NCBI GenBank assembly: GCA_021324735.1
Contig: JAJPIO010000014.1
Location: 1-64,000 of the forward strand
DNA from: Bacteroidota bacterium
GTDB lineage: Bacteria > Bacteroidota > Ignavibacteria > Palsa-1295
Length of the DNA: 64,000 nt
Reading direction: 5' to 3'
The position numbers were made by a program, and so were the translations under genes. The notes under the pieces are model-generated. The model searched no databases and had not been told where the DNA came from. It saw only the letters and a list, made by a program, of their open reading frames with translations. Within the stretch, counting starts at the first letter, position 1. Every line of letters begins with the position of its first letter. Positions 1-64,000 of the stretch are shown piece after piece.

Positions 1-730
1 CGATGATCTGCTTATCACTGAACCCGCTTGTGCCTGCATGCCACGAAGAGCCGCCATCGGAAGTCCAGTAGGCCGTGCCGAAGCCACCAAGTGCGACGCC
101 ATTCGTCGAAGAGCCGAACCGGATCGAGTAAATACCGCCCGTGTTGTTCGATGATACTTTGCCCCAGGTAACGCCAGCATCGGTCGTTCTCCATATCTCT
201 CCGGCAGCACCAGCCGTATTGGGATCGCTCGTGCCGATGAAGCCGGTGAGTGGATTGATAAAGAATATCGAACGCAGGAAATAACTTGTATTGATGGTTG
301 TACCATACCATGTAGTCCCGCCATCCGTTGTGTGGATGACTCCGTTCGCATCGCCGACGGCGATACCATTCGTCTTATTAAAGAACCAGATACCATAGCA
401 CGTATTACCGCCGCCTGAGTTGCCGGTCGTTGGCGCGGGACTAAGGGCCGTCCAGGTAAGACCCGCATCAGTGGTGCGAATGACGGCGCCATTGGTGCCG
501 GCTGCAAACCCGACATTGCTATCGAGAAACTGCATGGTGACGAGGCCCGCACTCGTATTGCTGTTCCGCAGGATCCAGAGCGAATCATCCCAATCGGGAA
601 GCATGTCGTGGTGTACGAGGGTGTCATGCACATAAACGGTGTTGGTGGATGTAGAATTAGAACATCCTACGATCCCATACACACTTACCGCGATGACGGA
701 CGCAATAATGAGAGAGCGGAGATATTTCAT
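1..730 (-). CDS. Ycf48/BNR-repeat beta-propeller lipoprotein, 3' part beyond the window
   Basis: The reading frame stays open from an ATG at 730 down to base 1, giving 243 residues of a protein whose C-terminus lies outside the window. The N-terminus is a hydrophobic signal ending in a lipobox-like IVGC with Cys at residue 23, so an outer-membrane or periplasmic lipoprotein is likely. At least four Asp-box-like motifs recur (TTDAGLTW, TTDGGTTW, TTDAGVTW, TSDGGSSW) at intervals typical of Ycf48/photosystem-II-assembly-like propellers. In Bacteroidota such proteins are often secreted and may carry a C-terminal sorting domain, but that end is not visible here. The substrate is unknown. It is divergent from mnmA. 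Confidence 0.75.
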   Translation of the reverse strand, partial: MKYLRSLIIASVIAVSVYGIVGCSNSTSTNTVYVHDTLVHHDMLPDWDDSLWILRNSNTSAGLVTMQFLDSNVGFAAGTNGAVIRTTDAGLTWTALSPAPTTGNSGGGNTCYGIWFFNKTNGIAVGDANGVIHTTDGGTTWYGTTINTSYFLRSIFFINPLTGFIGTSDPNTAGAAGEIWRTTDAGVTWGKVSSNNTGGIYSIRFGSSTNGVALGGFGTAYWTSDGGSSWHAGTSGFSDKQII

Positions 731-849
731 GCGAGATTGAAATAAAAACAGATGGCACAAAGAGGCAAAGTTTGCGTGGTTGGTTCCGAAAAACGTGGTT
801 GTCTCTCGGTCTGGCACCGCTCACCGCTTGTCGCTGTTCGGCCCAAACT

Positions 850-1953
850 ATGGCGAAAGTTCTTCTTGGTATGTCGGGCGGATTGGATTCCTCGGTAGCG
901 GCGGCGCTGCTCCGGCAGGAAGGCCATGACGTTATCGGTATGACCATTAAGACCTACAAATACGAAGATGTTGGTGGCAACACGGCGAACGATACCTCCT
1001 GTTGCTCGCTCGATGGTATCAACGATGCCAGGCGAGTTGCGGCGATGCTCGGCATTAAGCATTACGTCACCGATATGACGGAAGAATTTGGCCGTGAGAT
1101 CATCGATTACTTTACCGATACCTATCTTCACGGACAGACGCCAAACCCGTGCGTAAAGTGTAATCGCGAGATCAAATGGGCTGCAATGCTCCGCAAAGCC
1201 GATGCGCTTGGCTGCGAGTACATTGCGACGGGACATTACGCGAGGTTACGAGAGGAGCAGGGACGAATAGTGATTTCGCGAGCCGCGGATTCCGCGAAAG
1301 ACCAAACCTACGCTCTTTGGGCTGTGAGGCAAGAGCACCTCAAGCGAACGCTCTTTCCATTGCAGGGCTACACAAAGCCAGTGGTGCGCGAGATGGCAAA
1401 ACAGTTGGGCTTGCCGGTCGCGCACAAGCATGAGAGTTATGAGATCTGTTTTGTGACCGATAACGATTATCGCCGATTCTTAAGAGATCGTCTGGCGGAA
1501 GAGTCCAGTATTACCAGCAACGTTAGTCCACACTCGGGCGATTTTGTTCTCAATGGGGAAGTCGTTGGGCGCCATGATGGTGTTCCGTTCTATACCATCG
1601 GTCAGAGGAAAGGATTGGGGCTAAGCATACCATCTCATCCTGCGCCGCTCTATGTGACCGGGCTCGACATTATCAATAACCTGGTCGAACTCGGCGATGA
1701 TGAAGATCTTTTCGCGAACGAACTTATTGCCAATAGTGTGAATCTTATTAAATACGATTCTTTACCTCAGGAAGGAATGCGTATTATTGCCAAGATCCGT
1801 TATAAAGATGAGGGTGCACCGGCGTTCATTCAGCCGATCGATAGGGACCGCGTTCGCGTCACGTTCGATGAGCCGCGCCGTGCGATCACTCCAGGACAGT
1901 CCGTCGTGTTCTACGAAAATGACGATCTCGTTGGCGGTGGAATAATCGAATAA
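850..1953 (+). CDS. mnmA: tRNA-specific 2-thiouridylase MnmA
   Basis: Cytoplasmic enzyme that thiolates U34 of Lys, Glu and Gln tRNAs using ATP and a sulfur relay. The 367-residue protein has the PP-loop signature SGGLDSSV at the N-terminus, the GHYAR motif, the NPCVKCN segment (C104 aligns with the first catalytic Cys of the family) and the second catalytic Cys in YEICFV (C200). The C-terminal beta-barrel part contains GQRKGLG. The frame is open upstream to 772, but the ATG at 850 fits the family N-terminus (MAKVLLGMSGG), and the upstream residues are not protein-like. The length is normal for MnmA. It lies 14 bases before a lipoprotein gene and may be cotranscribed with it. Confidence 0.95.
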   Translation: MAKVLLGMSGGLDSSVAAALLRQEGHDVIGMTIKTYKYEDVGGNTANDTSCCSLDGINDARRVAAMLGIKHYVTDMTEEFGREIIDYFTDTYLHGQTPNPCVKCNREIKWAAMLRKADALGCEYIATGHYARLREEQGRIVISRAADSAKDQTYALWAVRQEHLKRTLFPLQGYTKPVVREMAKQLGLPVAHKHESYEICFVTDNDYRRFLRDRLAEESSITSNVSPHSGDFVLNGEVVGRHDGVPFYTIGQRKGLGLSIPSHPAPLYVTGLDIINNLVELGDDEDLFANELIANSVNLIKYDSLPQEGMRIIAKIRYKDEGAPAFIQPIDRDRVRVTFDEPRRAITPGQSVVFYENDDLVGGGIIE

Positions 1954-1967
1954 TTGAAGAGTCCGAG

Positions 1968-2453
1968 ATGAGAGTAAAGAAGATTTCCCTTTTTGCGTCG
2001 ATGGTCGTTGTGGTGTTTTTAGCTGGTTGTGGAGGCATCAGCGATCCGACGCAACTTGCCGATGCGACACTGTATGTTAATTTCCCGGATGGAACAGCAT
2101 TTACGAGTTCGAGTGTGCACGTTACCGATGATGGCGCGAAATACACCGTCTTTGCGACGGACGATCAGCGCGGCGAGCATTATCAGGACGAGATCACTCT
2201 GGTAATTCCGAAAGGAGCCAATATTCCCTATAGCGTAGGTTCGCTTTCCGACCCGACCGTTCAGGTTACGTATTACGAATACACTACCGGTAATAATTAT
2301 GCGGGCAACATGGCCGAAGGCAGTTGCAATATTACGGTCAATGAGATCACCACGACGAATGTGATCGGAGCATTTACTGCGCGGACCGTCTGCCGCACGG
2401 TCACCGATAGCGTTCGCACGTTTAATGGCGGCGAATTCAACGCGACATTTTAG
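1968..2453 (+). CDS. Hypothetical lipoprotein
   Basis: A 161-residue protein with a signal peptide ending in the lipobox LAGC (Cys21), so it is probably lipid-anchored in the envelope. The remainder is Thr/Asp-rich and beta-like, with two late cysteines. I do not recognise a family. It starts 14 bases after mnmA and ends with TAG 50 bases before the carboxyltransferase gene. The position suggests readthrough from mnmA but gives no functional clue. The TAG stop matters for judging the internal TAG in meaB. Confidence 0.75.
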
Positions 2454-2503
2454 CACCCATTACGGGTGAGCTTTTAGGAGCCGGACAGCGTTTAGTATCC
2501 GGC

Positions 2504-4045
2504 ATGAATTCAAAAGACCTTCTCTCCCAGTACCGCCAGGAGGCCCTGCTCGGCGGCGGCAAGAAACGCCTCGAAGATCAACATAATAAAGGCAAGCTTA
2601 CGGCTCGCGAGCGTATCGCGCTGCTGTTGGACGAAGATTCCTTCGAGGAGTTCGATATGTTCGTTCGGCATCGCTCGAACGAGTTCGGCCTCGATAAGCA
2701 GCGTCCGCTTGGCGATGGCGTTGTAACGGGATGCGGTCGCATTCATGGCCGGTTCGTGTACGTCTTCAGCCAGGATTTCACCGTCTTTGGTGGTTCACTT
2801 TCGGAAGCTCATGCCGAAAAGATCGTGAAGGTCATGGAGCTTGCGATGAAGACCGGCGCTCCAGTTATTGGCCTTAACGATTCCGGTGGTGCACGAATAC
2901 AGGAAGGCGTTGTATCGCTCGGGGGGTATGCGGATATCTTCCTTCTCAATACGCTTGCCTCCGGCGTTGTGCCGCAGATCTCTGCGGTGCTTGGTCCGTG
3001 TGCCGGCGGGGCAGTCTATTCTCCCGCTATTACCGATTTTGTATTTATGGTGGAAGGCACCAGCTACATGTTCGTGACCGGACCGAACGTCGTAAAGACG
3101 GTTACTCACGAAGATGTGACGAGCGAAGAACTTGGCGGCGCCGATACCCACGCACAAAAATCGGGTGTGGCGCACTTTGCAATGCCCAACGAGCTCGAGT
3201 GTTTGGAAGGGATACGAAAACTCGTTACCTATATTCCTCAGAATAACCGAGAGAAAGCGCCTTCGTTGACTACGGAAGATCAGGCGGCGAGGCTGTGTCC
3301 GGCGCTGAATGAAGTGATCCCGGATTCGGCGAACAAACCCTATGATATGCACACGGTCATCGGCGAAGTGGTCGATCAGGGAAGCTTCTTCGAAGTGCAC
3401 GAGCATTTTGCGACGAATATTATCGTCGGATTCGCGCGATTGGATGGCGAGTCGATCGGCATAATTGCAAACCAGCCGCTTTCCATGGCGGGTGTACTCG
3501 ATATCGACTCCAGTACAAAAGGCGCGCGTTTCGTCCGCTTCTGCGATGCCTTCAATATTCCGCTCGTGGTATTCGAAGACGTGCCGGGATTTTTACCGGG
3601 TACCGATCAGGAGTGGCGCGGTATTATTCGCCACGGCGCAAAACTGCTTTATGCCTTCGCGGAAGCGACGGTACCGAAAGTCACTGTTATTACGCGCAAA
3701 GCATACGGCGGAGCGTATGACGTTATGAATTCGAAGCACATTCGTGGCGATGTTAATTATGCATGGCCGAGTGCTGAGATCGCTGTGATGGGACCGAAAG
3801 GTGCGGTCGAGATCATCTTTAAGAAGGAAATAGGGGAGGCCACGGACCCTAGGGCGCGAGAAGAGGAGCTTACGAACGAGTATCGCGAACGGTTCGCAAA
3901 TCCATTCGTGGCGGCCGAGCGCGGATACATCGACGATGTGATCGAACCGGCTGAAACTCGCATCCGCCTTATTCGCGCGCTCAAGATGCTCGCTACGAAG
4001 CAGGATTCCAATCCGTGGAAGAAGCACGGGAATATACCTTTATAA
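2504..4045 (+). CDS. pccB: Acyl-CoA carboxylase carboxyltransferase subunit (propionyl-CoA carboxylase beta / methylmalonyl-CoA decarboxylase alpha type)
   Basis: The 513-residue crotonase-fold carboxyltransferase moves CO2 between biotin and propionyl-CoA or a related acyl-CoA. It shows the full family pattern: an N-terminal [10 protein letters not shown] helix, the glycine-rich oxyanion region [11 protein letters not shown], then [12 protein letters not shown], and in the C-terminal half [12 protein letters not shown] and AYGGAYDVM. The length matches PccB and the 12S transcarboxylase subunit. No biotin carboxylase or biotin carrier gene is adjacent, so the partner lies elsewhere. MeaB, the chaperone GTPase of methylmalonyl-CoA mutase, is in this window at 47078, which supports a methylmalonyl-CoA route. 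Acetyl-CoA specificity cannot be excluded from sequence alone. Confidence 0.92.
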
Positions 4046-4069
4046 AGTAAGAAGTATGAGGTATAAAGT

Positions 4070-4276
4070 ATGAAATTCCAAGTGCAAGTTTATCAGGATG
4101 AGGATGATGCTTATGCGGCTGAATGTCCGAGTATTCCCGGGTGTGTGACTGGAGCGGATAGTTTCGAGGAAGCTCTCTCTATGATCCAGGACGCAATTAA
4201 AGGTTGTGTTGAAACCCGCAAAGGACTGGGCTATCAATTGTTCCTTCCTACATACGAAGTCGAGGTTGCTGTTTAA
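4070..4276 (+). CDS. HicB-like (UPF0150) antitoxin-type small protein
   Basis: A 68-residue protein with the HicB-type partial RNase H fold signature: an N-terminal beta strand (FQVQVYQDEDDAYAAECPS), then PGCVTGADSFEEAL and a helix ending in IQDAIKG. HicB proteins normally neutralise a HicA mRNA endonuclease, but no HicA reading frame is adjacent, so this is an orphan and may be an isolated regulator. The start is directly preceded by a degenerate repetitive leader (AAGTATGAGGTATAAAGTATG). It ends 7 bases before the DUF952 gene and is probably cotranscribed with it. Confidence 0.8.
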   Translation: MKFQVQVYQDEDDAYAAECPSIPGCVTGADSFEEALSMIQDAIKGCVETRKGLGYQLFLPTYEVEVAV

Positions 4277-4283
4277 GTTTGAT

Positions 4284-4640
4284 ATGGCTCACATTTATCA
4301 TTTCATCACTCAATCGAATTTGGATCAGTATCTCGGCGGGGATGCACTTGTGTTGCCCACGCTCGAAAGCGAGGGCTTCATCCACTGCTCGACACTCGAT
4401 CAGGTGCTCGATGTGGCGAATTTCCTCGAGCCCTATAGTGAGGAGATGCAGCTCCTCGAGATCGATGAAGCCCGGCTGGTACCCGAAGTAAAGTATGAGG
4501 ATGCAATGCAAAACGGCCGCTTCTATCCCCACGTTTTTGGTCCGGTGAATCGCGATGCCATCGTGGCTATTCATCACTTAGAATGGGATGGGGAAGAAGG
4601 ATATCTGCTGCCCGAAATTCTTCGAAACGATTTGTCTTAA
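4284..4640 (+). CDS. DUF952 family protein
   Basis: A 118-residue cytoplasmic protein with the DUF952 pattern: N-terminal IYHFIT, then ESEGFIHCSTLDQVLDVANFL, a central LLEID and a C-terminal FYPHVFGPVN. The family is small and of unsettled biochemical function; its fold is ADP-ribosyltransferase-like as far as I recall. The frame is open upstream into the HicB-like gene, but the ATG at 4284 gives the family N-terminus MAHIYHF and avoids overlap. It is followed by hairpins and tRNA-Pro. Confidence 0.85.
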   Translation: MAHIYHFITQSNLDQYLGGDALVLPTLESEGFIHCSTLDQVLDVANFLEPYSEEMQLLEIDEARLVPEVKYEDAMQNGRFYPHVFGPVNRDAIVAIHHLEWDGEEGYLLPEILRNDLS

Positions 4641-4655
4641 GTAGCGTTTTGGTCT

Positions 4656-4692
4656 CGCCTTCTTCGAAGGCGGTGACAGGCTAAAGCCTGTC
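4656..4692. repeat. Two adjacent palindromes, the second resembling a dispersed REP-type repeat
   Basis: Two perfect inverted repeats lie between the DUF952 gene and tRNA-Pro: CGCCTTC-ttc-GAAGGCG (4656-4672) and GACAGGCT-aa-AGCCTGTC (4675-4692). Neither is followed by a T-run, so simple terminators are unlikely. The second, followed by CTACC, looks like a palindrome I recall as dispersed in many bacterial genomes; that recollection is unchecked. Confidence 0.5.
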
Positions 4693-4698
4693 CTACCA

Positions 4699-4771
4699 CG
4701 GGGCGTGGCGCAGCTGGTAGCGCACCTGCTTTGGGAGCAGGGGGTCGCACGTTCGAATCGTGTCGCCCCGA
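4699..4771 (+). tRNA. tRNA-Pro (anticodon TGG)
   Basis: A complete cloverleaf can be drawn. The acceptor stem CGGGGCG pairs with CGCCCCG (4764-4770) and is followed by discriminator A. The D-loop has AGCTGGTAG. The anticodon arm CCTGC-TTTGGGA-GCAGG places TGG in the anticodon, and the T-arm has GTTCGAATC. The 3' CCA is not encoded (CAA follows), so it must be added after transcription. Confidence 0.95.
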
Positions 4772-4859
4772 CAATTTGAGTGAGGAGGGATGAACGACGA
4801 AAAGATGAAAAATCATCTTTGCTCTCATCTTTCGGTCCCTGTCTTTAACAATTTATGTT

Positions 4860-5414
4860 ATGATGTCCAAGTCCATACTGGTTGCGGTTGTTATTTCCAT
4901 CGTTTCAGTATCGCGTATCTTCGCTCAACCGCACCACTCTTCGTCAGAAATTACTCACGATTTTTCGATCACGATCGCACCGATCAAACTCATTTCTCCG
5001 ATCGTCGAAGGGACGTTTGAAAAACGAATGACAAATAAGATCGGACTCGAAGGGATTGCAGGGGTCGGTTCATACGATGGCTTTTTTGCGTTCACGATTG
5101 GAGGGAGTTGGAGATATTATCTGATTGGCTCATTTGAGCATGCACTTCAGACCGGCGTTGAATTATACTATGCGCATCTCGGATCGAGTAACGTGCAGGG
5201 TTCGAATGTCTCGGCCGCAGGCAGAGGACTTATGATCGCGCCGTTTATCGGTTATAAGTACATTGCGGATTATGGATTGACCCTCGACCTTGCGATCGGC
5301 GCCGGACCAGAATTCGTCTCGGCCACTGCGACCGATAATAATTCTAATTCCGCAACAGTAAGTGGCAGTACACTTGGATTATTGCTAAATTTAAATCTTG
5401 GCTGGAGTTTTTAG
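4860..5414 (+). CDS. Putative outer-membrane beta-barrel protein
   Basis: A 184-residue protein with a signal peptide (hydrophobic residues 4-20, AxA-like cleavage near IFAQ). It is followed by alternating hydrophobic strands rich in Gly and Tyr and a C-terminal strand ending in Trp-Ser-Phe. A terminal aromatic residue is the usual signature for insertion by the BAM machinery. No specific family is recognised. Two ATG codons are adjacent (4860 and 4863) and either may be used. It follows tRNA-Pro by about 90 bases. Expected location is the outer membrane; the role is unknown. Confidence 0.75.
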   Translation: MMSKSILVAVVISIVSVSRIFAQPHHSSSEITHDFSITIAPIKLISPIVEGTFEKRMTNKIGLEGIAGVGSYDGFFAFTIGGSWRYYLIGSFEHALQTGVELYYAHLGSSNVQGSNVSAAGRGLMIAPFIGYKYIADYGLTLDLAIGAGPEFVSATATDNNSNSATVSGSTLGLLLNLNLGWSF

Positions 5415-5484
5415 GATTGTCGACGATGGAAAACGCCGTGGCAACGAATGACTAGGTCGTGTCCGCTCTTTTTCTTATCCAACA

Positions 5485-5527
5485 AATCCATCTAATCCGT
5501 GTAATCCAGGTTCAGTCAGTGTAATCC
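5485..5527. repeat. Period-9 degenerate AATCC/GGATT repeat
   Basis: AATCC occurs at 5485, 5494, 5503 and 5523 with spacings of 9, 9 and 20 bases, in the context taatccNgtgtaatcc. The complementary GGATT repeat occurs at 34647-34692 with similar spacing. The right end runs into the 3' end of the proline-rich reading frame. Confidence 0.5.
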
Positions 5528-5727
5528 CGGTTCTGAAATCCCTGCATCGGTGGCGGTGCGGGTTGCGGCTGTGGCATCGGATTGACCGGCCCCGGATTGG
5601 GTGATGGTTGTGGCACGGTGCCGGGTTGATCGGGTGGTGCTGCCGGCCGAGGCTGTGGATGGCTGGGATTATCTGGTGTCGGATGCCCGGGATTGGGGTA
5701 GGGTGTTGAAGGTGCTGTCTGTGGCAT
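5512..5727 (-). CDS. Small proline-rich protein, hypothetical
   Basis: A 71-residue frame made almost wholly of Pro, Gln, Asn and Gly, with PQP and PNPG-like repeats and no hydrophobic segment. Low complexity means the frame could be fortuitous. However, the ATG is preceded by AGAGAGG at a reasonable spacing, which supports translation. The 3' end overlaps the AATCC repeat. It is divergent from the processing protease at 6140. No function can be assigned; proline-rich peptides of this kind are often intrinsically disordered. Confidence 0.45.
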   Translation of the reverse strand: MPQTAPSTPYPNPGHPTPDNPSHPQPRPAAPPDQPGTVPQPSPNPGPVNPMPQPQPAPPPMQGFQNRDYTD

Positions 5728-6139
5728 ATTGGGCCTCTCTGGTTGTGTCTTAAGAAAGGTGCAAGCTGCGTGCCTGACGGGACTTTTGCTCCATACTACA
5801 GACCGAACGACGTTACCCCGAGAGGGTTAGTAAGAATTAACGGCAGAGAACCGCACTCTTCCTGCGCAAAATGCGGTTGATTCTATCAGTCGTCGGTACG
5901 TCTCCGAACTTTCGCAAAAGTGGGCCATGTTGCTATAGCTGTAGGGCACATTTAATATGTTGCGAATGAATCGGATGTAAGGTTCGGCATACGCCTTGCA
6001 CGAAACCTGTAATTATTAAATAGCGTACCACAGAGCAAACAGTAACCATAACCAGCACCAGCGGTCCGTTGCGTATGAGGGAGCGAGAGCCAGCCGCCCG
6101 AACCGAAGGAAAGCCCAGTTAAGTTTATCACTCCGTTCT
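5728..6139. other. 412-base divergent intergenic region
   Basis: No coding frame is convincing here. It separates a minus-strand proline-rich frame from the plus-strand protease gene, so it should hold both promoters. I see a plausible plus-strand promoter at 5930-5958 and a short stem ACCGCA/TGCGGT around 5850-5877. I looked for tmRNA, RNase P and SRP RNA signatures on both strands and found none. Confidence 0.4.
5930..5958 (+). promoter_or_regulatory. Candidate promoter of the processing protease gene
   Basis: TTGCTA at 5930-5935 and TAATAT at 5953-5958 are separated by 17 bases, a sigma70-like arrangement. It would give a leader of about 175 bases before the ATG at 6140. Bacteroidota promoters often differ from this consensus, so confidence is low. 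Confidence 0.3.
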
Positions 6140-7768
6140 ATGCAAAAACTCTTCTATAACCCACGTCGCCTCGCGCTTGCCGGAGCCGTCCTTGTTGTCG
6201 TAAGTGCACTCATGGGCACTCGTATCGAGCGTGCCTTTAGCGATGACAATGTTCTGGAGCAGGTCCAGAAGTACAGCGATGTCATGCGTTTGGTCCAGTC
6301 ATATTATGTTGATAAGGTCGATCTCAACGATCTTAACGATGCAGCTATCACCGGTTTGCTCGGCAAACTCGATCCGCACTCGGTGTATATGCCGCCGAAA
6401 AATGTCAAGGAACAGGACGAGCAATTCCAGGGCAAGTTCGAAGGTATCGGCGTAACATTCACGATCGTTCATGATACGATCACAGTCGATGCGCCCATTC
6501 CTGGGGGCCCCAGCGATCAGCTTGGTATTCGCGCGGGCGATAAGATCGTATCGATCGACGGACATAATGCTGTAAAGCTTAAAGAAGATGATGTTCGTAA
6601 AGAACTTCGTGGTGCGAAGGGTACAAAAGTTACGGTTGGTGTAGTGCGCTACGGTGAGGCGCAGCCGATCGACTTTACGATCACGCGTGATGTCATTCCG
6701 ATCGTGAGTGTCATGGCGCACTTTATGGTCGATCCGACGACCGGTTATGTCGATGTGGGCCGCTTTGCCGGCACGACCTACGACGAGTTAATGGAAGCAT
6801 TGAACGACCTTCGTTCGAGAGGTATGCAGCGTCTTATCCTTGACCTTCGCGGCAACCCCGGTGGGTATCTCGAGCAAGCCGTCCGTATCGCCGATGAGTT
6901 TATCGGTGGCAATAAGACGATCGTATACACGAAGGGTCGTGCATCTCAATTCGATGATAACTTAACGTCGCATCCGGGTGACCAGTATGAGAAGACGCCA
7001 CTGGTCGTGCTCGTGGATAATGGTTCGGCCAGCGCCAGTGAGATCGTATCCGGTGCATTCCAGGATCTCGATCGCGCTCTTATCGTCGGACAGACGACGT
7101 TCGGTAAAGGCCTCGTGCAGCGCCAGTATCCGCTTCCTGATGGGAGCGCCGTTCGTCTTACGATCTCGCGTTATTATACGCCGAGCGGCCGCTCGATCCA
7201 GAAGCCGTACGAAGGTGGCCATTACCTGAAGAATAATGCAATGGCCAGCGCCGCCGCTGATGAGGACGAGGATAATTATTCACATTCCTATGACGTGAAT
7301 TCAACGGATACCTCGCGACCGAAGTATAAAACAGCGGCAGGCCGCACGATCTATGGCGGTGGCGGTATCACGCCGGATTTCATTGTCCGTAATGATACGA
7401 TCCAGCAGGCGACGAAGAAGATCTGGGCAGCAGGCGTGCTCAGCGATTTCTCGGAAGATTATGTCGCCCAGCACATCGAGCAGATCAAAAAGCAGGGCGA
7501 TGCGGACTATTTCGTGAAGAACTTCCATATCACGGATGCGATGTTCAACGATATTCTTCGCCGCGCGAAGGATAAGAAGGTCGATGTCGATATGGCCCAG
7601 TTCAATATCGATCGTCCATGGATCGCGGTCGTACTCCGTGCGGATATCGGACGCCAGATCTTTGGTAATGAAGTTCGTTATCGTATCCTTCTCGAGAATG
7701 ACCGCCAGTACCAAAAGGCGTACAGCGTTCTCGACGAAGCAAGCCACTTAGCGGCTGCATTTAAGTAA
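6140..7768 (+). CDS. ctpA: S41 family C-terminal processing peptidase (CtpA/Prc-like)
   Basis: A periplasmic serine endopeptidase that trims or degrades proteins from the C-terminus. The 542-residue protein has an N-terminal membrane anchor or signal (residues 10-26) and a family helical segment with LLGKLDPHSVYM. A PDZ domain follows at about 95-180 (GIRAGDKIVSIDG). The S41 core shows DLRGNPGG at 236-242, the catalytic Ser in GSASASE (S298) and the catalytic Lys in FGKGLVQ (K323). The Ser-Lys spacing of 25 is as in characterised CtpA/CtpB enzymes. A long C-terminal extension (after about 410) of charged helices is typical of Bacteroidota members. A terminator follows at 7834. Confidence 0.95.
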   Translation: MQKLFYNPRRLALAGAVLVVVSALMGTRIERAFSDDNVLEQVQKYSDVMRLVQSYYVDKVDLNDLNDAAITGLLGKLDPHSVYMPPKNVKEQDEQFQGKFEGIGVTFTIVHDTITVDAPIPGGPSDQLGIRAGDKIVSIDGHNAVKLKEDDVRKELRGAKGTKVTVGVVRYGEAQPIDFTITRDVIPIVSVMAHFMVDPTTGYVDVGRFAGTTYDELMEALNDLRSRGMQRLILDLRGNPGGYLEQAVRIADEFIGGNKTIVYTKGRASQFDDNLTSHPGDQYEKTPLVVLVDNGSASASEIVSGAFQDLDRALIVGQTTFGKGLVQRQYPLPDGSAVRLTISRYYTPSGRSIQKPYEGGHYLKNNAMASAAADEDEDNYSHSYDVNSTDTSRPKYKTAAGRTIYGGGGITPDFIVRNDTIQQATKKIWAAGVLSDFSEDYVAQHIEQIKKQGDADYFVKNFHITDAMFNDILRRAKDKKVDVDMAQFNIDRPWIAVVLRADIGRQIFGNEVRYRILLENDRQYQKAYSVLDEASHLAAAFK

Positions 7769-7833
7769 CGTAGCGGCAGCATTTGAATAACTTTGCGGCA
7801 ACATTCATAATTGTTGTGAAGTGAGAGAATTGG

Positions 7834-7868
7834 AACAGCCGGTGCAGATGCGCCGGCTGTTTTGTTTT
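7834..7868 (+). terminator. Rho-independent terminator after the processing protease
   Basis: Stem ACAGCCGG paired with CCGGCTGT, 8 bp and GC-rich with a short loop, followed by TTTGTTTT. It lies 66 bases after the protease stop codon. Confidence 0.8.
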
Positions 7869-7937
7869 ATCGAATACCGGTCGGAACCGCTATCGGATAC
7901 CTCTCTGTTGACACGGCGCTCAAACGAGCAAAACCAG

Positions 7938-8011
7938 GGGCAATTGGCGCAGTTGGTTAGCGCGTTTCCTTGACATGGAAAAGGTCACAGGTTCGAATCC
8001 TGTATTGCCCA
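7938..8011 (+). tRNA. tRNA-Val (anticodon GAC)
   Basis: The acceptor stem GGGCAAT pairs exactly with ATTGCCC at 8004-8010, followed by discriminator A at 8011. The D-loop contains AGTTGGTTAG. The anticodon arm TTTCC-TTGACAT-GGAAA gives GAC, and the T-arm contains GGTTCGAATCC. CCA is not encoded in the DNA. Confidence 0.95.
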
Positions 8012-8020
8012 CACTCACAG

Positions 8021-8106
8021 TGCTGAGTACTAAGTGCTTAGTGCTACGTTCTGGATCTCACCGATCCGTTAGCTCTCATCACTTAGCACGCCGCACTTAG
8101 CACTTT
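8021..8106. repeat. Degenerate AGTGCTNAGT intergenic repeat
   Basis: The gap between tRNA-Val and pyruvate kinase holds several imperfect copies of an AGTGCTAAGTGCT-like word on both strands (AGTGCTGAGTACTAAGTGCT, then CACTTAGCAC twice before the ATG). A related block lies between the two tat genes at 18733-18753. Confidence 0.45.
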
Positions 8107-8109
8107 CCC

Positions 8110-9552
8110 ATGCTTCAACCGAAGACTAAGATCGTCGCCACCCTCGGCCCCTCCAGCGCGACCGAAGAGATCATCGAAAAACTCATTTTAGCCGGGATGG
8201 ATATCGCGCGGCTGAATTTTTCGCATGCCACGCCCGAGGTTCACCTCGACGTCGCGATGAAGGTCCGTGCGGCAAGCGAACGGCTGGGCGAGCATATCGC
8301 CATCTTTGCCGATCTACCCGGCCCGAAGATCCGCACCGGCGATGTTGCCGACCCGAACGGTGTATTGCTCGTCGCTGGCAGCGATGTCGTGCTCGCCTAC
8401 GACCCAGAAGTGCACACTACGACCGAGCGCATTACGACCTCCTATCAATATATGGGTGTCGATGTACGGCCAGGTCATCCGGTCTTACTGGACGATGGCT
8501 CGATCGAACTCGTCGTTAAGTCGATCGTTTCTCCGACCGAAATTGTCGCAACCGTAAAAACCGGGGGAATACTCAAGAGCCATAAGGGTATTAACTTTCC
8601 GGCAACGGTCCTGCGCATTCCTACGCTCACCGATCATGACAAAGAGATCGTTCGTTTTGCGGTACAGAAGATCGGAGTCGATGCGTTAGCGCTGAGCTTT
8701 GTGCGCCGAGCCGAGGATATTCGTGAACTACGGCAATTCCTCCTGACAGAACTTAATGATTCTTCCACGCCGATCATTGCGAAGATCGAAAAGCCGGAAG
8801 CGGTAGAGAACATCAAGGATATTCTTGCCGAGACGGATATGATCATGGTCGCTCGCGGCGATCTTGGCGTTGAAATGCCGCTCGAACGGGTACCGCCGAT
8901 CCAAAAGCGGTTGGTCGATCTCGCGAATGCTCGTGGTATTCCTGTCATTACAGCGACACAGATGCTGGAATCGATGATCTCGCATCCTCGGCCAACCCGC
9001 GCCGAGGCGAGTGACGTTGCTAATGCCGTGTTCGATGGATCGGACTGTGTGATGCTTTCTGCCGAAACGGGTGCTGGTGCGTATCCGGTGGAAGCGGTGA
9101 CTACTATGCGAGAGATCGTACTTTCTGCGGAGCGGAGCGGCTATGTTCGAGTTGAACGCGATTTTGTTCTACCGCACGAAGAAGCAGAATATGCCACGGA
9201 CTCCGTAGCGCGCGCGGCTTGTGTTCTTGCGGAAGAAGTGAACGCTCAGGCGATCATTTGTGCTACCCTTTCGGGACGTAGTGCACGTGCCGTTGCAAAA
9301 TATCGGTTCTCGAAATTAGTGGTCGGAATGTCAACGGAAGAGGCGGTGCTTCGGAGGATGGCATTCTATCACGGTATCGTCCCGCTGAAGCTCGAGCAGG
9401 TGCTTAGCTTCGACCAAACGCTGGAGAACATGGTCCGCGACGTTCAACGCGAAGGCCTAGTCGGTAACAGCGGCTGGATCGTTATTACTGCCGGTCATCC
9501 TATTTTCCAGGTGAGCCATACGAATATGGTGAAGGTGCACTTTCTGGGCTAA
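8110..9552 (+). CDS. pyk: Pyruvate kinase
   Basis: Cytoplasmic glycolytic enzyme converting phosphoenolpyruvate and ADP to pyruvate and ATP. The 480-residue protein has the complete family pattern: KTKIVATLGPSS at the N-terminus, ARLNFSH, DLPGPKIRTG at the start of the lid (B) domain, and the active-site signature IIAKIEKPEAVENI. The ARGDLGVEMP and TATQMLESM loops follow, and the C-terminal allosteric domain begins around residue 355 (DSVARAACVLAEE). The length is normal. It stands alone, with tRNA-Val upstream and a convergent type II NADH dehydrogenase downstream. Confidence 0.97.
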   Translation: MLQPKTKIVATLGPSSATEEIIEKLILAGMDIARLNFSHATPEVHLDVAMKVRAASERLGEHIAIFADLPGPKIRTGDVADPNGVLLVAGSDVVLAYDPEVHTTTERITTSYQYMGVDVRPGHPVLLDDGSIELVVKSIVSPTEIVATVKTGGILKSHKGINFPATVLRIPTLTDHDKEIVRFAVQKIGVDALALSFVRRAEDIRELRQFLLTELNDSSTPIIAKIEKPEAVENIKDILAETDMIMVARGDLGVEMPLERVPPIQKRLVDLANARGIPVITATQMLESMISHPRPTRAEASDVANAVFDGSDCVMLSAETGAGAYPVEAVTTMREIVLSAERSGYVRVERDFVLPHEEAEYATDSVARAACVLAEEVNAQAIICATLSGRSARAVAKYRFSKLVVGMSTEEAVLRRMAFYHGIVPLKLEQVLSFDQTLENMVRDVQREGLVGNSGWIVITAGHPIFQVSHTNMVKVHFLG

Positions 9553-9577
9553 TCCTTTACCCATCACTCTCCGCTCA

Positions 9578-10849
9578 TTATTCTTTTTGCTCCACGATCA
9601 GCCTCACGCCTCGCTGATACGTTGTGTAAGCCCAGGCCCACTCGGTTAGCACGAGTACGCGATTACGAAAGCCGATAAGATAAGCAATGTGGACGAATAC
9701 CCAAACAAGCCATGCCGGCCAGCCGGAGATCTTTAGCTTTCCAACATGTGCCACGGCGTAGGTTCGACCGATAGCGGCAAGAAGACCTTTGTCGAAATAA
9801 TGGAATGCCTTGTCTTGTGCTTTACCTTGTAACATTCCCGTAATGCGCTTCCCAACATACTTCCCTTGTTGGATCGCCACCGGAGCAACGCCAGGAAGTG
9901 GTTTGCCATCTTTGTCTAAGGCGAGCGCCGTATCACCGATCACAAATATCTCTGGATGACCGGCAATATTTAAGAATTTGTCAACCGGTACACGTCCTGC
10001 CTTATCATTTGTGTCTACATTCAACCATTTGGCGGCACGCGATGCTTGTACTCCAGCCGCCCAGATAATGGTGGCGGCCCGAATGTGTTCACCATCGAGA
10101 CTTACCTCATTGTTGGTCACAGATTGCACCCGAGAATTAACTCTGATCTCGACGCCTAACGTCTGCAATTCCTTAGCTGCAGATTCCGATAGACTTTCAG
10201 GAAAGGGAGCTAATACTCGAGATCCGGCTTCAATAAGAATGACCCGCGTCCGCTCCGGATTGAAATTTTGGAATTCCCGATGCAATCCCTTTTTGGCAAG
10301 TTCAGCGATAGAGCCGGCCATTTCAACACCCGTAGGTCCTGCGCCAATGATAACGACTGTTAAAAGTTCGGTTCTACGATTTGCATCCGTTTCCAGCTCT
10401 GCTTCTTCGTAAGCACACAGTAACTGCTTACGGATCTTCGTCGCATCCGCAATGGACTTTAAGCCCGGCGCGAATTCTTCCCATTCATTATGGCCAAAAT
10501 AGCTGTGCCGTGAACCGGTTGCGACGATGAGATAATCATATTCAACCGTTCGATTGGCTTCGAGCAGAACCCGTTTCTTTTCTGTATCGACCCCTTGGAC
10601 CTCAGCCATGAGGACTTCGATATTCTTGCCGCGAAGAATATGCCGGATCGGTGCAGCAATTTCGCCTGGCGAAAGCCCGGCGGTGGCTACCTGATAGAGG
10701 AGCGGCTGAAAGAGATGGTGGTTGCTGCGGTCGATGATCGTAACGCGGCATTGTGCATGGCGCAGCTTGAACGCAGCGTTCATTCCGCCGAAGCCCGCGC
10801 CAAGAATGACGACGTGTGGAAGAGAAAATTGAGCGGAGTCAGGCGACAT
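9578..10849 (-). CDS. ndh: Type II NADH:quinone oxidoreductase
   Basis: A single-subunit, non-proton-pumping FAD enzyme that passes electrons from NADH to quinone at the inner face of the membrane. The 423-residue protein has the FAD-binding Rossmann motif HVVILGAGFGGM near residue 12 and HHLFQPLLYQVA, typical of NDH-2. A second nucleotide motif VVIIGAGPTGVEMAG near residue 167 serves NADH, and VFVIGDTA closes the FAD site. The C-terminal segment has the amphipathic/hydrophobic stretch WPAWLVWVFVHIAYLIGF used for membrane attachment. It is transcribed convergently with pyk and lies upstream of gatA on the opposite side. Confidence 0.93.
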   Translation of the reverse strand: MSPDSAQFSLPHVVILGAGFGGMNAAFKLRHAQCRVTIIDRSNHHLFQPLLYQVATAGLSPGEIAAPIRHILRGKNIEVLMAEVQGVDTEKKRVLLEANRTVEYDYLIVATGSRHSYFGHNEWEEFAPGLKSIADATKIRKQLLCAYEEAELETDANRRTELLTVVIIGAGPTGVEMAGSIAELAKKGLHREFQNFNPERTRVILIEAGSRVLAPFPESLSESAAKELQTLGVEIRVNSRVQSVTNNEVSLDGEHIRAATIIWAAGVQASRAAKWLNVDTNDKAGRVPVDKFLNIAGHPEIFVIGDTALALDKDGKPLPGVAPVAIQQGKYVGKRITGMLQGKAQDKAFHYFDKGLLAAIGRTYAVAHVGKLKISGWPAWLVWVFVHIAYLIGFRNRVLVLTEWAWAYTTYQRGVRLIVEQKE

Positions 10850-10873
10850 GGGTGACTCCTTTATGATCTTGTG

Positions 10874-12238
10874 CTATTCGATAGAAGAGTAGGGCAGTTG
10901 CTCCATGATCTCTTTACCGAGCGCGAATAATGTTTCTTCATCGAAGTGCTTAGCGATTAGTTGAGCGCCGACCGGCAGGCCCGTACTGTCGAGGCCGACC
11001 GGAACGCTCATCGCCGGTACACCAGCAATATTCGCGCTTACGGTAAAAATGTCGTTAAGATACATGGCAAGAGGATCGCTCAGCTTTTCTCCGATCTTAA
11101 ACGCGGTGGTCGGCGTCGTGGGAGTAAGCAGAGCATCACACTTCTCGAATGCGGCGATAAAATCCTGTGTGATGAGCCGACGCACCTTCTGAGCGCGCTT
11201 GTAATACGCATCATAATATCCGGCCGAGAGTACGTACGTACCCAGCATTATCCGCCGCTTGACTTCGCGACCAAAACCTTCTGAACGGGAATGCCGATAG
11301 GTATCTTCAAGGGAAACCACCCCCTTGCCCCCTCCTTCTAAAGGAGGGGGAATTGCGCGGCGACCATATCTAATGCCATCAAAGCGAGCAAGATTGCTCG
11401 ATGCCTCTGCAGTGGTGAGGATGTAATAATCGGCAACGCAGTATTTGGTGTGCGGCAATGAGATGTCCACGATCTCGCAGCCTTTTGCTTGCAATTTCTT
11501 TTTTGCGTCTTCAATGAGCTTCCGAACATCGGGCTCGATACCTTCACCGAAGTATTCTTTTGGGATTCCGATGCGAAGTCCTTTTACACTGCGCGAAAGA
11601 GCCTGAGAGAATTTCGGCACATCTATTTTCGCGCTGGTCGAGTCCATCTCGTCGAAGCCGGACATCACTTCAAGCGACTTCGCTGCATCTTCCAACGTGC
11701 GTGAAAAGGTACCGACGGTATCGAACGACGATGCGAATGCCGTTAGTCCGTACCGTGAAATGCGACCGTAGGTCGGCTTATGTCCCACCACTCCACAGAA
11801 AGCCGCCGGCTGTCGGATAGAGCCTCCGGTATCAGTCCCGAGGGCAACATTACATGCGCCGATCGCTGCTGCAACAGCACTACCACCGCTGGAGCCACCC
11901 GGCACCCGCGTTTTATCCCACGGATTCTTTACTAATCCATAGGCCGAATTTTCGTTGGACGATCCCATTGCAAATTCGTCCATGTTCGTTTTGCCGACGA
12001 TGCGAGCGCCTGCTCCGATGAGGCGTTCAACGCAGGTTGCCGTATACAGGGAATGAAAATTCTCCAGGAATTTAGAGCCACAGGTGAGTCGTGCATCTTT
12101 CAGAGCGAGCACATCCTTCACTGCGACGGTCATATTAGAGAGCGGACCTTCGTGCGATGGGAATGGATTCTCGTCAAAGATCTCGAGAAAGGCGTTAAGC
12201 TCGGCGTTGTGCTTCTGTGCAGTTTCGAATTGGGTCAT
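10874..12238 (-). CDS. gatA: Asp/Glu-tRNA amidotransferase subunit A, with an in-frame palindromic insertion
   Basis: The amidase subunit of GatCAB releases ammonia from glutamine to convert Glu-tRNA(Gln) or Asp-tRNA(Asn). The amidase-signature triad is present as K41 (VAVKD), cis-Ser S116 (PGGSSGGSA) and S140 (TGGSIRQPAA), with spacings as in known GatA. The protein is 454 residues from the ATG at 12238, which gives MTQFETAQKH. The frame extends to 12298, but that part would overlap the rRNA methyltransferase gene and is not family-like. Between DGIRYGRRA and the conserved LEDTYRHSRSEGFGREV there is an extra IPPPLEGGGKGV encoded by a 23-base palindrome, absent from the usual family alignment. 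gatB and gatC are not in the window. Confidence 0.93.
   Translation of the reverse strand: MTQFETAQKHNAELNAFLEIFDENPFPSHEGPLSNMTVAVKDVLALKDARLTCGSKFLENFHSLYTATCVERLIGAGARIVGKTNMDEFAMGSSNENSAYGLVKNPWDKTRVPGGSSGGSAVAAAIGACNVALGTDTGGSIRQPAAFCGVVGHKPTYGRISRYGLTAFASSFDTVGTFSRTLEDAAKSLEVMSGFDEMDSTSAKIDVPKFSQALSRSVKGLRIGIPKEYFGEGIEPDVRKLIEDAKKKLQAKGCEIVDISLPHTKYCVADYYILTTAEASSNLARFDGIRYGRRAIPPPLEGGGKGVVSLEDTYRHSRSEGFGREVKRRIMLGTYVLSAGYYDAYYKRAQKVRRLITQDFIAAFEKCDALLTPTTPTTAFKIGEKLSDPLAMYLNDIFTVSANIAGVPAMSVPVGLDSTGLPVGAQLIAKHFDEETLFALGKEIMEQLPYSSIE
11316..11350. repeat. Palindromic coding element, copy 1 (inside gatA)
   Basis: CCCCCTCCTT-cta-AAGGAGGGGG at 11328-11350 is a 10-bp perfect inverted repeat, preceded by ACCACCCCCTTG. 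Read from the minus strand it encodes PPPLEGGG in frame with gatA. The same 23 bases occur at 12518-12540 in the next gene. Confidence 0.85.
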
Positions 12239-12270
12239 TATTACAAAAATACGTAGTATTAATCGCTTAG

Positions 12271-13803
12271 CTATTTCCTTCTCAATTTCGCTACACACTC
12301 GATATGATACGTTTGTGGGAACATATCGACAGGCTGGAGATCGAGCAACTCGTAGCCTTCCGAAAGTAAGGCTACGTCTCGCGCCTGTGTCGCAGGGTTG
12401 CAGCTAATGTAGGAGATGCGTTCGGGTGCCAGCTTTAATATCTCTCGAATGACATCCGGGTGCATGCCGCTCCGGGGTGGATCGATTATGAGAACATTCG
12501 GTGATGACCACCCCCCGCCCCCTCCTTCTAAAGGAGGGGGAGACGTGACCGCCTTTTTTAGATCGCTCGCTATGAACTCGACGTTCTTTATTCCGTTCGC
12601 TTTGGCATTGGAGCGCGCATCGGCAATAGCCGCTTCCACGAGTTCTATGCCGAGCACGGACTTTACTTTGTCTGCGACAAAGAGCGATATGGTGCCGGTG
12701 CCACAATAGAGGTCCCAAACGCGATCGTCCGGTTTTAGCTCAGCGAATTCTGCAGCTATTTCGTATAATCGCTCGGCTTGTGGTGTGTTCGATTGGAAGA
12801 AGCTGTTTGCTGAGATTCTAAAGGAGGCCTTACCGATCCAATCGCGGATAGTGCCATCGCCGTGATATACTTTTTCGAAATCGCCGACGGCCACCTGTGC
12901 TCTTCGCTGGTTTACGTTGTTAACTACTGTTGTGATGCCAGGGATAGCAGCAATAAGCTCACGTGTGTATTGCTCCATCACGGTCGGCTCATCGCGGCTC
13001 GTGACAAGGTTGACCATTATCTCGCCAGTCGAGTAGCTGGTCTTAACGACCAGGAAGCGGAGAAGTCCGGTTGAGTTTTCAAGGGACGCATTGGAGGAAG
13101 TTTCATCTGGGGTGCTCGCAGGTGCGCGTCTGCCGGAGCCGGGCGAATAAACCCCAAGCTCATTATCTCGCGCAAACTTCCTCGTAAAATTTACGATATC
13201 CGTTACGACCTGTTTTGGAAGGAAACAGACCTGCGTATCGATCACTCGATCAAAACGCTCTCGAACGTGGAGGCCGACTGCAAAACGGTCCTGCACATCA
13301 CCGGAGGCGATTTCCTCATCCAGGAGCCATCGTTCTTCGGAGAACGAGAACTCCATTTTATTGCGATAGTGATATTCATCTCGCGCTGCCAGCACATCGC
13401 GGAGAGGAGGACTCGCAATCTTGCCAACCCGTTCGAATAGATCGCGGACCTGCAACTTCTTCCAGTTGAGTTGCGCTTCGTAATTCAAGTGCTGCAGTGC
13501 GCATCCGCCGCAGATCCCGAAATAAGGGCAGAGAGCTGGGCGCCGGTCCGGACCCGAAGCGATGACTTCCACCAGCCGAGCTTCAGCAAAATTCGATTTA
13601 GCTTTTCGAATCTCGACCAGAACCCGCTCTTCAGCAAGAGCACCCTCGACGAAAATAACGTATCCATCATGTCGACGAGCGACGGCTTTGCCTTCAAAAG
13701 CAAGGGAATCGGTGGTTACTTCCAGTCGATCGCCCCGTTCCGGGCGAGAAAGACGTTCCTGAACGGCCGAGTTTGGCGCATGGGTTGTTGGGGCTTCTGT
13801 CAT
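12271..13803 (-). CDS. rlmD: 23S rRNA (uracil-5-)-methyltransferase, RlmD/TrmA family, with in-frame insertions
   Basis: A SAM-dependent RNA methyltransferase that makes m5U, most likely in 23S rRNA. The 510-residue protein has an N-terminal TRAM domain (residues about 25-85) and the iron-sulfur Cys cluster CPYFGICGGC. The SAM motif is VWDLYCGTGTISLF, followed by DPPRSGMHP and the catalytic nucleophile Cys in YISCNPATQ. Two segments look like insertions. One is a Ser/Pro/Arg-rich stretch (about 13070-13155) before LLRFLVVKTS; the other is PPPLEGGGGG from palindrome copy 2 before VLIIDPPRSG. The gene ends 32 bases before the gatA start. RlmC or TrmA specificity cannot be excluded, though the iron-sulfur site favours RlmD. 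Confidence 0.9.
   Translation of the reverse strand: MTEAPTTHAPNSAVQERLSRPERGDRLEVTTDSLAFEGKAVARRHDGYVIFVEGALAEERVLVEIRKAKSNFAEARLVEVIASGPDRRPALCPYFGICGGCALQHLNYEAQLNWKKLQVRDLFERVGKIASPPLRDVLAARDEYHYRNKMEFSFSEERWLLDEEIASGDVQDRFAVGLHVRERFDRVIDTQVCFLPKQVVTDIVNFTRKFARDNELGVYSPGSGRRAPASTPDETSSNASLENSTGLLRFLVVKTSYSTGEIMVNLVTSRDEPTVMEQYTRELIAAIPGITTVVNNVNQRRAQVAVGDFEKVYHGDGTIRDWIGKASFRISANSFFQSNTPQAERLYEIAAEFAELKPDDRVWDLYCGTGTISLFVADKVKSVLGIELVEAAIADARSNAKANGIKNVEFIASDLKKAVTSPPPLEGGGGGWSSPNVLIIDPPRSGMHPDVIREILKLAPERISYISCNPATQARDVALLSEGYELLDLQPVDMFPQTYHIECVAKLRRK
12507..12540. repeat. Palindromic coding element, copy 2 (inside the rRNA methyltransferase gene)
   Basis: The core at 12518-12540 is identical to copy 1 (CCCCCTCCTT-cta-AAGGAGGGGG). 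The 5' flank ACCACCCCCCG differs from copy 1 by one base in length. It is read on the minus strand in the same frame as copy 1, giving PPPLEGGGGG. It sits in a surface-type loop between SAM motifs of the methyltransferase. Confidence 0.85.
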
Positions 13804-13953
13804 TCGACCGAATCAGTTAGGCTGGATATTCGTAAATTTGTAGCAAGTAACGAGTGATGAGTATCGGGTAACGAGCGACAACCGGCTTTTCTCTCAATTT
13901 TTAGTCGCCGTTGCCTAAAATTTACACTTCTTTTAACGAAACAACCATACGCA

Positions 13954-14778
13954 ATGAATCTCATCGGAAGACTTGGAATCTCTGCGGCGATCGTTCTTAT
14001 AGCTCTGGCTATGATGCCGCGCCATGCGATAGCGCAAATTCAACGCGATACGACGCACTGGAACGATGAAGAGCTGTACCAGGAAGAAGATAAAGGTCCA
14101 CCCACATTCTTTTCCGTCGGTGGCGGATTCCTCGGTGCCTTCTTCAAGCCCGACTTCAGCGGATTCAATTCGAATTTTGCGCAACCTTTCGTTGGCAAGA
14201 ATTATCGTGAGCAGGTGTGGATGTTCGGCGGTCAAGGCTTCGTAACGATCCCGTGGATCAAGAACTTCCGTGTTGGTGGCATGGGCTATAGCGGCACCAG
14301 TACTGATTGCGGCTGTATCGATACCGTTCTCAATCAGGTCGATACGGTTAATCGGTTTCTTACCTATCAGGTCGGCTACGCGGCTCTTACACTCGATTAC
14401 GTTTTACCATTACGGACGGGCCGCTTCCACATTGTGCCGGGCGTAGCATTAGGGTATGGTGCAGTAAATATCTTTGCCCGTCAGGCGCGTAATCGTGTCG
14501 GCGAATTTAATATTGCTAACGATTTTAATCCGCCGTATCAGCCCTACACTTCCCACACGTATTCTTCGAACTTCTTTTTATATATGCCGCAGCTTCAGTT
14601 CGAGTATTCGCCGGTGGGTTACCTGATGTTCCGGCTAACGGCCGCGTATCAGGGAACGTCGATGGGCACCTGGACCTACGATCAGGGCGTCGGCTTAGGT
14701 AGCACGACGGCCTTTAATGGTATTAACGGCTCGGGGCTGCTATTTAGCCTGGGAGCTTTTGTGGGGCTTTTCCAATAG
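13954..14778 (+). CDS. Putative outer-membrane beta-barrel protein
   Basis: A 274-residue protein with a signal peptide (hydrophobic residues 8-25, cleavage near AIAQ). It then has many alternating Gly/Tyr/Phe-rich strands (FFSVGGGFLGAFF, FRVGGMGYSG, FHIVPGVALGYG, LMFRLTAAYQG) and ends in a Gly-Leu-Phe-Gln strand. This is the look of a small outer-membrane porin-like barrel. A CGC pair (DCGCID) lies in a predicted loop. No named family is recognised. A degenerate GTAACGAGTGATGAG-type repeat precedes the gene at about 13847-13881. It stands alone before purC. Confidence 0.75.
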   Translation: MNLIGRLGISAAIVLIALAMMPRHAIAQIQRDTTHWNDEELYQEEDKGPPTFFSVGGGFLGAFFKPDFSGFNSNFAQPFVGKNYREQVWMFGGQGFVTIPWIKNFRVGGMGYSGTSTDCGCIDTVLNQVDTVNRFLTYQVGYAALTLDYVLPLRTGRFHIVPGVALGYGAVNIFARQARNRVGEFNIANDFNPPYQPYTSHTYSSNFFLYMPQLQFEYSPVGYLMFRLTAAYQGTSMGTWTYDQGVGLGSTTAFNGINGSGLLFSLGAFVGLFQ

Positions 14779-14882
14779 GCTTAAGCAGATTAATGTTTGT
14801 GGAGAACTCGAGTGATAGTTTACGGCTAATACGCGTTTAGGTATCCGTCGTACTTTTTTACAGAGTTACTTTTAGAATCTTT

Positions 14883-15599
14883 ATGGCAGAAAAAGGAAAA
14901 CAGTTTTACGAAGGCAAAGCGAAAAAACTCTTTACAGTCGTTGGTTCGGACGATCTGGTGATCCAGGAATTCAAGGACGACGCGACGGCCTTCAATGCTC
15001 TTAAAAAGGGAAGTTGGGCTCATAAAGGAGAAGTGAACTGCGCCATGTCCAGTGCGCTGTTCAAGATGCTCGAGGCGAGTGGAATTCACACCCACTTTGT
15101 CGAGCAGCTTTCTCCGACCGATATGCTTGTAAAAAAGCTGGAGATCGTGCCACTGGAAGTGATCGTGCGCAACATCGCTGCCGGCTCGTTCTGTAAGCGC
15201 TATGGTGCCGAAGAGGGTAAGGAGTTCAAACAGCCGACCTTTGAATTTTCCTATAAGGACGATGCCCTCGGCGATCCGCTTATTAACGATAGCCACGCCC
15301 TGGCGCTCGAACTCGCAACGGAAGACGAGATCGATCACATTCGTCACACGGCGCTAAAGATCAATGACATCCTGAGGGCATTTTTCCGCAAACGTGGAAT
15401 TCTGCTGGTGGACTTCAAACTCGAGTTTGGTCGCCATAAAGGCGAGATCCTTCTCGGCGATGAAATTTCACCCGATACCTGCCGTTTCTGGGATGCCGAA
15501 ACTCGCAAGAAGCTCGATAAGGACCGCTTCCGTCAGGATCTTGGCGGCGTAGAAGAAGCGTACGCAGAAATGTTGCGCCGAGTTAACGAGACTGTATAA
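14883..15599 (+). CDS. purC: Phosphoribosylaminoimidazole-succinocarboxamide synthase
   Basis: The seventh step of IMP synthesis joins CAIR and aspartate with ATP hydrolysis. The 238-residue cytoplasmic enzyme has the N-terminal FYEGKAKKLF motif, LEIVPLEVIVRN, GSFCKRYG and the C-terminal signature LVDFKLEFGRHKGEILLGDEISPDTCRFWD (cited here in parts: LVDFKLEFG, then GDEISPDTCR). The length matches bacterial PurC. Other purine genes (purS, purQ) lie 1.6 kb downstream, separated by the phospholipid genes. A terminator follows within 50 bases. Confidence 0.96.
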   Translation: MAEKGKQFYEGKAKKLFTVVGSDDLVIQEFKDDATAFNALKKGSWAHKGEVNCAMSSALFKMLEASGIHTHFVEQLSPTDMLVKKLEIVPLEVIVRNIAAGSFCKRYGAEEGKEFKQPTFEFSYKDDALGDPLINDSHALALELATEDEIDHIRHTALKINDILRAFFRKRGILLVDFKLEFGRHKGEILLGDEISPDTCRFWDAETRKKLDKDRFRQDLGGVEEAYAEMLRRVNETV

Positions 15600-15619
15600 T
15601 TAAAATTGCTGAGTGGAGA

Positions 15620-15646
15620 ATGGAGAGTGAAGAACTCTCCATTTTT
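15620..15646 (+). terminator. Rho-independent terminator after purC
   Basis: ATGGAGAGT (15620-15628) pairs perfectly with ACTCTCCAT (15634-15642) around a 5-base loop and runs into TTTTT. The hairpin contains an ATG in frame with psd, which argues that this ATG is not the psd start. Confidence 0.7.
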
Positions 15647-15664
15647 CACTCACTACTTTCACTG

Positions 15665-16345
15665 ATGGGGCTGACTCGTTACGGCACAGATGTTCTTTTA
15701 GCGGTTCTTGTGATCACGATCGTCTTGATCGGACTCGCGATCTGGACCGATGAGGTGTGGATCAAGTATCTGCTGATCGCCGTCGCTGTATTTATCTGTG
15801 TATTCTCGCTTAATTTTTTTCGCGATCCGGACCGCACTATTCAGGCGAATGGTGAGCCCCTTCAGGACCTCATCGTCTGTCCGGCCGATGGTAAGATAGT
15901 GTTGATCGAAGACGCTACAGAGCCAGAGTTTATTAAAGGCCCCGTTACTCTTGTTTCCATTTTTATGTCTCCGCTCGATGTTCATGTAAATCGGTCTCCG
16001 ATGACTGGTGTGGTCGAGTACTTCAAATACATCAAAGGAGAATTCCTGGTCGCGCACGATAGTGCTGCGGTTCATCGTAACGAGCGGGCAATGATCGGCC
16101 TGTATAGCAACGGTCATAAAATATTGTTCGCACAAGTGGCAGGCTACATCGCCCGGCGTATCGTTTGTCCGGTAAAAGCGGGCGACACACTGAAAGTCGG
16201 TGAACGCTTCGGCATGATCAAGTTCGGGTCACGAGTCGATCTTTATATTCCGAAAGAGGCCCGGATAATAACTAAGGTCGGAGACGTTGTTCGAGCGGGC
16301 GAAACGGTCCTGGCAAAATTTTCAAACACAGGTCAGACGCAATGA
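15665..16345 (+). CDS. psd: Phosphatidylserine decarboxylase proenzyme
   Basis: A membrane enzyme that decarboxylates phosphatidylserine to phosphatidylethanolamine after self-cleavage to a pyruvoyl cofactor. From the ATG at 15665 it is 226 residues, the short archaeal-type class. Two hydrophobic helices lie near the N-terminus (about 10-50), then DPDRTI, VCPADGKIV, FMSPLDVHVNRSP and the self-cleavage site FGSRVD (Gly188-Ser189). An in-frame ATG at 15620 would lie inside the purC terminator stem, so I prefer 15665. It overlaps pssA by four bases (ATGA), so the two genes for consecutive steps are translationally coupled. Confidence 0.93.
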   Translation: MGLTRYGTDVLLAVLVITIVLIGLAIWTDEVWIKYLLIAVAVFICVFSLNFFRDPDRTIQANGEPLQDLIVCPADGKIVLIEDATEPEFIKGPVTLVSIFMSPLDVHVNRSPMTGVVEYFKYIKGEFLVAHDSAAVHRNERAMIGLYSNGHKILFAQVAGYIARRIVCPVKAGDTLKVGERFGMIKFGSRVDLYIPKEARIITKVGDVVRAGETVLAKFSNTGQTQ

Positions 16346-17139
16346 CAAAACGCCGAGCGCGAGCACGCTCGATCATTCCCAGTCTCTTCACTATCATGAA
16401 CCTCTTTTCGGGGTTTGTGGCGATGAAGACCGCGATGATCGATGGTGATTTCGTTTCGGCCGGATGGTTCGTGGTCATGGGCGGCATCTTCGACATGCTC
16501 GATGGCCTCATGGCTCGTCTGACCCGATCGTCGAGCGAGTTTGGCGTCGAACTGGATTCCCTCGCGGATATTGTGACCTTCGGTGTGGCTCCGAGTGCGA
16601 TCGTTTATAAGGCATTCTTTTACCAACTTTCAGGGATCGGTCTCATTCTCGCCGCTCTCCCGGCAATGCTTGGCGCAATTCGTCTTGCGCGATTTAACGT
16701 GCAATTGGTAGGATTCGATAAGGACTATTTTCGAGGGTTGCCTATCCCTTCGTCTGCGATCCTCATTGTGTCTTACGTGACGTTCCATCATCTCGCTCTT
16801 TCGCCAGCCGACCGGCTCACCGACCCGTGGATGTATGTGGTGACGATCGGAGCGTCGATCATGATGGTGAGCACCGTAAAATACGATACGGTACCGAAGC
16901 CCTCGCTCAAACAGATAACCGCCCATCCATTCAAGTTTGGGATCTACTTTGCGGGGGTAATCCTTGCCATCGTAACGCGAGGGAGCGCGATCTTTCCGCT
17001 CTTTGTTCTCTTCGTTGTATTTGGAATCGTGCGGTCGATCGTCGAGCGGATCAGCCGGTTGATCCGCGAGCGTCGAGCTTCAGCGCTGCTGGACGAAGAG
17101 GCACTGGACCGAGAAGAAGAATCGACTTTTGGAATATAG
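16342..17139 (+). CDS. pssA: CDP-diacylglycerol--serine O-phosphatidyltransferase
   Basis: An inner-membrane enzyme that makes phosphatidylserine from CDP-diacylglycerol and serine, the substrate of the upstream decarboxylase. The 265-residue protein carries the complete CDP-alcohol phosphatidyltransferase signature DG-x2-AR-x8-G-x3-D-x3-D, seen as DGLMAR...FGVELDSLAD. It has about six further hydrophobic segments and a charged C-terminal tail rich in Glu. The start overlaps the psd stop (ATGA). Order psd-pssA with overlap is common in bacteria. Confidence 0.94.
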   Translation: MTKRRARARSIIPSLFTIMNLFSGFVAMKTAMIDGDFVSAGWFVVMGGIFDMLDGLMARLTRSSSEFGVELDSLADIVTFGVAPSAIVYKAFFYQLSGIGLILAALPAMLGAIRLARFNVQLVGFDKDYFRGLPIPSSAILIVSYVTFHHLALSPADRLTDPWMYVVTIGASIMMVSTVKYDTVPKPSLKQITAHPFKFGIYFAGVILAIVTRGSAIFPLFVLFVVFGIVRSIVERISRLIRERRASALLDEEALDREEESTFGI

Positions 17140-17177
17140 CGGGTATAAATATTACTCCCGCCATTGCTCGTTACTTA

Positions 17178-17465
17178 ATGAAATACTACGTTTACATCGC
17201 CATAGAGCGTAAGGAAGCGATCCTGGATCCTCAGGGAAAAGCTATCGAGCATGCGCTCGATTCACTGGGCTTTAAGGAAATAGAAAATACTCGCGTCGGA
17301 AAGCTAATGCGGCTTACCATTAACGCCGGTTCGCCGGAAGCGGCGCGTGAGATCGCGGAAAGCGCCAGTGCGAAGCTCCTTGCGAATCCTATCATGGAGA
17401 CCTTCTCGGTTATCCGCGTTTCAGAAACACCGGTCCTTTCCACGGTCGAACCAGAGATCGCATGA
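17178..17465 (+). CDS. purS: Phosphoribosylformylglycinamidine synthase subunit PurS
   Basis: The small structural subunit that bridges PurQ and PurL in the fourth step of IMP synthesis. The 95-residue protein has the family layout: [19 protein letters not shown], then [10 protein letters not shown] and VRVGK-like [12 protein letters not shown], then a helix with [12 protein letters not shown] longer frame exists upstream from 16827, but it runs through pssA; the ATG at 17178 matches the family N-terminus. It overlaps purQ by four bases (ATGA). PurL is not in the window. Confidence 0.93.
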
Positions 17466-18175
17466 GAACTCGAGTAATCGTTTTTCCTGGTTCGAACTGC
17501 GATCATGACGCGATGCACGCCGTGAAGAACGTGCTGGGCCAGCCGGATACAGAGTTCGTGTGGCACAAGGAAGAGTCGATCGGCAAAGACGTCGACCTCG
17601 TCATCCTTCCCGGCGGATTTTCGTACGGAGATTATCTTCGCACCGGAGCTATCGCCCGGTTCTCTCCGGTAATGAAAGATGTTATCCGTTTTGCGAAGGA
17701 CGGTGGTACTGTGCTCGGTATTTGTAATGGCTTTCAGGTGCTTTGTGAAAGCGAGTTGCTGCCTGGTGTGCTCATTCGTAATGAGTCGTTGAAGTTTGCT
17801 TGTAAAGAGGTGTATCTGAAAGTGGAGCGTGATAATACTCGCTTCACGAGCGAACTGGAACGCGGCGAGGTTATTCGCATTCCGATCGCTCATGGGGAAG
17901 GCAACTACATTGCAGATGCGGACGTCCTTGCCGATCTCGAAGCTAACGATCAGGTCGTTTTCCGTTATTCCACTGCACACGGTGAGGTCGTTCGCGAGGC
18001 AAACCCGAATGGCTCACTGAATAATATTGCGGGCATTATTAATAAAGAAGGCAACGTCATGGGACTCATGCCTCATCCGGAGCGCGCCTGCGAACATATA
18101 CTCGGTAGCGCCGATGGACTCAAAATATTCGAAAGCCTCCGCGAATATTTTACTGTTACAGAAACTGTTGCTTAA
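17462..18175 (+). CDS. purQ: Phosphoribosylformylglycinamidine synthase subunit PurQ
   Basis: Class I glutamine amidotransferase that supplies ammonia to PurL. The 237-residue protein has an N-terminal [26 protein letters not shown], the nucleophile Cys88 in [10 protein letters not shown], and the His/Glu dyad in MPHPERA near residue 200. The length is normal. Its start codon overlaps the purS stop, indicating a purS-purQ operon. Confidence 0.96.
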
Positions 18176-18201
18176 ATAGATCTTAGCACTCAAAGGCTTT
18201 T

Positions 18202-18360
18202 ATGGACGTAGGAATTATCATTCAAGCTGTTCTCTTCATACTACTTGCTCTTGCTGTAGTGGTCATTCTTTTTGCCGGGGCAAAGGCAATACCTCGCTCG
18301 CACAAGATCAAAGTTTACCGATATAGCCCTCACGGCGATAAATGGATTCTCGGGCGTTGA
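18202..18360 (+). CDS. Small single-pass membrane protein, possibly the 5' part of a frameshifted gene
   Basis: A 52-residue frame: a short polar start (MDVG), one strong hydrophobic helix (about residues 5-28) and a basic tail with KIKVYRYSPHGDKWILGR before TGA. It is not recognised. The following frame (+1, 18361-18556) continues with protein-like composition and codon use without its own good start. The pair may therefore be one gene of about 118 codons with a single-base difference at CGT-TGA-TCG. No ribosome site is evident. It lies between purQ and tatA. Confidence 0.45.
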   Translation: MDVGIIIQAVLFILLALAVVVILFAGAKAIPRSHKIKVYRYSPHGDKWILGR

Positions 18361-18556
18361 TCGCAACGAAAAACCATTTTCGCAAATTACAGGACGCTCA
18401 CGAACCTTCTCTCCATTAGGCCAGTTCGATGAACTTGAAGAGGATGTCGTCGCTATATGTCGTACTCCTCTTTATGGTCCAGTGGAATTTATAGAAGCAG
18501 GATCATCCATTTATCTAGGAGAACCGATACATGTTTCGCAATTTAGGCCCGTTTGA
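18361..18556 (+). pseudogene. Possible out-of-frame continuation of the small membrane protein gene
   Basis: In the frame one base ahead of the 18202 frame, about 65 codons read through acidic, beta-like sequence (NEKPFSQITG, LGQFDELEEDVVAIC, GPVEFIEAGSSIYLGEP) to a TGA at 18556. It overlaps the tatA start by 26 bases. There is no ATG at its head. Either this is a real frameshift (mutation, assembly error or recoding) or a chance open frame. Confidence 0.3.
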
Positions 18557-18719
18557 ACTGCTGATCATCGTCCTTATCATTATGGTCCTTTTCGGCGGCA
18601 AGAAGATACCGGAGCTTATGCACGGCCTCGGTAAGGGCATTAACGAATTCAAGCGTGCAACGCAAGGCGGAGACGAAGCCGCAAAGGCCCCGGAAGCGCC
18701 AAGTTCGCCAAAAGCGTAA
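18531..18719 (+). CDS. tatA: Twin-arginine translocase subunit TatA/TatE
   Basis: A 62-residue inner-membrane protein that forms the pore-like assembly of the Tat exporter for folded proteins. It has the classical plan: a short N-terminal transmembrane helix (FELLIIVLIIMVLFGGKKIPEL) cited in parts as FELLIIVLIIMVLF then GGKKIPEL, then an amphipathic helix LMHGLGKGINEFKRA and an Ala/Pro-rich tail. AGGAGA lies about 8 bases upstream of the ATG, a good ribosome site. A second family member follows at 18801. tatC is not in the window. Confidence 0.93.
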   Translation: MFRNLGPFELLIIVLIIMVLFGGKKIPELMHGLGKGINEFKRATQGGDEAAKAPEAPSSPKA

Positions 18720-18723
18720 AAAT

Positions 18724-18761
18724 CTCCTCGCTGCTAAGTGCTGAGTGCTTAGCATGAGGAG
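18724..18761 (+). promoter_or_regulatory. Two-part hairpin between the tat genes
   Basis: CTCCTC...GAGGAG encloses GCTAAG...CTTAGC with a 9-base loop, giving 12 bp with a small internal loop. No T-run follows, so it is more likely an RNA-processing or attenuation structure than a terminator. The loop area is an AGTGCTGAGTGCTTAG-type repeat like that at 8021. Confidence 0.4.
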
Positions 18762-18800
18762 TAGTATATTACGCTCAGCATTATAGCATATAGCACTACT

Positions 18801-19172
18801 GTGTTTGAAAATGTCGGGGGAGGCGAGATCCTCCTTATTTTGCTGGTAATACTTATCTTCTTCGGACCAAAGAAGATACCCGAACTTGCCCAAAGCTTAG
18901 GAAAAGGCATTCGTAAATTTAACGATGCGAAGGCCGGCATCGAAACACAGGTCAAGACGGCGATGAAAGAGCCGTTGGAAGCAATGACCGGTGTTAAAGA
19001 TGGCCTGCAAGCAAAATTGCGTGAAGCTGCAGAGCCATTACATGCGGAGCTAAAGATCCCTGCAAGCCAGGCACAGCCGGCGCCAGCTACTCCTCTTCCT
19101 ATCGCTCCGGAAACGCAGGCGCGTATTCCCGAGGCACCTCCTGCCGCTTCGATCCCAGAACACGAAGCATAA
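18801..19172 (+). CDS. Second TatA/TatB-type Tat subunit
   Basis: A 123-residue protein with GTG start. The N-terminal membrane helix GGGEILLILLVILIFFGPKK is followed by the amphipathic helix IPELAQSLGKGIRKFNDA, as in TatA. A longer tail, predicted helical then Pro/Ala-rich (PAPATPLPIAPE), recalls TatB. With a short TatA immediately upstream, this may act as the TatB-like partner, but many Bacteroidota have only TatA-type subunits plus TatC, so the specific role is unresolved. The hairpin at 18724 separates the two genes. Confidence 0.88.
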   Translation: MFENVGGGEILLILLVILIFFGPKKIPELAQSLGKGIRKFNDAKAGIETQVKTAMKEPLEAMTGVKDGLQAKLREAAEPLHAELKIPASQAQPAPATPLPIAPETQARIPEAPPAASIPEHEA

Positions 19173-19415
19173 ACCTATTTTTCTCTTGGAATTGACGAGT
19201 CACCCGAAGGTGGCTCGCCGTTAGCACGCCTGTTCCCCGGATTTATCTTCATTCACCTGAATTCTGGTGCGAAACATGAATTTAGGAGTTACGTTAGAAA
19301 ACTGCCACAGATTGGGGTAATGTGTATCACAGTGCTCTGTGAAACTCCATCACTCGGTACACGTTACTCATCCGTACTCTCAAAGAAGTTTAGAAGTTTA
19401 TAGAAGAGGAAGATA

Positions 19416-20999
19416 ATGTTACGAAAACGTCCATATATAGCAGCGATTTTTTTAGTCGTGCTCGGATTGGTATTCGGAGCAACGCTCGTTACCGGGTTCG
19501 GTAGCTGGAAGGGAATGAACCTCGCCTTTGGCGCCAGCGACCCATCCCTCGGTGGCCCGTTGCCTTCGCTGCCGAACGATGCTACGATAGCAAATTTAAA
19601 CGGCTCCTTTGTCGCCATTGCGAAGGCCGTACAGCCAACGATCGTCCAGATCAACGTCAAGACCGAAGCGCCCAAGATCTCGAAGAACGATAAAAATAAT
19701 CCATTCCACTTTTTCGGATTTGGTGATAATGGAGATGACGAGGGCATGCCATTCCAATTCCATATGCCTCAGCAAGGTCCTGAGGAGGGCATTGGATCCG
19801 GCGTCATCATTACTACCGATGGATATATTCTTACGAATAACCACGTCGTAAAAGATGCCGCGAAAAAAGGTGGCGTGCAGGTGAAGATGACCGATAAGCG
19901 AGTCTTCGACGCTCGTGTGATCGGCACCGACCCAACGACCGACCTAGCCGTTATCAAGATCGATGCGACCGGGCTTCCGGTGGCTGCACTCGGTAATTCC
20001 GATGACATTGCGGTAGGCCAGATGGTCTTCGCTGTTGGCAATCCGATGGGACTCGAGTCGACGGTGACACAAGGTATTATCTCGTCGCTCGGTCGTCCGG
20101 TAAATATTTTCGATCGGAGTGAGACGAACAATTATGGCATCTCCAATTTCATCCAGACGGATGCCGCGATCAACCCTGGTAACTCCGGTGGTGGATTGTT
20201 CAATATCCGTGGTGAGGTCGTCGGTATCAATGCCGCGATCGCGTCGCAGACTGGTACTTGGATGGGATATGGTTTTGCGATCCCGATCAACCTTGCGAAA
20301 GAAGTTGTAACGGATCTTATCAAGACCGGTAAAGTCAACCGGGGTTACATTGGTGTAACGATCAAGGGCGTCGATCAGACGGAAGCTCAGGCATTAGGTC
20401 TTGACCGTCCGCGCGGCGTACGTATCGATCAGGTCACGAAGGGTGGCGCTGGTGAAGCCGCAGGTCTGCGAGAGAACGACGTTATTCTTTCGGTCGATGG
20501 TCGTGAAGTTGACGAGTCGAACCAACTCCAAAGCCTGATCGCAATGCATCATGCTGGCGATCATGTTACGCTCCGTATCTGGCGCGATGGTAAAGAATTG
20601 GAAAAGACCGTAACGCTGAAGCCGCGACCAGAAGCGAATGAAGTTGCTTCCAATGATACCGGTTCAGACGAAGAGCAATCGACCGAGGAATCGGCCAGCA
20701 AGTCGACCGCAACGCTTGATAATATCGGAATGACGGTGCGCACTCTGACCCCGGAAGAGAAGGATAAATTTCATGTATCGAATGGGGTAATGATCACCGA
20801 TATTCAGCCGGCTTCGGAGGCTTTCGATCGTGCGTTGCCGCGCGGTGCTGTTGTTACGGAGGCTGCTCACCAAAAAGTGAAGAACGCCAGCGACTTTGAG
20901 CGAATTGTAAATGCCAATAAAGGCAAGGCAATGGGACTCATGGTCACCGACTCGAAAGGCGATTCTCATTTCTACGCACTTCGAGTACCGAGCGAGTGA
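19416..20999 (+). CDS. degQ: Periplasmic serine endoprotease DegP/DegQ (HtrA) family
   Basis: A trypsin-like periplasmic protease/chaperone handling misfolded envelope proteins. The 527-residue protein has an N-terminal membrane anchor or signal (residues 6-28). The chymotrypsin fold carries the triad H143 (TNNHVV), D176 (TTDLAVI) and S257 (NPGNSGGGLF). PDZ1 is at about 305-400 (RGYIGVTIKG...VILSVDGREV), then a Ser/Glu/Thr-rich linker and a diverged PDZ2 at about 435-527. The ATG is preceded by AGAGGAAG. It is monocistronic, with a strong terminator after it. The upstream gap (19173-19415) holds a short GAGTCACC/GGTGGCTC hairpin and a degenerate ACTCGTTACTC-like stretch. Confidence 0.95.
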   Translation: MLRKRPYIAAIFLVVLGLVFGATLVTGFGSWKGMNLAFGASDPSLGGPLPSLPNDATIANLNGSFVAIAKAVQPTIVQINVKTEAPKISKNDKNNPFHFFGFGDNGDDEGMPFQFHMPQQGPEEGIGSGVIITTDGYILTNNHVVKDAAKKGGVQVKMTDKRVFDARVIGTDPTTDLAVIKIDATGLPVAALGNSDDIAVGQMVFAVGNPMGLESTVTQGIISSLGRPVNIFDRSETNNYGISNFIQTDAAINPGNSGGGLFNIRGEVVGINAAIASQTGTWMGYGFAIPINLAKEVVTDLIKTGKVNRGYIGVTIKGVDQTEAQALGLDRPRGVRIDQVTKGGAGEAAGLRENDVILSVDGREVDESNQLQSLIAMHHAGDHVTLRIWRDGKELEKTVTLKPRPEANEVASNDTGSDEEQSTEESASKSTATLDNIGMTVRTLTPEEKDKFHVSNGVMITDIQPASEAFDRALPRGAVVTEAAHQKVKNASDFERIVNANKGKAMGLMVTDSKGDSHFYALRVPSE

Positions 21000-21020
21000 T
21001 CGTTTTTGAAGATATTATAA

Positions 21021-21055
21021 GGCTCAGGTTTTACAACCTGAGCCTTTTCGTTTTT
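21021..21055 (+). terminator. Rho-independent terminator after degQ
   Basis: GGCTCAGGTT and AACCTGAGCC form a perfect 10-bp stem with loop TTAC, followed by TTTTCGTTTTT. Confidence 0.92.
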
Positions 21056-21185
21056 GGGAGTGATTGAGCTATTTGGCGGGTTGTCCCGCTACGTCTCAGC
21101 TTAGTTCGCATTGGGCGGCTTTGCATTTGTCGGTGCGAAGCACGATGTTCGAATATGTCCGCATCGAAGCCCAATAAAAGTGGCT

Positions 21186-24100
21186 ATGAATCCCCTTTGC
21201 CATCGATATCTTAACCAGAACATTCTGCCGTTTGTCGGGCGGGAGGCGGAGCTTCGCCGTTTGCAGAATCTTTTTCGAGAATTTTTAGAAGAAGGCGAGT
21301 CGAAATACACCTTAATTTCGGCTGAATCCGGGGGCGGTAAAACGCGGCTCGTCCGTGAATTTGAAGAGCAATTGGCCGAAGAATACGGTGAGACGTGCAT
21401 CATCGTCCATGCTCGATATTTAGAGGGCAACGTCGCCGCTCTTACGCCCATTATTAACGCATTCGATGCATGCCTCGCTCAGCATGAGAACCTAAAGCAA
21501 TATCTGCGGAGTGCTGGCTTGCTGCGCCAGGACCATCTTGCGGTCGGCAGTGGAGAAGACCGATTGCTCGGTGGAATATTGAAGCGCGAAGCGGGGCCAC
21601 CGCCCTTACAAGTCCTGCTCGATTCTTTTAACGAGATCGCGCGCCGCTTTCCACTCGTGCTCATATTGGAAGACATCCATAATATGGACGATCTTCCACT
21701 CTTTGACCAGTTCTTTCTCGGTCTTAGCTCCTCCTCAAAATTTGTCGTTCTTACTGAGCGCACCGGGCGATCGACGAATACTTCTAATGGCGATTCCGCT
21801 TCGCCCTCAGGCCAACGCCGATCCTCCGAGCATCTTATTCGGGAGATCGCTCTCCGGGAAGAGCGTACCAGTGATGTGATGAATTTAACGGACTTCGATT
21901 CTGAAGAAATTGTCCGTTTGTTCCAGATCTTATTTGTGCTCGAGCCAAGCGCACAAATGCTCGAAGCGGTAAAGGCGCGTACCGATGGGCGGCCTCTTAG
22001 CCTGCGTACTATGCTTCGTCAGTTAGTTACAATGGGTGCGCTTACCTACGATCACGGTCATTGGGCGGAAGACCGGACGGTCGTGCTCGATGGCGTAGCG
22101 GCAGATACTGGCGAACAAGAGGTGCTGGCACGATTCCAACGCGAGATCGAGCGATTGAACGAGCATGAGCAACTTGTTGCCATGCATGGCGCCTTACTCG
22201 GTGAGCAGTTTGATGTGCGTTTGCTACGCTCGCTCATTAAGCATCGACTTGGTGAAAGAGATATTTCCGATGAGCTGTTTCAGCGTGCGATCGATCTGTT
22301 GACCTTTAAATCGATCATACGCCGGGCGACGCCCTCTATTTCGTTTTCCACGTCGGCCGATTCTGGTAATCGTCAACAATCCGAGATCGCTGGTGCATGG
22401 TGTTATGAATTTTCCCATGCTCACTTTTGGACGACGATCCTTCAGAGCGCCCGAGATGCAGTAGCACATGAACACGATCTGATAACCACGATCGTATGGA
22501 TCGCCGGGCAAGAGCATTTACCGCTATATAGCAGCGCGTTTCTCACGGTTACGGACCCTCCGTACACCTTGGCGAAGACACCCGATGTAACGAAGCGGGT
22601 CGAGCACTTTTTGGTGTGGGCCTCACACGTCGTTCGTTCGATCTGGTCGCAGGAGCCGCAACAGTGTTTACGGTTGCTTCTGGGCATGCGTCCTATGCGT
22701 GACGAGATCACGTGGCGCTTTGGGCCCGACCTGAATGAAGATGCAATGGGTGCCCTCATCGATCTTCATAGCCTGCTCGTCGAAGCGTTCTTCCGCAACG
22801 GATCGACCGTCGAAGCCGAACGAGATCTGGAACACGGCGCAGTTCTTGAAAAATTTATTGGTTCGGCCGCCCATTATTCTGTAGGATTCAAAGGAATTGT
22901 AAAAGGGAAGATCGCCACACTTCGAGCATTGTTGTTTCACTCTCGAACGTCGTATGCCGAGTTCGAGCGCTGGTCGAATGAAGCCCGAGCTGCATTAGAA
23001 GAAGTACCCGAATCGAATCTCGAACGCGCCCGATTACTGACGTTGTTGGCTCGCACGAAAGTACAAGCACTTCTCAATACCGGACGATTTAAAGAGGCGG
23101 ATGCTCTGATCGAGCAGGGAATGCCGATCGCGAGCTTGCTTGCCGACTCTCGGTTCGATGAGTATTCGCTCTATTACCGCGTTGCTGTTACCAGCAAATT
23201 AAAGCAGGATCAAAACGAACAAGCTGCTGAACTAACGAGCCAGATCATGGCGCTCGCAAAGCAACATGGCAATACACTCGTAGAGACCATGTTCTTATTC
23301 GAAGCGGCGCTCGCATCCTTTGGCAAAGGAGATATAAAAGCTGCGACCCAATATTGCGATCTTGGTATTGTCAATGGCCGCCGATACGGTATTCGCTTTG
23401 TCGAGATCATGAGCTATCTATGGCGAATGATCATCGCAGGCGTGCAGCAAGAAGTAGAAAAGATCAAAGAGTGCTCTCAACAGCTTTCGATATTGGTAGA
23501 GGACGCGCGTGTTGTAGCTCAATCGCCAAATCTTTTGCAACGCATATCGCTCATCGAAGGGCGAGCAACGGCTATGAACTTTCTCGGCCGTTATCATGCC
23601 GCCCTCGAATTTGCGGATGAAGCGATCCAATTGGCAGGCAGTCATCAGCATGACTCATTCGCAGCGTGGGCTCAGAATGAAAAAGCGTTAGCCTTGATCG
23701 GCCTCGGACGTTTCGAAGAAGCTCTTTCGGTCGCGATCGCGTGCATTCAATTAGCCGGTGAAAATCGGTTAGCTGAACGAACGGCTCGAACGGCATTTAT
23801 TATGGCCTATGCCGGACTTAACCGTTTTGAGGACGCTCGTAAAGAGGCGGAGCTCGTTCGAGGCGATTATCGCGAGCGAAACCCGTATTATCTGCGATTC
23901 GCGTTAGCTGAGGCACGGTTGCTTCGCCTCTCGCAGAATCGAGCACGTTCACAGGCCGAACGTCAGACCCTTCGCGCTCAGCTAACGGCACGAGTAGAGG
24001 AAATGATGGATCTCGCAGATTCATGGGACGCGCCGCTCCTGGTAGAGCAAATACGAAAGGAGTTCGAGGAGGTTATTCCCAAACGTCGAGCAGGAGAGCA

Positions 24101-24983
24101 AACGACGCAATCGATCTTGGTTACCGGTAGTGCGATCGTAAACGAAAATAGTATTAAGCCTACGATCCGCCTGTATACATTCGGTTCGCTTCTATCGGAA
24201 CCCATAGACGAGCGGTCGAAGGACATCGATGAAAGTCCGGACACCAAAGAGGTTCGTTCGCGTGATCGCGACACGAAGGTACGACAGCTTATTTCGTTGC
24301 TGGTTTCGGCACGTGCGGAGGCAATGGAGGCGCGCATCGGACGTACGAGCAAAGGGGCGATCTCCCGGGAAACATTGGTCGATCTGCTGTGGCCGGATTC
24401 CGATAGTTCAAACGTTCTCAATGCTCTTTATACAACAATAAAACGCGCACGAGCTTTTCTTGGCGGGCCCGATTCGATCCTGCTGAACGAAGATGGTTAC
24501 GTTCTGGGGCCGATCGTTGAAACGGATTGTGAAATGATCATTCGGCATTATGCAGAATCCCGCCAGGCGCGAAAACGTAATGCGCTTTTTTCGATCACAT
24601 TCCATTACGAACAGATCCTGAAGCTTTCCGACCGTGGTCTTTTTATGGAAGGGATTTATGGCAGTTGGCTCGATGGCCTTCGTACTCGCCTGACCACCCT
24701 ACGTCGGACGGCGGCCATACGGCTTATTCAAACTGAACTCGATCGTGGACTTCTCGAGCGTGTCGAAAGTATTTGTCACAAGCTTCTTGCCCAGGATGAA
24801 TTTGACGAAGAAGCTCTTCGAGGGTTGCTGATTGTGAGTGCCCGACGTCGACAGACGACTAAACTTGTCCGCTTATTCGACGATTATTCCCGCAAACTCA
24901 AGACCGAATTCCGCACGGACCCCTCCCAGGAACTCCGTACCCTCTATTCCAGCCTGACTGAACTCGCGTCCGAGCAGGGATAA
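21186..24983 (+). CDS. Large STAND-type ATPase with TPR-like repeats and C-terminal SARP/BTAD transcriptional-activator domains
   Basis: A 1265-residue cytoplasmic regulator. The N-terminal AAA/STAND ATPase begins LPFVGREAELRRL and has Walker A AESGGGKT (about 46-53) and Walker B LVLILEDIH (about 160). A long middle part (about 400-960) is helical and TPR-like. Residues about 1030-1110 form an OmpR/SARP-like winged helix (SRETLVDLLWPDS, NALYTTIKRARAFLG, GYVLGPIVETD), and the C-terminus is BTAD-like (LLERVESICHKLLAQDEFDEEALRGL in part). SARP regulators usually carry the winged helix and BTAD at the N-terminus, so the reversed order is notable. The ATG at 21186 is preferred over an upstream TTG at 21111. 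It probably senses an effector and activates nearby genes; its immediate downstream neighbours are the duplicated zinc-ribbon/lipoprotein modules. Confidence 0.88.
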   Translation: MNPLCHRYLNQNILPFVGREAELRRLQNLFREFLEEGESKYTLISAESGGGKTRLVREFEEQLAEEYGETCIIVHARYLEGNVAALTPIINAFDACLAQHENLKQYLRSAGLLRQDHLAVGSGEDRLLGGILKREAGPPPLQVLLDSFNEIARRFPLVLILEDIHNMDDLPLFDQFFLGLSSSSKFVVLTERTGRSTNTSNGDSASPSGQRRSSEHLIREIALREERTSDVMNLTDFDSEEIVRLFQILFVLEPSAQMLEAVKARTDGRPLSLRTMLRQLVTMGALTYDHGHWAEDRTVVLDGVAADTGEQEVLARFQREIERLNEHEQLVAMHGALLGEQFDVRLLRSLIKHRLGERDISDELFQRAIDLLTFKSIIRRATPSISFSTSADSGNRQQSEIAGAWCYEFSHAHFWTTILQSARDAVAHEHDLITTIVWIAGQEHLPLYSSAFLTVTDPPYTLAKTPDVTKRVEHFLVWASHVVRSIWSQEPQQCLRLLLGMRPMRDEITWRFGPDLNEDAMGALIDLHSLLVEAFFRNGSTVEAERDLEHGAVLEKFIGSAAHYSVGFKGIVKGKIATLRALLFHSRTSYAEFERWSNEARAALEEVPESNLERARLLTLLARTKVQALLNTGRFKEADALIEQGMPIASLLADSRFDEYSLYYRVAVTSKLKQDQNEQAAELTSQIMALAKQHGNTLVETMFLFEAALASFGKGDIKAATQYCDLGIVNGRRYGIRFVEIMSYLWRMIIAGVQQEVEKIKECSQQLSILVEDARVVAQSPNLLQRISLIEGRATAMNFLGRYHAALEFADEAIQLAGSHQHDSFAAWAQNEKALALIGLGRFEEALSVAIACIQLAGENRLAERTARTAFIMAYAGLNRFEDARKEAELVRGDYRERNPYYLRFALAEARLLRLSQNRARSQAERQTLRAQLTARVEEMMDLADSWDAPLLVEQIRKEFEEVIPKRRAGEQTTQSILVTGSAIVNENSIKPTIRLYTFGSLLSEPIDERSKDIDESPDTKEVRSRDRDTKVRQLISLLVSARAEAMEARIGRTSKGAISRETLVDLLWPDSDSSNVLNALYTTIKRARAFLGGPDSILLNEDGYVLGPIVETDCEMIIRHYAESRQARKRNALFSITFHYEQILKLSDRGLFMEGIYGSWLDGLRTRLTTLRRTAAIRLIQTELDRGLLERVESICHKLLAQDEFDEEALRGLLIVSARRRQTTKLVRLFDDYSRKLKTEFRTDPSQELRTLYSSLTELASEQG

Positions 24984-25022
24984 TGATCAATTGACCCGTT
25001 TCGCTACATAGGAACGGAGATT

Positions 25023-25039
25023 TATTTCAATTTGAAATA
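25023..25039. promoter_or_regulatory. Palindrome TATTTCAA-T-TTGAAATA, candidate operator
   Basis: A perfect 8-bp inverted repeat with one central base. Its core TTCAA-N-TTGAA recurs at 26655-26665 upstream of the second module, although the surrounding sequences do not align obviously. Confidence 0.4.
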
Positions 25040-25164
25040 GTGCATCTTATAAAGCATTACCAATTCCTCGGCGGATAAAGATTAATTTAGAAATTATTGC
25101 CAATTTTAGCTCGGATTCGGCAATTATGGAAAATCTTTAAAAGAGATTTCAGGTGTCAGGGCTC

Positions 25165-25193
25165 TTGACAGCATAGGGATTATCTTGTATGCA
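25165..25193 (+). promoter_or_regulatory. Sigma70-like promoter of module 1
   Basis: TTGACA at 25165-25170, a 17-base spacer and TATGCA at 25188-25193. This is the best housekeeping-type promoter match I saw in the window. Expected start site is near 25200. Confidence 0.55.
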
Positions 25194-25276
25194 TCAAGAA
25201 CACAGTATGTCAAACGTCGATAATGCTCTTCGATGCTGCCGCTGGTTCTAAGAGGAATTCATTCATTTTGAATACG

Positions 25277-25498
25277 ATGCTCAAGTCATGTCCATCCTGC
25301 TCTTACATCGGAAACGATGGTGAGCATATCTGCCCATTCTGTAAAGCAGATTTAGCCGTTGGCCGCCCACGCCGAACGGCTGTCCCACTACCACTGCGGA
25401 GCTTTGGGGGCCGTCGCATGTCGTCTCCCGGTTTGGTTGCCTGTTTTAGGAGTAAGAATGCCGAGCAAATGCCCATACTCGGTAAAGTCGATCAGTAA
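25277..25498 (+). CDS. Zinc-ribbon microprotein, module 1
   Basis: A 73-residue protein starting MLKSCPSCSYIGND and continuing HICPFCK: two CXXC pairs 11 residues apart, a typical structural zinc-ribbon knuckle. The remainder is basic and Pro/Arg-rich with no membrane segment. The paralogue at 26881 shares the first 30 residues (CSYIGND-EHICPFC, LAVG-P-R), which fixes this start over upstream in-frame codons. It is followed 32 bases later by a lipoprotein, and the same pairing recurs downstream. I do not recognise the family; a regulatory or metal-binding role is inference only. Confidence 0.7.
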   Translation: MLKSCPSCSYIGNDGEHICPFCKADLAVGRPRRTAVPLPLRSFGGRRMSSPGLVACFRSKNAEQMPILGKVDQ

Positions 25499-25530
25499 TC
25501 ACATTTTGCCAACGCCTTTACAACACTACT

Positions 25531-26505
25531 ATGAAATCCCCTACAATCCTTTGGCTTAAGCGAGTGGCCTTCGCTGCAATGGCAGCAACGGCTCTATCCG
25601 CTTGCGCTGTAAGTCCGGAAGGCCCTGCCGGACCGGGAGCTTCCCACGGGACCCTGGGTTCGAGCAATATGTCTGATTACTACTATCATAAAGATGCTGG
25701 CTGGACGTATGTTTATCAAAACGTAGAGAATATCTACAACAATGATGGCACGACGACGACGCTTACCGGTGCGAACGATACCGTTCGGACGCTTGGCTTC
25801 GATGGTCTTGCATCGAATGGCGATTCGTTATTCCGTTATCAGGTTACCTACCGTGTGCTTTCAAAGTATGCAGGTCGTCAGCCGTTCGATATCTACTATG
25901 TAGGATTGAGTGGTAACACGAGCAGTTCGAGCAATGGGTCGAACGGTGCCTTCGTTGCCGATGGAGTTTCGCTGAATAATATGACGCCAATGCAAAAGCG
26001 TCCGCGTCCTGTATCAACGGATACGATCCTTGCTGGTATTGCTGGTCTTATTCGCACACGTGTCGATGATTTCAGCAATGTAGGAAGCTATGTCTGGCAG
26101 GTGGATACGTTGTGGTGCAGCTCCCATGCGGATTCCGTGTTTATCTGGGAGCATGCAGGTTTGACGGGTCCTATCATCAAGGAGCGTTGCATCTTTACCC
26201 AGAATTTTTCGCAGAACAGCACCTGGACGTATGACGTCATTAATAATCCGAACCCGACAACCTCGTGTGTCGTCGTAACTCCGAACCAGTCGATGACGTG
26301 TTCAACTGGCACGTATCCGTATGTTGTCGATATTCGCATCAAGACGAGCGAAGTCGACGATAAGAACTTCAACCGCGAGTACAAGTGGTATGCATGCGGT
26401 GTCGGTCCGGTCGTTCAGTACGATTGGTGGAAGATCACTTCGGATGGCTCGAATACGATTCAGCAAGATTTTACTCGGTCGCTAATCTCACTTACTCACA
26501 ACTAA
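25531..26505 (+). CDS. Paralogous lipoprotein, module 1
   Basis: A 324-residue protein with a signal peptide and lipobox LSAC (then AVSPEGPAG), so it is a likely outer-membrane or periplasmic lipoprotein. The body is Thr/Asn/Tyr-rich and beta-like. Conserved landmarks shared with the 27136 copy are SHGTLGS-NMSDYYY, NDGTTTTLTGANDTV, LWC-S-H-DS-FIWEH, KERCIF, TSEVDD-NFNREYK and YDWW. Four or five cysteines are conserved, which suggests disulfides. No family is recognised. It ends 38 bases before a strong terminator. Confidence 0.8.
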   Translation: MKSPTILWLKRVAFAAMAATALSACAVSPEGPAGPGASHGTLGSSNMSDYYYHKDAGWTYVYQNVENIYNNDGTTTTLTGANDTVRTLGFDGLASNGDSLFRYQVTYRVLSKYAGRQPFDIYYVGLSGNTSSSSNGSNGAFVADGVSLNNMTPMQKRPRPVSTDTILAGIAGLIRTRVDDFSNVGSYVWQVDTLWCSSHADSVFIWEHAGLTGPIIKERCIFTQNFSQNSTWTYDVINNPNPTTSCVVVTPNQSMTCSTGTYPYVVDIRIKTSEVDDKNFNREYKWYACGVGPVVQYDWWKITSDGSNTIQQDFTRSLISLTHN

Positions 26506-26542
26506 CGCGAACGAGCTCCTTAAGAGAAAGAGAGAAGAACGG

Positions 26543-26570
26543 GCCCCTGATGTTTCAGGGGCTTTTTTTT
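26543..26570 (+). terminator. Rho-independent terminator of module 1
   Basis: GCCCCTGA-tgtt-TCAGGGGC followed by eight T. The same stem sequence terminates module 2 at 28122, so the terminator belongs to the duplicated unit. Confidence 0.93.
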
Positions 26571-26880
26571 GCTGGTTACTCGTCCCGGATCCTATCCCAA
26601 GTGTCCAGTTTTAAGACAGATGCCTCATATAGAGGCATGATTATACATAGTGATTTCAAATTGAAGCTGAGCCTTTTATTTTTAGAAAATTGTTAATGGT
26701 TGAGGATTTCGTTTACACAACCCGTTGTTGTGCGAAAGTGTCGTAAGTGTCGAATTGATTGTCAGAATGTTCTTAGTTTTAAGTAGCTCGCAAAAATAGT
26801 GACCCTGTTCTAAAGTCCGCGTTGCTACGGATTCTTCGAGTCCATTCTTGGCCTGTTAACAATTTATCGAGTATACACTG
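26571..26880. other. AT-rich regulatory region before module 2
   Basis: No gene is seen. It holds a 7-bp hairpin ATGCCTC-atata-GAGGCAT at 26620-26638 and the palindrome TTCAA-A-TTGAA at 26655-26665. TTGGCC/TATACA-like boxes lie just before the ATG, but the spacing to the start codon is too short for a normal leader, so I do not call a promoter. Confidence 0.4.
26655..26665. promoter_or_regulatory. Palindrome TTCAA-A-TTGAA, candidate operator
   Basis: Same half-sites as the palindrome upstream of module 1. It lies 216 bases before the second zinc-ribbon ATG, compared with 241 bases for the first. Shared position and half-sites suggest a common regulator. Confidence 0.35.
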
Positions 26881-27105
26881 ATGTTAAAATCATGTGCAAC
26901 GTGCTCTTATATCGGGAATGATACGGAGCACATCTGTCCATTTTGTAAGGGTGAACTTGCTGTCGGTAAACCCAAACGATCGTCCGGAACGTCAGCATTT
27001 CGAATGCATCAGGTTAACGCACTCATGCAGTGCTCCCGGCAGAAAATAGAACAAGATCGTAATCCGCTCGCTGGTTCGGAAGATCGCTTAAAACTAATTG
27101 CATAA
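26881..27105 (+). CDS. Zinc-ribbon microprotein, module 2
   Basis: A 74-residue protein: MLKSCATCSYIGND then HICPFCK with the same two CXXC pairs as the 25277 copy, then GELAVGKPKR. The C-terminal half is polar and has diverged completely from the first copy. This shows that only the zinc-binding knuckle and the adjoining basic segment are conserved. It lies 30 bases before the second lipoprotein. Unrecognised family; a zinc-binding role is inferred from the motif. Confidence 0.7.
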   Translation: MLKSCATCSYIGNDTEHICPFCKGELAVGKPKRSSGTSAFRMHQVNALMQCSRQKIEQDRNPLAGSEDRLKLIA

Positions 27106-27135
27106 ATTTTTACACGACGAAACTCCTTAATAGAT

Positions 27136-28098
27136 ATGAAATCGCGTTCTCTTATGAGACTACCATTGTTTGGTTTTGCAGTGCTGTTAGGTGCACTGTT
27201 ATCAGCGTGTGCGGTTAGCCCCGAGGGACCTGTTGCTACGGGCTCGTCACACGGCACACTCGGATCAACGAATATGTCCGATTACTACTATCGCAAGACT
27301 GCAGGCTGGGCCTACGTCTTTAGTAATGTGGAGCACATCTATAACAGCGATGGCACCACCACCACGCTTACAGGCGCCAATGACACCGTATTTACGCTCG
27401 GGTACGACGGTCTCGCTCCGAATGGAGATTCGATGTACCGTTATGAGATATCATACCGTGTCCTCAGTTCGTATGCTGGCCGCGGACAGATGTCCATTCC
27501 GTATATATCCTCGATCGGAAACGATGACTCACACGGAGCTTTTGTAGAACCGGGATACTCTGTGAGTGGGATGCAATATTTCTCACATCCGATCTTCCCC
27601 GTCTCTGCAGATACGATCGTGGCTGGCTTCGTCGGTGAAGTTCGCACTCACGTGGATGATTTCACCAATACCGGCAATTACGTCTGGCAGAGAGATACCC
27701 TCTGGTGCACACAACACCTTGATTCCACCTTCATTTGGGAGCACTGGGATCGGACAGGACCGATCGTGAAAGAGCGGTGTATCTTCATCCGCGATTTCGA
27801 TGTGAATCCAACCAATTGGGTGTACGACGTGATCAATAGCCCGAATTTCACAACGAAGTGTCAGGTCGTGAATGCGGACTTTTCTTATACTGGCCCCACC
27901 GGTACCTACGATCATACCGCAGATATTCGTATTAAAACGAGTGAAGTGGATGATATTAATTTCAATCGTGAATATAAGTATTACGCCTGTTTCACCGGCC
28001 CGGTCTATGAATATGACTGGTGGTATGTAACGACCGACGGTTTGACCTCAACAAAGGAGGACTTCGTTCGTACGCTCCAAAAGATTTATCAGCCGTAA
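27136..28098 (+). CDS. Paralogous lipoprotein, module 2
   Basis: A 320-residue protein with a signal peptide, lipobox LSAC and AVSPEGPVA. It aligns with the 25531 product over its whole length, with conserved SHGTLGSTNMSDYYY, DGTTTTLTGANDTV, KERCIF, TSEVDD and NREYKYYAC. Differences cluster in the middle (residues about 115-150) and around TKCQV. Envelope-exposed by inference. It is followed by a terminator almost identical to that of module 1. Function is unknown. Confidence 0.8.
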   Translation: MKSRSLMRLPLFGFAVLLGALLSACAVSPEGPVATGSSHGTLGSTNMSDYYYRKTAGWAYVFSNVEHIYNSDGTTTTLTGANDTVFTLGYDGLAPNGDSMYRYEISYRVLSSYAGRGQMSIPYISSIGNDDSHGAFVEPGYSVSGMQYFSHPIFPVSADTIVAGFVGEVRTHVDDFTNTGNYVWQRDTLWCTQHLDSTFIWEHWDRTGPIVKERCIFIRDFDVNPTNWVYDVINSPNFTTKCQVVNADFSYTGPTGTYDHTADIRIKTSEVDDINFNREYKYYACFTGPVYEYDWWYVTTDGLTSTKEDFVRTLQKIYQP

Positions 28099-28121
28099 GG
28101 CAGACGAGATAAAAGTATCCA

Positions 28122-28148
28122 AGCCCCTGAATTTTCAGGGGCTTTTTT
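28122..28148 (+). terminator. Rho-independent terminator of module 2
   Basis: AGCCCCTGA-attt-TCAGGGGCT followed by TTTTT. It shares its stem with the module 1 terminator. The next gene is convergent. Confidence 0.92.
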
Positions 28149-28162
28149 ATATGGTCAAATTT

Positions 28163-28888
28163 TTAGATCGCTCGCTTAGGATTCGTTGGCCGAATATCGA
28201 TCTCCGAGATCGTGGCATAATCGGGAAGCTGGCAAACCGCGACCACTGCCTCCGCAACATTCTCTGGTCTTAATGCGGCTGGAGCATGAACTGGCTTAGC
28301 GCCAGCCTCTGCAAAGAAATCGGTTTCGACGCTGCCCGGGAAAATAGTAGCAACGCGAATATTGAATTCTCGTACGTCGAGAAAAAGCGATTGCATCAAA
28401 CCTCGTACGCCGAACTTGGAAGCACAATATGCAGCTCCGCCCGAAAATCCATTTTTCCCGGCGAGAGAAGAGATCGTAACGATCGTACCGTTCTTACGCT
28501 GCTTCATTCCCGGCAACACAGCCTGAGATGTCAGGAATACTCCACGAAGATCGGTTGCCAGAAGAGAGTCGAACTCGCCAGCCGACATTTCCTCCACGGT
28601 CTTGAATAGGCCAAATCCTGCATTATTTACGAGTATATCAATGGGGCCGTTGGCCGTTATTGACAAAGAGGTAAACTGCTGGACATCCTTCTCGTCCGAT
28701 ACATTGCAAGTCTGCGCGAAGAATTGAACAGCAGGGAAGAGGTGGTGTAATTCGTCCTGCGCTTTTTCGAGCGATGCCTTCGTTCGGGAACAGAGCGATA
28801 GCTTCAGATCGGCAATTCCTTCCCGTGCAAATCGCTTAGCGATCTCGAACCCGATACCTCGCGATGCGCCGGTAATAAGAGCGTGCAT
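28163..28888 (-). CDS. Short-chain dehydrogenase/reductase (SDR)
   Basis: A 241-residue classical SDR oxidoreductase. It has the NADP-binding TGASRGIGFEIAKRF at the N-terminus, the NNAGFGLF stabilising motif, the catalytic Ser in TISSLAGK, and the YCASK catalytic Tyr-Lys pair. The substrate cannot be told from sequence; the sepiapterin-reductase/3-oxoacyl reductase-like subgroup is plausible. The start codon overlaps the stop of the patatin gene (TAATG), so it is translationally coupled to it. A link to lipid metabolism is therefore possible but is inference. Confidence 0.9.
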   Translation of the reverse strand: MHALITGASRGIGFEIAKRFAREGIADLKLSLCSRTKASLEKAQDELHHLFPAVQFFAQTCNVSDEKDVQQFTSLSITANGPIDILVNNAGFGLFKTVEEMSAGEFDSLLATDLRGVFLTSQAVLPGMKQRKNGTIVTISSLAGKNGFSGGAAYCASKFGVRGLMQSLFLDVREFNIRVATIFPGSVETDFFAEAGAKPVHAPAALRPENVAEAVVAVCQLPDYATISEIDIRPTNPKRAI

Positions 28889-31464
28889 TACAATCTGGAT
28901 CCTAAAGAGAAGTAAAACCGTGGATTATTCAATGCCAAGGAATGGGTCGCTTTTAATGCAATTCCTGAGGATGGATCTCCGACAAGCCGGAAATTTTCCC
29001 CGATACCAAACCGTGCTAAGCCCAAGGGCGTCTTAAGCCCAACTTGTGCACCAATGCCATGCAGCAACGATTCGAACTTGATCTCCGTCGGTTCAGGCCA
29101 CGTAGAACCAACATCATACCGAACGGATACGAACGTGGGAAAAAAGAGTGCATGGGGAATCGCGATCTGGTAGGTCAAGCTGCCCTCCAACATTTGCTTG
29201 CCACGGAGCTCGTATTCGTTCAGTCCATAAAACGACTCCATTCCACCTAGTGCAAACTCTTCCAATCGAGGAAGCAGTTGATCTCCAAACCCAACCCGTA
29301 CTCGAGGTATCATAGTATGCAAGCTCGAAAGTGGGATAGCCTGTTCAAGCTCAGCAAAGACCTTCGTATAATTGGTACCATGGCCAAACAGGTTTAGTCC
29401 TGTTTCTGCATAGCCTCGTGCCAAAGTACCATTATGAGGATAAGCATCATCATCACGGGAATCAATGAGCAGCTCACCACGGGCAGCACGTAATTGGAGG
29501 TCGCCGCGATCCGACGCGCTATCGCGTACACTAAACCAGCGTTGATGTTCACCACGCAGTTCAACGGTGATACGGCCAAGCTGTTCAACCTGTCCGCCGG
29601 CTCTCAGTCGAAGGCCAAGATCGCGTGACTCACGTACGACGTCGATGATGTTACTCGAAAGCCGGTTCTCACTCGATAGGGTTTGCAAAGAATATGCATT
29701 GATATCACGGTAACCGGAATAAACCGTCGCATCGAGCAAGCCAAAGCTATGAAAGAGGCGTGGGGCCGCGATCGTTAGCGAGATCGACCGGGCCAGCGGT
29801 CCCAAGCTTCCCAGGATAGAGGATTCGACTCCACTTCCATTGATATTCTCATTCGCCAATTCCGCCGAGAACTCTGCACCAAATTCGTTGTCGGCAAGGA
29901 CACCTAATCGAATCACATTTCGCGCCTTCGAATGCACGGTCACCAGGATAGCAGGTGAATACGAAGGCATGCGATCCATCCCGATCGTTGTATCATCTCG
30001 ATAAATATACCGGGTGCCGGGCCACAGTGTATCGTACGATACTTGTAGCAGGGCAAAATCGAACAGGCCAGTGCCTGTCAGATTCTTCAAGGCATGCTCG
30101 CCTCGCGACGCTCGAAAGATCTCACCGGTATTGAACGGAAGCTCGCGCAATGCAAAATCAGAATCGGATTCGATATTCCCATGCACGGCAATTCGTCCAA
30201 TATGCCCTTCGTCCATATAGATGCTTGCCCAGCCATACCGCTTCGAAATGACCACGCTATCGATACGAGCAAGCGAGTAACCGTCGGAGCGATAATCGGT
30301 AAGCAACTGCTGCTCGATCGACTTCATGCTACCCGAACGTGTAAGCGGCTTATCCCACAGCGCGGCGTTTCGCACCAAGGCCGAATCAATAACTTGGTCC
30401 GGCAATGCAAATACTCGAATCCGATGGAGCGTAGTGAGGAGCGTATCATCTTGCATCGGAGAGGGTGGATCTACCGTCGAAGCAATGACTCGCTCTATCG
30501 ATGGCAGCATTGTGCGGGCCGCATTTCGACCTGCTTCGATCATTGCAGGTATATTGGCAAAGTCAGTCTCGTCCAATTTACCTAAGGCCGGCGCTATCGT
30601 ACAATCCGAAAGCTTCAGTTCAGTCGCATCTTGCTTCTTCATCATCAGGGTGACTACCTGATCGGCCACATCCCATGGTGTCGAAATAGCATTGCGAGGT
30701 CGTAACGCTGCTGTCGCATTCGAAACGACGATCCGCTCTGCTCCCATGGACTTTGCCACATCCGCAGGAATATTTGCCATCAGCCCGCCATCCATTAAGA
30801 TCGCAGAATCCTCCGGCAGCGGACTAAACCGCAGTGGTAGTGTAGCACTCTCTCGTAGCGCTTGCGTCAAGTCGCCGCTGCTGAGTAATCGCCGCTCACC
30901 GCGAACAATGTCGGTCGTTACAGCGATAAAGGGCACACGGAGATCGCGAAGAAAATCGCGGGGCACGCCGGCGGGCGCGCCAAGCACCATCGAGTTCAAC
31001 AGCATCGTAAGACGTTGCCCGCTGGAGATCGCCTGGGGAAGAACCGGGTCCAGAAAACCGGTGAACCGAAGCGAGAGCAGCGCGTGGTCCATATCCTTCT
31101 GGTTCAGCACGCGCTCCGAACGATGCGATTCGTCCTGGATCTCCAGTACATCCGACCAGTTGATATTCTTCGCAAAGCTTTCGAGCTCCTGCGGAGTGTA
31201 GCCTGCCGCATAGAGTCCGCCAACCACCGCTCCGATACTCGTACCAACGATAAGATCGATCGGTACATGGGCGGAATCGAGCACTTCGAGAACTCCGATA
31301 TGAGCAAACCCCTTGATACCACCGCCAGAGAGCACCAATGCAACGCCCGGGGGGTGGGGAAGTCGGGCCGCTTCCGGCAAGGGTTGAGCACTCGCGTCCC
31401 TCTGCCATATCAGCGATAGCAGCACAAAAACCAATGACAGAGCCGAGAGCGGGCGAATCTTCAT
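28888..31464 (-). CDS. Patatin-like phospholipase with C-terminal Omp85-like beta-barrel
   Basis: An 858-residue surface/outer-membrane protein. A signal peptide (residues 8-26) precedes a patatin lipase domain (about 40-330) with the oxyanion motif SGGGIKGFAHIG, nucleophile Ser76 in GTSIG and Asp225 in DGG. A POTRA-like segment (about 400-480) and a large Tyr/Gly-rich barrel ending FSLGSRL follow. This is the type Vd/PlpD-like architecture, in which the barrel presents the lipase. The ATG at 31464 gives a proper signal peptide; a longer frame starts at 31515. It is coupled to the SDR gene by TAATG. Confidence 0.9.
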   Translation of the reverse strand: MKIRPLSALSLVFVLLSLIWQRDASAQPLPEAARLPHPPGVALVLSGGGIKGFAHIGVLEVLDSAHVPIDLIVGTSIGAVVGGLYAAGYTPQELESFAKNINWSDVLEIQDESHRSERVLNQKDMDHALLSLRFTGFLDPVLPQAISSGQRLTMLLNSMVLGAPAGVPRDFLRDLRVPFIAVTTDIVRGERRLLSSGDLTQALRESATLPLRFSPLPEDSAILMDGGLMANIPADVAKSMGAERIVVSNATAALRPRNAISTPWDVADQVVTLMMKKQDATELKLSDCTIAPALGKLDETDFANIPAMIEAGRNAARTMLPSIERVIASTVDPPSPMQDDTLLTTLHRIRVFALPDQVIDSALVRNAALWDKPLTRSGSMKSIEQQLLTDYRSDGYSLARIDSVVISKRYGWASIYMDEGHIGRIAVHGNIESDSDFALRELPFNTGEIFRASRGEHALKNLTGTGLFDFALLQVSYDTLWPGTRYIYRDDTTIGMDRMPSYSPAILVTVHSKARNVIRLGVLADNEFGAEFSAELANENINGSGVESSILGSLGPLARSISLTIAAPRLFHSFGLLDATVYSGYRDINAYSLQTLSSENRLSSNIIDVVRESRDLGLRLRAGGQVEQLGRITVELRGEHQRWFSVRDSASDRGDLQLRAARGELLIDSRDDDAYPHNGTLARGYAETGLNLFGHGTNYTKVFAELEQAIPLSSLHTMIPRVRVGFGDQLLPRLEEFALGGMESFYGLNEYELRGKQMLEGSLTYQIAIPHALFFPTFVSVRYDVGSTWPEPTEIKFESLLHGIGAQVGLKTPLGLARFGIGENFRLVGDPSSGIALKATHSLALNNPRFYFSLGSRL

Positions 31465-31805
31465 CCTTCGGATGCCTCGAACACTACCACGCCCGGAGAA
31501 ATTGCGGCAGACCAAATGCCAAATTATTTTGATTTTGTTTTTTGAATTCGTTTCATTAACCCTTATCTTTTCCTCATTTTGTTAGGTGCCCATAAAAACA
31601 CCTACAATGTAATACATTCGTTTGGGGAAGTCAAGAGGAAAAAAAGATTTTTTTGAGAGACCATGTGTGCTACCAGAGACCCACAAGCTATTGCCGCTGG
31701 GGACAGATGCGACGGGGATGAGAGAGAGAAGCCCCCATGATGTGCATGGGGGACTTATTTGAACGATAGCTGCACGCTCTTTTGGGCGCGAACAGAGCTT
31801 GATAC
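31465..31805. other. 341-base intergenic region with hairpin
   Basis: AT-rich around 31500-31660, where the promoter of the minus-strand patatin operon is expected. At 31732-31752, CCCCCATG-atgtg-CATGGGGG is a perfect 8-bp GC-rich hairpin that can serve as terminator for the upstream minus-strand gene (31806), although its T-run is weak. No coding frame is seen. Confidence 0.5.
31732..31752 (-). terminator. Candidate terminator of the HEXXGH protein gene
   Basis: Perfect stem CCCCCATG/CATGGGGG with a 5-base loop, about 55 bases after the stop codon of the minus-strand gene. On that strand it is followed by CTTCTCTCTCTC rather than a clean T-run. Confidence 0.5.
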
Positions 31806-33020
31806 TTATTCGTAGAATTGAACACCCGCTCGAAGGATACCGCCCCGATCCAGGGCTTCGCCTTGCACGAAGCCTTTAGTTTTATATCCTGCTTCAAGCA
31901 TAAGTCCTGCATGTTCAGCGAATTTACATGCAAGGTTTACGGTGGCATAGCCACCACCTAACCATCCGCTTGGGCCGGAGTATGTAAAATATGGAGACAA
32001 CACTAACTCTGGTTGCCGCCAAAGGCCAAACTTCCCATCAACCGTAAGCACGCCCATCTTCCATAATCCATGCGTTTCAGCATCGAGGCTCACCGACGTT
32101 CCTAAATCTGCGCTGCCGGCACCGATACGAATGCCTATTACTCGACCAGATTCGACCAAGTTATTATCGAGAGAATATTCATAGCCGAAGGGCGTCAGAT
32201 TGAAGCGGATGCCAGGCAAGTATTTCCATCCTCCCAAAGAGATAAACGGTAACGGGCTGTTCGTTTCGCCTCGTCGAAGATACGTATAAAAGAAAGAATA
32301 AAACCAATCGAGCGTAAGTGGGTCAGCGAGAGAAGCGAGGGATAGCTGCTTGATTCGGTCAAGCGTGATGTTCGGATTGCGATACTGGACTTGCGTAACG
32401 AAGTGTGCAATATCGTTACTGTTGTCGCTAAAAAGGTCATAGGTGCGCAGTGCATAGAGCAGTACGGATAGATGTCCGACAAAATAAATATTCGACTCGC
32501 GGTAGTTGATCGAGCCACGTTCGAGTGCACGTGACCGGATTTCGTCAGAGAGCAATTGCTCGGCTTCCACACCACCGATGTGAACTGCATTCAGTTCGTC
32601 TGAAGAGTTAGGATAATCCCCATAATAGGTAATGCCGCTGCCTGTACCGTAAGGTGGGACTGTGTGAAGTTCATAGGTAACATGATCGTTACCGAATTCG
32701 CGAAGTCGTGCGCCATGACCAAACACTTCGTGCTGAACGAGGTCGACCATGGCATCTTGAATATTCTCCAGAAATATTGTCTTTGTAAGACGATAGAGGC
32801 CGCCCAGGACCCTAGAGCCATAGTTATCCTCATCCGAAAATTTTTGCGGAAGGTATTGTTGCTCGTACTCTATGAGAGCCTCGTTTATGGACGCAAGGTT
32901 ACTAGCGCCCGTAATGCTACTGAAATGATCGTCGAATAAGATCGGATTAATGACTTGTGCGACGAGAAGTTTTGGTGCGAAGACAACACACAGAGCAAGC
33001 AGAGCGAACGAACGAATCAT
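31806..33020 (-). CDS. Secreted/outer-membrane protein with HEXXGH metallopeptidase-like motif and beta-barrel-like C-terminus
   Basis: A 404-residue protein with a signal peptide (residues 1-22, cleavage near VAQ). H97-E98-V-F-G-H102 matches the HEXXGH zinc motif known from dipeptidyl peptidase III (M49). A second acidic motif GGVEAEQ places Glu152 and Glu154 50-52 residues later, close to the His-Glu spacing of M49. From about residue 250 the sequence becomes Gly/Tyr-rich alternating strands ending LRAGVQFYE, resembling a barrel. I recognise no named family. The enzymatic role is inferred from the motif; it could instead be a non-catalytic metal site. An AT-rich TATATTTG box sits directly before the ATG. 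Confidence 0.75.
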   Translation of the reverse strand: MIRSFALLALCVVFAPKLLVAQVINPILFDDHFSSITGASNLASINEALIEYEQQYLPQKFSDEDNYGSRVLGGLYRLTKTIFLENIQDAMVDLVQHEVFGHGARLREFGNDHVTYELHTVPPYGTGSGITYYGDYPNSSDELNAVHIGGVEAEQLLSDEIRSRALERGSINYRESNIYFVGHLSVLLYALRTYDLFSDNSNDIAHFVTQVQYRNPNITLDRIKQLSLASLADPLTLDWFYSFFYTYLRRGETNSPLPFISLGGWKYLPGIRFNLTPFGYEYSLDNNLVESGRVIGIRIGAGSADLGTSVSLDAETHGLWKMGVLTVDGKFGLWRQPELVLSPYFTYSGPSGWLGGGYATVNLACKFAEHAGLMLEAGYKTKGFVQGEALDRGGILRAGVQFYE

Positions 33021-33198
33021 GTTGCAAATATAAGATTGTGAGTGTAATCACATTAGAAAAGTAGAGCGAAGAACGAAAGGTCGAGAAATGACTATGGAGG
33101 CCTTATGTTCTCAAAAATGTAGCAATTCATTGGGGAGCGGAGTACTCAATCCAACGGTTTACAGTACTTAGGCTTTTTACCAATAGCAGAAAACACCA

Positions 33199-34158
33199 TT
33201 GTCTTTACTCGTCGTAGGCTCACTCGCGCTGGATATTATTGAAACGCCGTTTGCAACGCTGGAACAAGCGTTAGGCGGAAGCGCCACGTTCATTTCGTTG
33301 GCGGCCAGTTACTTTAATCCGACCAAACTCGGTGTCGTTGGCGTCGTTGGTGATGATTTCCCCGAGCGAGCATGGGACCTCTTCCGCGATCGCGCGATCG
33401 ATACCTCGGGCATCGAGATCGTGCCCGGCGGCAAGACCTTCTCGTGGCATGGCCGCTATCATTACGACATGAATACGCGGGATACGATCGCGACGAACCT
33501 GAACGTCTTTGCCGATTTCAAGCCGCGTGTGCCGAAGCATTTTAAATCGCCCGACTTTCTGGTGCTCGGCAACATCCAGCCGGACCTTCAGCGAGAAGTG
33601 ATCGAGCAACTGGAAAAGCGTCCGAGACTTATCGTGCTCGATACGATGAATTTCTGGATCACCGGATTTCGAGATAGTCTCGAGCAGACGCTAAAGCTTT
33701 CGAACGCGCTCATCGTCAACGATAGCGAAGCACGTCTCCTCATCGAACATCCCAGCCTTATCGTTGCCGGCCGTCGGTTACAGGAGATGCTGGCAGACGA
33801 TGAGCAGCGGATCGTCATCATCAAAAAAGGCGAGCACGGTGCACTACTGTTCTACAACGAGCATATCTTTTCGGCACCGGCGTTTCCACTCGAAGAGATA
33901 TTCGATCCAACGGGGGCGGGGGATACCTTCATGGGTGGATTTATCGGGTATCTTGCGCGGCGCGGTGCCGTGAGCTATGAGGATGCAAAACGAGCGGTGA
34001 TCTATGGCACCGTACTCGCCAGTTATTGCTGTGCGAAATTCTCCACCGAGGGGATCGAAGATCTCTCGATGGAGCAACTCTTAGAACGTTCTCAGGCCTT
34101 GCGCGCTCTTTGTTCGTTCGAACTCGAAGAAGGCGAACTCTTGGAGACCTTAAGGTAA
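33199..34158 (+). CDS. PfkB family sugar/nucleoside kinase
   Basis: A 319-residue ribokinase-fold kinase that phosphorylates a hydroxyl of a sugar or nucleoside with ATP. Seen are LLVVGSLALDII at the N-terminus, the GGSATFISLAASYF substrate region (PfkB signature 1 in reduced form) and VVGVVGDDFPE. The C-terminal signature DPTGAGDTFMGGF carries the catalytic Asp. The start is TTG at 33199, with no ATG nearby that keeps the family N-terminus. The substrate is unknown. The 3' end overlaps a convergent minus-strand frame by 67 bases. Confidence 0.9.
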   Translation: MSLLVVGSLALDIIETPFATLEQALGGSATFISLAASYFNPTKLGVVGVVGDDFPERAWDLFRDRAIDTSGIEIVPGGKTFSWHGRYHYDMNTRDTIATNLNVFADFKPRVPKHFKSPDFLVLGNIQPDLQREVIEQLEKRPRLIVLDTMNFWITGFRDSLEQTLKLSNALIVNDSEARLLIEHPSLIVAGRRLQEMLADDEQRIVIIKKGEHGALLFYNEHIFSAPAFPLEEIFDPTGAGDTFMGGFIGYLARRGAVSYEDAKRAVIYGTVLASYCCAKFSTEGIEDLSMEQLLERSQALRALCSFELEEGELLETLR

Positions 34159-34469
34159 CGCGGCGTGGTCGCATAGATCGGCGCCGGTTCGAGTAAGGCC
34201 GCGAGTTTCGTTACACGCATTGCGCGAACATTGCCTATAATAGCATAGCCGTTCCGGTCGATCGCAAGGATCGGCTCGCGGACTTCCGAGAAATCGAAGC
34301 GCATCGAACGCGGTCCCTGGAAGCGGTGCAACACGCGGCGAATAAGTCCTTCCCACAGTGCAGGCACTTCCTGTAAGTTCATGCGGATCTGGTCGAGCAG
34401 GTCGGTAGCCGATTCGCCATTCCAGCGAACGACTTTGAAGTAAAGATCGAGAGTGTGTTTGAGCTTCAT
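34092..34469 (-). CDS. Hypothetical protein, convergent overlap with the PfkB kinase gene
   Basis: From the ATG at 34469 this gives a 125-residue protein: MKLKHTLDLYFKVVRWNGES, a helix TDLLDQIRMNLQEVPALWEG, then beta-like EPILAIDRNGYAIIGNVRAM and a Ser-rich tail. The composition is that of a real globular protein, and an in-frame extension to 34592 is less convincing. The last 67 bases overlap the kinase gene on the other strand. It is not recognised and could be a chance frame. Confidence 0.5.
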   Translation of the reverse strand: MKLKHTLDLYFKVVRWNGESATDLLDQIRMNLQEVPALWEGLIRRVLHRFQGPRSMRFDFSEVREPILAIDRNGYAIIGNVRAMRVTKLAALLEPAPIYATTPRYLKVSKSSPSSSSNEQRARKA

Positions 34470-34646
34470 GTGTCTATTGTTGCTGTCTGTATTTATGTCA
34501 TTAATAAGCGTCTGGATCACTCTCATCAAATAAAGCACCCATTGTTTTTTGTAGAGAATAGCGGTCAAAGCGATAGGATTATCCCGCTTCAATTCATAAT
34601 CTGTCAGCCGATTTGAACGGTCGGCAAGAAAACCGACCCAGAACCA

Positions 34647-34692
34647 GGATTCGCTGGATTGTAAGGATTAAACAGGATTGATTACGAGGATT
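34647..34692. repeat. Period-9 degenerate GGATT repeat
   Basis: GGATT occurs at 34647, 34656, 34665, 34675 and 34688, with spacings 9, 9, 10 and 13. The complementary repeat is at 5485-5527. Confidence 0.55.
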
Positions 34693-34814
34693 ACCAGGGA
34701 TAGCTTTATAGCGAAGAGAAAAAAGAGAGGCGAAAGGATGGCGCTGCCATAAATATGCGAGGTGTCTAAAAAAGAAATTTGGAGACGTGGAAACTTTCAA
34801 GATGATCGTGCGTT

Positions 34815-34841
34815 AAAGTGCTTTATAAAACAAAGCACTTT
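34815..34841. promoter_or_regulatory. Inverted repeat before the TPR gene
   Basis: AAAGTGCTTT-ataaaac-AAAGCACTTT, 10 bp perfect, 24 bases before the ATG at 34866. It could be an operator or a leader hairpin; it lacks a T-run on the plus strand. Confidence 0.4.
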
Positions 34842-34865
34842 GCATAAAATTGAATTGTAGTCTTT

Positions 34866-35594
34866 ATGAAAACTAACCGTAGTCTTTTGATTCTTGTCTC
34901 TCTCATTGTTTCTGTCGGAGTGATGTCATTCTCGATCCTTCAATTAAAGGACGGTGGCCATGCCCGGGGTAAGGGCTTCGATTATGTCGTTCGTGAAAGT
35001 ATGTTCGCCGGATTTAATGGTGATTCGGCGGCGCTCGAGAAGGCGATAGCCATCTGTGCCGACACCTTACGGGTTAATCCGGACCACGCGGAAGCACTGG
35101 TTTGGCATGGCAGTGCTATTTGGTATCTTTCAGGCAAGGCGTTCCGTGCTGGGGATTTCCAGCGTGGCATGGCACTCTCCGATAGCGGGATGGGTGAGAT
35201 GGACCGGGCCGTTGCACTCGATTCTAACAATGTAGCTGTTATCATTCCTCGCGGAGCTTCACTGCTGGCCGCAGCGCCGTATATTCAGGAGCCGTATGGA
35301 TCGGCCATCATGCGAAAAGGACTGGGTGACTATGAGCGATCGCTTGCACTTCAACAGCGATATTTTACGAAACTGCCGGTGCATTTACGTGGCGAACTGC
35401 TCGGGGGAATTGCAGATTCATATCGCCGGCTCGGTGAGACGGAAAAGGCGCGAGATGTTTTTATACGCATGACCACCGAACTTCAGGGCTCGCAATATGC
35501 GAAGTTGGCTTCGAAGTGGCTCAACGTAAAAGACATGCAAACGAATAAAACACTTCAGCCGCCGACCTGCCTCGGCTGTCATACAGAGAATTGA
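34866..35594 (+). CDS. TPR-like exported protein with C-terminal CXXCH haem-c motif
   Basis: A 242-residue protein with an N-terminal signal or anchor (residues 5-26) and helical TPR-like repeats (about 50-215; NPDHAEALVWHGSAIWYLSG, LGETEKARDVF). It ends TCLGCHTEN, with Cys235-Cys238-His239 forming a CXXCH haem attachment motif four residues from the end. With the signal peptide this suggests a periplasmic c-type cytochrome, but a single terminal motif without a cytochrome domain is unusual, and a zinc or redox site is possible. It precedes a membrane protein/regulator pair by about 40 bases. Confidence 0.75.
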   Translation: MKTNRSLLILVSLIVSVGVMSFSILQLKDGGHARGKGFDYVVRESMFAGFNGDSAALEKAIAICADTLRVNPDHAEALVWHGSAIWYLSGKAFRAGDFQRGMALSDSGMGEMDRAVALDSNNVAVIIPRGASLLAAAPYIQEPYGSAIMRKGLGDYERSLALQQRYFTKLPVHLRGELLGGIADSYRRLGETEKARDVFIRMTTELQGSQYAKLASKWLNVKDMQTNKTLQPPTCLGCHTEN

Positions 35595-35635
35595 GCACAA
35601 AGAATTGAATCAAAAGTTTTCTTTTACTTACGTCT

Positions 35636-36274
35636 ATGGATAACAAAATGTCTCAACAAAGTCCTGATGCAGAACTGCAGTACATACGGAAGATCATTGC
35701 CGATAGTCGCACGGCATTCGTCGAAGATGGTAAGCCCTATATCATTTGGGGGCTCATCGTTGCCGTTGGAATGGGCATAACCTATGTTTCTGCCTATACG
35801 CAGCGAGATCTCTATACCGGTTTTGTGTGGATGGGGTTAGTGTTATTCGGATGGGCTACGATCATTTGGTATATAATAAAAAAACGCCGTGCGCCGAAGC
35901 GTGCAACCAGCTTTATGGACAGAATTCAGGGTGCGATCTGGGGAGCGTGCGGGGGAGCGTTGGGATTAGGCGTCCTACTGATCGTTAGCTATCCACATGC
36001 CGCCGATCTACCGTCGATCCACCCCATCTATGCGTGCTTTGTGAGTTCGCTCATTCTCGGCATCGCTTACTTTCTTTCGGGTATTGCCAACGATCTCAAT
36101 TGGCTTCGCAATATTGGTTTCGCATGGTGGGCCGGAGCCGTAGTTATGTATGTGTGGCCTACCATTCATGTGTTGGGTATCTATGCTGCAATGTTGTTGT
36201 TATTCCAGGTGGTACCCGGTATCATTCTTCTTCGCCGGTATCGGAGAATCGTTGGTACCGTTCAGGAGGCATAA
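35636..36274 (+). CDS. Six-helix-type inner-membrane protein, unknown function
   Basis: A 212-residue protein with a cytoplasmic N-terminus (ELQYIRKIIADSRTAFVEDG) followed by about six hydrophobic segments starting at residue 37 (IIWGLIVAVGMGITYVSAY). It ends in a basic LLRRYRRIVG. The N-terminal helix plus multi-pass layout is common in proteins paired with a small winged-helix regulator, as here: the regulator gene begins 2 bases after the stop. Function is not known; sensing or membrane-stress control is inference from the pairing. Confidence 0.8.
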   Translation: MDNKMSQQSPDAELQYIRKIIADSRTAFVEDGKPYIIWGLIVAVGMGITYVSAYTQRDLYTGFVWMGLVLFGWATIIWYIIKKRRAPKRATSFMDRIQGAIWGACGGALGLGVLLIVSYPHAADLPSIHPIYACFVSSLILGIAYFLSGIANDLNWLRNIGFAWWAGAVVMYVWPTIHVLGIYAAMLLLFQVVPGIILLRRYRRIVGTVQEA

Positions 36275-36276
36275 CT

Positions 36277-36591
36277 ATGGCCGATCCGCTTCTCGATTCG
36301 AATTTCGATTATCAGCAATTGGATGACATTATCCACTCGCGGATTCGCCTTGCGATCATGGCGGTGCTGATCTCGATCGACGAAGCGGAGTTTACTTTCA
36401 TTCGCGATAAAGTAAAAGCAACGGATGGAAATCTCAGCATCCACTTGAAAAAATTAGAAGAAGCGGATTACGTCTCTGTTGCCAAGCAGTTCATTGGCAA
36501 AAAGCCGCAGACGACATACAAACTCACCACCAAAGGCCGCAAGGCGTTTCAGGAGTATATCGATCGGCTGGAAGGAATGATACGCCGATAA
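36277..36591 (+). CDS. Winged-helix transcriptional regulator (PadR/MarR-like, DUF-type 'winged helix DNA-binding')
   Basis: A 104-residue DNA-binding protein: QLDDIIHSRIRLAIMAVLIS, a recognition region FIRDKVKATDGNLSIHLKKLEEADYV (read in parts as KATDGNLSIHLKKLEE) and wing TTYKLTTKGRKAF, then a C-terminal dimerisation helix. This is the small ArsR/MarR-like class that often regulates its own operon with an adjacent membrane protein. AGGAGG sits 7 bases before the ATG at 36277, which fixes the start. It is cotranscribed with the upstream membrane protein. Confidence 0.9.
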   Translation: MADPLLDSNFDYQQLDDIIHSRIRLAIMAVLISIDEAEFTFIRDKVKATDGNLSIHLKKLEEADYVSVAKQFIGKKPQTTYKLTTKGRKAFQEYIDRLEGMIRR

Positions 36592-36624
36592 GCTGCATCA
36601 ACTAGCTTGGATAGACCTTCGGCA

Positions 36625-36696
36625 TTTTCAACAAAAAAGTTGAAAACAATCGGTCGCGGGCGGGGTTAAACCTTCAGAAATTGGAATAGTCCAATT
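36625..36696. other. Two hairpins between the regulator and the arylsulfotransferase
   Basis: TTTTCAAC-aaaaaa-GTTGAAAA (36625-36646) and AATTGGA-atag-TCCAATT (36679-36696). These are perfect 8- and 7-bp stems without T-runs; they may be regulatory. Confidence 0.35.
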
Positions 36697-36760
36697 CCAT
36701 GTCAATAAGTGGGCAGATGCCGCTCGGCAGGCGCCTCATTGTTCAAAGAAGGATTAACCC

Positions 36761-38734
36761 ATGTCGAATTTGCTACGGTCGTTTTTTCAGGTTGTCGTTG
36801 TCTTATCACTTTCAATTCCCTTTGCCGGATATGCTCAATCGGTAGCCGCGGCGAGCGCGATCGAATATCATTTCCCGCTCGATGGCTCTAGCTTCGTACC
36901 GACGAACAGCGCGATCATCGTTCGGCCATCGCTTGCGGTCGATCGTTCGAGCGTTTCATCATCGGCATTCCGAGTATCTGGCTCGATGTCTGGGGTGCAT
37001 GCTGGTTCGGTAAAACTTTCGGATGATGGTAAGACATTGGTCTTCCAGCCGAGCGAACGATTCGCAGTTGGTGAGCAGGTTACGGTACAGCTTGAAAATA
37101 TTCGAACTACGGATGGCCAGATAGTCGAGTCGAAGTCATTCTCGTTCGACATTTCACCAACGGAGCATGCGACCCAGTCGAACAACAGCGTTTTTGTAGA
37201 AGACCAAAGCCCTATCAGCCTTGACGCTCCAGCATCACTACCGTCGGATTGGCCGCAAATGACCGTATTGACGAACGATCATCCTGCTGCAGGCGATCTG
37301 TTCGTTGCCTCATTTAGTGCTGCAACGGGGGCTGGAAGCAATCACGCCTATCGGATGATACTCGATTCGCTCGCCAATCCGGTATACTATGCGAAGCCTG
37401 CCCGTATGCTCGATTTCGATTTCAAAGTATTGCCCAATGGCCGTTTAGCCTTTTGTGAAGGCGGATACGTTGCTGGCTCTCAGGCCATCATCGATGCAGG
37501 CACGAAGTATTATATCATGGATTCGAATTACACGGTCGTCGATAGCTTCGATATGCGACGTGTGAGTTCTTCGTATGTCACAGATTTCCACGACATTCAA
37601 ATTCTGCCCAATGGCCACGCGCTCATGCTCGGTGTCGACACTATTCCGAACTGGAATATGAGTAAAGACCTGCCGGGTGCGAAATCGAATGCGTTGTTTG
37701 TCGGTGCGGTGATCGAAGAGGTCGATAATAGCATTAATAGCCCCGTCTGGGTATGGCGCTCGTGGGATGCCGGCCATTACCTTGACACCGATGCCGTCAA
37801 TGAGAACGCGAATTTAATGGGTCCGGTGGTCGATGCCGTTCACGCGAATTCCATACAGCAGGATACCGATGGCAATATCCTTCTTTCGTCACGGCATTTG
37901 GATGAGGTGTCGAAGATCAACCGTAGCGATGCCAATGGATCGTTCATTTGGCGGCTGGGCGGTAAGCACAATCAGTTCACATTCGTAAATGACTCGATCC
38001 ATTTCTCACATCAGCACGACGCCCGCAGAATTTCGAACGGCAACCTTACACTATTCGATAACGGTAATTACCGGCATTTTGCTGTAAAGATCGATACTCT
38101 GATCGACAGCAGCATAACACCTCCCGATACAATGTACGATACAGCTCATAAGCCATTCGCGCGTGCGTGCGAGTATCATCTCGATATGTCGAACATGACG
38201 GCCACGTTAGTATGGCATTACGATCACGATTCGACGATCGAAAGCACCGCAATGGGCAGCGTGCAGCGCTTGGATAATGGCAATTCGCTTGTTTGCTGGG
38301 GACTTGCATTTAATCCGGGAATCGGTTTTGTCGATCAACCCAATATTACCGAGGTTCGGCCAGATAAAAGTATCGCCTACGAATTGCACATGGTCGCCCC
38401 GGTCTATACCTATCGCGCGTTCAAAGCGCCGTGGAAATCGGCATCGAGTGGAGTTTCGAGTTCAACCGCAGGTGGTCAGCCGATCTTAGGCGAGCCATTC
38501 CCGAATCCATCGACAGGAATCTCACGGGTTATTCTGGGCTCACCGAATGGTAAGCCGATCCAATTGAATTTGTTCGATGCACTTGGCAGAATGGTGCGAA
38601 GCTATTATTCGGGGTCTGTTGCTACGGCCGCGGCGCTGGAAATTTCGACCGACGGCTTGCCAAATGGCTCGTACCGGCTCGTACTCCAGAGCGAGAGCGG
38701 TACAGCGAGCAGGCAGTTAGTGATCGCACGCTAA
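36761..38734 (+). CDS. Arylsulfotransferase-like secreted protein with Ig-like N-domain and type IX C-terminal sorting domain
   Basis: A 657-residue protein. A signal peptide (residues 8-25) precedes a Big_5/Ig-like domain (about 35-125, IRTTDGQIVESKSFSFD in part). A beta-propeller of the arylsulfotransferase (ASST) type occupies about 155-550, with DFHDIQILPNGHALMLG, VHANSIQQDTDGNILLSSR and FSHQHDARRISNGNLTLFDNG (motifs read in parts). The last 80 residues (GEPFPNPSTG, LFDALGRMV, LPNGSYRLVL) match type A sorting domains that direct proteins through the type IX system. The propeller may transfer sulfate between phenols, though catalysis is not proven from sequence. A terminator follows. Confidence 0.85.
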   Translation: MSNLLRSFFQVVVVLSLSIPFAGYAQSVAAASAIEYHFPLDGSSFVPTNSAIIVRPSLAVDRSSVSSSAFRVSGSMSGVHAGSVKLSDDGKTLVFQPSERFAVGEQVTVQLENIRTTDGQIVESKSFSFDISPTEHATQSNNSVFVEDQSPISLDAPASLPSDWPQMTVLTNDHPAAGDLFVASFSAATGAGSNHAYRMILDSLANPVYYAKPARMLDFDFKVLPNGRLAFCEGGYVAGSQAIIDAGTKYYIMDSNYTVVDSFDMRRVSSSYVTDFHDIQILPNGHALMLGVDTIPNWNMSKDLPGAKSNALFVGAVIEEVDNSINSPVWVWRSWDAGHYLDTDAVNENANLMGPVVDAVHANSIQQDTDGNILLSSRHLDEVSKINRSDANGSFIWRLGGKHNQFTFVNDSIHFSHQHDARRISNGNLTLFDNGNYRHFAVKIDTLIDSSITPPDTMYDTAHKPFARACEYHLDMSNMTATLVWHYDHDSTIESTAMGSVQRLDNGNSLVCWGLAFNPGIGFVDQPNITEVRPDKSIAYELHMVAPVYTYRAFKAPWKSASSGVSSSTAGGQPILGEPFPNPSTGISRVILGSPNGKPIQLNLFDALGRMVRSYYSGSVATAAALEISTDGLPNGSYRLVLQSESGTASRQLVIAR

Positions 38735-38757
38735 AATTAAGGATTTTCCCAAAGATA

Positions 38758-38785
38758 AAAGGGCGGGAGTTGAGACCCGCCCTTT
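38758..38785 (+). terminator. Terminator after the arylsulfotransferase-like gene
   Basis: AAAGGGCGGG-agttgaga-CCCGCCCTTT, a 10-bp perfect stem with a short T-run at the 3' side. Confidence 0.85.
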
Positions 38786-38849
38786 CGCGTTTATGGGCTA
38801 AGAACGCCATTTCGCCCTTGGCGAAATTTAACTTATCCCGATTTTATCC

Positions 38850-41312
38850 GTGGACCTTTTTCAAAAATGTTACGACTTCACGCGAGCCGATGAAGTCAAG
38901 GAAGCTGGCTATTATCCGTATTTCCGTGCTATTGAAGAGAATGAAGGACCGGTCGTCCAGATCGAGGGCCGGAAGATCATTATGGCTGGCTCGAACAACT
39001 ATTTGGGCCTTACGGCCGATCCTCGCGTTAAGGAAGCAGCCATTCATGCCATCGAGCGCTATGGTACCGGCTGTTCCGGCTCTCGGTATCTGACCGGCAC
39101 TGTCCGCCTGCATGAAGAGCTCGAGGCCGAAATGGCCGATTACTTCCAGAAGGAAGCTTGTCTTCTCTTCTCGACCGGATACCAGACCGCCCAAGGTGTT
39201 ATTCCGACACTCTGTGAACGTGGAAGCTATGTCGTTAGTGATAAAGATAATCACGCGTGTATTGTCGCCGGTAACTTAATGGCGCGCGGCGCTTTCGGCG
39301 AGGTGGTTCGCTACAATCACAACGACATGAAGGACCTGGAGCGCCGCCTTTCGAAGCTACCGGCGGATGCTCCGAAGCTCATTGTAACCGACGGCGTCTT
39401 TTCGACTTCGGGTGAGATCGTCGATCTTCCGCGTATGATCGAACTAGCCGCGCTTCATAATGCGCGTGTGATGGTGGACGATGCTCATGCTGTGGGAGTC
39501 ATCGGTGATGGCGGTCGTGGCACGGCGAGTTATTTCAATCTTGTAAAAGAGACGGACATGACGATGGGTACGTTCTCGAAGACCTTTGCAAGCCTCGGTG
39601 GCTTTGTGGTCGGGGAAGAGCGTGTCATCAATTATATCAAGCATCAGTCACCGGCGCTTATTTTCTCGGCAAGTCCGACGCCTGCTTCGGTTGCTGCTGC
39701 GCTTACGGCACTTCGTATTCTTCGGGCAGAACCTCACCGCATGCAAAAGCTGATCGACAACGCGAACTACATGCGCCGTGAATTCAAAGCGATGGGCTTT
39801 AAGATCATCGAGAGCAAGACGGCGATCGTGCCGGTCATTATTGGCGATGATATTAAGACGTTCGTCTTCTGGCGTAAGCTGTTCGATGCAGGCGTCTTCG
39901 TGAACGCCTTTATTTCGCCGGGCGTCATGCCAGGTTTGCAGATGATGCGTACCAGTTTCATGGCAACGCACGAGAAGGAGCATCTCGATCGCATTCTCGA
40001 ACTCTTCAAGGAGATCGGGGAAGAGCTTGGAGTGCTCGATGAAGAAGAGACGTTGGCTGCAGATGCCGATCTTACACGCCAGGGCGATGCTGAGATCGCT
40101 GCAGCAGCGAAAAAACTTGAGCCGCTTCGAAAAGCGGAGCACATTAAGGTGCGGCAGATCGAAAGCCGCAAGGATAAGCTCCGATTTATCCGCTTACCGT
40201 GGGATCTCTTCGAGGGTGAAAAGAACTGGGTGCCACCCCTCGAGATGGACCGCATGCGTCTTATCGACGAGGCGAAAAACCCCTTCTACAAGCATGCAAC
40301 CCTCGCACTCTTCCTTGCGGAGGACGAAAAGGGAAGGACGCTCGGTAGAATAGGGGCGGTAATCAACCACAGCCACAATGACATTTATCAAGATAAGGTC
40401 GGCTTCGTAGGATTCTTCGATTGCGTTGACGACCAACTCGTTGCCAACTCTCTTTTTGCTGCGGCAGAAGATTTCCTTCGTTCGCGTGGAATGACCGAAG
40501 TACGTGGGCCGATCAGTCCATCCATCAATGATGAAGTAGGGCTCCTCGTCGAAGGGTTCGAGTACCCACCGGCGGTAATGATGCCATATCATCCTGCATA
40601 TTACAGGACATTATGGGAGCGCGCTGGTTATGGCAAAGCAAAGGATATGCTTGCGTGGCGCATCGATGAGAAGAAGAGCCTTACGCCGAAGATCGAACGT
40701 GTAACGAACGCTTTAAAGGAGCGCTCGAAGGTCAATATTCGTCCGCTCGACATGAAGAAGTTCGATCAGGAAGTAAATCTCATTCGCGATCTTTACGGTC
40801 GCGGCTGGGAAGAGAACTGGGGTGCTGTACCGCTAACGCCAGATGAGATCACGATGCTGGCCGGTGAATTAAAACAGATCATCGATCCGGATTTCGTTCT
40901 CTTTGCAGAAGCGCCAAGCACTAACGGTAAGCCGCAGACCATCGGATTTTCGCTTTGCGTGCCTGACATCAACCAGGCGTTCCTTGCCGGTAAACCGATA
41001 CCCAAAGGCACCATGAATCTGCCTTCGGCCATTTCGAATCTTATGACGAAGAAAAAAGCGATCGATACACTTCGCATTATTCTTCTTGGTGTCATGCCGG
41101 AATATCGTGGCCGCGCTATCGATGCGTTGCTCTACCGTGAGATCATGGAACGAGCGAAAAAGAAGGGCATTAAATATGGTGAGGCCTCGTGGGTACTCGA
41201 AGATAACGCCATGATGACGCGTGCTGCGCAGGTGATGCAGGGCGAGCCGTACAAGCGCTATCGTGTATTTGAGAAACCCCTGTATCAGGGCGAAGATAGA
41301 ATAGGAAATTAA
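38850..41312 (+). CDS. Serine palmitoyltransferase-like alpha-oxoamine synthase fused to a GNAT/FemAB-like acyltransferase domain
   Basis: An 820-residue two-domain enzyme. Residues 1-405 are a PLP alpha-oxoamine synthase closest to Bacteroides-type serine palmitoyltransferase: [39 protein letters not shown] (D210, H213), PLP lysine K244 in [11 protein letters not shown], and [14 protein letters not shown] at the end. This half should condense an amino acid, probably serine, with an acyl-CoA. After a charged linker (about 405-440) comes a 380-residue domain starting [20 protein letters not shown] with [14 protein letters not shown] and [17 protein letters not shown]. The latter resembles GNAT acyl-CoA-binding motifs. 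A stand-alone homologue is at 45899. N-acylation of the product to a ceramide-like lipid is inference. The start is GTG. Confidence 0.88.
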
Positions 41313-41324
41313 AAATCCGAATAT

Positions 41325-41359
41325 AAAAAAAAACGGGCAATACTATTGCCCGTTTTTTT
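41325..41359. terminator. Bidirectional rho-independent terminator
   Basis: CGGGCAAT-act-ATTGCCCG flanked by an A-run on the left and a T-run on the right, so it works for both the fusion gene (plus) and the convergent secreted protein gene (minus). Confidence 0.93.
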
Positions 41360-41376
41360 ATTTTAAATTATAGTAT

Positions 41377-42732
41377 TTAATCGCCTTCGCCCGGATTCTT
41401 GAATTCCTGATACTTCCCAACCTTCTCCGAGTCTATCTTTTGCTTCTCGACCTCGACGTATGCCGTAGCCGGGTACACTTTCTTCATTGCTTGCTCGACC
41501 TCGTCCATAATTCCCGCGGCTTGCATTTGCGCCTGTGCGATACCGGTGATCATGCTCTGTTCCGCAGGCGAAGTAAAGTCGGCGCAATAATTTGATTGAA
41601 TGAGGTTTGTGTTGTATCCAGAGACGATGCCGGTGATCTGCGCCTTGTCCTGATTCCATGCAGACTGCAAATTAGCGAGGGCTGTATTGACATCGGCGAT
41701 CTCGTGCTCCATTTCCGCCTCGCGGATTTTATGAACCCCAGGTGGATCGACGATCGATCCAATTCCTTTCGATTTTGCGAGTGCCTTCAATTCGTCTTCG
41801 TGCTTATTCAATGCTTGTTGCATGCGCTGATTGTCCGCGCGGATTATTGAATCGATGCTTGGTATGAGAGGAAGGATGGATGGATGAAAGCCCAGTAGTC
41901 GGCTGGTTGCTGTATTGGCCTGCTGTGCTAAGCCTGCCGCGGGGGATGCTGCATTAGCGGATGAAGGAGATGAATCATCCGATAGTAAGCCGCCGCCGGA
42001 ATCGTCATTAGTATTCGATGAAGTGGTCGTGTCAGACCGTTGCGCGGCTGGATTTTTGGCGCGCGAACGGGCAGCGATGGCCTTCCAGTCAGTGCCATTC
42101 TTATCCGCCTGCTGCTTCATGTAGGCATTCTGCTCGGCAGGTGTCATCCTCTTCCATTGTGCGGCAAAGGCCGGGTCGCTGATCATCCGATTGGTGAAAT
42201 CCTGCTTTGTTTTGGATAATCCGCTATCCTGATCGATCACAGAATTGGAAGGCGCTCCTCCGACCCCATGCCCTTGCACATACGCCAATTTCTCTTGTGG
42301 CGACATGGCCTGAAATTTCTTTTTAAACGCAGGGTCCTGCATTTGCTGAGCAAAACTGAGTGCCTGTGTATTAGCACCGGGCATGTGTTTCGCGTACTCC
42401 AATTGTTCAGTCTTTGATTTGCCAATAGCCGGCTTCATCATATTGGCGATCTGTTTTGCGGAATCGACAGTATGAGCCGTACCGGCATTCATCACTTTCC
42501 ATTGTTCGTTCGCCGATTTCCAGTCGGCTTCAAAGTTCTTGAATAATTCATCAGCACGACAGCCATTGGCTGTACATACGGCTTTGTCGTGCGCTTCCGA
42601 AACTGTTGCAGGAGAGGTAGGCACTTCTTCCAACAGCTTCATAAGATCCAGCTTTGCTACCGATTGTGCGTGTACACCGGACGCAAAGAAAATAGAAATC
42701 AATAGGGTAATATGCGAGGCATTCCGTTTCAT
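41377..42732 (-). CDS. Secreted helical protein of unknown function with internal repeats
   Basis: A 451-residue protein with a signal peptide (residues 1-22, VHAQ). The N-terminal half has two copies of a motif DPAF-KK-MSP-EK-AY (QDPAFKKKFQAMSPQEKLAY and SDPAFAAQWKRMTPAEQNAY), suggesting a helical repeat. An Asp/Ser-rich linker (SNTNDDSGGG) follows at about 225-260, and the C-terminal half is coiled-coil-like with HEDELKALAKSKG and HEIADVNTALANLQSAW. No family is recognised. It starts 26 bases after the next minus-strand gene and is probably cotranscribed with it. Confidence 0.75.
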   Translation of the reverse strand: MKRNASHITLLISIFFASGVHAQSVAKLDLMKLLEEVPTSPATVSEAHDKAVCTANGCRADELFKNFEADWKSANEQWKVMNAGTAHTVDSAKQIANMMKPAIGKSKTEQLEYAKHMPGANTQALSFAQQMQDPAFKKKFQAMSPQEKLAYVQGHGVGGAPSNSVIDQDSGLSKTKQDFTNRMISDPAFAAQWKRMTPAEQNAYMKQQADKNGTDWKAIAARSRAKNPAAQRSDTTTSSNTNDDSGGGLLSDDSSPSSANAASPAAGLAQQANTATSRLLGFHPSILPLIPSIDSIIRADNQRMQQALNKHEDELKALAKSKGIGSIVDPPGVHKIREAEMEHEIADVNTALANLQSAWNQDKAQITGIVSGYNTNLIQSNYCADFTSPAEQSMITGIAQAQMQAAGIMDEVEQAMKKVYPATAYVEVEKQKIDSEKVGKYQEFKNPGEGD

Positions 42733-42758
42733 GGTCGTGATCGTTTTAAACTGCAGTG

Positions 42759-43724
42759 TTAATTGAGCGCCGTTAGCTCCCAGGCCGTCCGCAGATTCAT
42801 ACCGGGGCTGTTCATTGGCGGCGATTTTATCAGGATGTGAGGCTTTGCCTGTACTTCAGGTACAAGCGTCGTTTCGTCCGACTCTTTGACGGGCATCTCG
42901 ACGATCGTTTTACCGGTCGCGAGCAACACATTCTTATAGCCCGGGCAATCAGGATAATGTAATGCGACATTAAATTTCATCTTATGGTCCGAGCCGGTAT
43001 ACGTACAATTGAAATCCGATACTTCCATGGGCCGTCCGAACTTTAATGTCGTTTCGACGTGTGGATCGCAGGAGCCGTTACCGGCTGTATCTGTTTTGGT
43101 GACGGTGGGACCACTTTCTACTTCGGAGATACAATGGTCGAGGTCGTTATCCCGCTTAAGGTGGAAGGTGACTTCCATTTCGCCGATCGAGTGGACGTCT
43201 GCACTCATCATCCCAGCAAGGCACTTGTAGCCTAAACCTGCCGACGCACGGTAACGCCAGCGCTTATCGACAGTATAGATCGTGTAACTGGGATGCTCTT
43301 TTCGTCCATCTGGCCAGATGTATTCAGCAGAAATAGTAACGATGCCGATGCCGTGTTGTGGGGCTTTGTAGGTAGCCAATCCTTTTGACGTTTGGGCGAT
43401 CGTGCCAACGTCGGCATTACCGCCTGGTATTCCATCGACCGACCATTTTGTTGCTGCCATTGGCATATCGAAGTGATCGACCCACGTGTCCGGTCGATCC
43501 GAACCTGGCACTTGCTCCACCTCATAAGCATGGTAGGCGGCGACCGAAGATTCTTCCCCGGCAAAGACTATCTTACTTTTAGGATGGTCATGATCGTAGA
43601 CGTAGACGATCATTTTTACATGCTCGACACCAGAGGGAGCAATTCCTGGCGGTTTAGAAACGGCTCTTTGGGATAAGCAAAGTCCAAGAGCCACAATAAA
43701 AATAGAAAGACGACAATAGAGCAT
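42759..43724 (-). CDS. Secreted hypothetical protein
   Basis: A 321-residue protein with a signal peptide (MLYCRLSIFIVALGLCLS). The mature part is beta-rich, with Ig-like features (ATKWSVDGIPGG, GIVTISAEYIWPDG) and several scattered cysteines (YKCLAG, HCISE, GSCDPH, FNCTY, YPDCPGY). These could form disulfides after export. The ATG at 43724 is preferred over a TTG nine bases upstream. It is the first gene of a two-gene minus-strand unit with the 41377 product. It is not recognised. Confidence 0.7.
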   Translation of the reverse strand: MLYCRLSIFIVALGLCLSQRAVSKPPGIAPSGVEHVKMIVYVYDHDHPKSKIVFAGEESSVAAYHAYEVEQVPGSDRPDTWVDHFDMPMAATKWSVDGIPGGNADVGTIAQTSKGLATYKAPQHGIGIVTISAEYIWPDGRKEHPSYTIYTVDKRWRYRASAGLGYKCLAGMMSADVHSIGEMEVTFHLKRDNDLDHCISEVESGPTVTKTDTAGNGSCDPHVETTLKFGRPMEVSDFNCTYTGSDHKMKFNVALHYPDCPGYKNVLLATGKTIVEMPVKESDETTLVPEVQAKPHILIKSPPMNSPGMNLRTAWELTALN

Positions 43725-43894
43725 ACAAAGCAAATATACTACTCGGAGATGCTAATAGCAAGCATCGAGAGAGCATTTCTTTACGCTTACTATAGGGACG
43801 AAACGAATTACTATTTTTTAAGGATATTAGGCAAGGCAGCAACCCCGTCCGCTGCATCGAGCAATAACATCCCACAATCCAATCACATAAGCTT

Positions 43895-45100
43895 ATGAAG
43901 ACCCTAACGTGTGCTCTTGTCGCCGTATCTCTGTTAGCAATGACGGTCCGACCGGCGGCTGCTCAGTTTGGTAGCATTTTTGGCGCGATCAAGAGTAAGG
44001 TTGAAGAGAAAGTTGATCAGAAGGCCAGTGAAAAAACCGGTGAAGCGATGGACTCCATGCTTCAAAATCATCCGAAGGATCAGCCGGCCAACAACAATAA
44101 CAGTAATGGAAGCAGCACAGCAGCGGCTGTTCCGGCTGGAACGTCGGTTTCCTCACCGATCACTATCGCCGCGTACCAGAACTACGACTTCAAACCGGGC
44201 GATCGAATCATTTTCGAAGATAATTTTAACGACGACCAGGATGGCGAATTCCCTGCGCATTGGGATTTGGAGCATGGTCAGGGCGTCGTTAATAAAGTAG
44301 AAGGCGGTTCAGCATTCCTGCTTACCGAAGGAAATTACGCCAGGGTATTTCCCAAAATGACGAGTGCAAGTTATCTCACCGATACTTTTACCGTTGAATT
44401 CGATTATTTGGCTACCGGTGGTAATCCAATTATTTTCTTGCGAGATGCAGATAAGAATGACCACGACGTCAGTTTTGGCCATTCTGTAAGCACCGGATAT
44501 TTCAAGAATGATCTATCGGGAAATGATATCGGTACCGACAAGGAATATCGCGATCATTGGCATCATGCCGCTCTCATTTACAAGCATGGGCAATTGAAAG
44601 CATATATCGATAATAGCAGAGCGCTGGTCGTACCGACCTGTGGTTTTGCGCCCGCTAGTTTACAGTTCGGCGGCATTGGTTCGCAGGAGTCACCGATCAC
44701 GTTTCGGAATTTCCGTATTGCGGAAGGCGGCGGAGCTAATACGATCGGCAATCTTCTTACCAATGGCAAGTTCGTTACACATGGCATTACGTTCGACGTG
44801 GGCAAAGCAACGCTCAAGCCGGAGAGCATGGGTGTGCTAAATGATGTCGCAAAATTTATGAAAAACAATGCGGCCACGAACTTTGAGATCGATGGACATA
44901 CGGATAGTGATGGCCCCGCCGATAAGAATATGAAGCTTTCGCAGGACCGTGCAGAAGCCGTGAAGGCCCAGTTGATCGCAATGGGTATCGATGCCTCGCG
45001 CTTATCGGCAAAAGGCTTTGGAGCCACGAAACCGATCGCCACGAACGATGCGCCGGAAGGCAAGGCGAATAACAGGCGCGTGGAGTTCGTTAAACAGTAA
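43895..45100 (+). CDS. OmpA family protein with N-terminal lectin-like beta domain
   Basis: A 401-residue protein: signal peptide (1-23, AAAQ), a helical KVEEKVDQKASEK segment and an Asn/Ser-rich linker. A laminin-G/LamG-like beta-sandwich follows at about 100-275 (IFEDNFNDDQDGEFPAHWD). The C-terminal OmpA peptidoglycan-binding domain (about 290-401) has ITFDVGKATLKPES, FEIDGHTDSDGP, LSQDRAEAVKAQL and KGFGATKPIATND...NRRVEF. The OmpA part anchors the protein to peptidoglycan and the sandwich may bind carbohydrate; the second part is inference. A strong terminator follows. Confidence 0.9.
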   Translation: MKTLTCALVAVSLLAMTVRPAAAQFGSIFGAIKSKVEEKVDQKASEKTGEAMDSMLQNHPKDQPANNNNSNGSSTAAAVPAGTSVSSPITIAAYQNYDFKPGDRIIFEDNFNDDQDGEFPAHWDLEHGQGVVNKVEGGSAFLLTEGNYARVFPKMTSASYLTDTFTVEFDYLATGGNPIIFLRDADKNDHDVSFGHSVSTGYFKNDLSGNDIGTDKEYRDHWHHAALIYKHGQLKAYIDNSRALVVPTCGFAPASLQFGGIGSQESPITFRNFRIAEGGGANTIGNLLTNGKFVTHGITFDVGKATLKPESMGVLNDVAKFMKNNAATNFEIDGHTDSDGPADKNMKLSQDRAEAVKAQLIAMGIDASRLSAKGFGATKPIATNDAPEGKANNRRVEFVKQ

Positions 45101-45120
45101 CACGACGAACGATTTTAATA

Positions 45121-45147
45121 GAAAGGGTGTGCTTAGCACACCCTTTC
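45121..45147 (+). terminator. Rho-independent terminator after the OmpA gene
   Basis: GAAAGGGTGTGC-tta-GCACACCCTTTC, a 12-bp perfect stem followed by TTCATTT. Confidence 0.88.
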
Positions 45148-45198
45148 TTCATTTACGGGTCTTAGAATCTTTATAGTCAGTAGCAAAGTTTATTTTCT

Positions 45199-45894
45199 AT
45201 GCTTGTCCGGTTCACACCATTAATGATCGTGCTGGTTCTCTTGTCTTCGGTCATGGCGAGGGAGTCTTTTGCACAGCAAAAAGCAGCAAATCCTCGACAG
45301 ATCCGCGCGAATAATATCGTCAATGCCATGATGGAGCGCGAGAATGCCGAGAATGCCGACTTCAATGCGCATTTGACCGAGCTAAACGCTCACGGATGGC
45401 CGCTCGAACTAAAGAATCTCGATACCGCACAGGTTTCATCGAGCGTCTTACGCACTCTCGGATTTTTAGAGTATTTGAAGAAATGCCATGCGTCGAGCGA
45501 TTCGCTCGACCGGGCATTTACAGATTCCTTGTTCATATTGGAAGCGGAAGCGCCGGGCGGCAAACTGGAAAAGAGCCTGCGTTTGGTCAAGGAGACGTTT
45601 ACGGAAGAACGTGCCGCCTACAATAATTTTCTGGGGTCGCTCGAGGACCTTTTTAATAGTGTCCTCAATGCGTTGCTTTACCTTCAAAGCGAGCCCTATA
45701 AAGTGACGGGCGATAAATTCGCTTTTGTTCATCCCAAAGCGTCGAAGCATTATATGCAATTGATGAAGAAGGTGGACGAAGCTATGAAAGAAGAAACGAA
45801 AACCAACGACGCGCTCAAAAAAGCAACCGCTGAAGCCAACGCTCGAGTCAAGCAGCAAAATACGGCATCGGATGACGATTTTATAGAGGAGTAA
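45199..45894 (+). CDS. Exported helical hypothetical protein
   Basis: A 231-residue protein with a signal peptide (residues 5-25, SFAQ). The mature part is predicted to be all helical, with charged heptad-like stretches (RENAENADFNAHLTEL, MKKVDEAMKEETKTNDALKK in parts) and an acidic end DDDFIEE. There are no motifs that identify a family. It ends 4 bases before the acyltransferase-like gene, whose ribosome site lies inside its 3' end, so the two genes are probably coupled. Confidence 0.75.
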   Translation: MLVRFTPLMIVLVLLSSVMARESFAQQKAANPRQIRANNIVNAMMERENAENADFNAHLTELNAHGWPLELKNLDTAQVSSSVLRTLGFLEYLKKCHASSDSLDRAFTDSLFILEAEAPGGKLEKSLRLVKETFTEERAAYNNFLGSLEDLFNSVLNALLYLQSEPYKVTGDKFAFVHPKASKHYMQLMKKVDEAMKEETKTNDALKKATAEANARVKQQNTASDDDFIEE

Positions 45895-45898
45895 TACA

Positions 45899-47035
45899 GT
45901 GAGCAATAATTTTACCGTTCGTCAAATATCCTCTAAGCGCGATAAGCTGCTTTTTGTAAGAATGATGTGGGATATCTATCGCGAGGATCCCCATTGGGTG
46001 CCGCCGCTGGAAATGGACCGAATGAAGCTTATCGATGAGAAGAAGAATCCCTTTTATTCTCATGCCGATGTTGGCTGGTGGTTGGCGGAACAGGACGGTA
46101 AACCGGTGGGACGCATTGCTGCGATCATCAATCATAATTACAACGAGGTCCAGAACGAACGAGCAGGTTTTGTCGGATTTTACGAGTCGGTGAACGACCA
46201 GAACGTAGCGTCAGCATTATTCAATGCTGCTGAAAATTTCATTCGTGAGAAGGGAATGACCGTTGCCTACGGCCCTGCCAATCCATCCTCGAATGACGAA
46301 TATGGTCTTCTCGTCGAAGGGTTCGATCGGCCGCCGGTGATGCTCATGACGTATAATCCGCCCTATTATGCTTCGCTCTTCGAACAGAACGGATATACCA
46401 AAGACCAGGACCTCTATGCGTACCTGATCTCACAAGAAACGGGGCGTTCGGATAAACTGGTGCGTGTTACCAAAGCTCTTGCCGAGCGCAATCAGATCAC
46501 GGTGCGCGCGATGAACCCAAAGAATTTTCAGGCAGAGGTCGACCGGATCAAGCATATCTATAATACGGCGTGGGAGAACCGTGGTTTTGTACCGTTCACC
46601 AATGAAGAAATGGATTTCCTTGCCAAAGACCTGAAACAGATCTACGATCCCGAACTCGTTCTTTTTGCTGAAATGAACGGCCAGACGGTTGGTTTTGCAC
46701 TGTCGCTGCCCGATATCAATCAAGCTTTTATTCAGGGTCGTCCTATTCCGCGCGGCATTGCTAATCTTCCGGTCGGGGTGTGGAAGTTACTGACGAAAAA
46801 GAAATCGATCGATACGCTGCGCGTGATCGTGCTCGGTGTGTTGCAGCAATATCGTAACCGCGGTGTCGATGCGATGCTCTATCTAGAGACGATGGAGCGG
46901 GCAGCAAAAAAAGGGTATCACTATGGTGAGGCTTCCTGGATACAGGAAACGAACACGCCGATGAACCGTGCTGCTCAAATGATGAATGGCGACCGGTACA
47001 AAACCTATCGCGTCTATAAAAAAGAACTACGATAG
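45899..47035 (+). CDS. GNAT/FemAB-like acyltransferase, stand-alone paralogue of the SPT fusion C-domain
   Basis: A 378-residue cytoplasmic protein that aligns along its whole length with residues 440-820 of the SPT fusion. Shared landmarks are [87 protein letters not shown] and GEASWIQETN. The central GVLQQYRNRGVDAMLY resembles the pyrophosphate-binding loop of GNAT enzymes. The substrate is unknown. The start is GTG, preceded by GAGGAG. Two copies of the domain, fused and free, suggest related but distinct acylation steps, which is inference. Confidence 0.85.
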   Translation: MSNNFTVRQISSKRDKLLFVRMMWDIYREDPHWVPPLEMDRMKLIDEKKNPFYSHADVGWWLAEQDGKPVGRIAAIINHNYNEVQNERAGFVGFYESVNDQNVASALFNAAENFIREKGMTVAYGPANPSSNDEYGLLVEGFDRPPVMLMTYNPPYYASLFEQNGYTKDQDLYAYLISQETGRSDKLVRVTKALAERNQITVRAMNPKNFQAEVDRIKHIYNTAWENRGFVPFTNEEMDFLAKDLKQIYDPELVLFAEMNGQTVGFALSLPDINQAFIQGRPIPRGIANLPVGVWKLLTKKKSIDTLRVIVLGVLQQYRNRGVDAMLYLETMERAAKKGYHYGEASWIQETNTPMNRAAQMMNGDRYKTYRVYKKELR

Positions 47036-47077
47036 CGACGAACAGAAGCGGTCGCTCTCTTTGTTTGCAGGCATTCT

Positions 47078-47821
47078 ATGACCATCCCAGAGCTTGCAGA
47101 CCGCGTAAAATCGCGCGACCGACACGCCATCGCCCGAGCGATCACCACGATCGAAAATGACGACCAGTCAACGGGTCGCCTGTTGCGCGAACTGGCCTCG
47201 AAGTTGGGACATGCGTACCGCATCGGTATTACGGGGCCTCCCGGTGCCGGCAAATCAACACTTACATCGGAGTTAACGAAGCTCCTTCGCTCGAACGGAA
47301 AAACCGTCGGCATTATTGCTGTCGATCCTACATCGCCGTTTACGGGTGGTGCGTTGCTTGGTGATCGGATTCGTATGCAAGAAGTCTCGATGGACGAGGG
47401 AGTGTATGTCCGTTCCATGGCGACTCGCGGTTCACTGGGCGGTCTTTCCGCAAAAGCGAAAGATGCGGCAGATATTCTCGACGCTGCGGGGTTCGATTAT
47501 ATCCTGTTCGAAACGGTCGGCGTTGGACAATCGGAGCTCGATATTGCGAAAGCTGCCGATACAACGGTCGTGGTGCTTGTCCCTGAATCTGGAGATGCGG
47601 TTCAGGCGATGAAGTCCGGCCTAATGGAAATTGCCGATTTCTTTGTTGTGAATAAGAGCGATCGGGAAGGGGCAGACCAGGCTGTTCGAGCTCTCACGAC
47701 GATCCTTAGTTTTCGCGTTACGCATGCGGAAGATGAGTGGATCCCTGCGGTCATTAAAACGACTGCCAGCAAGAACGAAGGCATAGAAAATATGCTGCGC
47801 GAGATCGACAAGCATCGGTAG
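47078..47821 (+). CDS. meaB: MeaB/ArgK-type GTPase, ended by an in-frame TAG before its C-terminal domain
   Basis: The G-protein chaperone that loads and protects adenosylcobalamin in methylmalonyl-CoA mutase. The 247 residues up to the TAG contain an N-terminal helix and the P-loop GITGPPGAGKST (G53-S60). They also have AVDPTSPFTGGALLGDRIRM, TRGSLGGLS, the switch ETVGVGQSE and the NKSD base-recognition motif. Normal MeaB is about 320 residues. The missing C-terminal dimerisation helices are encoded in the same frame immediately after the TAG (47822-48037), so the gene has one nonsense codon. Other genes here end with TAG, so TAG is a true stop in this genome. Confidence 0.9.
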   Translation: MTIPELADRVKSRDRHAIARAITTIENDDQSTGRLLRELASKLGHAYRIGITGPPGAGKSTLTSELTKLLRSNGKTVGIIAVDPTSPFTGGALLGDRIRMQEVSMDEGVYVRSMATRGSLGGLSAKAKDAADILDAAGFDYILFETVGVGQSELDIAKAADTTVVVLVPESGDAVQAMKSGLMEIADFFVVNKSDREGADQAVRALTTILSFRVTHAEDEWIPAVIKTTASKNEGIENMLREIDKHR

Positions 47822-48037
47822 TATTTAGAAACGACCGGAAAACTTGCACTCCGCCGCAAGGCTCGCGAGCGTGAGCGAGTCCATGAGCTTATCGAAGACA
47901 TGTTGCGCATCGATTTTTGGACGCCGGCAAAATCCGCGTTGCTCGAAACGGAGCTGGACCGTGTAGCCCACCACGAAAAGACCAGTTTCGATCTTGCCCA
48001 CGAGCTTATTTCTGACATCAAGAGACAAGTTGCTTGA
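47822..48037 (+). pseudogene. Detached C-terminal domain of meaB
   Basis: It continues in frame after the TAG at 47819-47821 for 71 codons to TGA. It reads YLETTGKLALRRKARERERV and then helical HELIEDMLRI and DLAHELISDIKRQVA, the dimerisation arm typical of MeaB. It has no start of its own. With it, the gene would be 319 residues, the usual family length. Confidence 0.8.
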
Positions 48038-48126
48038 GGCGGTCCTCATTTTAGCCTTTTCCCGATTAATGTTTAGTCAGTAGCCGAAGGAGAACTCCTC
48101 CGGTAAATAGGCGTTAACGTGCCGGC

Positions 48127-49140
48127 ATGGTGAAGCTCGGAAATTTAGAACTTGGCGAAAAGCTACTGCTTTTAGCCCCTATGGAGGATGTCACGGACAT
48201 TTCCTTCCGGCTTATCATGCGCGAGCGGGGTGCTGATGCTGTTTATACTGAATTCATTTCGAGCGAAGCGCTCATTCGAGATGCAGCGAAATCCAAGCAG
48301 AAACTGGTGACTTCTCCCAAGGAGCGGCCTGTTGCGATCCAAATTTATGGCGGCGATCCGGATGTCATGCGCGAAGCAGCGCAGATCTCCGAAGCGGCCA
48401 GCCCGGACTTTATTGACATCAATTGTGGCTGCTGGGTTAAGAATGTAGCGGGAAAGGGTGCCGGAGCCGGACTCCTTAAAGATCCTCCGCGAATGGAGCG
48501 AATGGTAAAAGCGGTCGTCGACGCGGTAAAACTTCCCGTGACCGTTAAGACTCGAATAGGTTGGGATCAAAACTCCATCAATATTCTCGAGATCGCTCCG
48601 ATGTTAGAGCAGGCTGGTGCCAAAGCGCTAACGATCCATTGCCGCACTCGCTCGCAAGGTCATAATGGCGAGGCCGATTGGACATGGATACCGCGTATTA
48701 AAGAGGTTGTGTCGATCCCTGTTTTCCTGAACGGTGATGTAAAGACTCCAGAGTCCGCCGAGCGTGCATTTCGCGAAACAGGATGTGACGGAGTAATGAT
48801 CGCCCGGGGCGCCATTACGAATCCCTTTATATTCCAGCAAATCAAACAACTTCGAGAAACGGGCGAGTACGTTCAGCCCAGCATTGCAGATCGCATCGAT
48901 CTTTGTGTTCGCCATCTTCGGCATTCGTGTGAGGTGCGAGGTGAAAAGCGTGGCGTGTTTGCATTTCGCAAGCATTATGCTGGGTATTTGCGAGAAGTGT
49001 ATGGCGGAGCACGTCTACGAGCTGAGTTAATGCAGATCGCAGAACTCGACCGTGTGATCGAACGGCTCGAGCACTTCAAGGAACATTTTGAACAGGATTC
49101 GGAGATCGATTCGCTCGTTGCGCTCTCGGTGGCTGCATAA
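48127..49140 (+). CDS. dusB: tRNA-dihydrouridine synthase DusB
   Basis: An FMN enzyme that reduces specific uridines in tRNA. The 337-residue TIM-barrel protein has LLLAPMEDVTDISFR, YTEFISSEALI and the catalytic Cys in INCGCWVKNV (usually GCP; Trp here replaces Pro). It continues with GKGAGAGLLKDP, TIHCRTRSQG, PVFLNGDVKTPE and GVMIARGA. A C-terminal helical tRNA-binding domain begins near residue 250. The GCW in place of GCP is a small oddity. It starts 89 bases after meaB, with a GGAG/CTCC hairpin in the gap. Confidence 0.95.
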   Translation: MVKLGNLELGEKLLLLAPMEDVTDISFRLIMRERGADAVYTEFISSEALIRDAAKSKQKLVTSPKERPVAIQIYGGDPDVMREAAQISEAASPDFIDINCGCWVKNVAGKGAGAGLLKDPPRMERMVKAVVDAVKLPVTVKTRIGWDQNSINILEIAPMLEQAGAKALTIHCRTRSQGHNGEADWTWIPRIKEVVSIPVFLNGDVKTPESAERAFRETGCDGVMIARGAITNPFIFQQIKQLRETGEYVQPSIADRIDLCVRHLRHSCEVRGEKRGVFAFRKHYAGYLREVYGGARLRAELMQIAELDRVIERLEHFKEHFEQDSEIDSLVALSVAA

Positions 49141-49549
49141 TACTATTTCGATTGCTTTTAGCACTTTCTCGATATTAGCTTTTGGAACTTTCCATTCTCA
49201 AAAAAAGTATGAATGCGGGACTCATTGCTTTTGATTTTTTAGCATTCTAACAGACTGCATTGCCAATGCAGTTAAACAAGAGTGATGCGTTCCAATGAGA
49301 TTCATCACCTTACTGTGCAATAACGACCTGCATTGCACAGATGCCTCTAAGACTCCTTCCTCCTGAGGCCATATTGTATCGAAGAGCATAGCTCTTTTTT
49401 ACGCTACCCTACAGAGGTTCTCTGTTACCGAAGCATACGGATAGGATCCTTGCTTTGTTCACTCGCCAATTGCGTTTTCCCTAAGTATGATACGAACTAA
49501 AATCTTTTTATACCCTTGCGAGGTGCATGTTCGCATGTGACGCTTAACC
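49141..49549. other. 409-base intergenic region with several hairpins
   Basis: No coding frame is seen. Perfect inverted repeats are ACTGCATT-gcc-AATGCAGT (49254-49272), CTGTGCAAT...ATTGCACAG (49313-49340) and ACAGAG-gtt-CTCTGT (49411-49425). AAGAGC-ata-GCTCTT plus a T-run (49382-49400) is the only terminator-like one. The first two share a TGCATTG/CAATGCA core. A non-coding RNA or multi-site operator is possible. Confidence 0.5.
49382..49400 (+). terminator. Short terminator-like hairpin
   Basis: AAGAGC-ata-GCTCTT followed by TTTT. The short 6-bp stem makes this weak. It may be an attenuator of the downstream GAF gene or the 3' end of a small RNA. Confidence 0.4.
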
Positions 49550-50131
49550 ATGGATCACGAAAAGCAACGAATTGAAAATAGAGAGAGCGTTCGAAAGAAG
49601 ATTGCACTGCTCCTTCGTAACGATGGCGGTGCTGCAGCGCTTTTGGATTCGGTCGTTGACAATCTTATTGAACATATTGCGGATGCTGCGACGATCGATC
49701 TTGTAGAGGACGACGGATCGATTTCACGTGAAGTTACTCGTCACAAGGACGTCCGCCAGCAGAAGACCCTGGAAGAACAGCGACAGAATTTTCCGCTTTC
49801 TTTACGCTCTTCGTATGGTTATCCGCGCGTCATCAAGACGGGCAAGTCACAGTTTATTCCTGGCGTTACACCACGATTGGCTGGGCGTCTGTTTCCTGAG
49901 GCAAAAGCCGATCTTGTTCTTGATGGAATTTCCGTCCGTTCGTTTATTTGTGTTCCCATTATTGCGCATGAGCGTATTTTAGGTGCGCTTACCGTTCTCA
50001 TTACCGATCAGGGACATTCTTTTTCCGGCGATGATCTACTGTTGCTCGAAGAAGTCGGTACTCTTATCGGAGAAGCGTTGGATCAGAGGCTCGGAACACA
50101 CATCAAATTGCATTCGAATAAAGCCTCGTAA
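49550..50131 (+). CDS. GAF domain protein
   Basis: A 193-residue protein with an N-terminal charged helix (EKQRIENRESVRKKIALLL) and a GAF domain from about residue 35 to 185. This contains AATIDLVEDDGSISREVTRH, VIKTGKSQFIPGV, SVRSFICVPIIAHERILGALTVL and FSGDDLLLLEEVGTLIGEAL (quoted in parts). GAF domains bind small ligands or chromophores. No output domain is attached, so it may pair with another regulator. It is preceded by the hairpin-rich region. Confidence 0.85.
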   Translation: MDHEKQRIENRESVRKKIALLLRNDGGAAALLDSVVDNLIEHIADAATIDLVEDDGSISREVTRHKDVRQQKTLEEQRQNFPLSLRSSYGYPRVIKTGKSQFIPGVTPRLAGRLFPEAKADLVLDGISVRSFICVPIIAHERILGALTVLITDQGHSFSGDDLLLLEEVGTLIGEALDQRLGTHIKLHSNKAS

Positions 50132-50201
50132 TTTTTCCTTAGTTTTGCTAGCAGCTAAGGCTAAGGCCTGTTGCTGCTGAACCTGTTCTTACTGTCGTCA
50201 C

Positions 50202-51110
50202 GTGACTGACCGCTCGCTCGTTTTTATTTATAACCCGACCTCGGGTAAGGGTTCTTACGCCGATACGATCCGGCGTCTGCTTCCTGCTGGTCTCCACTAT
50301 GAGTGGCACGAAACAACCGCTGCCGGCGATGCGGAGCGTTTTGCCAAGACGGCATCAAAGGATGTGAATACCATCGTTATTGCCATTGGAGGTGATGGCA
50401 CCGTCCATGAGGTCATCAACGGATTGATGGCGGTCCCAAGCGAGTCCCGGGCGCAGCTCGGCATTATTCCAGTCGGCTCCGGTAATGATTTTGCCTTTGC
50501 TGCCGGCCTTCCGGTCTCGATAGAAAAAGCTATCGAGCGGTTATTGGTCGGTTCATCCAGCGTTGTCGATGTGGGCTCGATCCAGGATGGGAAAGGCCGG
50601 CTTCGGTATTGGTGCAATACCGTTGGGTTTGGGCTAAACGCGCGTATTGCACTTCGAGCCAGCCGTTCGAAATGGCTTACGGGGGTAGCAAAATATGTGG
50701 TTGCTACGCTTATTACGATCCTCACCGATAAGATAACGTTCGAGGCTGCTCTTAATATTGATAACAGGCGGTTGCATGAACGCATAACGCTCATCTCTCT
50801 TGGTAATGGGCCTCGAGAGGGAGGAGCCTTCCTTATGACCCCCGGCGCGGATATTCACGACGGTCGTTTTGATCTTTTGCTGGTCAAACCGCTTTCTCGC
50901 TTTTCAACGCTGATGCTGCTTCCTGGTGTACCCAAAGGGAAGCATGTGAGATCACGTGCCGTGCATTTGCAGAGGTGTTCTCGTTTAGAGATACGTTCGG
51001 CAGAATCGCTTACCGTTCACATGGATGGAGAAATATTTTCCACCTCTGCCGATCGTGTTACGAGTGTAGCAATTCAATTGCATTCAAGCGCACTCCGCGT
51101 GATCAGCTGA
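50202..51110 (+). CDS. YegS/DAG-kinase family lipid kinase
   Basis: A 302-residue enzyme of the diacylglycerol/sphingosine kinase superfamily, which phosphorylates a lipid hydroxyl with ATP at the membrane. The N-terminal half has FIYNPTSGKG, the catalytic/nucleotide motif IAIGGDGTVHEVING and PVGSGNDFAFAAGL. The C-terminal half is the beta-sandwich lipid domain (GNGPREGGAFLMTPGADIHDG, quoted in parts, and LTVHMDGE). The substrate may be diacylglycerol, undecaprenol or a sphingoid base; the last would fit the SPT-like gene in this window but is only inference. The start is GTG at 50202. Confidence 0.92.
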   Translation: MTDRSLVFIYNPTSGKGSYADTIRRLLPAGLHYEWHETTAAGDAERFAKTASKDVNTIVIAIGGDGTVHEVINGLMAVPSESRAQLGIIPVGSGNDFAFAAGLPVSIEKAIERLLVGSSSVVDVGSIQDGKGRLRYWCNTVGFGLNARIALRASRSKWLTGVAKYVVATLITILTDKITFEAALNIDNRRLHERITLISLGNGPREGGAFLMTPGADIHDGRFDLLLVKPLSRFSTLMLLPGVPKGKHVRSRAVHLQRCSRLEIRSAESLTVHMDGEIFSTSADRVTSVAIQLHSSALRVIS

Positions 51111-51263
51111 ATAAAAGTCAATTTCTCTTACTGCTGATAAGAAGTTCTTGTTACGGTATTACGCCGGTCAATGGGGTGAGAAGAGAAATCGAGAATAAAG
51201 AGAGAGGTATTCGTTTGTGGCATTGAATTGTCTTGATACCGGTCGGTCCGATCGATATAAGTG

Positions 51264-51749
51264 ATGAACGCTCGAATTTTTTCCGGTATCTTACTTCTTA
51301 TTCTTTGCTGTGGTATTTCTTTCTCTGGATGTTTCTGGCAGAGTGTATTGCCACCGAAACTGGACCTTAATAAAAGCGAATGTGGTCGGTGCAGAATGTC
51401 GATCCTCGAAAGCCGCTATATCGCTGCCATAGATGGTCCCATACTATTTGATGATATTGGCTGCATGCTCTTTGCTCTTGAAGACCATAAAGAATCGCCC
51501 GCTCATATTTGGGTCTGTGATTATCAGAAGAATATTTGGCTCGATGCCCGAACGGCTGCTTACGTGTATGCACCGATGCTTGGCACGCCAATGAATAGTG
51601 GTTATGTCGCACTATCGGATTCCATAGCAGCAGTGAATCTGGCATCGTACGTTCATGGTGTTGCTTACGCTTCCTGGGATGAACTAGTACTATCATTTCG
51701 GTTGAGAACGATCGAGTTTATTGCCAATCGTTTAAGGGTTTATTTTTAG
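51264..51749 (+). CDS. NosL-like copper-binding lipoprotein
   Basis: A 161-residue lipoprotein: signal peptide with lipobox FSGC, then the family signature KSECGRCRMSILESRYIAAI, with the CXXCXM motif that binds Cu(I) in NosL. FDDIGCMLFALEDH resembles the DDIGCM-type second motif, and MNSGYVALSD is near the C-terminal DPY-like region. NosL delivers copper to nitrous oxide reductase, but related proteins serve other copper enzymes; no nos genes are seen here. A GTG lies one codon upstream of the chosen ATG. The next gene is a methyltransferase. Confidence 0.85.
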   Translation: MNARIFSGILLLILCCGISFSGCFWQSVLPPKLDLNKSECGRCRMSILESRYIAAIDGPILFDDIGCMLFALEDHKESPAHIWVCDYQKNIWLDARTAAYVYAPMLGTPMNSGYVALSDSIAAVNLASYVHGVAYASWDELVLSFRLRTIEFIANRLRVYF

Positions 51750-51822
51750 GGGAGTACCCTAGTGAACGCGGTAAGCTAAGAGGCGGTTGGTTTACCTGTA
51801 GGTCGAATCAACCGTCTGTCAC

Positions 51823-52707
51823 ATGTCGTCTTCAAATAACTCTGATCAGTGGGCTGAATGGCTCCTGAAAAACCGCCATGGTGGTAATAGAGAGCGTTAT
51901 CGTATAGTGCTGGAGCAGTTAAGTCCGGTGCGTGACAAAGTCCTGGGAAATGCGAGGATTCAGCCGGGCGAAACATTGCTGGACGTTGGCACCGGCGATG
52001 GTCTCATTGGCTTTGGGGCGATCGAAAAAGTGGGTGCGGATGGCTGCGTTATTTTTAGCGATATTTCACAACCGTTGCTTGATTTTTGCCAAGAGTATGC
52101 ATCGCAGGCTAATATCCTTAGTCGATGCCAATTCCTTCAGGCGAATGCGATCGACCTTTCCGCTATACCAAACGAAAGCGTGGATGTTGTGACCACTCGT
52201 TCTGTGCTCATTTATGTGAAAGAGAAGCAACAAGCACTTAACGAATTTTTTCGAGTACTCAAACCGGGCGGACGCATCTCTTTGTTTGAACCCATCAATA
52301 GGCTAACTGGAGAGTTTGTTGGTAAAGGCAGTTACCTTGGTTACGATATTCGGCCGATAAAAGATCTTTGGGAAAAGACTGTGGCTATGCATAAGCCACA
52401 GCACGACTCACAAAACACGATGGGCGATTTCGATGAGCGGGATTTGGTTAAAATGATCCAAGCCGCCGGTTTCGACTTCGTTCATTTAGATCTGGATGTG
52501 ACGGTAGGTAATTCCGGACTCATGTCAGGTAACTGGGAAGCGTTTTACAATTCCTCTCCGAATCCTTTGATCCCTACCTTGCGCGAACAAGTCGAGTCGC
52601 TAACACCTGAAGAGCAGGAGCGCTTTATTGCCCACCTTAAGCCTCTTGTTGAAGGCAATATAGGGAGAACGGCTCAGTGTTTGGCTTATCTTTATGCGAG
52701 CAAATAA
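51823..52707 (+). CDS. SAM-dependent methyltransferase (class I)
   Basis: A 294-residue Rossmann-fold methyltransferase. Motif I is ETLLDVGTGDGLIGFGA, motif II VIFSDISQPLLDFC, post-motif QANAIDLSAIPNESVDVVTTR (in parts), and FRVLKPGGRISLFEPIN is motif III of the UbiE/Methyltransf_11 group. The C-terminal part has an additional helical region with LTPEEQERFIAHLKP. The substrate is unknown. It starts 73 bases after the NosL-like gene and may be independent. Confidence 0.88.
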   Translation: MSSSNNSDQWAEWLLKNRHGGNRERYRIVLEQLSPVRDKVLGNARIQPGETLLDVGTGDGLIGFGAIEKVGADGCVIFSDISQPLLDFCQEYASQANILSRCQFLQANAIDLSAIPNESVDVVTTRSVLIYVKEKQQALNEFFRVLKPGGRISLFEPINRLTGEFVGKGSYLGYDIRPIKDLWEKTVAMHKPQHDSQNTMGDFDERDLVKMIQAAGFDFVHLDLDVTVGNSGLMSGNWEAFYNSSPNPLIPTLREQVESLTPEEQERFIAHLKPLVEGNIGRTAQCLAYLYASK

Positions 52708-52717
52708 GGTAGCGATA

Positions 52718-52945
52718 TCAAGATCGCAGCTTATTGAATAGTCGTATGGATATTAGTATTCCGACGATCGAAAGCATTGCTCCGCCAATTCGTTTGAATG
52801 CCTTAGCATACCGATGGCGCCGACGGTTTAGCTCCGAAAGATAGGAGCCGAGCCGCGCTCGAGTATATCGAATCTCACGCTCGATCGATCGTACCTCAGC
52901 GTTTGAATTTTCCTCGTCAGCTATTTTATATCTTCCTTCACCCAT
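52718..52945 (-). CDS. Small DUF3618-like envelope protein
   Basis: A 75-residue protein with a charged N-terminal helix (EVRSIEREIRYTRARLGSYLSELN, in parts) and one C-terminal hydrophobic segment MLSIVGILISIRLF. This layout is typical of DUF3618/YqjD-like proteins that follow a holin-superfamily gene. The start overlaps the 3' end of the upstream holin-like gene by 25 bases. GGAGGA just before the ATG is an ideal ribosome site. Confidence 0.75.
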   Translation of the reverse strand: MGEGRYKIADEENSNAEVRSIEREIRYTRARLGSYLSELNRRRHRYAKAFKRIGGAMLSIVGILISIRLFNKLRS

Positions 52946-53343
52946 TCAATGTCCTCCTTAATGCTCTGTTGTGTGGTATCCAGCGGTTTTTTCACTCGTT
53001 TGGACCATCCGATGCCGGCAGTGATTACTGCTCCTGCAAAGAGCACAACAGCAACGATGAGAGCTGCAAACCATGCCGGAAGCGTTGTTGCCAGTGCCAT
53101 CGCGATGGTAACGAAGAGCATGGCCACGCCGAAGATCGCCAGCAGAGCTCCTATACCCATGAGCTTTGCCATTCGTATTTCACGCTTGATATCCGATTTT
53201 AACTCTGCCTTCGCAAGAGCCACCTCTTCCTTAATGAGCTTGGAGACTTGAGGCCCAATATCGCCGATGAGTTCGAAGGTTGAGCGTTCTTGAATCGGTT
53301 CGGTCACCTTCAGTTTGCCATCAACTCGCTTGTCCATTTCCAT
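52921..53343 (-). CDS. Phage_holin_3_6 (holin-X) superfamily membrane protein
   Basis: A 140-residue protein with an N-terminal helix carrying ELIGDIGPQVSKLIKEEVALAKAELKSD. Two adjacent membrane helices follow (MGIGALLAIFGVAMLFVTIAMA and ALIVAVVLFAGAVITAGIGW, quoted in parts), then an amphipathic tail. Despite the name, chromosomal members with a DUF3618 partner are thought to be envelope structural or stress proteins, not lysis proteins. No phage genes are near. Confidence 0.88.
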   Translation of the reverse strand: MEMDKRVDGKLKVTEPIQERSTFELIGDIGPQVSKLIKEEVALAKAELKSDIKREIRMAKLMGIGALLAIFGVAMLFVTIAMALATTLPAWFAALIVAVVLFAGAVITAGIGWSKRVKKPLDTTQQSIKEDIEWVKEDIK

Positions 53344-53414
53344 ATCTTACTCGGATAAAGTCGTGCTGGATCAGTCTATAATGACCTCGAAAGAACCATG
53401 CCGAAATAAGAATG

Positions 53415-53437
53415 CCGGCTCAGCTTAACTGAACCGG
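53415..53437 (-). terminator. Weak terminator of the cytochrome c-OmpA gene
   Basis: CCGG-c-TCAG...CTGA-a-CCGG hairpin with one mismatch, 30 bases beyond the stop codon on the minus strand, followed by CATTCTTATTT. Confidence 0.4.
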
Positions 53438-53466
53438 AATCGAAAGTTCTCTGCTGTAGGTCAATG

Positions 53467-54294
53467 TTAATTCATCTCGACAAACTTCACCCTACGTCCT
53501 ATTTCGAATTCACCGGATTTTCCATTGGGCATTTCAAATGCGACGGCACTCAGTATCTTTAGTCGCTTTGAATCAATGCCTTTCGTGACAAGATATTTTT
53601 TCGCGGCATCGGCTCGCTTTTTTCCAAGGTCCTTTACTTTCGCCTTGGATTCTAACGGCTCGCTGTAGCCATATATTTTTATTTTTAGCTTCGGACGACG
53701 TTTAAGAATATCGGCAACGCGAGAGATCTCATATTTTGATTGTTCGCTCAGATCATATTTCCCGAAATTGAATACGATATCGTGATTCGCAAGAGTGTCC
53801 GATGCCTCCTTGGAGATCGTAAACGTTAATGTGGAGGGCAGCTTGGAAGTGTCGGTTAGAGTATTGTTGGTAGTGGTCTCTTTTGATATGATCGTATCAG
53901 GCTTCGCAGTGGAAGGCTTAGGCTTCGGTGTCGTTTCCGCTTTCGACTTTGAAAATGACTTAAGCGATGCGAGCCAATTCGTAAGTGTTTTTAAGTCCTC
54001 ATCTGACCCACCAAATTTCTTGAGATGCTTTTTGCCATTCATTTCCTCCTCTTTCAGGAGCCAACTTTGCATCCATGAAGAGGAGTGCTTTGTGCCGACG
54101 ATCGATAGGTCGGGCGGAATAATGCCGCCAACAGTACCAGAACCGGTTCGATCAATGCCCTGGGACTCGATGGAGTGGCACGTGGCGCATTTGTTATCGA
54201 GGAAAATTTGCTTGCCAGAGGCAGCAATAGTGCAATATGGCGTTAATGCTACAAGGCACGCCGATATAAGTAATCGCGATGGAATACTAAGCAT
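53467..54294 (-). CDS. Cytochrome c fused to an OmpA peptidoglycan-binding domain
   Basis: A 275-residue exported protein: signal peptide (1-25), then a monohaem class I cytochrome c domain (about 26-112) with CATCH (C36, C39, H40). It has a candidate axial Met85 in EEEMNGKK and the C-terminal helix LKTLTNWLASL. A Lys/Pro/Thr-rich linker (about 113-155) leads to an OmpA-like domain (about 165-275) with IVFNFGKYDLSEQS, KIKIYGYSEP and GKKRADAAKKYLV. A haem protein held to peptidoglycan would sit in the periplasm between inner and outer membranes. I do not recall this as a named family. Confidence 0.88.
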   Translation of the reverse strand: MLSIPSRLLISACLVALTPYCTIAASGKQIFLDNKCATCHSIESQGIDRTGSGTVGGIIPPDLSIVGTKHSSSWMQSWLLKEEEMNGKKHLKKFGGSDEDLKTLTNWLASLKSFSKSKAETTPKPKPSTAKPDTIISKETTTNNTLTDTSKLPSTLTFTISKEASDTLANHDIVFNFGKYDLSEQSKYEISRVADILKRRPKLKIKIYGYSEPLESKAKVKDLGKKRADAAKKYLVTKGIDSKRLKILSAVAFEMPNGKSGEFEIGRRVKFVEMN

Positions 54295-54627
54295 GGTCGG
54301 GCGAGAATTATGATGAAAGAATCACGCACGCATGAAATTATGCTACGCGGATAGGTTGAACCAGCCACTGCGACAACGTATCCTCGTTGAATGTTCCATC
54401 ATTAAACATACGTGAGGAACCCCGCTTTGTTCTTTTCCGTGTGTGGGCGCAAAAAAGTAGGTATATTTGTGCCCGTACTTTTTGAAAGGTTGGCGTGAAA
54501 AATTCTTTCGAGTGCGGTTTTCCTCCCATTGCAAGGTCGTTTGCCCGACTGAGGATGAGCAGCCCCGATTGCTCTCCACCCGACGCCTCCCTTCATAATT
54601 CATCATTCATAATTTATTTGTTAAGTA
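54295..54627. other. 333-base region upstream of pyrG
   Basis: Short minus-strand frames exist but have no family character. TATATTTG at 54462-54469 matches the Bacteroidota -7 element TAnnTTTG; a proper -33 TTG at the usual distance is not seen. The pyrG-proximal end holds a TTCATAATTCATCATTCATAATT repeat-like stretch (54594-54617, quoted in parts). Confidence 0.35.
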
Positions 54628-56352
54628 GTGGCTAAATCGCGCGCGAAAAAGCAGACGAAGTTCATATTTATTACTGGCGGGGTGGTATCATCGCTGGGCA
54701 AGGGGATCGTCTCCTCATCACTCGGTCTGCTGCTCAAATCGAGAGGCTTGCGGGTGACCGTCCAGAAGTTCGATCCCTACATCAATGTCGATCCTGGGAC
54801 CATGTCGCCATACCAGCATGGCGAAGTCTATGTGACGGAGGATGGCGCCGAGACGGATCTCGATCTGGGCCATTACGAGCGTTTTCTCGATGTCAATATG
54901 ACCCGGGCGAATAACACGACCACGGGACAGGTCTATAACGAGGTCATCCAGCGGGAGCGCCGAGGGGATTATTTAGGCGCTACCGTACAGGTTGTGCCGC
55001 ATATTACGGACGAAATTCGCCGCCGGATGACGCAACTTGCCAATACGGGCGATTTTGATGTCATTATTTCAGAGATCGGAGGCACGGTTGGCGATATTGA
55101 ATCACTGCCTTTTTTGGAAGCGATTCGCCAACTAACGATGAAAGTGGGCAAAAAGAACTGTCTTTCCATACATCTTTCTTATGTGCCATACATCTCTTCT
55201 GCTGGAGAGTTAAAGACAAAACCCACTCAGCATTCGGTCAAAACCCTGCTCGAGATCGGTATTCAGCCGGACGTGCTGGTCTGCCGTAGCGAACAGCCGC
55301 TCTCGAAGGCATTACGTGAGAAGATCGGCCTGTTCTGCAACGTCGAGCCACGCGCTGTGGTCGAGGCTCGCGATGCTTCTACCATTTACGAGGTGCCGCT
55401 TACGTTTGCCGACGAGAATGTCGATACGATCGTGCTTGAAAAGCTTGGTATGCCGACCGGTACTAAGCGCGACCTTGTGAAATGGCGTCGGTATGTCGAT
55501 AAAGTAAAACATCCCAAGCGGACGGTCAAAATCGGAATGATCGGGAAGTACGTCCAGCTACAGGACGCCTATAAGTCGATCTCCGAGGCATTTGTACATG
55601 CTGGTGCCGAAAATGACGCTAAAGTGCAGCTTGTTTGGCTAAACTCCGAGGAATTGGAAGGCAAGCGAGATATCAGCGCTTACTTTGAAGAACTGGATGG
55701 TGTGTTGATCGCCCCTGGCTTTGGCTCGCGTGGTGTGGAAGGAAAGATCAAGGCTATTGAATATGTCCGCAAAAAGAAGATACCTTTCTTCGGCATCTGC
55801 CTTGGTATGCAGTGTGCCGTTATCGAATATGCACGAAATGTTTGTGGCCTCAAAGAGGCAAACTCGAGCGAGTTCAAAAAGACACGCGATAGCGTGATCG
55901 ATCTTATGCCTGACCAAAAATCGGTGCAAACCAAAGGTGCGACGATGCGCCTGGGAAGTTATCCGTGCATTTTAAAGCGTGGCTCGATCGCTAATAAAGC
56001 CTATCACGATCAGTTTATTACAGAGCGGCATCGTCATCGTTATGAAGTAAACAATGCCTATCGTGAGCTATTGGCTTCGCGGGGTCTTATTATGAGTGGT
56101 GTTTCGCCGGATGGTAATTTGGTCGAGATCGTCGAGCTCTCCTCAACGGATCACCCGTTCTTTATTGGAGTGCAATTTCATCCGGAGCTGAAGAGCCGTG
56201 CAACAAAGGCGCATCCGATCTTCCGCGAGTTCATTCGAGCAAGCCTCGCTTATAACGATAAGCGGATGGGGAGCAAAAAGCAGTTTCCCAAAGAGCAGAT
56301 GAATGGCCACAGCACCATGAAACCTGCACCAACACGCTCCTCAAAAGTGTAA
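54628..56352 (+). CDS. pyrG: CTP synthase
   Basis: Makes CTP from UTP, ATP and glutamine. The 574-residue protein has the synthetase domain ([54 protein letters not shown] in parts). The C-terminal class I amidotransferase domain has the nucleophile in [17 protein letters not shown] and the His-Glu pair in QFHPELKSR. The start is GTG at 54628, giving [14 protein letters not shown]. The length is slightly longer than E. coli PyrG because of a basic tail. It is followed by a secreted paralogous pair. Confidence 0.97.
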
Positions 56353-56386
56353 AAGTAGCTTTGTTTTTACAAAACCGAGATTGAGT

Positions 56387-57271
56387 ATGCTTTATCGTCG
56401 TCTGTTTGCGTTAGTTGTGCTTATCCCTTTTTTCGCGCCTGCTACTCTTTCGGCGCAAAGCGCGCTCCGATACCAGTTCAAGCCGGGCGAGCACCTGCAA
56501 TATCATTATACCTATACCTCTACAGTCGATCGAATGAGGAAGAAAGGTCGCAAAGAATGGGAGACCGTCTTCGAGGCTGATCCGGATTGGCAGGTGAAAG
56601 ATGTTGACATGGATGGTGCTGCTACCGTGCTGTTTACGGTGGCAAACCGACGTGAAAAATACGAAGAAGGTACACGCCGGTTGAACTTCATTCACATGCC
56701 GCCGCAAAGCCAGATCTCGGTGAGCGCGAAGGGAAGATTGCTCTATGGCAAAATCCTCATCGATGATGCCGAACGCACCCGTTCGAAGAAAGCAAAGAAA
56801 GATGGCTTCGATGTAAAGCTTAACTCCGATAGATCAGTATTAGATGGCTATCTTAAAAAACTTTGGTGGGCCATCGATACGGTGGCAGTGGATACGAATG
56901 GCACTCCTCACGACCACGAATATGACAAGGTATGGAATGCTGCTTACGAGCACGATACAGCACTCTATGGCCGCATGGGCCACTTCAAGGTCGGGGATGT
57001 CGCACTTCGGGAAGATAAAGGGAAAGCGACCTACACCATGCGTGACACCGTGGTAGGTGGACAGCGCTTATGGTCGCTTCACATCATTCGCGATGGCAAA
57101 GAGCTTCAAAGCGAGAATTATATCAATGAGTATCACCGCACGGATGATATTCTCTTTAGAAAATCGGATGGCCTTATTCACCGCTGGGAAGCGCAGATCG
57201 AGGATCACAATGGAGTTGCTGTTTTTTCGACCGATGAAGTACTGGAGTTGAAGAAGATCGAGGGGGATTAA
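56387..57271 (+). CDS. Secreted hypothetical protein, first of a tandem paralogous pair
   Basis: A 294-residue protein with a signal peptide (residues 4-24, LSAQ). The mature part is beta-rich, with SALRYQFKPGEHLQYHYTYTS, VKDVDMDGAATVLFTV, GRLLYGKILIDDA and ILFRKSDGLIHRWEAQ (quoted in parts). The next gene begins directly after its stop (TAAATG) and encodes a full-length paralogue. No known domain is recognised; secretion to the periplasm or surface is expected. The ATG at 56387 is used over a TTG two codons upstream. Confidence 0.75.
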   Translation: MLYRRLFALVVLIPFFAPATLSAQSALRYQFKPGEHLQYHYTYTSTVDRMRKKGRKEWETVFEADPDWQVKDVDMDGAATVLFTVANRREKYEEGTRRLNFIHMPPQSQISVSAKGRLLYGKILIDDAERTRSKKAKKDGFDVKLNSDRSVLDGYLKKLWWAIDTVAVDTNGTPHDHEYDKVWNAAYEHDTALYGRMGHFKVGDVALREDKGKATYTMRDTVVGGQRLWSLHIIRDGKELQSENYINEYHRTDDILFRKSDGLIHRWEAQIEDHNGVAVFSTDEVLELKKIEGD

Positions 57272-58150
57272 ATGGCTCCAGTATTCTTAATCTTGTGTCT
57301 GTGCCTCTCATTAGGAATTTATCCTGCACACGTTTCGGCACAATCCACGCTTCGATATCACTTCAAGCCCGGGCAGCACTTAGTATATCACCTTAAATCA
57401 GAGTCCAGCGCATCAAGAATGCGAACGGCTGGTGGGACACAATCGGAGCGTACTCTCGAGGCGGATGTTGATTGGTCCGTGGCAGATATTGATATGGATG
57501 GGACCGCAACGGTGCGTTTACTTATACACAATCAAAAAGAGGAAGTCTCATCGAGCAATGCAAGTTTTGCACGGTATATCCCATACAGTGAAATCGCAGT
57601 TACAAGTGACGGACGATTGATCTATGGGAAAATTCTTGTCGATGATTCTTCTCGCATTAGGACGCGAAAAATAATGGATGTAGTCCCTGGAGTCAGGCTT
57701 CTTGCCGATAAAGATTTCCTTAATAATTATTTTGAAAGGCTATGGTATTCCGTTGATTCGACTAATATTGATACGTTAGGAACACCAGTTGTCAGATCGT
57801 ATGATAGCACCGTGCTGTGGTCCGCCGAGCATGATACATCCCTTTACGGCAGAAACGAGATCTATCGTTCTGCTTACCTGATCAGTTATAAAAATAGAGG
57901 AAAAGTAACGTATACCCTACAAGATACGGCAGTTAACAATATACACTATTGGCACCTACTTGCTACTTCTGACGGTGAGTCCTTCTTTACAGTGCATTAT
58001 AAGAATAAGTATCACTACGTTCAAAATATTCTATTTAGAAAGGATGACGGTCTAATTCAAGCCATGCGCTCCACAATTGAAACGCACAACGGTGCGTTTA
58101 TGACGACCGGTGAAACATCGCTTGAATTGACAAAGATGGAATGGAATTAG
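57272..58150 (+). CDS. Secreted hypothetical protein, second of the tandem pair
   Basis: A 292-residue paralogue of the 56387 product, aligned through STLRYHFKPGQHLVYHL, VADIDMDGTATVRLLI, GRLIYGKILVDDS, AEHDTSLYGRN and ILFRKDDGLIQAM. Signal peptide residues are 4-24. Base composition is visibly more AT-rich than in the first copy, so the pair has drifted or one copy came from elsewhere. Start and stop abut the upstream gene, so the two are cotranscribed. The end overlaps the convergent sulP gene by four bases. Confidence 0.75.
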   Translation: MAPVFLILCLCLSLGIYPAHVSAQSTLRYHFKPGQHLVYHLKSESSASRMRTAGGTQSERTLEADVDWSVADIDMDGTATVRLLIHNQKEEVSSSNASFARYIPYSEIAVTSDGRLIYGKILVDDSSRIRTRKIMDVVPGVRLLADKDFLNNYFERLWYSVDSTNIDTLGTPVVRSYDSTVLWSAEHDTSLYGRNEIYRSAYLISYKNRGKVTYTLQDTAVNNIHYWHLLATSDGESFFTVHYKNKYHYVQNILFRKDDGLIQAMRSTIETHNGAFMTTGETSLELTKMEWN

Positions 58151-59826
58151 CCTTTTGCTTTTTTGACCGCTTCCTCGATCGTCCCTGCAAAGTTCTCTTC
58201 ACCTAACTCGGTGTAACAGCCGGCAGCTTCCATTGCGATGTGAGGCTGAGAATGGATCTCAGAGATAATGACGCGCCCCTTTGCGGCTTGTACCCGCTTG
58301 TACATATCACGCAACACCTTCATGCCTGTCGCGTCGATCGCTGGGACGTTTCGCATGCGAATGATGAGCACTCGTGGCATTCGCCCCAACGCCTGAATGG
58401 TACTGGTGAATGTTTCGGCAGCACCAAAGAAGAAGGGACCATTCACTTCGTAGATCTGCACATCTCGAGCGATATCGAGCTTTGCGAGTTCCTGTGGAAG
58501 CTCGACGTTTGTATCTTCAACCTCGCGTGTAATGACACTGACCGTCGTTACCGTAGCCATGCGATGCATAAAGAGAAACGCCGCGAGTACCATGCCGACC
58601 TCTATCGCTACGGAAAGATCGACAACGACGGTAAGAATAAAAGTCGAGAGAAGCACGATCACGTCGCTCTTTGGCGAGCGAAGCAAGACCTTAAAGCTAC
58701 GCCATTCGCTCATGTGATACGCAACGACCACCAGAATAGCGGCCAGACAGGCCAGCGGTACCATCGAAACGAGAGAGCCGAACGCCAGAAGGATACCGAG
58801 AAGTGTAATCGCATGGACCATGCCTGCAACCGGTGTTCGTCCGCCACTTTTAATATTGGTTGTTGTACGAGCGATCGCACCCGTAGCCGGAATGCCTCCG
58901 AATAACGGACTTGCTACGTTCGCGACCCCCTGTGCCACCAACTCCATATTCGAACGATGCTTACCACCGATCATACCATCCGATACTACTGCTGAAAGAA
59001 GCGATTCGACCGCGCCCAGCACCGCAACGGTAAATACTGATGGTATCAGCATTTTAACCATTGGAAAGGTAATATGTGGAACGTGCGGGTAAGGGAATGT
59101 GCCCGATATCGTCCCAAAACGCGAACCGATCGTTTCGACCGGTAATGCAAACACTTTGGTCGCCACCGTCATAAGGATAAGGGCGACGAATGGCGAAGGT
59201 ATTTTCTCCGTTACTCGTGGCCAATAAGCGGTAATAAGCAGCGTACCCACTGCAATCGCGATCGCCCACCAATTGACCTGCGTAATGTTTTGCCCAAAGG
59301 CAGCCCACTTATCAAAGAATTCTGCTGGTACAGCACCCATTCTTAATCCTAGGAAATCTTTTACTTCGGAGGAAAAAATGATAACTGCAATGCCGCTGGT
59401 AAATCCGGTAATGACCGGTGCTGGAATAAATTTAATGACTCCGCCGAACTTCGCAAGGCCCATGAAGATGAGCACAATGCCGGCGAGCACCGTGACCACC
59501 ATGAGTCCATCGAGGCCGAACTTCTGGACTACACCATAGACCACGACGACGAACGCACCTGTTGGTCCACCGATCTGTACCCGGCTACCGCCGAGCGCCG
59601 AGACGATAAATCCAGCAATGACGGCTGTGATGATACCACGCTCAGGAGAAACGCCGCTTGCGATACCGAATGCGATTGCGAGAGGAAGTGCGACTACGCC
59701 GACGATAATGCCGGCCGTTAGATCTTTAATAAAAGCGTCGCGATTATAACCTTTGAGGGTTGTGAGAACTTTAGGTACGAGCACTAATAATTTTTTAGTA
59801 AATGCAGAGGCCACTTGTAAACACAT
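58147..59826 (-). CDS. SulP family anion transporter with STAS domain
   Basis: A 559-residue inner-membrane transporter for sulfate, bicarbonate or a related anion. The N-terminal region has the SulP signature (DLTAGIIVGVVALPLAIAFGIASGVSPERG, in parts) and QIGGPTGAFVVVVYGVV, with about 10-12 helices. The cytoplasmic STAS domain spans about 440-555 with VQIYEVNGPFFFGAAETF, VLIIRMRNVPAIDATGM and VIISEIHSQP. The exact anion is not decidable from sequence. DUF421 lies upstream on the same strand. Confidence 0.94.
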   Translation of the reverse strand: MCLQVASAFTKKLLVLVPKVLTTLKGYNRDAFIKDLTAGIIVGVVALPLAIAFGIASGVSPERGIITAVIAGFIVSALGGSRVQIGGPTGAFVVVVYGVVQKFGLDGLMVVTVLAGIVLIFMGLAKFGGVIKFIPAPVITGFTSGIAVIIFSSEVKDFLGLRMGAVPAEFFDKWAAFGQNITQVNWWAIAIAVGTLLITAYWPRVTEKIPSPFVALILMTVATKVFALPVETIGSRFGTISGTFPYPHVPHITFPMVKMLIPSVFTVAVLGAVESLLSAVVSDGMIGGKHRSNMELVAQGVANVASPLFGGIPATGAIARTTTNIKSGGRTPVAGMVHAITLLGILLAFGSLVSMVPLACLAAILVVVAYHMSEWRSFKVLLRSPKSDVIVLLSTFILTVVVDLSVAIEVGMVLAAFLFMHRMATVTTVSVITREVEDTNVELPQELAKLDIARDVQIYEVNGPFFFGAAETFTSTIQALGRMPRVLIIRMRNVPAIDATGMKVLRDMYKRVQAAKGRVIISEIHSQPHIAMEAAGCYTELGEENFAGTIEEAVKKAKG

Positions 59827-59854
59827 GAGTTTACAAAAACAAGCCCAGCCGCAA

Positions 59855-60406
59855 TTACTCGAGCTGAATTCTAACCAGGGTCGTGCCTTCTTTCACTTCA
59901 ACATCAAACGTTTGAGGTACCTGACGCTTTTTTACAATGCTGATTCGACCCGAGCGTTCGAGGGTCGCAGTCTTCACGTCGTCGAACGAATCGAGATTCG
60001 CCGTATCACGCATATATTGTTTTATTTCTTCCTCACCGATCAGGTGTTTCTTTAATTCGTTATCGTGAAGTGTGTTGTTGTGGAAAAGAAGATGAGGCTC
60101 TCCTTTAAGAAGTCTCTCAAACGGCTTGAATCGCATCCCAAGCCATCCTGCGATCCAGTGAATTCCAATCAGGAACAGACCGGCAGCCATCGTTGATATA
60201 AAATTCGCTTGCCCGTTGATGGCACGGCTCATCACGGAGCCGAGAATGAACCCAAGAACGGTATCGAAGACGGTAGTCTGTCCCAAAAAGCGCTTATGCC
60301 CGATCTTTACAATAAGAACGGTGAATGCATACGTAATAAGCGCACGAAGCGCGACTTGTAGGATAGTATAATTCTTTGGATCGCTGCCTAATATATCCTC
60401 GATCAT
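59855..60406 (-). CDS. DUF421 (YetF/YcaP) membrane protein
   Basis: A 183-residue protein with three N-terminal hydrophobic segments (ALITYAFTVLIVKIGHKRFLGQ, VFDTVLGFILGSVMSRAING, AAGLFLIGIHWIAGWLGM) and a cytoplasmic C-terminal alpha/beta domain with LLFHNNTLHDNELKKHLI and SIVKKRQVP. This is the standard DUF421 layout. Function is not established. It is located between sulP and the metallophosphoesterase gene on the same strand. Confidence 0.93.
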   Translation of the reverse strand: MIEDILGSDPKNYTILQVALRALITYAFTVLIVKIGHKRFLGQTTVFDTVLGFILGSVMSRAINGQANFISTMAAGLFLIGIHWIAGWLGMRFKPFERLLKGEPHLLFHNNTLHDNELKKHLIGEEEIKQYMRDTANLDSFDDVKTATLERSGRISIVKKRQVPQTFDVEVKEGTTLVRIQLE

Positions 60407-60466
60407 GATGAGGATGAGCTTCCAATCTTGTGCCGTGAGTTGTGAGACACGGATGAGCTTTGACGC

Positions 60467-61732
60467 TCAGTCGACTTTTATCGAGCCAGTCATATGAGGA
60501 TGCAAAGAGCAAAAGTATCCGAAGGTCCCTGTTTTAGTTGGTGTGAATTCGAAATGGTCATTGGTATCCAGCAATGGGCTCTTAAAGCTGCCATCGTTCG
60601 CCATGACTTTATGAGGTGAATCGTCCTTATTGATCCATCGCACCGTTTGCCCTAATTTGACACTCAATATTTCAGGCACAAATTTGAAATTGCTGATCGA
60701 AATAGTGTGTGGTAAGGAGCTAACCTCCGTTTGCTGATCTCTTGCGGACGTCTCTTCTTCGTGAGCCACGCTTGTGACTGAAGCGAGTGGCTTATCAATA
60801 ATAGCGATCTCATGATGGCTTGCCATACGGTGAATGGCTGTTATTCCCAAGAGAGTAGGGAGGACATTGTCGTTTACTTTCATTGGTCCCGGTGAAGGAG
60901 CGGAGCCCGGTTTTGGTTGGGGGAAGGCTGTGGACATCGCGGTGTGAAATGTCACGTTGCCTTCCACCTTTTGCATGACTTGATGGATGTGTCCGTTTAG
61001 CACGGTTACGGAGCCAAATCGCTTAAGGTAACCAAGTGCCTGAGCACTATCTTCTGTACCCCAGCCCCATTCAGGATAGACGCTCCACAACGGAATGTGA
61101 GCGAAGAGGACAATGGGAGTGCTTGCTGAGAGTGGACGTACATCATCTTCGAGCCATTCGAGTTGGTCGTTACCGAGCAATCCTAATCCACCGGCTTTCA
61201 AGTGCATTACATTGACCAGACCGATGAAATGCACTCCTTTGTGATCGAAACTGTACCAGCCATCGCCTTTAGTGTTCTTTCCAAATCGATTGTGAAATTC
61301 GCTGAGGTCGTCTGCTATGTCGTGTTCACCGGGGACAAAGAACTGATCTTTCACTCGAAGTGAGGAAAGATTTTGTGAAAGAGTATCGAATTGTTCTGCT
61401 TTTGCGAGATGCGATAGGTCTCCGGTGTGAATTAATAAGTCCGGCTGTACCGGCAGAGCATTGATCTTATCGAGCGAAGCATGGAGTGTTGAAATGACAT
61501 CTTTGTTGGCGTCCTTATTAAAGCCAATATGAGAATCGCTGATCTGGACGAATGTAAAATCGCTCGAGCCCTTAAGGGAGTGCGCAGCCTCATCGAGAGT
61601 TTGAGACCGCAGCACTCCTCCTTGCATGACCCACACGGCCCCCGTCCCGAGCCAAGCCATACACTGAAGAAATCCGCGTCGGGAGACGCTCTGAGAGTTA
61701 TGTGAAAAGATCTCTAATGGGTTTTGTGACAT
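60467..61732 (-). CDS. Tat-exported calcineurin-like metallophosphoesterase fused to a cupredoxin domain
   Basis: A 421-residue exported protein. The N-terminus carries the twin-arginine motif VSRRGFLQ (R18-R19) followed by a hydrophobic core. The phosphoesterase domain (about 50-300) has DSHIGF, HTGDLSH, PGEHD (Glu replacing the usual Asn of GNHD) and LNGHIHQ. The C-terminal 75 residues form an amicyanin/plastocyanin-like cupredoxin with all type 1 copper ligands: H374, C408, H411 and M414. It is divergent from an ECF sigma/anti-sigma pair. The ATG at 61732 is chosen because it places RR properly; a longer frame begins at 61789. Confidence 0.92.
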   Translation of the reverse strand: MSQNPLEIFSHNSQSVSRRGFLQCMAWLGTGAVWVMQGGVLRSQTLDEAAHSLKGSSDFTFVQISDSHIGFNKDANKDVISTLHASLDKINALPVQPDLLIHTGDLSHLAKAEQFDTLSQNLSSLRVKDQFFVPGEHDIADDLSEFHNRFGKNTKGDGWYSFDHKGVHFIGLVNVMHLKAGGLGLLGNDQLEWLEDDVRPLSASTPIVLFAHIPLWSVYPEWGWGTEDSAQALGYLKRFGSVTVLNGHIHQVMQKVEGNVTFHTAMSTAFPQPKPGSAPSPGPMKVNDNVLPTLLGITAIHRMASHHEIAIIDKPLASVTSVAHEEETSARDQQTEVSSLPHTISISNFKFVPEILSVKLGQTVRWINKDDSPHKVMANDGSFKSPLLDTNDHFEFTPTKTGTFGYFCSLHPHMTGSIKVD

Positions 61733-61782
61733 CGTGATCGACAAGAATAATGTACTTTTGAAGACACTGTATCTGACCCTAT

Positions 61783-61808
61783 ATTCCACAAATTACGGGT
61801 AATGGAAT
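61783..61808. promoter_or_regulatory. Inverted repeat in the divergent sigma-factor promoter
   Basis: ATTCCA (61783-61788) and TGGAAT (61803-61808) enclose an inner ATTAC-gg-GTAAT, all within the 125-base gap between the phosphoesterase and sigma genes. It is a candidate operator or overlapping promoter element. Confidence 0.4.
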
Positions 61809-61857
61809 AAAATAGAGATTTCTGTGTCTTATATAATCATGGATTTAAGAAGAATGA

Positions 61858-62382
61858 ATGCTCTTAACGGACGCTGAACGCAGGGCATTTAGCGAGTTCA
61901 TTGGTGGGCATCTCGATGCGGCGTATAATCTCGCACGCTGGATCGTTGCGGATGAACGCGACGCTGCAGATGTGCTCCAGGATGCTTGCTTCAAGGCCGT
62001 AAAAGGCTTTGCTGATTTCCGTGGTGGCAACGCTCGTGCGTGGCTGCTTACGATCGTGCGCAATACGGCATATAACTATCTGCGCGATAGGAAGCAGATG
62101 GACGAGTTGCCACCTGAGGATGAACTTGTGAGCCTGAATTTGTACAACGATACTCCTGAGGTAATATTTATTCGAGAAGCCAGTGCGAAACAGCTTCGAG
62201 AGGAGATAGAACGATTGCCGGCTGAATATCGGGAGGCAATCGTGCTAAGGGAAATGGAAGAGATGTCGTATAAGGAAATCGCTGCGGTTCAACGGGTACC
62301 GGTCGGTACGGTAATGTCGAGGCTGGCGCGTGCCCGCTCAATATTGCGTGAACGGCTTAGTGATCTGAAGGAGGCATTATGA
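61858..62382 (+). CDS. ECF-type RNA polymerase sigma factor
   Basis: A 174-residue group 4 sigma factor. Region 2 spans about 15-85 (DAAYNLARWIVADERDAADVLQDACFKAV in parts; FRGGNARAWLLTIVRNTAYNYLR in parts). Region 4 spans about 115-170 with LPAEYREAIVLREMEEMSYKEIAAV and GTVMSRLARARSIL. It overlaps the downstream anti-sigma gene by four bases (ATGA). It probably controls its own operon and the divergent phosphoesterase-cupredoxin gene, which is inference from arrangement. Confidence 0.93.
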   Translation: MLLTDAERRAFSEFIGGHLDAAYNLARWIVADERDAADVLQDACFKAVKGFADFRGGNARAWLLTIVRNTAYNYLRDRKQMDELPPEDELVSLNLYNDTPEVIFIREASAKQLREEIERLPAEYREAIVLREMEEMSYKEIAAVQRVPVGTVMSRLARARSILRERLSDLKEAL

Positions 62383-63128
62383 ATCAACACGGATCAGACA
62401 TACTCATTCATGCCTACCTCGATAATGAGCTGGATACATCCAGTGCGCTCACATTGCTCGAACACGCATCGGAATGTGCGGCCTGCAAATCGCGCATCGA
62501 GCACTATGCAAGATTGAAGAATGGTATCTCTAAGGAGCTGCCGCAGTATAGCACACCAGTTCAACTTCGAGACAAGATCCTTGGCTTTGCTCAACCTAAA
62601 CGATCGTTTAACTGGCCCAAGGTTATTCTTCGCTGGGGTGTGCCTCTTTCAACTGCATTGGCTCTCGGTCTGGTGATAGGGGTAATGATCTCTGGAGAGC
62701 ATGTGCAGCATGCAAGTACGAATGACCTGGTCTGGAATCACATTCATGCATTAAAGAGTGGCCGCTTAATGGATGTTGCCTCGAGCGATAAACATACCGT
62801 CAAGCCATGGTTCGCCGGAAAAACAGATTTCTCGCCGTTTGTCGTAGATTTGGCTTCGCAAGGATTTCCCCTGTTAGGAGCGCGCGCTGAATACATCGAT
62901 GGACATGATGTTGCAGCGTTGGTTTATACAAATGGGAAACATTATATCGAGTTGTATGAGTGGCCGAAAGAGCAGGGAAGTTCAAAAATGGCTACATATG
63001 TGTATAGAGGCTACAACACCACCTCATTTATAGCTAACGCGATGCAGTGCATTGCGATAACGGATGCTAGCAAGGAAGAGGTGGAGAAATTTCGTCTGGC
63101 GCTGATTTCGACAACAAACGAGAAGTAA
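62379..63128 (+). CDS. Transmembrane anti-sigma factor with zinc-finger (ZAS-like) domain
   Basis: A 249-residue protein: an N-terminal anti-sigma domain with the zinc motif H-x3-C-x2-C (EHASECAACKS), one membrane helix (about 86-106, VPLSTALALGLVIGVMIS) and a periplasmic C-terminal domain with FSPFVVDLASQGFPLLGARAEYIDGHDVA (quoted in parts). This is the classical single-pass layout that holds an ECF sigma at the membrane. The start overlaps the sigma gene. The inducing signal is unknown; copper or redox stress would suit the divergent cupredoxin gene. Confidence 0.9.
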   Translation: MNQHGSDILIHAYLDNELDTSSALTLLEHASECAACKSRIEHYARLKNGISKELPQYSTPVQLRDKILGFAQPKRSFNWPKVILRWGVPLSTALALGLVIGVMISGEHVQHASTNDLVWNHIHALKSGRLMDVASSDKHTVKPWFAGKTDFSPFVVDLASQGFPLLGARAEYIDGHDVAALVYTNGKHYIELYEWPKEQGSSKMATYVYRGYNTTSFIANAMQCIAITDASKEEVEKFRLALISTTNEK

Positions 63129-63131
63129 GGT

Positions 63132-63926
63132 CTATTTTGTAATACCCTTATAAACGAAATGTGAGCCATCAAACTCATAGCGAAGCGACGATGAAGTTGC
63201 ATAATCGGAAGACTCGATTACTTTGGGCACAAGTAATTCATTCCCTTTGACTTCAATTTGACGTCGGTGGGGAAACGGGTTCTTGTATATTAGAGAAATG
63301 GAATTGTGAAGTTTTCCCGACTTGGATTTGAAGGCGCGGAAATTAGTATTAAGTTTATTCCTATCGATTGAATAGGCGTCTACTGATTCGTTCAGATATC
63401 CTTCATCTGCAATGTAGTGAAACCGAGGTAAGTAAATCATCCTACCGGCTGAATCTCCAACAGAAAAAATCGTATCACATCGACCAATTGCCAATTGCCA
63501 GCCATCACTTATTGTATCAGCAGGAAGCAAGAGCTTTGTCTTTATACCGATTGGAGTTTTGAACTCAGCCACAGCCCAATAATAACGAAAAACGTGTCCA
63601 CCCAGTTGATCGTCCCAGTTCCATATTCGAAGCTGCCTATTGGATGACGTCACTATTCGCATGCCCTCGAATTTGAAGTCGTTCAATAAGGATTGAGGGT
63701 GCCGTGGAAGCTCTTTTAGAAGGAAGCGAATCAATTGATGATTCCATGCTTCCAGCGAATCAGGATTTGATTCTGGATCGATCTTCTTCATAAAAAACTC
63801 CATGCGGTGCGTAAACGAAGATGTATTTTGAGCTCTTAAATTGAGTACAAAAGCATCTTGTGTCGAAAGCACAAAGAAAAGGATCAACCAAAGTCTGCGA
63901 GCCCAAAATCCATGAACGACCATCAC
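63132..63926 (-). CDS. Exported hypothetical protein
   Basis: A 264-residue protein with an N-terminal hydrophobic segment (ARRLWLILFFVLSTQDAFVL). The mature part is mixed alpha/beta with Trp/Tyr-rich stretches (LRIWNWDDQLGGHVFRYYW, DTISDGWQLAIGRCD). No family is recognised. Base composition is AT-richer than most neighbours. It ends 3 bases before the convergent anti-sigma stop and lies 14 bases after gyrB on the minus strand, so it may be read through from gyrB. Confidence 0.7.
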   Translation of the reverse strand: MMVVHGFWARRLWLILFFVLSTQDAFVLNLRAQNTSSFTHRMEFFMKKIDPESNPDSLEAWNHQLIRFLLKELPRHPQSLLNDFKFEGMRIVTSSNRQLRIWNWDDQLGGHVFRYYWAVAEFKTPIGIKTKLLLPADTISDGWQLAIGRCDTIFSVGDSAGRMIYLPRFHYIADEGYLNESVDAYSIDRNKLNTNFRAFKSKSGKLHNSISLIYKNPFPHRRQIEVKGNELLVPKVIESSDYATSSSLRYEFDGSHFVYKGITK

Positions 63927-63940
63927 TCGAGACGCGGTTA

Positions 63941-64000
63941 TTAGATATCCAAATTTCTCACGTACGTCGCATTGCGCTCGATGAAATCGCGGCGTGGTTC
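63941..64000 (-). CDS. gyrB: DNA gyrase subunit B, C-terminal 19 codons (gene continues beyond the window)
   Basis: The minus strand from base 64000 reads EPRRDFIERNATYVRNLDI and then TAA at 63941-63943. This is the highly conserved GyrB C-terminal ending (EPRR-FIE-NA--V-NLDI), so nearly the whole gene lies to the right of the window. ParE has a similar but usually less exact ending, so GyrB is preferred. Confidence 0.85.
   Translation of the reverse strand, partial: EPRRDFIERNATYVRNLDI

Follow-up and report, generated by a model that had tools for sequence, protein, structure and literature searches.

MeaB assists in the transfer of vitamin B12 to an enzyme that uses it, and the single meaB gene of the genome studied here, which belongs to an uncultured bacterium, is divided by a TAG codon lying in frame within it. 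This raises the question of whether the TAG is real, whether it is decoded, and what protein the gene would make. The window, by which we mean the whole stretch of 64,000 nucleotides that was analysed, carries meaB between a GNAT-domain protein gene and dusB (Table 1); the contig is number 11 of 19 in an assembly of 3.55 Mb with an estimated completeness of 100%. Translating positions 47078-48037 reproduced the layout given in the preliminary description: 247 codons, the TAG at 47819-47821, and 71 further codons up to a TGA, 319 positions in total. One MeaB copy was found in the genome, and a search for a second returned none. The interruption looks like an ordinary single-stop case, nothing points to a novel genetic mechanism, and with slightly better than even confidence we read it as a recent single-base nonsense mutation in the lineage's only meaB, present either as a strain or population variant or as a very young pseudogene.

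Table 1. Features of the meaB locus (positions in the window) and mutase subunit genes elsewhere in the genome.
Feature	Position	Strand	Description
GNAT-domain protein, upstream neighbour of meaB	45899..47035	+	intact; TAG end 42 bases before meaB start
meaB, whole frame	47078-48037	+	247 codons, TAG, 71 codons, TGA; 319 positions
meaB, first open part	47078..47821	+	247 codons, GTPase core, ends at TAG
In-frame TAG (codon 248)	47819..47821	+	variable position inside last helix of G domain
meaB, in-frame continuation	47822..48037	+	71 codons to TGA; rest of helix and C-terminal dimerisation arm, protein-level conservation kept
dusB (tRNA dihydrouridine synthase), downstream neighbour of meaB	48127..49140	+	intact
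Mutase subunit L194	G000:C15:59611-61347		
Mutase subunit L185	G000:C15:247715-249289		
Mutase subunit L195	G000:C15:357156-357578		

The part upstream of the TAG is MeaB by its GTPase-core profiles, matching PF03308 (E 4.9e-87, 291.8 bits) and TIGR00750 (E 9.5e-93, 310.6 bits, above the cut-off of 240.75). When the TAG was read as a residue, the TIGR00750 score rose from 310.6 to 341.5 bits and the match reached residue 305; the 71-codon tail by itself passed no Pfam or NCBIfam threshold. The tail aligned without gaps at the TAG junction to the intact MeaB of every genus relative, and the read-through frame shared 69-81% of its residues with MeaB from relatives in the genus and family; judged from these alignments, homology of the tail to MeaB is beyond chance. 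Because the frame is gap-free across the TAG, one substitution suffices to account for it, without an indel. The TAG falls in a column that is variable across the whole MeaB family, and in genus and family relatives this codon is GAT, GAA, GCG, GCA, GCT, GCC or AAT. No second lesion is present in meaB. The whole frame is that of a standard member of the MeaB/MMAA family (PF03308, TIGR00750; 2QM8, 8DPB, 8GJU), but, unlike in that family, the TAG at codon 248 ends translation before the C-terminal dimerisation arm, which is encoded after the stop and, if the standard code applies, is missing from the protein.

The read-through frame was modelled with AlphaFold2 (mean pLDDT 84), and the model gave TM-scores of 0.83 against 2QM8 and 0.84 against 8DPB. 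In this model, codon 248 lies within predicted helix 236-253, before the helix ends, and truncation would remove the remainder of that helix together with helices 255-280, 283-297 and 303-318. These last three helices correspond to the dimerisation arm in the structure model, in agreement with the literature and with the earlier assignment of the tail. In MMAA, the C-terminal arm serves both as a hinge and in the contact between subunits (PMC10356863). In MeaB, the nucleotide bound by one subunit is touched by D182, Q185 and K188 in switch III of its partner (PMC9974510). Upstream of the stop lie the P-loop, switches I-III and the NKSD and SKNEG motifs, and switch III includes D173, Q176 and K179, which are invariant in alignment A1 and equivalent to D182, Q185 and K188 of M. 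extorquens MeaB (constant offset of nine). Since each GTP site in characterised MeaB is completed by switch III residues from the partner subunit, a protein cut short here should work poorly or not at all, and loss of the arm should uncouple or abolish MeaB gatekeeping.

That every GTPase motif and all three switch III residues precede the stop also fits a different reading, in which selection maintains the 247-residue product as a genuine arm-less GTPase, working as a monomeric chaperone in the manner of the IcmF G domain. The IcmF G domain, to which the product here bears a remote similarity, works without the MeaB-type dimer (PMC9974510, PMC10356863); however, IcmF is fused to its mutase, whereas meaB here is a gene of its own, with relatives that have the arm. 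A stop placed inside a predicted helix argues against a selected arm-less form, which we consider unlikely.

The state of the tail bears on all of these readings. Between this genome and its genus relatives, dN over the post-TAG codons was 0.27-0.38, and the same stretch compared between intact genus members gave 0.24-0.41, one close pair aside. Only 2 of the 29 tail residues that are invariant in six relatives were changed here, both conservatively (V to I and R to K), and GC3 was 0.563 both before and after the stop. By these measures, the meaB tail is under the same protein-level constraint as elsewhere, or was until very recently. Because both divergence and GC3 indicate a tail that is still evolving as protein, the stop should be recent, decoded, or not real; no date can be put on the mutation, since these species are almost saturated at synonymous sites. 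An untranslated tail should decay, and this one does not, which counts further against a selected arm-less GTPase. Conservation of the tail would also be expected if the TAG were leaky and a small amount of full-length MeaB were made beside the short form.

TAG is an ordinary stop codon in this genome. The observation that it ends other genes held at larger scale, with 60 of 301 predicted genes (about 20%) ending in TAG over 384 kb. The suppressor tRNA suggested as a check in the preliminary description was sought among 46 tRNA genes typed by ARAGORN, none of which has a CTA anticodon. RF1 (538 bits) and RF2 are both intact. A search of the genome for PylS returned a single match of 21 bits against a cut-off of 178 bits, and most control genomes give such sub-threshold matches too, so that pyrrolysine decoding was rejected. 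Neither a CTA tRNA or a PylS above its cut-off nor a weakened RF1, the marks of UAG recoding, was thus found; reassignment of TAG, already judged unlikely from the window, is close to excluded by the intact RF1, the absent CTA tRNA and the share of genes that end in TAG.

The same findings weigh against a leaky TAG, as does the context of the stop. Some UAG readthrough does occur in E. coli (PMC11126739). The meaB stop is followed by T (TAG-T) and by a T-rich stretch, and both +4U and low G/high T downstream go with low readthrough (PMC5289835, PMC11126739), although the +4U effect is weaker for UAG than for UAA (PMC5289835). Stimulatory RNA structure was rejected, as the 120 nt downstream of the stop fold no better than shuffles (z-score -0.46), and genus relatives lack a stop at this position, so readthrough here is not a conserved device. 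Programmed readthrough is therefore poorly supported, with nothing in its favour, which does not prove zero readthrough; we hold a leaky TAG to be quite improbable. Translation could instead restart after the stop, giving MeaB as two assembling polypeptides, and the tail does contain an in-frame ATG (47900) and TTG (47903). The first of these candidate starts lies 27 codons past the stop, within the arm helix and far beyond coupling distance. As no start codon lies near the stop and nothing comparable occurs in relatives, restart was rejected and has only the faintest probability. Taken together, a selected short form, readthrough and restart account for about a fifth of our confidence.

The lesion is absent from orthologs, as in a young pseudogene: MeaB is uninterrupted in all six other species of the genus, at 75-80% identity. 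A class-wide search found a strong MeaB ortholog (E at most 1e-60) in 185 of 294 genomes, and among the matches listed (the stronger ones, about 185 genomes) nearly all of the orthologs run without a stop. Ten rows flagged as containing an internal stop, from at most 12 genomes including G027 and G036, were read, and in each the stop marked the natural C-terminus, near residue 311-319. None of the class orthologs that were read ends near residue 247 except that of G250, which is cut by the end of its contig; recurrent truncation of MeaB in the class was rejected on these grounds, and a functional truncated MeaB GTPase was seen in no other genome read. The broader proposal that the short form is selected, either because the species has shed the arm and relies on a G-protein chaperone that is monomeric, or because a leaky TAG fixes the ratio of short to full-length protein, is an improbable one.

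The main rival to a nonsense mutation is that, in what is a metagenome-type assembly, the TAG reflects an error in the consensus or the assembler's choice of a minority allele, and that most cells have a sense codon and make ordinary MeaB. A pristine, conserved tail, the absence of a second lesion and an intact pathway are the expected look of such an error, one base is enough to produce it, and MAGs with the labels Candidatus Kapaibacterium, Ignavibacteriae or Bacteroidetes bacterium are the closest named relatives. Against it stands the quality of the surrounding sequence. When 856 in-frame stop junctions in 384 kb were ranked by how strongly both flanks looked like coding sequence, the meaB TAG headed the list, with no equally strong candidate; most of the next-ranked junctions, not each of which was checked, had a start codon soon after the stop, as in adjacent genes. 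In addition, 27 genes of four genus relatives matched 19 stretches of this genome, and 23 of these genes were clean, the other four being the relatives' meaB. Generally poor sequence was rejected, as meaB alone was interrupted among the 19 homologous stretches. Because no comparable interruption turned up in the sampled sequence, the sampled assembly is not error-rich, which lowers the probability of an error without removing it; we regard an error as a possible but tentative explanation.

The mutase genes, which the preliminary description had proposed to check, comprise two methylmalonyl-CoA mutase large subunits (TIGR00641) and a free B12-binding subunit, all of them open, and the genes for methylmalonyl-CoA epimerase and cobalamin adenosyltransferase are open as well. 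The AdoCbl-dependent mutase that is cognate to a MeaB is thus encoded in the genome. The intact mutase, B12 subunit, epimerase and adenosyltransferase indicate that the client pathway is not decaying, and this, like the absent second lesion, was counted against a nonsense mutation. MeaB was not found in G008 (same family, 96% complete) or G052 (95%), in both of which the mutase large subunits are present, nor in the family members G009 and G010 (both 67% complete), although these too have both mutase large subunits. The group may therefore tolerate the loss of MeaB; missing contigs could also explain the absence.

We nonetheless favour the nonsense mutation because a single TAG without an indel interrupts the one meaB while six genus members are intact; because tail dN lies in the range of intact pairs, with few changes at invariant residues and equal GC3; because TAG is a normal stop here, with both release factors intact and no CTA tRNA; and because meaB alone is interrupted in the sampled sequence, while MeaB loss seems tolerated in G008 and G052. 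We infer that the cells do carry this base, that the mutation happened recently and that the protein no longer functions. A single-base nonsense mutation would recently have arisen in the only meaB, ribosomes would stop at the TAG at 47819 to release a 247-residue GTPase core without its dimerisation arm, and this truncated MeaB would control the delivery of adenosylcobalamin to methylmalonyl-CoA mutase poorly or not at all. The locus shares with young bacterial pseudogenes formed by a single nonsense substitution the one point lesion, the conserved remainder and the intact orthologs in sister species, but differs in that the TAG may be a polymorphism or an error rather than fixed. Of the four options first raised for this gene, recent pseudogenisation and an assembly or population variant remain, whereas readthrough has gained no positive support and a truncated GTPase is unseen elsewhere. 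If the base is real, the genome would offer a natural arm-less MeaB alongside an intact mutase, with near relatives that seemingly lack MeaB but keep the mutase, and would let one see, on a small scale and in nature, to what extent the chaperone is required; if it is not, the case cautions that a single-base stop in an assembled genome should be backed by reads before anything is built on it.

The neighbourhood of meaB, with the GNAT gene and dusB, is matched in stretches taken from genus relatives. The roughly 400 bases that follow dusB (49141-49549) contain no ORF of at least 100 residues. The mutase consists of two free large subunits, whose genes are distant from each other, and of a B12-binding subunit of 140 residues that is likewise separate; none of the three is encoded near meaB.
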